From the IMG/VR virus record IMGVR_UViG_3300013133_000066, positions 1 through 24,424 of that record: a DNA stretch of 24,424 bases, one strand, 5' to 3'. The DNA comes from a virus. Below are positions 1-24,424 of the stretch, one piece after another. Below the pieces are notes generated by a model that saw only the letters and a list, made by a program, of their open reading frames with translations, was not told where the DNA came from and searched no databases. Both the position numbers and the translations under genes were made by a program. How positions within the stretch are numbered: position 1 is the first letter of the stretch; each line of letters begins with the position of its first letter.

Positions 1-2048
1 GAATACTTTACTTGTGCATGTGCATCTGGACCTATAAGGGTATACTGAGCCAAGGCACCTGCACCTACAAACCCAACAGCTTTGGGCCGAATACGTTGTC
101 TAGCAACTGTACCAGTCAACTCAGATTGATTGACAATCAAAGGAAACATAACTTTAGGGTTCGGGTCATCAGGGTCTTTCCACAAATCAGTTCTAAAGAC
201 AATGACAATATCGTCTTCGTGTAAGGGTCCACCTGTTACTTCCAATTTATCCGTGTCAGAAGGCATATGCTGAAAAGGTGGAAAATTAAGAATGAAAATC
301 TTGAGATCATCCGCAGAAACATTGTAAGGGATAGGTGCAGATTCATATTCATCGTAAGTAAGTGTAAAAGTTCCGCCCCCAAGGTACTTGCCTGTCAATA
401 CCTGAGTATTGAAGAGAGTGCCTTGCAACTTGTTCCAAGCATATCGAGAAAGGTCTTTAGGAACTTCGCTAGCAATTTGCAGAAGCTGTTCAGGAGTCTC
501 GTTACCAGTCAACAGGTGATCGAGAGCTGTTTTGATTTGCGAAAGATGCTCAGGTGTGTTATCAAGGAATGTAGTCTTTTCGCGTTCAGAGTCCTCTTTA
601 GTAATTAAGTCGATCGTACACATTGCACCATCTTGCGAAGAAATCTTAATGATATGTCCAGTATCTGTTAAAGCATACATCCCTTGCAGATTGGTATTAC
701 CATCAGGAAGCCAGAAGTTTGCAGGGTTATCATTCTGTCTATCTGCTAAAGTGTAACTTCTATAGGTGGGCAGACGATTGGTAATTGTGAAAATGTTCCC
801 ACTGAAAAAGCCTTCAAGGAGGTGATTATCAATGTTGATAATGACAATTGTTTCTTGAGGGAAAGTATAGCCCTGATCAATCAAGAGTTGATTAGCCCAA
901 AGTGTAGTCTGCTGCAAGTAAGCAACTTGATGATCAATCAAATCGTTCTGGAGTTTGTGATACTGCTCAATCAGCTTAATCATCTTTTCTCGGAGATCAC
1001 CAACAAAGTCAAAAACGTATTTAGCATTGTCAGCATCAATTTCAGACATCTCTTTCAAGATTTTTAGAGTATCCAAGTTTTGAGAAGCCAGAATGATTTG
1101 ATTGTAAATGGTTTGACGAATTTCACGCTGTTCTTTTAACTTGGTGTGCCAGTGTTCACGGCTATTCTCTGGAGGCTTGCCCTTAGCCGCAGCCTGGGCA
1201 ATGGTGTCATACTGAGCAGCTTGATAGAGCTTAGCCCGTCGATCAAACTCTTTGTTATGAAATTCGTAAATGAGAGTCAGGTCTTCTTTGGTTTGTTTGG
1301 TTTGATCTTCAAGAATGATTCGATCCATGAACTCATCTTGAATGGCCAAAGGAGCTTTGACCAAACCTAATGCAATGATTTGGGCCTGATAGTAGTAAAC
1401 ATAGGTAGCCGTAATATTAGCCAGATAAAGATTGATGAGACGAATCTTATGAACTAATGTTGCATCAGGCATTCTAAAATTAGTCAGTAAGGTTCCGGTA
1501 GCCACGTCCCTGACTTCAACGGCAGGGACGTGGATCACACTACCGAAACACAGAGGCCAGACCTGTCCAACGAGATCATCCCTAACACTTGCGAACTGTC
1601 CTTCCTCAGGACTAAAGCCGACTTCTCCTCCGTAAATTTGAGAAACCACATTGAAACTAACGGTATGGTCTTGTTCACTCCAAATGATAGGACTCTCAAT
1701 CCTACCACTAAAGAGCAGGAACTTATCACCAACATTAAGCCCTTCAAAATACTGAAAGACCTTAACTGGACGATTGTGAATATCATGATTGTCTAAGTAA
1801 TGTTTGAAAACAGAATCATGGTCATCCAATTTAACCGACATGCTTGTGGTAGCACGACTGCCGCTTAAGTTGACAATATCGTCAACTTCACTCAGCGACA
1901 TAATCTTGCCAACACCTAAAGCAGACGGCTTGTCAGAATAATTGATCGTTGTACCAGGCACAAATTCAATTTCAACAATGTTAATCGGTTCAATACCTTG
2001 AGCCGTAGCAATTTTTGCTAAAGCAGCGGCTGTGAGTGTCCTAGACAA
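1..2048 (-). CDS. Tail hub / tail-tip protein, C-terminus outside window (partial)
   Basis: One frame stays open on the minus strand from 2048 to the window edge, about 682 codons without a stop. The chosen start is TTG at 2048-2046, preceded by AAGGG seven bases upstream; it overlaps the end of the previous gene by 8 bases, like the other junctions here. The first ~165 residues are beta-rich. They contain segments resembling phage tail-hub proteins (FSGRIESPIIWSEQDHTVSF, then VWPLCFGSVIHVPAVEV). Residues ~225-370 are strongly charged and helical, probably coiled coil, followed by a second beta-rich part. Last gene of the tail block in this window, where hub and tip genes normally sit after the tape measure and Dit-like genes. 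The role as tail hub is inferred from position and motif style, not from a clear family match. The non-ATG start is the least certain point. Confidence 0.7.
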   Translation of the reverse strand, partial: MSRTLTAAALAKIATAQGIEPINIVEIEFVPGTTINYSDKPSALGVGKIMSLSEVDDIVNLSGSRATTSMSVKLDDHDSVFKHYLDNHDIHNRPVKVFQYFEGLNVGDKFLLFSGRIESPIIWSEQDHTVSFNVVSQIYGGEVGFSPEEGQFASVRDDLVGQVWPLCFGSVIHVPAVEVRDVATGTLLTNFRMPDATLVHKIRLINLYLANITATYVYYYQAQIIALGLVKAPLAIQDEFMDRIILEDQTKQTKEDLTLIYEFHNKEFDRRAKLYQAAQYDTIAQAAAKGKPPENSREHWHTKLKEQREIRQTIYNQIILASQNLDTLKILKEMSEIDADNAKYVFDFVGDLREKMIKLIEQYHKLQNDLIDHQVAYLQQTTLWANQLLIDQGYTFPQETIVIINIDNHLLEGFFSGNIFTITNRLPTYRSYTLADRQNDNPANFWLPDGNTNLQGMYALTDTGHIIKISSQDGAMCTIDLITKEDSEREKTTFLDNTPEHLSQIKTALDHLLTGNETPEQLLQIASEVPKDLSRYAWNKLQGTLFNTQVLTGKYLGGGTFTLTYDEYESAPIPYNVSADDLKIFILNFPPFQHMPSDTDKLEVTGGPLHEDDIVIVFRTDLWKDPDDPNPKVMFPLIVNQSELTGTVARQRIRPKAVGFVGAGALAQYTLIGPDAHAQVKY

Positions 2049-2406
2049 GTCGATACCCTTCTAATGACAAACTGGCTCGAACTAAAGTCTCACGTTCTTT
2101 ATCAAGCTCAAAGACGTCCGGTAAGAAAATGACTCGCCAAACTTTATTCTCCATATCAATCAGTCTCCACTCCACACCCATATATGCCTTGACAAATTCT
2201 TCAAGCTCCAAGGCTTTAGGGTAACACAACTCAAAGTCATAATCAATCTTTCTCTTATTTGTTGATCTCACATAAACACGTTTCGAACCGTCCATCATCG
2301 TTTGATTATTCAACTTGTTAACTAAGGCTTGGGAATCTTGGAAAGTGGGATTAGGCAACACAGTTGTAGTTTGGATAAGGTTATGGGGTGCTTGAAGTAC
2401 AATCAT
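2041..2406 (-). CDS. Minor tail protein B (paralogue of upstream gene)
   Basis: A 121-residue protein whose ATG overlaps the upstream stop as ATGA. Its C-terminal half (LEEFVKAYMGVEWRLIDMEN, then KVWRVIFLPD and a closing LSLEG) aligns by eye with the C-terminal half of the gene just upstream, which has LFAFLQASLGQEIGLRDFES, then RTWRGIITNPD. The pair therefore looks like an ancient tandem duplication. The pattern of a basic, beta-rich protein with WR-x-I followed by a C-terminal EG strand is common among small tail-tip (distal-tail or minor-tail) proteins encoded after the tape measure. It probably joins the tube end to the hub encoded downstream. Function is inferred from position; the exact family is not recognised. 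Confidence 0.75.
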   Translation of the reverse strand: MIVLQAPHNLIQTTTVLPNPTFQDSQALVNKLNNQTMMDGSKRVYVRSTNKRKIDYDFELCYPKALELEEFVKAYMGVEWRLIDMENKVWRVIFLPDVFELDKERETLVRASLSLEGYRLV

Positions 2407-2867
2407 GGCACTAATTGTACCTCGAAGTCGAGTGTGATTCCAAAGTGGCAGCGGTTAATCTGGAAAAGCTGAGCATCAGGATTTGTAATAATCCCTCTCC
2501 AAGTTCTGCTCTCAAAATCTCTTAGACCAATCTCTTGGCCTAAAGAGGCTTGGAGAAATGCAAATAAGTCATCTCGCATTGTTATCGAAAGATTGGTAAA
2601 ATTGTATCGAAGAATTGTGTACTTAGGCCAGCTCTGGGGCCTGTGCAATTTCAAATCTAGTGCCCTAGATGTGTTCAACACTTTACGGTAATGGTTAGCT
2701 CGAATATTTCCTAAGTTTGGCCGTTTCAAAGTTATCGTCGTTGTAGGCGAAACAAAAGGATGAAAAAGTTCAATGTCAGTAACAATTACCGTAATTGGTT
2801 CAGTTGCGGAGGGAGGGTCTAAGGCACTCCCTGTGGTAATGTATGGAGAGTAGTCATAGAGTCCCAT
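2403..2867 (-). CDS. Minor tail protein A (distal-tail-like)
   Basis: A 154-residue protein starting at ATG 2867, overlapping the preceding stop as TAATG, which suggests translational coupling. The N-terminal ~30 residues are acidic and proline-rich. From residue ~40 a beta-rich core begins (TITLKRPNLGN, YTILRYNFTNLS), followed by a helix and RDFESRTWRGIITNPDAQLF. The core is shared with the next gene downstream, so the two are likely paralogues. Position after the tape measure and before the hub gene argues for a tail-tip component such as a Dit-like ring or adaptor. I cannot name a specific family. Confidence 0.75.
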   Translation of the reverse strand: MGLYDYSPYITTGSALDPPSATEPITVIVTDIELFHPFVSPTTTITLKRPNLGNIRANHYRKVLNTSRALDLKLHRPQSWPKYTILRYNFTNLSITMRDDLFAFLQASLGQEIGLRDFESRTWRGIITNPDAQLFQINRCHFGITLDFEVQLVP

Positions 2868-3874
2868 TATGGCCTCACAACAAAGTAACCAAGGGACTGA
2901 TTAAGAGCTAAATCCGTTTCAGGAGCATTTGTTGAATCAGCAGATTGTCCAAGAGTGTGCGAAAGTGTTAAGGTACTTTTGAGAAGTTTGTCCGGGACGT
3001 AGGCATCAGTACCATCACAGCAACGTGATGCCAGTGCATTTGTTTCTAATAAGTGCGACAAGATTAATACGCTCAGAAGATGATTAGGATTGAGGAAATC
3101 TGTCAACATCAAAGTAGAAGTAATAGTCAGTTCATACGGAACCTTCATCACATCGGTCAAGTCGATGCAACTACATAACTCAATAAAGGTACCATTCGAA
3201 GTAGACAAGTTTTGATTAAAGTTCAGCGACGACACAAGATTTTGAACAGTTAAGTTAATAGCAGTCAAGACTTGAGATAAAGCTAAGGTAGATGTCAATG
3301 AGTTAGTAATAACCCGAAGGAGACCCAGGGAGTGTGTCAGTGACAACATCTGCCCTGGAGTCTGGACTTTGAAAAGTTCAAAAGTTAAATCTTGATTAAG
3401 AGATAAGCCGTGTGAAGTGTGAGCATTATAAATGACAACTAGCTGGACAGCTTGTGTCAGAGACAAGTCAGAAAACATAGTAGGAAAGATTTGAGTATTC
3501 AGGTTCTGCGACAAAGATAAATTGTTACTTAAGGGTTGAACATAGCGTTGGTTCAAATCTAAGATATCTGTAATCGAAAGGTTGCTAGCCAAATCTTGTT
3601 GATTGTTATTCGATGCCACCATTTGGTGGGTAATAAAAATGTTTTGACTAAGTGCATATTGCCTAATGATAGTTAATGAATCAGCAAGAGATAAAGTATC
3701 AATCAGCCGCATAGGCCATTGCAAAACACGCATCGAGTGCGTTAAATCAAGTTGGCTGGATATCGGGCCAAAGATAGTGAGCGAATCGGATAACAACAGA
3801 TTACTTACGAGAGCGTGTGTCAAATCACCAAGGCTAGAAACAGGTTGACCGGAAATAGGGGCCAGACTAGGCAT
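2867..3874 (-). CDS. Tail-associated repeat protein with S-x-x-LSLxxxL motifs
   Basis: A 335-residue protein made almost entirely of ~16 irregularly spaced copies of a short motif, roughly [ST]-x-x-L-[ST]-L-[ST]-[QHD]-x-L. Examples are SNLSITDILDL, NNLSLSQNLN, SDLSLTQAVQL, HGLSLNQDLTF, STLALSQVL and STLTLSHTL. Copies are spaced ~12-30 residues apart, separated by linkers rich in N, T and V. It has no signal peptide or obvious catalytic residues, and only a Cys cluster (CSC, RCC) in the C-terminal third. Alternating hydrophobic and polar residues suggest stacked beta strands (solenoid or fibre-like). Comparable LTLSQ-type repeat proteins occur in the tail regions of some phages. The start ATG overlaps the upstream stop by 8 bases. 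It may coat the tail or contribute to fibres; function unproven. Confidence 0.72.
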   Translation of the reverse strand: MPSLAPISGQPVSSLGDLTHALVSNLLLSDSLTIFGPISSQLDLTHSMRVLQWPMRLIDTLSLADSLTIIRQYALSQNIFITHQMVASNNNQQDLASNLSITDILDLNQRYVQPLSNNLSLSQNLNTQIFPTMFSDLSLTQAVQLVVIYNAHTSHGLSLNQDLTFELFKVQTPGQMLSLTHSLGLLRVITNSLTSTLALSQVLTAINLTVQNLVSSLNFNQNLSTSNGTFIELCSCIDLTDVMKVPYELTITSTLMLTDFLNPNHLLSVLILSHLLETNALASRCCDGTDAYVPDKLLKSTLTLSHTLGQSADSTNAPETDLALNQSLGYFVVRP

Positions 3875-4376
3875 TCACGGTATACGTCAGTTTGAGCTGG
3901 TCGCCGTTAGTAACAGACACATTACTAGCGAAGGCAACTGTGGCCCAGAGAATACCGGAAGTGCCTCCCTTGGTGTTATTGGAGACAATGAAACCGCCCT
4001 TAAGGGTTGCAGTGGCGTTAATGTTGACAGTGGCCGGAGTCGCATTGCTGATGGACGAGGAAGTGGCTGCATCAGGATTCCACTGCACACGGTTACTGTC
4101 GGAGTAAGCGACCGATTCAGCCCAACCAGAGTGGCTGGACATAGAGTCGCCATCAGCAAACGCTGTGAAACCAGCGTTATCCACAAGTCCAAAATACCAG
4201 TTGGCCAACTGAGACTGATTGCGGAACATAATATCAAGCAAACTGTTCTTACCAACAGTTGTAATACCGTTGAACAGCACGGGCATCGAAGCGATGACCT
4301 TGCCACCCCGAATATGCTCAAGCGACCACTTACCCTTCATACCAACGGTATCCACAAGGCTCGTACCTTTGCTCAT
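3867..4376 (-). CDS. Virion protein of a common unnamed phage family (169 residues)
   Basis: A 169-residue protein whose ATG overlaps the stop of the tape measure gene as ATGA. It opens with a short strand pair (GKWSLEHIRGGKVIASM), then NGITTVGKNSLLDIMFRNQS, WYFGLVDNAGFTAFADGD, SMSSHSGWAE and a C-terminal GDQLKLTYTV. This order (strand, 'GxxxLLDxMF', 'WYxGLVD', 'GDTMSSHxGWxE', 'GDxLxxTYT') is a widespread small phage structural protein without an agreed name, thought to be a tail or decoration component. The gene is clearly richer in G and C than the tape measure and tail-tip genes around it, matching the coat and tube genes, so the product is probably abundant in the particle. Function is inferred. 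Confidence 0.8.
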   Translation of the reverse strand: MSKGTSLVDTVGMKGKWSLEHIRGGKVIASMPVLFNGITTVGKNSLLDIMFRNQSQLANWYFGLVDNAGFTAFADGDSMSSHSGWAESVAYSDSNRVQWNPDAATSSSISNATPATVNINATATLKGGFIVSNNTKGGTSGILWATVAFASNVSVTNGDQLKLTYTVNA

Positions 4377-7300
4377 AATCGCACGTTTCCTCGCCGCATT
4401 TCTGTTCGGAGTAGCGAAGCAATTTCACGAGCACTAGCCTCGTTAGTCTTGCCGCCGTGAATACTGACGTTAATCCCGCCATTAAAGTTTGTAACCTGCC
4501 CACCAGTATCAAAACCACGAGGAGGAATACCAAGATTCATTGCTTGAATTTGAGACTTAAATCTTGCAGTATTCTTAGCATTGACAACAAATTCACCATT
4601 ACTCACAGGAATCATATTGGCATCCATGCCTTTCTTTCCAACAATATGCCCACCAGTATCATTACCTTTTACTGTGGTAAGGTTTCCCTGGTTAATTGGA
4701 GGAACCTTGATCGTTCCACTTGCTACAGCTTTAGCTCTTAATTGATCTAATAACTGAAGTTGCTCTTTAAGAGCGTCATTGACTTTGGCCTGAGCATTAG
4801 CTTGTTGTTGAGCACTATTAGCAGCAGCATTAGCCACTAAGCCATGTTGAGCGAGTAACTGAACATTGAGAGCAACCTCTTTTTGCAACTCTGTAATTGC
4901 TGCTTTAGTCGTTGCAACAGCTTGTTCTTTAAGTCTAAGTTCATTTTGAGCATCAGCAAAGAACTTATCTGTTTCTGCAAACTTCTCTTTATTTTCTGGC
5001 GTTAAGGCATCTTTGCCTGTTGACCCAAAGACTTTTCCAATATCAAGGAGGGACTTTTTACCTGCTTCACTTTCACTAAAGTCATTTAGCAATTTATTCG
5101 CATCATCAATTGCCTTTTTTGCTGCTGCAGCTTTTTCAGCTTGAGTTGCTGTGTTGCTTTGTAATACTGCAAGAGTATTCTTTTCAATCTCTGCAGCCCG
5201 TGCTAAAAAGTCCTGACCAGTTGAATCTTTTACCAGAGAAATTTTACTGACCATCGAATCAAAAAGAGCCGTTAATGTTGAAAGATTACCACCAACATCT
5301 CCAATAAAGGTGTTAAGAGCTGTTTCACCATCTGTCAAAGTTTGATTCAGCTTCTGTCGTTTCTTGATTTGCTCATCTAATAAAATGTTGATGTTCTCAA
5401 CGAGTTTCTTTTCTTCCTTTAAGTATTTCAAAGCATCACCAACAGCCACAGAACGCTTCTGAATCAATTCAATTGCTTTTTCTTCATTAGCCAATCGTTG
5501 TGTAATAATGACCTTCGCATCATTCTCAAAATCTGTTAACTCTTGCTCGGCTGTTTTGACTCCAGTCGAACGTGTTTGCTTAATACGTTCTTCAAGATCA
5601 ATACGTTTTTTCGAGACATCCTCAAAATTCGTAGTATCAACCGCTCGCTTAATTCCAAGATCAGCTAAGTCCTTATTACCACTCTTCTGAATACTAATCT
5701 GTTCTTTGGTTAACTCAATAGCTTCATCCAGGGCATCCCTTGCTTTTTCGAACTCTCCAGCAATCTCGAATTGTTTCGACTTAGCAATCAAACCTTGGAT
5801 ACGAGCATCAATAGCTGTGAGCTTATTCGCATCCGTGAGACCTTCAAGTTGGAAACCAAAGAGATCTTTGTCAAAGTCACCTTTCAATTTGTCCAGTAAC
5901 TTAACGCTATCCTCTAAATCCTTTTTCAGTTTTTCAACAGCTTTGATTCGGATGTCACGAATCTTTTCAATGGTGTTGAGAATATCCTGAAACAAATCTC
6001 TACTCTTCTGAACATCTTCAATCTTCAAAGTCTGATTGTTGAAGATCACTTTCGTCGAGAGGTTTTGGTAATCTTGCAAGAGACCTTGAAGATCCTTAGT
6101 ATCAAAATCTTTGAGAGAATCTTTGATCTTGTCAACTGCAGATAAGGAGTCTTGCAACTGCTTTTCAATGTGGTTGAAAAAGTCTTCTGGTTCCTCAAGG
6201 ACAATCTTCGGAACTTGAAGGTCAAACTCAGGTAACAGCAGTTTCTGGGTTTTCAGAGCATCAATAATAGGTTCATCAATTGTAACACTAGCTTTAATTT
6301 GATCTTTGGTAGCTTGGATTCGAGCATTCAATTGCTGCTTAATAATCCGAGTCTTCTCTGTTTCCACCACTTCAAACAATCGCAATTCTTTCGCTAACTC
6401 TAAGGCACGACGTTTAGCCGCTGTCTCTCCAGCTTTAGCAATTGCATCTGCTGTTTTTGCGTGACTCTCTCGGATAGCTGCATTCTGTTCTTCAACTAAT
6501 TGTGTGTAGTAAGTATATCCAATTGAAAGGACTGTGAGAACCACAGTGATTTTATTCAAACCAGACCAAGCTGTATTTGCACTTACTGCAATTCTATCAA
6601 GTGCTAATTTCACAGTTCCAAGACTTATTGCTGTTGCTGCTGCATCAATCTGTAATTTCTTAAACAGGTATGACAAACCACCACCCACAAAGACAACTGA
6701 AGTTATGGCTCCAGTCAAAAACTGTAACGTAATTACACTACCCTCAGTCCCAAGGGTAAAATTAGAAATGAGTGCAACAATTTTTGTAACCGCAGCCGTT
6801 AAGTTAACCACTGTATTAATTACGACAATTGTATTTTCAGCAAATACTTTCACTGTATCCGATAAATCGAAAAAGTTATCATTGAAATTTTGGAATAACC
6901 TCAACATGTCATCGCCAAACACTGCACTAATAACATTTCTTGTTTGATTCAACTCATTTCGGAATTTCTCACCAGCAGATTGTGTAATCAGATCCAACTT
7001 AGCGGACATTGCCTCAAAATTCTTTTCAATCTGGTCTTGAGTTACACCAAACTCTTTAAGATCAGCTTCAAATTGAGCAAAGGTATCTCTTCCTGTTAAA
7101 GCTAAGGCAGGAATAATAGCTCGAATTCGTCCAAGCAGTTCGGCTGCTAGAGCAGCAGAGTTACCGCTGTTTTGTAATTCATCTTGCAACTTACGAAGAA
7201 CACCAACCAATCCAAATTGTGCAACAGCTGCTTGTCCAGATTCAACATTCCATTTATTGTACAATTCAATCATAGCATCTGTCGGATCAATCAACTTAAG

Positions 7301-10300
7301 GAATAAGTTACGCAAGAAGGTAAGAGTATTATCAGCTTTAACACCTTGACGACTAATGCCCGCAATGGCGGCTCCAACTTCTTCCATCTCGACGCCAAGT
7401 TGCGAACCCAGAATTGTAACATTACCAAAAGTGTCTGCCATGTCACTCGCAAGAACTCGCCCTAATTCAATTGTTTTGAACAAGGTATTTTGAGAACGAA
7501 TCGTAGATTTGAGACCTAACGAATAAGAGTTAAGTGTCGAAGAAAGTAAGTTCACAGATTCATCCAAAGTAGCCACGTTTAACTTAGCAAAAGCCGCAGC
7601 ATCTGCTAAGAAACGCTGACTCTGAGCAGCATTCGTAATCTGATTCGAGATAGCCTGATACGCACCTCCAGCAACGTCAAGAATGTCTAAGTTGAATTCG
7701 TCCGAAAGACTACGTAACGATCGACTCCAAGCCTGTGTTGACTTATCAACCTTGAGGATATTATTCTCAAGCTCAGAAGAAATTGTCTGAATTTGAGCAA
7801 TTCGAATACTAAAATCTGTTGACGTTCTAACTGCATCACTTAAGGCCGCATTGAAGCGACCAATAGCTGTATGTAACTGTTGAACAACTAAAAGACGAGC
7901 AAGTCCATGCCAACTCAAGAAGACTCGTTGCCCGGCATCTTCTCCTGCGGCTCCTGCCTTCTGGAAAGCGTTAATCAAACCTAATAAGGAAGTTTGTAAT
8001 TTGGCCATATCCCTCGAAAGATTTGTGAGGGGAATGCCTCCACTTTGTAAATGTTGAAACAGGTCTTGAGCCTTTTTAGGATCAATCCCATTCAGTGCGT
8101 TTTTGACTGTCTCTAGAGACGTCAAAATACGCTTCATATCAGGAGGTTGGAAATTCTGGAAACCACCCAAGGCTTTAGCAAATTCAGCAGACAGATCCGT
8201 TAACGATTTCTGGAGAGCATCGTTATCAATTGCTAATTTCTTTGTTACTTCAATATGTTGCAACATCTTAGCAATAAGTTCCCGTTCGACCTTACTCAAG
8301 TTCGTTAAATTAGGAGAACCACTTTTGAGAGTGGCAAACAGTTGCGACATCTGAGCATCAGTGTAACCAGCTTTCTCACCCATCGCCTGCAAACTATTAA
8401 GAGAAGACAAGAAGACTTTTTGATCAGTATTCTTAAGTTTGTCAAAATCAAGACCATTGAACAAATCAGAATTCGCACCACTTGCTGCACTTTGAGCTTT
8501 CTTGTAAACATCAATAAGATTCAGAAAAGCTAATTGAAGTTTCTGCAACTCTTGCGACAGGTTTGCAGTAGGACCTAAACCTTTCAAGAGGCCATCAAAG
8601 AGGGTATCAATCTTTGTAGAATCAATATCTTTAGCTGCTGTGGTGACACTATTCAAAGCTGTAAGGATAGACCTAATACCTTTGTCATCAAACTTATTTC
8701 CAAAACCTCCCAACTTCGATAATAACTCAACACTGAGACCATCCAATTTCTGTTGATTCAACTGACCTGAAACATCAGTCACTTGTCGAAGCGTACCGAT
8801 GAATCTCAACATCTTCTGTTCTAATCTAGTAATGCCAGCACCAGCATTATCTGTAACTTGTCCAGTTTGACTTAAGGTTTGAAAGAGCTTGATAGCTTCG
8901 TCTTTAGTCAATCGTAAAGAATTGACAGTTGTTTCAATACTCGAAAACTGACCTAACAGTTTTGTTTTATCATCAATCTTTAAGGAATCGAGATTAACAC
9001 CTTTGAATAATTCATCACGAATGCCTGAACCTTGCTGAGCTTTCACACGCTGCTCATATAAGGCAATTACATTCTTGATGTTGCCTAATAACTTACGTTC
9101 ACTATTAGACAGTGCTTCAACAATTGGTGTACCGTTACGGAAAGCCTGAAAGAGTTGTTCCACTCGCTCAGGTGCAATATCCTTAGAACGATTAGCTAAG
9201 GTTGCAACTGCCTCACCAATAGTTGCTTGATCGAATTGACTTAACTGACTAATAGGACCTAAGAGACCAAAAAGTTTGGTTGCGAGGTCTGTTAGGGACT
9301 TTCCAGATTGATCCAGTGTCGGTTTAATCTTACTAGCACTAAGATTGAAGGCTTGAATAGAAAGGGCTGCTTTGAATTCTGCTGCTGTCAACTTCGTAAA
9401 GTCAAGCGAATTAGAAGCTAACGCAGCAGACAGTTCCTGCATCCGTGTTTTTGTCAAACCCAAATTAGGAATAAGTTGAGCAAGAGCTTCTGCATGTCTC
9501 TGAACGCGAAGAGAATTCTTTTCGTCAAATTTCCCTAAATCAATACCTTTAAGCAATTCACCACGAATATCGAGACTTGCAATCGAGTCTGCAAGGTCAG
9601 TGAAACCTTGAGCGGCGTCTTTAGATTGGGAAGTGAGTGTTCGGAATTGACCCGCAACTTGTCCAAAAATCTTAAGAGTATCTTTGATTTGCCTATTCTC
9701 AACGCCCAAGGCTTTGAATTCTTTGAGTTCACCTTTCTTGAATTTACCACTATTAGCAGCTTTAGCAGCAAGAAGGTCTCTCTGTCGCTGAGCATTCTGA
9801 GCATAAAGCTGATTCAAACCTGTTTGAATACTAGCAATTTCATTTGCAGCTTTGCGTTCAGTTTCGATATTAGCTTGAGCAGCTTCTTTATGTGCTTGAG
9901 TGACTTGAGCTAAACCGGCAACTGCCCGCCCACCAGCTTGCAGGACAGCTTCAACACCACCTTCACTCAATTTATCAATTAGTAACTGAGCGTCTGCTGC
10001 TTGAGCCTTAAGAAACTCAAGCTCAATACCCCTTTCGGCCTTTCCGCTTTCTGTCTTAGGACGTTTCCTTAATAATTCAGCTTGACGTGCTTGATTCTTT
10101 GTAAGGTAATCAGTCAAACCTGTTTGGATAGCAATAATTTCAGAGGCTGTTCTCTTTTGAACTTTAACCGTTTCTTGGCCAGCGGCATCTTGCCCTTTCG
10201 AGGCGGCTAAAAGAGCCTCAACGGTTCCTTTAGCAGATTCAACAATAGCATCTGAACCTTGCTGAAAAGTTCGGAGTAACCTGTTTTGATTTTCAACAGT

Positions 10301-10429
10301 CTTTTGCGTTGCATCTACAAGTGCAAAGAGCGAGTCCGTGAACTTTCCAGTCACACGACTCGCTCTGTCGACATTAGAGATGTAATCAGCAAAATCTGCT
10401 GAATATGTAAAGCCTGTTTCTTCCGGCAT
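4373..10429 (-). CDS. Tape measure protein (TP901-type core)
   Basis: A 2018-residue protein, the largest gene here. It sets tail length and is threaded through the tail tube. Residues 1-290 are helical and Ala/Gln-rich with two copies of an IQTGL-x-x-x-Y-x-x-x-Q-A-R-Q unit. Residues 291-835 hold six ~91-residue repeats. Residues ~870-1180 match the TP901 core style (DEFNLDILDVAGGAYQAISN; LDESVNLLSSTLNSYSLGLK; MADTFGNVTILGSQLGVEME). Hydrophobic segments lie at ~1201-1255 and 1294-1310, the usual membrane-active part. A long coiled-coil-rich stretch follows. The C-terminus has GEFVVNAKNTARF and GGINVSIHGGKTNEASAREI, typical tape measure endings. ATG at 10429 follows AGGTAGGAGGT. It lies directly after the tail chaperone and gp10-like genes. 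At ~1.5 angstrom per residue (known scaling) the tail would be ~300 nm; this is an estimate. Confidence 0.95.
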   Translation of the reverse strand: MPEETGFTYSADFADYISNVDRASRVTGKFTDSLFALVDATQKTVENQNRLLRTFQQGSDAIVESAKGTVEALLAASKGQDAAGQETVKVQKRTASEIIAIQTGLTDYLTKNQARQAELLRKRPKTESGKAERGIELEFLKAQAADAQLLIDKLSEGGVEAVLQAGGRAVAGLAQVTQAHKEAAQANIETERKAANEIASIQTGLNQLYAQNAQRQRDLLAAKAANSGKFKKGELKEFKALGVENRQIKDTLKIFGQVAGQFRTLTSQSKDAAQGFTDLADSIASLDIRGELLKGIDLGKFDEKNSLRVQRHAEALAQLIPNLGLTKTRMQELSAALASNSLDFTKLTAAEFKAALSIQAFNLSASKIKPTLDQSGKSLTDLATKLFGLLGPISQLSQFDQATIGEAVATLANRSKDIAPERVEQLFQAFRNGTPIVEALSNSERKLLGNIKNVIALYEQRVKAQQGSGIRDELFKGVNLDSLKIDDKTKLLGQFSSIETTVNSLRLTKDEAIKLFQTLSQTGQVTDNAGAGITRLEQKMLRFIGTLRQVTDVSGQLNQQKLDGLSVELLSKLGGFGNKFDDKGIRSILTALNSVTTAAKDIDSTKIDTLFDGLLKGLGPTANLSQELQKLQLAFLNLIDVYKKAQSAASGANSDLFNGLDFDKLKNTDQKVFLSSLNSLQAMGEKAGYTDAQMSQLFATLKSGSPNLTNLSKVERELIAKMLQHIEVTKKLAIDNDALQKSLTDLSAEFAKALGGFQNFQPPDMKRILTSLETVKNALNGIDPKKAQDLFQHLQSGGIPLTNLSRDMAKLQTSLLGLINAFQKAGAAGEDAGQRVFLSWHGLARLLVVQQLHTAIGRFNAALSDAVRTSTDFSIRIAQIQTISSELENNILKVDKSTQAWSRSLRSLSDEFNLDILDVAGGAYQAISNQITNAAQSQRFLADAAAFAKLNVATLDESVNLLSSTLNSYSLGLKSTIRSQNTLFKTIELGRVLASDMADTFGNVTILGSQLGVEMEEVGAAIAGISRQGVKADNTLTFLRNLFLKLIDPTDAMIELYNKWNVESGQAAVAQFGLVGVLRKLQDELQNSGNSAALAAELLGRIRAIIPALALTGRDTFAQFEADLKEFGVTQDQIEKNFEAMSAKLDLITQSAGEKFRNELNQTRNVISAVFGDDMLRLFQNFNDNFFDLSDTVKVFAENTIVVINTVVNLTAAVTKIVALISNFTLGTEGSVITLQFLTGAITSVVFVGGGLSYLFKKLQIDAAATAISLGTVKLALDRIAVSANTAWSGLNKITVVLTVLSIGYTYYTQLVEEQNAAIRESHAKTADAIAKAGETAAKRRALELAKELRLFEVVETEKTRIIKQQLNARIQATKDQIKASVTIDEPIIDALKTQKLLLPEFDLQVPKIVLEEPEDFFNHIEKQLQDSLSAVDKIKDSLKDFDTKDLQGLLQDYQNLSTKVIFNNQTLKIEDVQKSRDLFQDILNTIEKIRDIRIKAVEKLKKDLEDSVKLLDKLKGDFDKDLFGFQLEGLTDANKLTAIDARIQGLIAKSKQFEIAGEFEKARDALDEAIELTKEQISIQKSGNKDLADLGIKRAVDTTNFEDVSKKRIDLEERIKQTRSTGVKTAEQELTDFENDAKVIITQRLANEEKAIELIQKRSVAVGDALKYLKEEKKLVENINILLDEQIKKRQKLNQTLTDGETALNTFIGDVGGNLSTLTALFDSMVSKISLVKDSTGQDFLARAAEIEKNTLAVLQSNTATQAEKAAAAKKAIDDANKLLNDFSESEAGKKSLLDIGKVFGSTGKDALTPENKEKFAETDKFFADAQNELRLKEQAVATTKAAITELQKEVALNVQLLAQHGLVANAAANSAQQQANAQAKVNDALKEQLQLLDQLRAKAVASGTIKVPPINQGNLTTVKGNDTGGHIVGKKGMDANMIPVSNGEFVVNAKNTARFKSQIQAMNLGIPPRGFDTGGQVTNFNGGINVSIHGGKTNEASAREIASLLRTEMRRGNVRL
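7925..9559 (-). repeat. Six tandem ~91-residue repeats inside the tape measure gene
   Basis: Repeat anchors fall at residues ~291 (ELLKGIDLGKF), 382 (LATKLFGLLG), 473 (ELFKGVNLDSL), 565 (LSVELLSKLGGF), 655 (DLFNGLDFDKL) and 746 (LSAEFAKALGGF), so spacing is 90-92 residues throughout. Odd copies share LxxGxDLxxL and even copies share LSxELxxxLGGF, implying a ~182-residue unit present three times. Each copy also contains an LF-x-x-L-x-x-G-x-x-x-x-x-LS segment. Copies are diverged at DNA level, so they are old duplications. Confidence 0.85.
9680..10147 (-). repeat. Two-copy ~99-residue repeat near the tape measure N-terminus
   Basis: Residues ~95-120 (ASEIIAIQTGLTDYLTKNQA, then RQAELL) and ~194-220 (ANEIASIQTGLNQLYAQNAQ, then RQRDLL) are clearly the same unit offset by 99 residues. 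Each is followed by a basic linker and an E-rich helix. This is separate from the 91-residue repeats that follow. Confidence 0.75.
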
Positions 10430-10434
10430 ACCTC

Positions 10435-10995
10435 CTACCTCACCGTGAATTGCTTACGTCTACGTAGACGTTTGCCACCTAATACCGTGCCCTTATTTCC
10501 CGGACCGAATGAGACTACCGTATTAATAATGTAACCAGCCAACTCAATTTGGTCAATCTGCTTCATCTTTTCAAGATAGGCAATACGCCCTCTTTCAAAA
10601 CTTTCCCAAGCTCGCTGCTGAAATCCAAATTCATGCAAATTGTAGTAATTCAATTTCACTTGGAAAGAAAACTTAACTGCACCTTCTTTAGGTAAATGGG
10701 ATTTTTCAAAATGTTTACCTGATGCAGGTTGCTTAGGAACTGTAGGCACACCAGGCTGCTTATGCTTTAGACCAAAGACAACTGGTGCGATGGATAATGT
10801 CTCATCCAAGGCCGCGGCCAAATTTAGAAAGGTGCCTGCGGCAAGACCACTTTGAACAGGTACAACTTCAAATGCCGCCACTATGAAATCTCTTGCTGCA
10901 TCTCTCATATGCTGAATCAACAGCTTTTCAATATCACTTGAAAGTTCTTGATCTTGGAGCTTAGGAATTGAGAACTTACCACTAATTCTAGGCAT
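10435..10995 (-). CDS. HK97 gp10-like tail completion / neck protein
   Basis: The preferred start is ATG at 10995, six bases after a clear GGAG and 1 base after the stop of the small gene before it; this gives 186 residues. A TTG-initiated version 15 codons longer exists but lacks a good ribosome binding site. The segment RDFIVAAFEVVPVQSGLAAG, followed by TFLNLAAAL, is typical of gp10-like proteins, in which a helix ends in 'VP-x-x-[ST]G-x-x-x-x'. LNYYNLHEFGFQQRAWESFE resembles the middle strand and helix of that family. Proteins of this group help complete the head-tail joint or tail. The position between tail chaperone and tape measure is slightly unusual, since gp10-like genes more often lie before the tube gene. 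A minor tail protein role is the alternative. Confidence 0.65.
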   Translation of the reverse strand: MPRISGKFSIPKLQDQELSSDIEKLLIQHMRDAARDFIVAAFEVVPVQSGLAAGTFLNLAAALDETLSIAPVVFGLKHKQPGVPTVPKQPASGKHFEKSHLPKEGAVKFSFQVKLNYYNLHEFGFQQRAWESFERGRIAYLEKMKQIDQIELAGYIINTVVSFGPGNKGTVLGGKRLRRRKQFTVR

Positions 10996-10996
10996 G

Positions 10997-11161
10997 TTAT
11001 TCTCCTGCCTCTTCGTGGTCGCGAATTTGAGAATAAGCAATTAAGTGAGCTTGAGTGATAACATCATTATCACTCCAGCTTCGTCGGACATGCGGAGGTA
11101 AGAGGTTAAAGCGTTCACAACTTCGCCAAATCGCATAGGTCGCTGTTCTGCCTTTCGGCAT
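10997..11161 (-). CDS. Small tail assembly chaperone ORF (gpT-like), expressed by frameshift or its own ATG
   Basis: A 54-residue ORF, MPKGRTATYAIWRSCERFNL to ...YSQIRDHEEAGE. ATG at 11161 lies 2 bases past the TGA of the longer chaperone gene, and its stop is 1 base before the next ATG. The C-terminal helix (HLIAYSQIRDHEEAGE) resembles the T part of lambda-like G/GT tail chaperones. The frame is open upstream of ATG through to the slippery heptamer at 11191-11197, so -1 slippage there would append SWSYDPAKLI plus these 54 residues to the first 148 residues of the upstream protein, about 212 in all. Both the arrangement immediately before the tape measure gene and the open frame support a G/GT system. 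Confidence 0.8.
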   Translation of the reverse strand: MPKGRTATYAIWRSCERFNLLPPHVRRSWSDNDVITQAHLIAYSQIRDHEEAGE

Positions 11162-11163
11162 TA

Positions 11164-11634
11164 TCAATTTAGCTGGGTCGTACGACCAGCTAAAAAATCT
11201 TCACGTGCTGCCTTGATCTTAGCATCATCAAGACCATTAATTTGTAAACATGCTTCAATGATCAACTTAATTTCAGAATCGTTTAACCGAGCATCCTTGA
11301 ACTCGGTCATGTAGTTTGACCAAGTTTCCGGTTTGTCCATCACCACTGTATCCCAAGTCAGACCATCGGTCTGCTCAAGAGACTTAATGACGATGAACGA
11401 TAATCGTTTTGTTGCATACTCCATCTGCTTAACTTTGAAACCGGGTTCCTCAAGGTCAGGCTCGGCCGCCTTACCTTTCCTTTGAATGAACCCGGGCTTA
11501 GGCAGAGGACAGATACTATCAAAAAGTGAAAAATCTGTAACAGGCACAACTTTAAACACTAAGTTGGCCTTTGGACGAGGCAACACCACAAAATCGTGAA
11601 TATCTGTATCGACCGGTGCATCGAAGAACTTCAT
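11164..11634 (-). CDS. Tail assembly chaperone (gpG-like)
   Basis: A 156-residue protein starting at ATG 11634. It contains the pattern 'FDSICPLPKPGFIQRKG', an acidic linker, 'KRLSFIVIKSLEQTDGLTWD' and 'PETWSNYMTEFKDARLNDSE', which is the usual layout of siphovirus G-type tail chaperones. These bind the tape measure protein during tail assembly and are absent from the finished particle. It follows the tail tube gene and precedes the tape measure gene, as in lambda. Near its 3' end is a slippery site, so a minority of ribosomes should make a longer GT-like product. The last residues (AGRTTQLN) belong only to the unshifted form. Confidence 0.85.
   Translation of the reverse strand: MKFFDAPVDTDIHDFVVLPRPKANLVFKVVPVTDFSLFDSICPLPKPGFIQRKGKAAEPDLEEPGFKVKQMEYATKRLSFIVIKSLEQTDGLTWDTVVMDKPETWSNYMTEFKDARLNDSEIKLIIEACLQINGLDDAKIKAAREDFLAGRTTQLN
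11191..11197 (-). promoter_or_regulatory. Programmed -1 ribosomal frameshift site (T TTT TTA)
   Basis: On the minus strand the heptamer T TTT TTA sits in exactly the zero-frame phase (GAT TTT TTA GCT) at codons 146-148 of the 156-codon tail chaperone. Three bases later comes a perfect 12-base palindrome, GGTCGTACGACC, which with flanking AGCT/AGCT bases can form a hairpin stimulator. After -1 slippage the frame is open into the next small ORF. The geometry is the classic X XXY YYZ one; activity itself is inferred. Confidence 0.85.
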
Positions 11635-11648
11635 GGTTCAACAGCTTT

Positions 11649-12140
11649 CTAGGGCTGAGCCGTACGCGTAGCAGTGGGACGAGTCTGGTTAGAACGACCA
11701 CGAATGGACAGAGTACCTTCCTTGAGATCATGCTGAACTTCATCAGCACGGAAGGGAGTGAACTCAAGTGTCTCAAGGAAAACATCTTCGCAAATAGGTG
11801 TGTGCAGAACTTCAAGAGTCACAGCGTAAGGCTGGCAAGCATCCGAATCAACTGTTACCCAAGACGCTGCGTTACCCACCTTATCCAGAGCATCCTCGAT
11901 GGACACATCCGTACCGGCACCACGCACAAACTCCAGCGTCGCATCCAGCGAAATCTCAACAGGCTCCTCATCGCCCTCCACCACTTCGTCAAGCAGACCA
12001 CGATCACGACGGTAATCGTAGTTGTTCTTCGTTGTGTAGTTGAGAGTACCATCACCAATCTTGACGGTAATCTCATTCGGCGTTGGTTCTGTGCCGTCCT
12101 TGAACTTGATAACGCAGTTTTTCAGGTCGATCCGAGCCAT
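11649..12140 (-). CDS. Major tail tube protein
   Basis: A 163-residue protein with a strong AGGAGG ribosome binding site 5 bases before ATG 12140. The layout matches a common siphovirus tube family: an opening strand (MARIDLKNCVIKFKDGT), 'TPNEITVKIGDGTLNYTTKN', 'DRGLLDEVVEGDEEPVEISL', 'DALDKVGNAASWVTVDSDAC', and 'FRADEVQHDLKEGTLSIRGR'. It forms the stacked rings of the tail tube around the tape measure protein. The gene is GC-richer than the chaperone and neck genes on either side, consistent with high-copy expression. A G/GT-type chaperone gene directly downstream supports the call. Confidence 0.85.
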   Translation of the reverse strand: MARIDLKNCVIKFKDGTEPTPNEITVKIGDGTLNYTTKNNYDYRRDRGLLDEVVEGDEEPVEISLDATLEFVRGAGTDVSIEDALDKVGNAASWVTVDSDACQPYAVTLEVLHTPICEDVFLETLEFTPFRADEVQHDLKEGTLSIRGRSNQTRPTATRTAQP

Positions 12141-12149
12141 CGTAGCCTC

Positions 12150-12581
12150 CTAGAGGCACAATCGGAATGTGCCTTCAACTGTGGAGAAGTCGAGATTCGA
12201 GGTTTTCTCGACACTAAAATTCGTCACCTTAATTGGTGTCAAGCGTTCCAGACACCCTAATGAATCTTCTGGAACTTCACCGAGTTTCAAAATATGAATA
12301 GGGAGAGAAAAGATTTGAGAACCACGACCCACAATTGCTGTCTTAGCAAAAGGGTCAGTGGGGACAATCTTATGACGCACCAACAAATTGATGGCAATAA
12401 TGTAATTGACTTCATTACCTGATGGGTAGATATCAGGTCCATTCAAACGTAATTCAAAGCGAGTCTCAGGCAAGACTCCGGAGGTTTGCACTCCATCAAA
12501 ATACAATGGATAATCACCTTTGTTGTCAGTGAAGTGTTTGCAAATGGATTTGGTTAGCCAACGGATTACGTTTTCATCCAT
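12150..12581 (-). CDS. Tail terminator / neck protein candidate
   Basis: A 143-residue protein whose ATG (12581) overlaps the preceding stop by 8 bases. It starts with a helix (NVIRWLTKSICKHF), then 'YPLYFDGVQTSG', 'RFELRLNGPDIYPSGNEVNY', and a strand 'IIAINLLVRHKIV'. This alpha-beta order, with 'W[FI]ELRLDGP' and a long polar strand, is seen in phage tail terminator or completion proteins encoded directly before the tail tube gene. It would cap the tube and join it to the neck. The family assignment rests on position plus overall pattern, so it is moderate. Confidence 0.65.
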   Translation of the reverse strand: MDENVIRWLTKSICKHFTDNKGDYPLYFDGVQTSGVLPETRFELRLNGPDIYPSGNEVNYIIAINLLVRHKIVPTDPFAKTAIVGRGSQIFSLPIHILKLGEVPEDSLGCLERLTPIKVTNFSVEKTSNLDFSTVEGTFRLCL

Positions 12582-12942
12582 CGGTTCGGGTCTTTAGTAC
12601 GTGTGCCCCGTCATAGGTGTAAATTTCAACTACAATATCCCGTTGATTTCCAATAGTGAGATAATCATCTTTCAGAGGTGAAATTGGTAAGTCAACAGGA
12701 TCAATCATCAGCCAGCGTTCGTTCTTATCGACGAACGCACCAAAGTTAAAGGGCTGATTAAGAACGCGGCGAATAATTTTTGAAGACCTAGGAAGTACGA
12801 TAACTTGAAACAAATTATAGGTGTCAACAACAACATCGGCAGTACCTGCTGAAATATCAATCGGACCAATGTTAGGTCGGTTATAGATGGCTTGTACACC
12901 AAAAGCCCTTTTGAGACTATAGATGGTGCTACTTGTTAGCAT
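12574..12942 (-). CDS. Head-tail connector (head closure) candidate
   Basis: A 122-residue protein if started at ATG 12942. A TTG four codons earlier is possible but less likely. The chosen start overlaps the preceding gene by 14 bases. It is beta-rich: 'DVVVDTYNLFQVIVLPRSSK', a central 'DKNERWLMIDPVDLPI', then 'DDYLTIGNQRDIVVEIYTYD'. The location between the coat gene and the tail terminator candidate is where head closure or stopper proteins are encoded. I do not recognise a specific family; the role is inferred from synteny. Confidence 0.65.
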   Translation of the reverse strand: MLTSSTIYSLKRAFGVQAIYNRPNIGPIDISAGTADVVVDTYNLFQVIVLPRSSKIIRRVLNQPFNFGAFVDKNERWLMIDPVDLPISPLKDDYLTIGNQRDIVVEIYTYDGAHVLKTRTDG

Positions 12943-13213
12943 TCTGAAGCTCAACTCTTAAGGTTTTGATCTCATCATTCAATTTACTCGTTTGCTCTAC
13001 ACATTTGTCCATTTGCGAAGACATTCGCAGCAAGGATTCATTAATGAATCGTTTGTCTTCAATATAAGGAGAATGTTTCTGAATCAGTTCAATAGTTTCA
13101 GTTGATGTCACATATTTATTAGCTCCTGACAGCCAAAACGCTAACATGGCACAGGCGACGCCTGCTAACGCTGAGGCTGTTTGTTTCCACCAGTCGGCAA
13201 CAGGCTCTGACAC
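12929..13213 (-). CDS. Small membrane-anchored coiled-coil protein
   Basis: The start is taken as GTG 13213, eight bases after AAGGAGG; a TTG at 13231 would place the ribosome binding site inside the gene. This gives 94 residues. Residues 12-29 (TASALAGVACAMLAFWLSG) form one membrane span. Residues ~65-94 are a heptad-like coiled coil (MDKCVEQTSKLNDEIKTLRV). Topology is one span plus a long soluble helix. Such proteins occur beside coat genes in many phages, sometimes labelled holin or spanin-like, but with no lysin nearby there is no basis for that. It follows a strong hairpin and has its own ribosome binding site. Confidence 0.7.
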   Translation of the reverse strand: MSEPVADWWKQTASALAGVACAMLAFWLSGANKYVTSTETIELIQKHSPYIEDKRFINESLLRMSSQMDKCVEQTSKLNDEIKTLRVELQNANK

Positions 13214-13221
13214 TGCATTCA

Positions 13222-13267
13222 CCTCCTTCAAAGGAGGAGGGCAGCAGTATTACTGCCCTCCTCCTTT
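13222..13267 (-). terminator. 15-bp hairpin after the capsid gene, overlapping an alternative hairpin on the next gene's ribosome binding site
   Basis: Arms at 13230-13244 and 13253-13267 are perfect 15-bp complements around an 8-base loop, starting 7 bases after the capsid stop. On the minus strand the 3' arm ends in only TTT, so it is a weak intrinsic terminator or an mRNA-end stabiliser. A second, exclusive hairpin (arms 13222-13228 and 13231-13237) pairs the same CCTCCTT with the AAGGAGG of the next gene. Confidence 0.7.
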
Positions 13268-13274
13268 TGATGGA

Positions 13275-14657
13275 TTAACCCAGGAGAACGGCTCCCAGAT
13301 TGGTGTCCAGCACCTTGATACCACAGAGCATATCAAGGGTCACGATGGTACCCGCCTTGATACCGTCGTAAGACAGAGTGGCACGCATCGAGAAGCCGTT
13401 GTTGTTGACGAACGCCGACAACGCTCCCGTCTGGGCACGGACAGCAGCCATCGGGCGAGTCACCAGAGCAATAGCATTCCGATGGAACGCAAAGTTAAAG
13501 TCGGTCGCCGGACCGCTCTTGAGAAGAGCGTCGTCAACCAGAGCAGCCTCCAGCGGACGATCCAGCATGATCGTAGAGGAAGTCGGCATCTCAACGATCG
13601 TATAGATCGCAGCACTCGGAGAATCACCGAACGACACGATCTGACCGACCTGCAAATTCTTTGTGAATCCGTCGAACGCGATCGGCTCAGCCCAACCAAC
13701 GGGATAACCAGCACCGTTGTTCACGGCACCCGTACCGTACCAGCTAATGACTTCGTTGTCAGCGACGTCATTCTTGAGACCCGTGGTCAGGGTCAGCGTC
13801 GGGGCCGAGTAGCTGGCAACACGGTAGACACCACCACCGATCTTGACCCAGCTATTAGCCGTGATAGCGGCACCATTGTCCGTTGCGATGACAGTAGCAC
13901 CCTTGGAGTGGGCACCATCAACGGTCGCGACGACGTTCACGTCCACTGCAGCATCGAGAATGCTCGGCATATTCTGGGCCATGTAATGGTCGAAGCCGAG
14001 CTTACGACCAAGGCTGGCCTCACGCAGAGCCGTACCATCGTCACCGACCTTCTCAGCACTGTGGAACACAGCGTTCGACAGCACGTGAGTCTCGGAGGTC
14101 GGATTCCAAATCATATGGCGTCCTGTCTCATACGCCTTATTCTGATTCAGAACCTGACGGGTGCCGAGAATACCAGTCACAGCATTGCTGCTGGAGAGCT
14201 GGTTGGCCAGCGGGTAGGAGTTACCCAGGAAGTGAGCGTACTGCGACAGGACCAGACGATCGAGGAACCGAGCCTGAGCAATCATCGCACTACGAAGATA
14301 AATCTCAACAAGGTTCTTGAAGCTGTAGGCTTCTTCACCATCCCGGAGCAGGAACGAGACGTAAACGAGCTGGTTCAGGGGAACCTGCACGCTAGCCGCC
14401 GTTGCGTCCTGCAGAGCCACGTCAGCCGTAATAGGCCGACGCTTCGCCGTGAACTCGCTCGGGCGGCGAGTATTGATGGTATCACCAAAACGAGCCACGA
14501 GAGGCTCAAAATCACGGTGGACGAGCTGAGCCGCCACCATGTTCTCTTCAAGGATTGCAAGACCTTCCTGAGCCCAAAGCTCAGGAATCATAGCATCAAA
14601 ATCGTTAGCATAAGGTGTGACGAACGAACGAAAACGAATCGTGACTTTACCAGTCAT
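13275..14657 (-). CDS. Major capsid protein
   Basis: A 460-residue protein starting at ATG 14657 after GAGGTAACTACG. The N-terminal part (FDAMIPELWAQEGLAILEEN, 'VHRDFEPLVARFGDTINTRR') and the helix-rich segment 'NLVEIYLRSAMIAQARFLDR' resemble P22-type coat proteins, an HK97-fold group. The C-terminal half has an inserted beta-rich region (residues ~250-350) and 'FAFHRNAIALVTRPM', common in such coats. It follows a scaffold gene and precedes neck genes. Base composition is markedly GC-richer than the flanking portal and tape measure genes, consistent with tuned codons for a very abundant product. Family is inferred from pattern; the role as coat protein is strongly supported by context. Confidence 0.9.
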   Translation of the reverse strand: MTGKVTIRFRSFVTPYANDFDAMIPELWAQEGLAILEENMVAAQLVHRDFEPLVARFGDTINTRRPSEFTAKRRPITADVALQDATAASVQVPLNQLVYVSFLLRDGEEAYSFKNLVEIYLRSAMIAQARFLDRLVLSQYAHFLGNSYPLANQLSSSNAVTGILGTRQVLNQNKAYETGRHMIWNPTSETHVLSNAVFHSAEKVGDDGTALREASLGRKLGFDHYMAQNMPSILDAAVDVNVVATVDGAHSKGATVIATDNGAAITANSWVKIGGGVYRVASYSAPTLTLTTGLKNDVADNEVISWYGTGAVNNGAGYPVGWAEPIAFDGFTKNLQVGQIVSFGDSPSAAIYTIVEMPTSSTIMLDRPLEAALVDDALLKSGPATDFNFAFHRNAIALVTRPMAAVRAQTGALSAFVNNNGFSMRATLSYDGIKAGTIVTLDMLCGIKVLDTNLGAVLLG

Positions 14658-14662
14658 CGTAG

Positions 14663-15406
14663 TTACCTCGCAACAGTGGGTCGGATCTTCGTACGATATT
14701 CTTCAGGACTAAGGGTCTTAAAATCAACATCTTTCGGCTTAGTAGTAGTGCCTGTAGCTCCGAGTCCATTCTTCAAATTAGAACGGAAGAGGTTTCCGTA
14801 AATTTCAGGCTCATCCTGCATAGCCTTAATTGCGTCATCGACACTGACGTCGAGGGTCTTTCCTTTAGCCGTGTCAAACTTAACCTTAACCGTGAACCGA
14901 CCAGTATCCTGTCCTGCCTCGTCAAGCAGCGGAACTAACCGTGCTGTCGAACCAAGAAGGGCCACGATCTGCCGCGGGTTATAGGCTTCGGCTGCCACAG
15001 CTCCATCCATAATCGAGCGATTAATCGTTTCGGCATGGTAACGAGTTTTCCACCCGTCACGATCCGTTTCAAGGTCTTTCAGAGCATTAGCATGCTGAGC
15101 TTCACGCCTCTTTGTCTCCTGTTCTGCCAGTTCTTTGTCAGACAGGAGCGAATTTCGCAACTCCTCAAGCTGCTGCTCTAACAATTTCTTTTCCGATTCA
15201 GTCGCACTTTGCCCCTTTTGAAGGCTTTCTGTGCGAGTGATAAGTTCACGAACTTTATCTTCCTGACGCTTCCGTTCGCCTTGAATAAGCTCAGCAACTT
15301 CGGCTTCTGTGAATGTTTTAGGTGTTGGTGTACCACCTGTTGCCCCTCCTTCCTCTGCGAATGGGAGAGCAAACAGATTAGTCCACCGGTAGGAGATATG
15401 AGTCAT
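14663..15406 (-). CDS. Capsid scaffolding protein
   Basis: A 247-residue protein with ATGA overlap to the preceding gene and a 5-base gap to the coat gene. Residues ~33-125 are highly charged and heptad-like (AEVAELIQGERKRQEDKVRE, KKLLEQQLEELRNSLLSDKE), giving a long coiled coil. 'AYNPRQIVALLGSTARLVPL' and a small C-terminal domain follow. This layout of helical rod then small C-terminal part, directly upstream of the coat gene, is typical of phage scaffolds that guide shell assembly and then leave or are cleaved. No protease domain is visible in it. Confidence 0.85.
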   Translation of the reverse strand: MTHISYRWTNLFALPFAEEGGATGGTPTPKTFTEAEVAELIQGERKRQEDKVRELITRTESLQKGQSATESEKKLLEQQLEELRNSLLSDKELAEQETKRREAQHANALKDLETDRDGWKTRYHAETINRSIMDGAVAAEAYNPRQIVALLGSTARLVPLLDEAGQDTGRFTVKVKFDTAKGKTLDVSVDDAIKAMQDEPEIYGNLFRSNLKNGLGATGTTTKPKDVDFKTLSPEEYRTKIRPTVAR

Positions 15407-15918
15407 GATACCCTTTCGAGCTTGATGGTCTGACTGTTACGGAGATAAGGCAACAAAAGCCTCCAAGCCTCCACACTAGGAATGCCGTGAGTAATATGAT
15501 CAGGCATACTGCGGAAGTAATTGCGACCTACGTCAGCGAAACGCTCAGATTGTACACGAAGATTATCAGCAGCTTTATCGGGGTCAAAGCCAGCAACAAG
15601 CTGATATGCGATCTCATAACAAGCGATTTCGATAGGTTTCGGCACTTCGGTCGAGTTATCGCGAGGAAACGCATGAGGTTGATCAGAAGAAGTCTTTTCA
15701 CCGACATAATTAAGATGGTCAAGTATGCGAGTCGATTGTTTTAGAGCCTTTTCCTTAGTAATATCTGTTGCAGCTTCCCAAGCTGCTGTATTCAGACGTT
15801 CTGAAAAATAGATATCAGCATTTGGAACACAACCGTAGGCATCAATGGTACGCCAGACACAAAATTCATGACCTAAGTCTAGCATGTCACTAGCGAGAGA
15901 GATGTCAATTTGACTCAT
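15403..15918 (-). CDS. DnaT-like head-tail connector
   Basis: A 171-residue protein with ATGA overlaps at both ends. The middle part (WEAATDITKEKALKQSTRIL, 'DHLNYVGEKTSSDQPHAFPR', 'PIEIACYEIAYQLVAG') matches the layout of the 'putative DnaT-like' connector family: 'ALIxATxxIDxLxFxGxKTxxxQxLxFPR' then a helix with 'EIAYxLLxG'. Members are encoded near portal or coat genes and are thought to form the ring below the portal. Despite the family nickname there is no sign of a replication role. Its place between portal and scaffold is slightly earlier than usual. Confidence 0.78.
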   Translation of the reverse strand: MSQIDISLASDMLDLGHEFCVWRTIDAYGCVPNADIYFSERLNTAAWEAATDITKEKALKQSTRILDHLNYVGEKTSSDQPHAFPRDNSTEVPKPIEIACYEIAYQLVAGFDPDKAADNLRVQSERFADVGRNYFRSMPDHITHGIPSVEAWRLLLPYLRNSQTIKLERVS

Positions 15919-17570
15919 TGGCCATCTCCTCGCACTCGTTTCTTGCTATCCGGGTCCATAGAGGGATCACGACTACCCTCTTTCACTAATTTCTGAGAAT
16001 TTTTATCATCATTCAAGTCTCTATTACTACCAGATTCTTTTACCGAAACTTGAGCTTGTACGATTCTCGCAGCACGTTCAGCGTGTGCGGCAGCGGCTTT
16101 CTCAACTTCGCCTTTCGGATAATTTCGTAAGTTTTCACTGGCAAACTCAGGACTAACCAGCCCAGCCTCAACATCATCGCGAACATCGCTAGGACTAGCA
16201 GTCATATTAGGAGCAGCCATAATTTCAGCTTCAATGACGCCCAATTCTTTTTCCGATAAAAATCGTTCCAGAAGCGTTGTGGCGATCCGACGAGCAATAT
16301 GTTGCTGAAACTTTCTCGACGGGATTTTGGTCATCAACTCATCGAGACGTTCAGCTTCGGTGATTCGATCAGATTCAGAACGGGTCTCGTATGTTTGAGG
16401 ATACTTAACAACACGAGCAGTGGTACCCTCATACTGACTCCAAATTTCTGAAAGCTGATTCTCGCCTCCCTGTAGAACTGCTCCAATAGCACACAGTCCA
16501 GATTCGAGAGAGCGATCGTTTCGTTCTTTACTTTCAACCGATGCTCGCACCGGCTTCAAGTTGGCGACGGAAAGATTGAGGAGGAGACGGATTTCATTCT
16601 TCAACTGGTCTTGCTTTTCCATACTGAGCTTAATAGGCTCAGTGGAAGGATTGATGAATGCCGGAGCATTGAGTCCAGTTGTGTATCGACGGCCGTGACT
16701 AACACCGATTTGTTGAGGCTTTTGTCCTTTATCATCTTCCTCGTTTGACTGCATCATTTTCATCATAGTTTCAGCACCGGGGTCATATTGTTCAATGTAA
16801 AAAGGAAAATTGCTGCGAGTAGCAAAAGCCATATCCGAACTAGCAAGGTTGAGGAGAGCAATTTGATAGTTAGCGATGTTAGACATCAAGGCTGTATTGA
16901 GTTCAAAAATGACAAAAGGAATTGTTTTGAGGTTCAAGACAACTTGCTGTTGAACTTGCTCATCTTGGTAAATGGTAACATGAATTCCATCTTCTTTCAA
17001 TTGCAGGAGACGGTAAGAAGTGATAATTTCATCAGTAGGCAGATTTCTTTCTTTGTCCATCTTATAGACATGATCTTCAAGAAGCACTGTTTCAAGTTGA
17101 TAAGTCTCAGGGTTGTAGTACCAATTGACAATTTGTTCAATCGGATAGGTATAGAGGTAAGGTGTCTTTGTTGCAACTTTGGTGGAAGGAACTTGACTAG
17201 GCATATCAACATAAACGCCAACTTTACCTAAAGGAAGCAGTTCTGGAAGAATAAGCTCAGCAACAAAAGAATTAATATCATGTCCAAAACGATCGACAAT
17301 TCCTGTAGCATAGCTCGATTCTCCTAACCTATGCACATCAGGGAGTCGCTCCATGATAGTGAGCCTAATTTCTTCAATAGCTGCTCGTGCATGAGCAGGA
17401 CAATAAGTCATATCTTTGCGTAAAGCAAAATCTGTAATATCTTCGCGTGTACTAAATCTCTTAAGATACTCTGTAATAAAAGCATCATCAGCTTGATAAG
17501 CCAGACGCCATTTGCGGTACTTCAAAAGATCATGGAAAGAATCTGGGTGCCGCGGCGTCAGAGTCTTCAT
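15915..17570 (-). CDS. Portal protein (DUF4055-like)
   Basis: A 551-residue protein whose ATG overlaps the TerL stop as ATGA. Portals form the ring at one capsid vertex through which DNA enters and leaves. Seen here: N-terminal helical region ('FHDLLKYRKWRLAYQADDAF'), 'ELILPELLPLGKVGVYVDMP', 'YTYPIEQIVNWYYNPETYQL', 'IALLNLASSDMAFATRSNFP', and a stem/crown helix region ('MEKQDQLKNEIRLLLNLSVA'). The C-terminus is disordered and charged (last ~50 residues). The 'YLYTYPIEQIVNW' strand plus 'GREE-type' order resembles DUF4055 portals. Position immediately after TerL supports the call strongly. Confidence 0.88.
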   Translation of the reverse strand: MKTLTPRHPDSFHDLLKYRKWRLAYQADDAFITEYLKRFSTREDITDFALRKDMTYCPAHARAAIEEIRLTIMERLPDVHRLGESSYATGIVDRFGHDINSFVAELILPELLPLGKVGVYVDMPSQVPSTKVATKTPYLYTYPIEQIVNWYYNPETYQLETVLLEDHVYKMDKERNLPTDEIITSYRLLQLKEDGIHVTIYQDEQVQQQVVLNLKTIPFVIFELNTALMSNIANYQIALLNLASSDMAFATRSNFPFYIEQYDPGAETMMKMMQSNEEDDKGQKPQQIGVSHGRRYTTGLNAPAFINPSTEPIKLSMEKQDQLKNEIRLLLNLSVANLKPVRASVESKERNDRSLESGLCAIGAVLQGGENQLSEIWSQYEGTTARVVKYPQTYETRSESDRITEAERLDELMTKIPSRKFQQHIARRIATTLLERFLSEKELGVIEAEIMAAPNMTASPSDVRDDVEAGLVSPEFASENLRNYPKGEVEKAAAAHAERAARIVQAQVSVKESGSNRDLNDDKNSQKLVKEGSRDPSMDPDSKKRVRGDGQ

Positions 17571-19219
17571 AGCACTTGTCCTGCTTCGGTGACTTGTTCT
17601 CGGTTAACCAACATCTTGAAAGCAATTTCAGCATAATTCCTTGCGTGAGCGTAGTGGTCTGGAATATGCTCACCTGTAATATAACGACCAACAGTATCAC
17701 CGTTGGCATCTTTTTCAAAATGTTTGATAAGGGCAATCATGTGGTCACAGTAGGCTTGAGGAATGTCATAAGGCAAATCAATCATCCCAGACCTGAAACG
17801 ACCCAAAGACTGATCCAACCAAGCAGTACGATCAACTTGTACCATCGGTTCATTTGGATCTTTCCCTAAATGAATTGTTTTACCAACAACTCCTCTTACA
17901 TAGACACACATCCTTGCCCTACCGTAGAAACGATTAACGAAGGTTAGTGATTGTCGTCTTTCAGGGTTGGCGTCAATGACAGCATACATGACGTGATATT
18001 CTTGCATCAGTTTTACTAAGTCCTCGAAATTAGGTGTGATACCAGCATAGATGACTTTAGGCCGTGCATTCAGGATAGGGTCAAGTTCTTTAGGTCCACT
18101 CGCGATTGACCACTCATCAATTTCAATGTTCAGGATTTTACCAACGTCACAACCGAGTGTAGTTACTTTGCCACCTTTAAAGCTACCATTGTGGTAGTTA
18201 CGTTTGCAATCATTGAGTTGTTGCTGAGAGAGTCTGGCACCTTCTGTTGTATGTGGTAATCCTAGCTTACTGTTATATAGCTCTTGTTCATCAGCGGGAT
18301 TGGTTTGAGCTAAGAAGTAACTTTCTGCAATCTTTCTAGGCTCAATGGTCGGAGAATACATTTGGTTAACGTAGAAGCCACGATTTTCAGCCGCTGAGTT
18401 TGAGGGTTCCCATCTGTTATTACTTAACCAGTACTTTTTCTGTTGATGATCCAATTTACCTTTACATAACATACACTTGAGATAAGTCTCTTTGATTCTT
18501 GGATCAAAGATATGGTCTCCACAAATTTCAATTGATTCAGGGTACAAGAGTTCGGTATAGCGTGAACAGTTAGGGCACTTAAAGAAGAAGTGTTCTTGGG
18601 TAGACAATTTGAAGTAGCGATTGATACCTAAGCCTTCATGTGTAGGCGTAGATACCATCCAAGCAATCTTTTCCAATTTTCCTGAAGTTCGTTCCATTGC
18701 CAAAGGAATGTTAGATTGCTTCATTACGTCAACTTCATCAAACACTAGAAAGTTAATATCTAAGGATCGGAGACCTGCTTTTGATTGTGAGCCTCGAATG
18801 TACAAGTTAGCTGAACCAGCACGTTTGTGTCCTACGTTTTTAACATCTGAAAAGAGATTAGAGAGATGAGTAGACAGGTCAAGGGCAGCATCAAAACGTG
18901 ACGATGAGAAGTCAGTGGCGTCAGGCGTTTTTGATGGTAAAACATAGAGACAGTTATGGCCAAGGATGTCAATGTGATAGAAAACAAGGTTGAGGAGTAG
19001 CTCAGTGTATCCCATCTGAGCTGATTTCTGGCCTACCGTCAATTCCCCTTTAGCATCATGCATTTCTTTGAGCCACGGATGATTCTCCCAAGCCCAAGGG
19101 CCAGGAAAGTCACCCGCCATCATCCGATACTGGGTAGCCCACTCAGAAGGAGTTTTGATGGCTGATCTTTTGAGACCAGTTGCTAACTTTTCAAGGAACT
19201 GCCGGGATAACTTCGTCAT
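17567..19219 (-). CDS. terL: Terminase large subunit (GpA-like)
   Basis: A 550-residue packaging motor and nuclease. The ATPase part has an adenine/Walker A-like segment QKSAQMGYTE (residues ~64-73), as in lambda gpA-type terminases, a Walker B LDINFLVFDEVD with Asp161-Glu162, and the coupling motif STPT at 190-193. A zinc-ribbon insertion follows: C215-x2-C218 and C249-x2-C252. The nuclease domain shows LGCDVG (Asp358), a later AVIDANPE acidic site, and the closing DHYAHARNYAEIAF. All key residues for both activities seem present. It overlaps the zinc-knuckle gene upstream by 29 bases and the portal gene by 4, implying coupled translation. Confidence 0.95.
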   Translation of the reverse strand: MTKLSRQFLEKLATGLKRSAIKTPSEWATQYRMMAGDFPGPWAWENHPWLKEMHDAKGELTVGQKSAQMGYTELLLNLVFYHIDILGHNCLYVLPSKTPDATDFSSSRFDAALDLSTHLSNLFSDVKNVGHKRAGSANLYIRGSQSKAGLRSLDINFLVFDEVDVMKQSNIPLAMERTSGKLEKIAWMVSTPTHEGLGINRYFKLSTQEHFFFKCPNCSRYTELLYPESIEICGDHIFDPRIKETYLKCMLCKGKLDHQQKKYWLSNNRWEPSNSAAENRGFYVNQMYSPTIEPRKIAESYFLAQTNPADEQELYNSKLGLPHTTEGARLSQQQLNDCKRNYHNGSFKGGKVTTLGCDVGKILNIEIDEWSIASGPKELDPILNARPKVIYAGITPNFEDLVKLMQEYHVMYAVIDANPERRQSLTFVNRFYGRARMCVYVRGVVGKTIHLGKDPNEPMVQVDRTAWLDQSLGRFRSGMIDLPYDIPQAYCDHMIALIKHFEKDANGDTVGRYITGEHIPDHYAHARNYAEIAFKMLVNREQVTEAGQVL

Positions 19220-19745
19220 CAGTTACTTTCTTTGCGAGAACTTCAAAAATATCATCGGCAACGAGTCGTTTTGTTGCTTCATCAGGAATACGTCGGTCAC
19301 AAATCGAAATAACGTGGGCCAAGATACGCTCAAGAGTAGTCTTATCCATCAGGAAGCCGGTAGAAAGTTCAAGCCTCTGAGCACTTTCCACTAATTTCTG
19401 AATTCTTGTGGTGAGGTCAGCAATCCTATTAGAATTGATGATAAGGTCATTAGGAGAGAGGCAGCGATTCAACAAAGTTTCAAGCGTTAAGCGGAGAATT
19501 CCAATTTCTTCTCTCAAACTTTTAATTTGATCTGAGTCAGCAAACTCAGAAAGTCTCTGCTGATAGAGTTGAACGCGGTATTGGGCCACGTCATGTTTCC
19601 TTCTCTGCGTTAATTGGTTATTGATATGGGCATAGCAATACTTTTCGCCCTCGACCACAACCAGGGTACATTGCCCTGTACGACGCATGACTTTTTGGCA
19701 GCGTCTTGGGTCTTCGGGATAGGCCACACGTTCAAATTTGTCCAT
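19191..19745 (-). CDS. Zinc-knuckle, helical protein: candidate small terminase subunit
   Basis: A 184-residue protein, ATG 19745 after AAGGGAC. The N-terminus has C16-x9-C26-x10-C37-x2-H40, a likely zinc knuckle like those found in short phage DNA-associated proteins. The rest is helical and charged with a coiled-coil-prone stretch (residues ~60-135), followed by 'DKTTLERILAHVISICDRRI'. It lies directly before TerL and overlaps it, which is the standard place for the small terminase subunit that recognises DNA for packaging. There is no classic helix-turn-helix, so the DNA recognition role is an inference. A regulatory or accessory protein remains possible. Confidence 0.68.
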   Translation of the reverse strand: MDKFERVAYPEDPRRCQKVMRRTGQCTLVVVEGEKYCYAHINNQLTQRRKHDVAQYRVQLYQQRLSEFADSDQIKSLREEIGILRLTLETLLNRCLSPNDLIINSNRIADLTTRIQKLVESAQRLELSTGFLMDKTTLERILAHVISICDRRIPDEATKRLVADDIFEVLAKKVTDDEVIPAVP

Positions 19746-19746
19746 T

Positions 19747-21108
19747 TCATGTCCCTTGATCTACGACCTCAAGTCGGGCTGTATTAAGATTCCTGGAGGT
19801 AGAATCATTATGCCTCACACGCAACGTAACAGGCTCACCCGCAACCAGTGCTTTTGTGATGTTAATGTCAAGGATAATGGAGCCTGCGACAGCGTATCCC
19901 TGACTCTCATGCACTTGTACCCCATTTACAAAAACGTAGAGATTAACTTTGGTGTTATTTGTCATGGTATCAAATTTCACTTGTCCCGAAATTTGATACT
20001 GGGCATCTTTGAGAGGTGTGATGGTGTTAGCGGAAAGGTCAATGTTACCAGCGTTATCTGTTTCAGTGGTTTGAAGGTCAACAATTGTGGTGGAGTTTTG
20101 AACGATCGCTTGGTTCGAGGTTCTTGTTGCAATAGCAATATGCTTGGCGATGAATTCATTGATGACGTAGCCGTCATCACCGTTTTGGAAACGAACAGTG
20201 ATGTAATCATTGGCTAAGAAGAGTTTGCGTCCACTTGCATCACCAGAACCGCTATTGTTGAGAGTTACAACTTTCCTGGCACCAGTTGTAATAACTTTGT
20301 AGGTTTGTTCGTTAGGTCCAGTGTTAGTTGAAAGAGCAAGGAGGACGTTATCGTTAACAGCCGCCATGTCAATAAGTACACCAACACTGTTGTATGGTAC
20401 ATGGAAAAAAGTTCCAGAATTATGAACGTAATAAGCAGAATTAGGAGTTGAGGTGAAAAGAATTTCCCACTTAGTACCATTATAAAAGAGGAGAGCATGG
20501 TCTCCCTTTTGAATGGTATAGTCACGGGCAGTGGGAGTTACAATATTACCAGAATTTGTGAAAGTGATACCGTCAGCAGCACATTTGACAAGAAGGAATT
20601 CTTTACCACCAGCAGAACCAACTTTGTTATACACATTGTTAACAATGACCTCCCCACCACTAACAACATTATACATACTAAAGACACTAAGATTATTACT
20701 AAACACTGTTTCAGATTCAGTGCCTCCACTAAAAACACGTCGGAGGTCTCGAATAATAAAATCTTGACCGGACATCATTGCTAAATTTTTCGAAAGACTG
20801 GCAATGAGAGGACAGAAAATTTCTTTAGTACCAGCCTGCAAGTTAACAAGACCACCAGACTCGGAAGAGGCGTAGACGTAGGTACGTTCAAAAGTTCCAC
20901 CACTTAAGAATTTGCCAATTCCAACTTCATAAGCATCATTACCTGGGTCGGAGATACAGTAACTTGTGTAATCATTAGTTGTCATGAAGGATGAGAAAGG
21001 AGCATATCCAGGATAAGTTCCACTGAAAGTAATGTTTCCAGTTCCAGTTGTTGTAGTAGTTTGTCGAATGCGGTCTGCTACAACAAATGGTTCAATTTGA
21101 ATCGACAT
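19747..21108 (-). CDS. Fibre / decoration-like virion protein with C-terminal jelly-roll-like domain
   Basis: A 453-residue protein. Residues ~1-95 (VADRIRQTTTTTGTGNITFS, 'EVGIGKFLSGGTFERTYVYA', 'LVNLQAGTKEIFCP') match a module frequent at the N-terminus of phage fibre or attachment proteins. A low-complexity middle part with G, N and S-rich strands follows. From ~residue 326 there are regular strands (ISGQVKFDTMTNNTKVNLYV, then FVNGVQ, 'GEPVTLRVRHND') like C1q/TNF-type trimer heads seen on phage receptor-binding proteins. It is encoded before the terminase genes rather than with the tail tip, so it could be a head or neck fibre. Receptor binding is inferred. Confidence 0.75.
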   Translation of the reverse strand: MSIQIEPFVVADRIRQTTTTTGTGNITFSGTYPGYAPFSSFMTTNDYTSYCISDPGNDAYEVGIGKFLSGGTFERTYVYASSESGGLVNLQAGTKEIFCPLIASLSKNLAMMSGQDFIIRDLRRVFSGGTESETVFSNNLSVFSMYNVVSGGEVIVNNVYNKVGSAGGKEFLLVKCAADGITFTNSGNIVTPTARDYTIQKGDHALLFYNGTKWEILFTSTPNSAYYVHNSGTFFHVPYNSVGVLIDMAAVNDNVLLALSTNTGPNEQTYKVITTGARKVVTLNNSGSGDASGRKLFLANDYITVRFQNGDDGYVINEFIAKHIAIATRTSNQAIVQNSTTIVDLQTTETDNAGNIDLSANTITPLKDAQYQISGQVKFDTMTNNTKVNLYVFVNGVQVHESQGYAVAGSIILDINITKALVAGEPVTLRVRHNDSTSRNLNTARLEVVDQGT

Positions 21109-21514
21109 TTGTCGCTCTTGTCACAGGGACGACAGGCTCAGGGACGACAGGCTCAGGGGTGACAGGGACGACAGGCTCAGGTGTCACCGTAACAGGTGTC
21201 ACCGTAACAGGTGTCACCGTAACAGGTGTCACCGTAACAGGGGTGACAGGGACAGGGGTGACAGGGACAGGTGTCACAACTTTAGGTTTGCGAACGAGAC
21301 AGGTGACAGAAAAGTGCTTGGGTTGCTTAATTTGTTCGCCAACCGTAAAGTGTCGCTTGAGACGGCCAATTTGCACCGTCATTGATGTCATAGCGTCAGC
21401 CTGAAATTCGTAACAGGTCTGATTAGGCTTCAAAACGACAACTTTATCATTCAAAATAAGGGTCTGGTCAGTTTCAGTGACCAGACCCTGTGGCCAGGTG
21501 AGAGTAACAAACAT
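21092..21514 (-). CDS. Small protein with Pro-Val-Thr pentapeptide repeat tail
   Basis: A 140-residue protein. Its ATG overlaps the upstream stop as TAATG, and its end overlaps the fibre-like gene by 17 bases. Residues 1-75 form a compact beta-rich part with 2 Cys. Residues ~80-130 are pure P/V/T/E repeats of five residues (PVTVT, PVPVT, EPVVP). Such stretches act as rigid extended linkers on surface proteins. Together with the fibre-like gene next to it, this may be a fibre stalk or head decoration. The gene lacks a signal peptide. Function unknown. Confidence 0.7.
   Translation of the reverse strand: MFVTLTWPQGLVTETDQTLILNDKVVVLKPNQTCYEFQADAMTSMTVQIGRLKRHFTVGEQIKQPKHFSVTCLVRKPKVVTPVPVTPVPVTPVTVTPVTVTPVTVTPVTVTPEPVVPVTPEPVVPEPVVPVTRATNVDSN
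21121..21275. repeat. 15-bp tandem repeats within the Pro-Val-Thr gene
   Basis: Four exact consecutive copies of GTGTCACCGTAACAG fill 21181-21240. Two copies of GGGTGACAGGGACAG follow (21241-21270), and variants built on GGGACGACAGGCTCA lie before. The unit is a multiple of three and encodes five residues, so copy changes keep the frame. Exact identity between four copies implies recent expansion. Confidence 0.95.
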
Positions 21515-22191
21515 TAGACTGCACCGGGTCGAGAAATTTCACCCTTGACAACATCATCTGCGGCCATCTGACCGGCGGTAGACCCGTCAGGGACAGGCAG
21601 CCGATTAATCGTACCACCCTTGGTCTGGAGAATGGTATACAGCGTCATGAGCTTGGCTTCAATCACCGCTGCATCATCGAGCGGGATGTAGTCGCCAGAA
21701 CCCTGACAAGCCAAGTTGGAGAGCACGACGCAAGTGTGGTCAAGTTCAAGGGAGAACTGACGCAGGAAAGTATTCTTGTGCTTGAACGGGTCAAGCTGCG
21801 GATAATCCTTGCTGGCACCCGAGAAATCGTAAGGAAGCTCACGCGGCAGACGTGCCGGCATCTGAATATCATCAACAGTAATAGGATTGACTGTGTTGAA
21901 AAGATTAGCAAGTTTCAGGTTTTCATCCTTGACCTGCTTCTCCGCATCTGCCTGACGAGTATCCTGATCGGCAGCAGTACGCGGGTCATAGCAAACCAAG
22001 GAAAGTGTTTTGCGGGCACTTCCAAGGTATCGGGCCAACCATGCGTTGAGAGGGTCATCCCACCCACCCAGCTGGTTAAGTTCAGCCTTCAGGAACAGTT
22101 GAAGGCGAATATTCATCAGCTCGTCGATAACGGCACGCACACCGTTGTTACCGACTAAAGTTCGAAGACCTTTGAAACTATTTTCCTGCAT
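21514..22191 (-). CDS. Unknown GC-rich gene (225 residues), likely abundant product
   Basis: Start placed at ATG 22191 after AAAGG at 8 bases; an upstream start 21 codons earlier lacks support. The 225-residue protein is mostly helical in its first 120 residues (NNGVRAVIDELMNIRLQLFL, 'GSARKTLSLVCYDP'), then 'ITVDDIQMPARLPRELPYDF' and a helical C-terminal part ending in an extended tail. There is no signal peptide or membrane span. Base composition is GC-rich like the coat and tube genes, pointing to high-level expression and possibly a virion protein. No family recognised. Confidence 0.8.
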   Translation of the reverse strand: MQENSFKGLRTLVGNNGVRAVIDELMNIRLQLFLKAELNQLGGWDDPLNAWLARYLGSARKTLSLVCYDPRTAADQDTRQADAEKQVKDENLKLANLFNTVNPITVDDIQMPARLPRELPYDFSGASKDYPQLDPFKHKNTFLRQFSLELDHTCVVLSNLACQGSGDYIPLDDAAVIEAKLMTLYTILQTKGGTINRLPVPDGSTAGQMAADDVVKGEISRPGAV

Positions 22192-22315
22192 TTGTGATAC
22201 CTTTCGCTTGGGCCACGCGACGCGAGATGTAATCCTCAATTTCACGAGCAACAAGTTCAGAACCTAAGATACCCACTTTACCTGCTTTGGCAACAGCCAG
22301 AGCTTCTTTATACAA
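22178..22315 (-). CDS. Possible 45-residue ORF with TTG start
   Basis: Between the protease stop and the next gene's start, one frame encodes 45 residues (LYKEALAVAKAGKVGILGSE, then LVAREIEDYISRRVAQ...). TTG 22315 is 2 bases after the protease stop, and the frame ends 14 bases inside the next gene. Coupled initiation after the protease is plausible, but no strong ribosome binding site is present; a GTG at codon 14 is an alternative. It looks helical and amphipathic. If not translated this would be the largest non-coding gap in the operon, which is why I list it. Confidence 0.45.
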   Translation of the reverse strand: MYKEALAVAKAGKVGILGSELVAREIEDYISRRVAQAKGITNAGK

Positions 22316-22317
22316 AC

Positions 22318-23334
22318 TTAACGTCGAATTGTCCTGATTCGTTCCAAAATCGGCTTCGTTGTACCGTCTGATTGTACAACTGGACCTAAGGAGCGTTCCA
22401 CCACCTTCATCAATCTCCTTCGTCTTCTCTTTGTAGGTGGTGGTTGACTCGTAGGGTTTTTAGCCACCTGATTCATTTTAAAAAGGGTTTTGAGGGCAAA
22501 GATACCTAACTTAACGCCGGGAGGAGCTACAGCACCGAGTGCTGTCAGCCCGAATCCGACAACTGTCAGAAACCAAGGATTATCCAAGAGTTTTGTCTTG
22601 GGAGAAGGAGGAGAAGGAGGAGAAGGGGGAGAAGGGAGAAAATGTGTTGGAGGCGGGATACTGGGAGCTGGATCAAGGTATTCATTCTTTGGAGGCGGGA
22701 TACCGGGATCAAGGTATTGATTGTTTGGAGGTTTTGGTGTAACATCATTTGGTGGCGGAGGTGCAACTTCTTGAAAGAGAGGAGGGAGATTAGCTTGTGT
22801 GAGTTCAGTACAAATGGTACTCGCAGGAACCATGTACGCGGTAGCTTTCTTTGTGGCAATAATCATACCAACCACTTGGCCCTTGGTATTGAACACCGGG
22901 CTGCCCGATAGACCATTGGTTGCAGGATGGTCCAAATGGTTGGCGGACAAAACTTTTGCTTGTCTTGTCTCAAGAGAGTCCCCGTTGATATATCCTTTGA
23001 ATATGACTAACTCACCCACCTTGGCGTCTTCTGGCGAAAAATAACATAGATCGTGACGACCGGTATTAGTGGTAAAAATGGAGATATCAATAACCGGATC
23101 TTTGTAGATTACATTCAAGGGTTCCCAACGATTGTTGAAACCCAAATCGACACGGATTGTGTCGGGTTTGAAAAGATGACTGGTGGAAATAACAACATTC
23201 TGATGACTTTTCGTAGCGACACAAAAAGCTGTACCCATCGAACAGCTCATTGGTCCGCAAGATTTAATATTATGAATACCTCCAAACAAAAGTGTATTTT
23301 GTAAACACAAAAATGTTAGCAAAAATGATCGCAT
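22318..23334 (-). CDS. Secreted trypsin-like serine protease with Pro-rich stalk and membrane anchor
   Basis: A 338-residue protein with an excellent AAAGGAG ribosome binding site. Residues 1-19 look like a signal peptide. The protease domain (~25-180) has a plausible triad: His53 (ISTSH), Asp83 (VIDISIF) and Ser143 in NGLSGSPVF, the chymotrypsin-like nucleophile motif. It also has several Cys (26, 31, 38, 97, 175) that could form disulfides. Residues ~191-245 are Pro-rich (PPSPPSPPSP). Residues ~253-281 form a hydrophobic membrane segment, followed by a basic tail containing RRRRR. First gene of the late operon. This differs from usual prohead proteases; roles in lysis, exclusion or particle surface processing are open. 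Confidence 0.85.
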   Translation of the reverse strand: MRSFLLTFLCLQNTLLFGGIHNIKSCGPMSCSMGTAFCVATKSHQNVVISTSHLFKPDTIRVDLGFNNRWEPLNVIYKDPVIDISIFTTNTGRHDLCYFSPEDAKVGELVIFKGYINGDSLETRQAKVLSANHLDHPATNGLSGSPVFNTKGQVVGMIIATKKATAYMVPASTICTELTQANLPPLFQEVAPPPPNDVTPKPPNNQYLDPGIPPPKNEYLDPAPSIPPPTHFLPSPPSPPSPPSPKTKLLDNPWFLTVVGFGLTALGAVAPPGVKLGIFALKTLFKMNQVAKNPTSQPPPTKRRRRRLMKVVERSLGPVVQSDGTTKPILERIRTIRR

Positions 23335-23423
23335 GATTTCTCCTTTCTAGCTTCGGGCGTCCAAGATAGACACTTCCCACCCAAAATTCCCAAACACGTT
23401 TTTACTAACATTTTTGTGTTTAC
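23301..23423. repeat. 25-bp inverted repeat enclosing the late operon's first ribosome binding site and start
   Basis: Arms at 23301-23325 and 23399-23423 are reverse complements over 25 bases with one mismatch. In minus-strand RNA that mismatch becomes a U-G wobble, so a continuous 25-bp helix can form. The 73-base interior (23326-23398) holds the ribosome binding site and ATG of the protease gene. The left arm lies in codons ~4-11 of that gene. Confidence 0.9.
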
Positions 23424-23450
23424 GTTTTCAAGTTAAAATAGGGCGTTCAA

Positions 23451-23479
23451 AATACATCAAAACAGAATTGAGTATTCAA
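23451..23479 (-). promoter_or_regulatory. Candidate late-operon promoter
   Basis: On the minus strand TTGAAT (23479-23474) and TGTATT (23456-23451) are 17 bp apart, with TGA before the -10 as an extended element. Each hexamer matches consensus at 4 of 6. Transcription would start near 23444 and read the 25-bp stem before the protease start. The element is moderate; phage-specific factors may be needed. Confidence 0.45.
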
Positions 23480-23489
23480 AAATTTAGGC

Positions 23490-23518
23490 TTGACAAACGC
23501 AAAATTTTATGCTACCTT
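23490..23518 (+). promoter_or_regulatory. Candidate sigma70-like promoter for the plus-strand genes
   Basis: A perfect TTGACA (23490-23495), 17-bp spacer and TACCTT (23513-23518) preceded by TGC, an extended -10. Predicted start is near 23525, ahead of the palindrome at 23532-23555 and the ribosome binding site of the first plus-strand gene. Confidence 0.6.
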
Positions 23519-23531
23519 AGCGGAACGGAAG

Positions 23532-23555
23532 ATACATCATTTAGAAATGATGTAT
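23532..23555. promoter_or_regulatory. Palindromic operator candidate
   Basis: ATACATCATTT and AAATGATGTAT are perfect 11-bp arms separated by 2 bases, just past the predicted plus-strand start. The ATACATCA half-site recurs at 23452-23459, across the -10 of the divergent minus-strand promoter. This suggests a dimeric repressor site. The RNA could also fold as a hairpin. Confidence 0.6.
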
Positions 23556-23589
23556 TGGAGACGATTGGATAAGTCATCAACAGGAGAGC

Positions 23590-23874
23590 ATGATGTCTGG
23601 GGCAGAGACCATTCGGATGATCTATCAAGAGTTCGGGATGATCGACGCAGCGAAGGTGCAGGAGCTGGCCAAGGCTCGTGGCGTGGAGGTGTCAACAAGC
23701 CTCGTCTACACCACTCGCTCTCGGCTCAAGCTCACCCAGTCTCGGGAGTACGAACTGGACACTCGGGTCGCTCTCAAGACGGGCGAGGATACTCAGATCA
23801 TGTCCTTCCGCGAACTCCTCAAGCTGGCCGGTCTCACGGCTGACTACCTTCTGGTCTTCGAGAACCCTCATTGA
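23590..23874 (+). CDS. Small winged-helix-like protein, possible regulator
   Basis: A 94-residue product (93 if the second ATG at 23593 is used, which is better spaced from AGGAG). Residues ~6-46 (IRMIYQEFGMIDAAKVQELA, then KARGVEVSTSLVYTTRSRLK) show a helix, short loop and putative recognition helix. This resembles small winged-helix modules with 'GxxVSxxLVxxxxSxLK' common in Planctomycetota genomes. A second helical part follows (SFRELLKLAGLTADYLLVFE). It stands alone on the plus strand behind a strong promoter and palindrome, so autoregulation or control of the divergent late operon is plausible. The gene is GC-rich, unlike most of the window. Specific function unknown. Confidence 0.75.
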   Translation: MMSGAETIRMIYQEFGMIDAAKVQELAKARGVEVSTSLVYTTRSRLKLTQSREYELDTRVALKTGEDTQIMSFRELLKLAGLTADYLLVFENPH

Positions 23875-23884
23875 AAGGGAAGAG

Positions 23885-24139
23885 ATGGATAGTAGAGCGG
23901 TGGCTCGCCACTACAAGCTGTTGATTCATCAGTGTGGACCGCTGCCTGATGAGTTGATGGAAGGGTTCCAGGTCGTCGAAGACTTCGAAGTCGATGATGC
24001 TCTGGTGATGGAGTTCTTGGAGGTTATCAAGGAGATTCTGAAGACGAGGCCCTGCTTCGATCAACACGTCGTGGACCTGTACCTCCTCTGCCCTATTAGG
24101 GAAGGGGTGGCAGACCTGTTCGATCACTGGCGTAACTAA
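23885..24139 (+). CDS. Small acidic helical protein of unknown function
   Basis: Start placed at ATG 23885 after GAAAGGGAAGAG, giving 84 residues; longer in-frame versions lack a ribosome binding site and overlap the gene before. The protein is acidic and helical (DELMEGFQVVEDFEVDDALV, then MEFLEVIKEILKTRP) with 3 Cys. It has no family signature I recognise. It shares promoter and terminator with the winged-helix-like gene 10 bases upstream, so the two are probably one short transcript. High GC and favoured codons suggest good expression. Confidence 0.75.
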   Translation: MDSRAVARHYKLLIHQCGPLPDELMEGFQVVEDFEVDDALVMEFLEVIKEILKTRPCFDQHVVDLYLLCPIREGVADLFDHWRN

Positions 24140-24146
24140 CTCCTAG

Positions 24147-24210
24147 AGACCCGACCACCTTCTCAGGTCCACCTTCTTGGTGGACCCGATTTGGTGGTCG
24201 GGTCTTTTTT
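24147..24210 (+). terminator. Nested double-hairpin intrinsic terminator
   Basis: An outer 13-bp stem (24147-24159 with 24193-24205) ends in TTTTTT. Inside it sits a second perfect 8-bp stem (24166-24173 with 24179-24186, loop TTCTT). It lies 7 bases after the last plus-strand stop. The outer arms and U-tract make a standard strong terminator; the inner hairpin is an unusual extra. Confidence 0.9.
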
Positions 24211-24238
24211 ATTACCTACTCATTAATGTTATGATAAT

Positions 24239-24424
24239 TATATCTAGATACTTGCATCCTGGATCCTGGGATACTGGCATCCTGGATCCTGGGATCCTGG
24301 ATACTGGATACTGGCATCCTGTATCTAGATACTGGCATCCTGTATCTAGATACTGGCATCCTGTATCTAGATACTGGCATCCTGTATCTAGATACTGGCA
24401 TCCTGTATCTAGATACTGGCATCC
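24239..24424. repeat. Tandem 21-bp repeats (minisatellite or iterons) at window edge
   Basis: The unit CTGGCATCCTGTATCTAGAT+A (21 bp) recurs at 24311, 24332, 24353, 24374 and 24395, with a partial copy at 24416 that runs off the edge. Before it (24239-24310) are scrambled relatives built from GGATCCTGG, GGATACTGG and CTGGCATCC. Each unit carries the palindrome TATCTAGATA. All frames are repetitive and no credible gene is present; it is 186 bases here and may continue beyond. Confidence 0.95.

Follow-up and report, generated by a model that had tools for sequence, protein, structure and literature searches.

Which function might a long inverted repeat fulfil that encloses the start of the first late gene of an uncultured phage? 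The window analyzed here, a viral record of 24,424 bp, is a fragment without the replication half of the phage. Within it two arms, matching at 24 of 25 positions and with 73 nt between them, flank the ribosome binding site and the ATG of a protease gene, and one of the arms is located inside the first codons of that gene. A first-pass annotation had described this repeat as an RNA hairpin that would lock the start codon and had listed an invertible segment and, last, a paired operator as alternatives. The repeat is real and its position was given correctly; so was the lone difference between its arms, a U-G wobble once read as minus-strand RNA. As for its function, comparative evidence favours the alternative named last. 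We propose, with slightly better than even confidence, that two operators placed head-to-head on either side of the late promoter are bound by a phage regulator, which represses this promoter, probably by bridging or looping, in the manner of gal OE/OI.

On the minus strand the order of elements is arm 1, AGGAG, ATG (23334), arm 2 and the structural genes (Table 1). As listed, the arms read GTAAACACAAAAATGTTAGCAAAAA (23301-23325) and TTTTTACTAACATTTTTGTGTTTAC (23399-23423); from centre to centre they are 98 bp apart, and the midpoint of arm 2 lies ~22 nt into the protease gene. With a score of 22 the repeat is far beyond chance: when 1.1 Mb of related loci was Markov-shuffled three times, one repeat reached 15 and none exceeded it. 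The earlier label 'late operon' fits as well, since terminase, portal, scaffold, coat and a 2018-aa ORF, probably the tape measure, all lie on the protease strand; the coat is P22-type. The protease comprises an N-terminal hydrophobic, signal-like segment (read from sequence) and a proline-rich region. No relatives of it were found in IMG/VR by a peptide-pattern search, while signal-peptide trypsin-like proteases, again read from sequence, are found upstream of the terminase in two related phages (L005 4921-5571 and L009 7652-8263). In the latter, a 24-bp inverted repeat (22/24; L009 7669-7800) has both arms within the protease-like gene, the first arm corresponding to signal-peptide codons. 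Further copies of the window arm (AACACAAAAATGTTAG) were not found in the 24-kb fragment, a scan of IMG/VR for the window arm pair revealed no phage with the same pair, and an Rfam scan of the window at gathering threshold matched no known structured RNA.

Table 1. Elements at the late-operon start of the window, and inverted repeats and arm families of related phages.
Feature	Position or loci	Strand	Remarks
Trypsin-like protease, first gene of the late operon	22318..23334	(-)	Pfam PF13365 Trypsin_2, E 5.9e-10; ATG 23334-23332
Arm 2, candidate internal operator	23301..23325	(-)	Codons 4-12, signal-peptide region of the protease; complement of arm 1
Inter-arm segment, 73 bp	23326..23398	(-)	Includes the start codon and Shine-Dalgarno, and perhaps the core promoter as well
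Protease Shine-Dalgarno (AGGAG)	23340..23344	(-)	Sequence
Weak -10 candidate TATCTT	23363..23368	(-)	PWM 4.1, no better than chance in the window; by analogy only
Arm 1, candidate upstream operator	23399..23423	(-)	Minus-strand sequence GTAAACACAAAAATGTTAGTAAAAA; pairs with arm 2 at 24/25 positions; located like arm 1 in the relatives' inverted repeats
Putative divergent promoter TTGACA-17-TACCTT of the small-gene operon	23490..23518	(+)	Read from sequence
Near-perfect palindrome, core TACATCATTTAGAAATGATGTA	23532..23555	(.)	Self-match; separate element downstream of the divergent promoter
Inverted repeats at or near the start of the terminase operon or terminase small-subunit gene	L006 (two), L009, L012/L013, L019/L020, L025, L026, L034, L037, L062, L064, L074, L136, L141, L146, L156, L183		
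Less clear inverted repeats at that position	L017/L066, L048, L072, L140		
Arm family TTGACAA	L012, L025, L026, L156, L183		
Arm family CACG/TTTTT	L006, L009, L141, L146, L136		
Arm family CTCG(G/A)CA	L062, L074, L019		
Arm family TTCGNCGAA	L034, L064		

Beyond the divergent promoter the window contains elements that are separate from the repeat. The palindrome at 23532-23555 is probably an operator of the small-gene operon. This operon comprises two small, GC-richer plus-strand genes of 94 and 84 aa (23590-24205), both without relatives in the fetched loci, and ends in a terminator-like hairpin (24182-24205). It is followed up to the contig end by 21-bp tandem repeats (TATCTAGATACTGGCATCCTG, ~9 copies, 24241-24424), and tandem-repeat DNA is located upstream of the late operon in several relatives too.

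The phage has no close cultured relatives: the closest one by terminase is ~26% identical over most of the length, coat identity is ~35% or less, and a DNA search against cultured phages gave no match. From IMG/VR, one search for terminase relatives obtained 76 loci and another 229 matching stretches, 80 of which were kept. When a genome collection was searched for prophages, nothing but two short MAG contigs came up; they are labelled Thaumarchaeota and Patescibacteria, which may reflect binning errors. Among the related phages, about 20 with terminases ~45-53% identical carry a similar repeat near a gene start, with arms of 11-35 bp that match each other at roughly 85-100%. This recurrence at gene starts exceeds random placement. 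Of 55 strong inverted repeats in 111 loci, 19 are located where an ORF starts and have their upstream arm in non-coding DNA, compared to a mean of 2.9 and a maximum of 8 in 300 random trials. Automated operon-start calling gave an excess too (6/55, p 0.001), but misplaced several starts, and the gene-start test is consequently preferred. Many relatives lack such a repeat at the thresholds used, partly because their contigs are cut. In three longer contigs, the late-operon repeat was the only one of its loop class (G005, 60 kb; G006, 59 kb) or was accompanied by one weaker additional repeat (G004, 52 kb). A scan of IMG/VR for the L012 arm pair matched only two already known contigs.

In 17 of 21 cases the start-to-start arm spacing is 88-114 bp, and the values seen (88, 91, 93, 96-101, 104-110 and 114) show, by inspection, no obvious 10.5-bp steps. 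The second arm is found inside the signal-peptide codons of the first gene (the window, L012, L025), overlapping the gene start (L009), ending at or few bases from the ATG (L062, L074, L026, L156, L183) or wholly upstream of the start codon (L034, L019, L006, L064). A miniature transposon was considered as origin and ruled out, as the loop sequences are unrelated while the gene-start position is kept. Some phages possess a second inverted repeat with unrelated arms, for example G003 before its primase gene (957-1111) and L037 (1775-1945). Thus one regulator cannot account for every repeat, and functions may differ. The G003 element (L082 957-1111) is a 41-bp inverted repeat with a 73-bp loop that adjoins the DNA primase gene start, and its arms are unlike those of the late operon.

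What lies between the arms is informative for the transcript. In the segment of the relatives that corresponds to the window loop a -10 box is present, in some cases along with a -35 box. Promoters were scored with approximate E. coli -10/-35 weights. The loop plus 12 bases of arm 1 was compared with a stretch of equal loop length upstream of that arm; for 18 of the 21 repeats the loop contained the better -35/-10 pair (Wilcoxon p 0.0007), the extra 12 bases slightly favouring it. The clearest sigma-70-like matches in loops are TTGACG-17-TAGAAT (L006), TTGACC-16-TATAAT (L034), TTGAAA-18-TATAAT (L146) and CTGACA-16-TATAAT (L156). If these matches act as the promoters, transcripts from them lack arm 1 and the main mRNA cannot form the hairpin; the main mRNA of most relatives would then probably not include the left arm. 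The window itself is among the three exceptions, with a best pair of 5.3 in the loop vs 5.8 upstream (TTGAAT-19-TATTTT). Besides the weak -10 candidate of Table 1, an alternative (TAGAAA) is located just upstream of the protease Shine-Dalgarno, and a strict-hexamer scan of the intergenic region gave nothing. By analogy to its relatives, the core promoter of the window may lie inside its own loop.

Several observations suggest that the arms are binding sites. G003 contains four extra arm copies (20-22/25; best shuffle 18), which are located at L084 8273-8755, where a ~370-bp GC-rich intergenic stretch has two inward-facing copies at either side, in the polarity seen for the arms at the late promoter. 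Extra copies were also found in G007 (one 21/24 and one weaker) and in G006 (one 18/22). In addition, the motif GGCCCWGGGCC occurs in 12 copies in G009 (L105-L107), several of them directly before a Shine-Dalgarno, and in six copies in G010; the G009 repeats resemble start-associated or stoperator sites. Arms of different phages, whose terminases are only about half identical, could be assigned by eye to the families of Table 1; all members of a family have their arms in one orientation towards the promoter. The L006 arms are each palindromic (GCACGCTTTTTGGTCCAAAAAGCGTGC; GCACGGTTTTTGGTCCAAAAACCGTGC) and differ from one another by a C/G to G/C change that is compensated within the arm, and the L140 arms are near-palindromic. 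Taken together, the copies elsewhere, the families, the constant polarity and the palindromes fit operators better than an element that acts by pairing only. A further repeat structure, an alternating-palindrome array (TAAGTCCTTGCTACATAAGGACTTA), was seen at L043 4303-4873, and related repeats exist in G007.

According to the operator-pair model, the arms would be two copies of one asymmetric site for a DNA-binding regulator. These sites would stand head-to-head ~98 bp apart and flank the late promoter region, the second within the start of the first gene. With both arms bound, the DNA between them would probably be bridged or looped and the late operon would stay off until the regulator is removed, as with GalR at OE/OI or LacI at O3/O1. 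Repression might be achieved by bridging or as a roadblock. Protein binding, repression rather than activation, and DNA looping are each inferred. As no further arm copies occur in the 24 kb and the promoter scores of the window are 5.3 vs 5.8, its assignment to this model rests on homology of position. Moreover, simple looping predicts 10.5-bp steps, and the loose spacing would count against it.

The main alternative relies on RNA. Upstream read-through RNA containing both arms could close the start, whereas mRNA from the loop promoter, without the left arm, would be translated freely, a mechanism documented for T4 gene e (PMC3014915). A promoter in the loop and an arm 2 close to the start codon agree with such a lock. 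When ten phages were folded (the start coordinate of L025 being two bases off), arm 1 was predicted to clearly close the initiation region of L062 and to close those of L009 and L019 in part, with small changes elsewhere. However, the left arm is not predicted to close this region in the window, L012, L034, L006 and L074. Furthermore, arm copies elsewhere and arm families across phages would be unexpected if pairing alone counts, and of 19 mismatches between arms only ~7 are, by hand count, G-U wobbles. We consider such a lock unlikely overall, while it is possible for some members.

Still more doubtful is the model of the first-pass annotation, in which the main transcript starts at ~23444 and contains both arms, so that a 25-bp hairpin blocks or times protease translation. 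The weak upstream promoter (TTGAAT-19-TATTTT, 5.8) would yield such a leader, and a ribosome could be hindered by a helix from codon 4. The leader that this model predicts does fold into a stable helix on the minus strand (predicted -44.7 kcal/mol, z -3.3), yet the expected closure of the ribosome site was not obtained. In ensemble folding of the window, the Shine-Dalgarno was predicted unpaired at 0.84 with both arms vs 0.41-0.45 for RNA that begins inside the loop and lacks the left arm, and is thus more exposed with the hairpin. The AUG showed 0.43 vs 0.70-0.73, and the region from -20 to +15 was unchanged (0.50 vs 0.47-0.51). In addition, most relatives have the better promoter match inside the loop, and their arm 2 lies before, across or after the start, sometimes entirely upstream of the start codon, all of which argues against a lock on the start codon. 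Finally, an invertible promoter, with a recombinase acting on the arms to flip the 73-bp segment as a phase switch, would have the usual anatomy of a promoter between inverted repeats but is highly improbable, as the two or three contigs available for each of three related phages were identical and uninverted, a genome may contain pairs whose arms are unrelated, and some arm copies occur singly or in tandem.

If operators are assumed, the question of their reader arises. A search for proteins common to the phages pointed to one with ParB_N and HTH_ParB domains (Pfam, from the G003 copy), which has relatives in six contigs examined, G003-G008. Such a protein could bridge sites and is a candidate regulator. 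However, no clear co-variation with arm class was found: G003 and G004 share a class at 58% identity of this protein, while G005 and G006 share a class at only 35%. As the protein diverges without following the arm families, it stays a candidate. The 94-aa plus-strand neighbour was considered as regulator as well, but relatives of it are absent from the fetched loci and Pfam gave no convincing match. The replication half, absent from the window fragment, is where further sites or the regulator could be located. One might speculate that this large uncultured lineage possesses one conserved device for late-operon control, head-to-head pairs of operators around the core promoter, with sites that have diverged to several specificities and whose reader may be a ParB/KorB-like bridging protein encoded by the phage. 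This idea is tentative, and we rate it as rather improbable.

Control of phage late genes is understood in few phages and mostly involves antiterminators, phage sigma factors or activators. If true, the speculative device just described would represent a phage late switch that acts via DNA bridging, and not via antitermination or a late sigma factor. A recurring pair of operators flanking a promoter would be a readable late-switch signature for a broad lineage without cultured members. It would further show how operators can diversify in specificity under a retained geometry, and would provide simple, testable sites for finding the regulator.

Among known systems, E. coli gal OE/OI, with GalR and an HU-assisted loop, offers the nearest worked-out parallel: GalR binds OE at -60.5 and OI at +53.5 inside galE, 113 bp apart, with the galE ATG at +27 (PMC4693257). 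In gal, as proposed for the arms here, two copies of one site flank the promoter ~100-114 bp apart, the inner one just past the start codon of the first gene, centred ~27 nt into the gene in gal and ~22 nt for arm 2 of the window. However, the gal sites are 16 bp long, each bound by a GalR dimer, and strictly phased on the helix, whereas the arms described here are often longer, usually asymmetric, head-to-head and loosely spaced. Two sites ~93 bp apart around a promoter, bound by LacI, are likewise known from lac O3/O1. In contrast to our arms the lac operators are near-palindromic, and no homologous regulator is known here. The T4 gene e leader is similar in having an inverted repeat at a late gene; there, late promoters remove the 5' arm and the hairpin inhibits translation from early transcripts (PMC3014915). 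For the repeats of this study, closure of the ribosome site was in most cases not predicted, and their arms recur elsewhere. The ESAS of Cluster K mycobacteriophages are imperfect inverted repeats just upstream of gene starts as well, and their consensus varies between subclusters. However, they comprise 17-bp arms mostly 4-13 bp apart and are tied to the 13-bp SAS (PMC3203893), while the spacers here are mostly 60-115 bp long and usually enclose a promoter match. Stoperators of Cluster A mycobacteriophages resemble our arms as asymmetric phage sites with many genome copies, comparable to GGCCCWGGGCC in G009. They are single sites that also stop elongation and are bound by a monomeric repressor (PMC9283540), whereas the late-promoter copies described here are paired and face each other.
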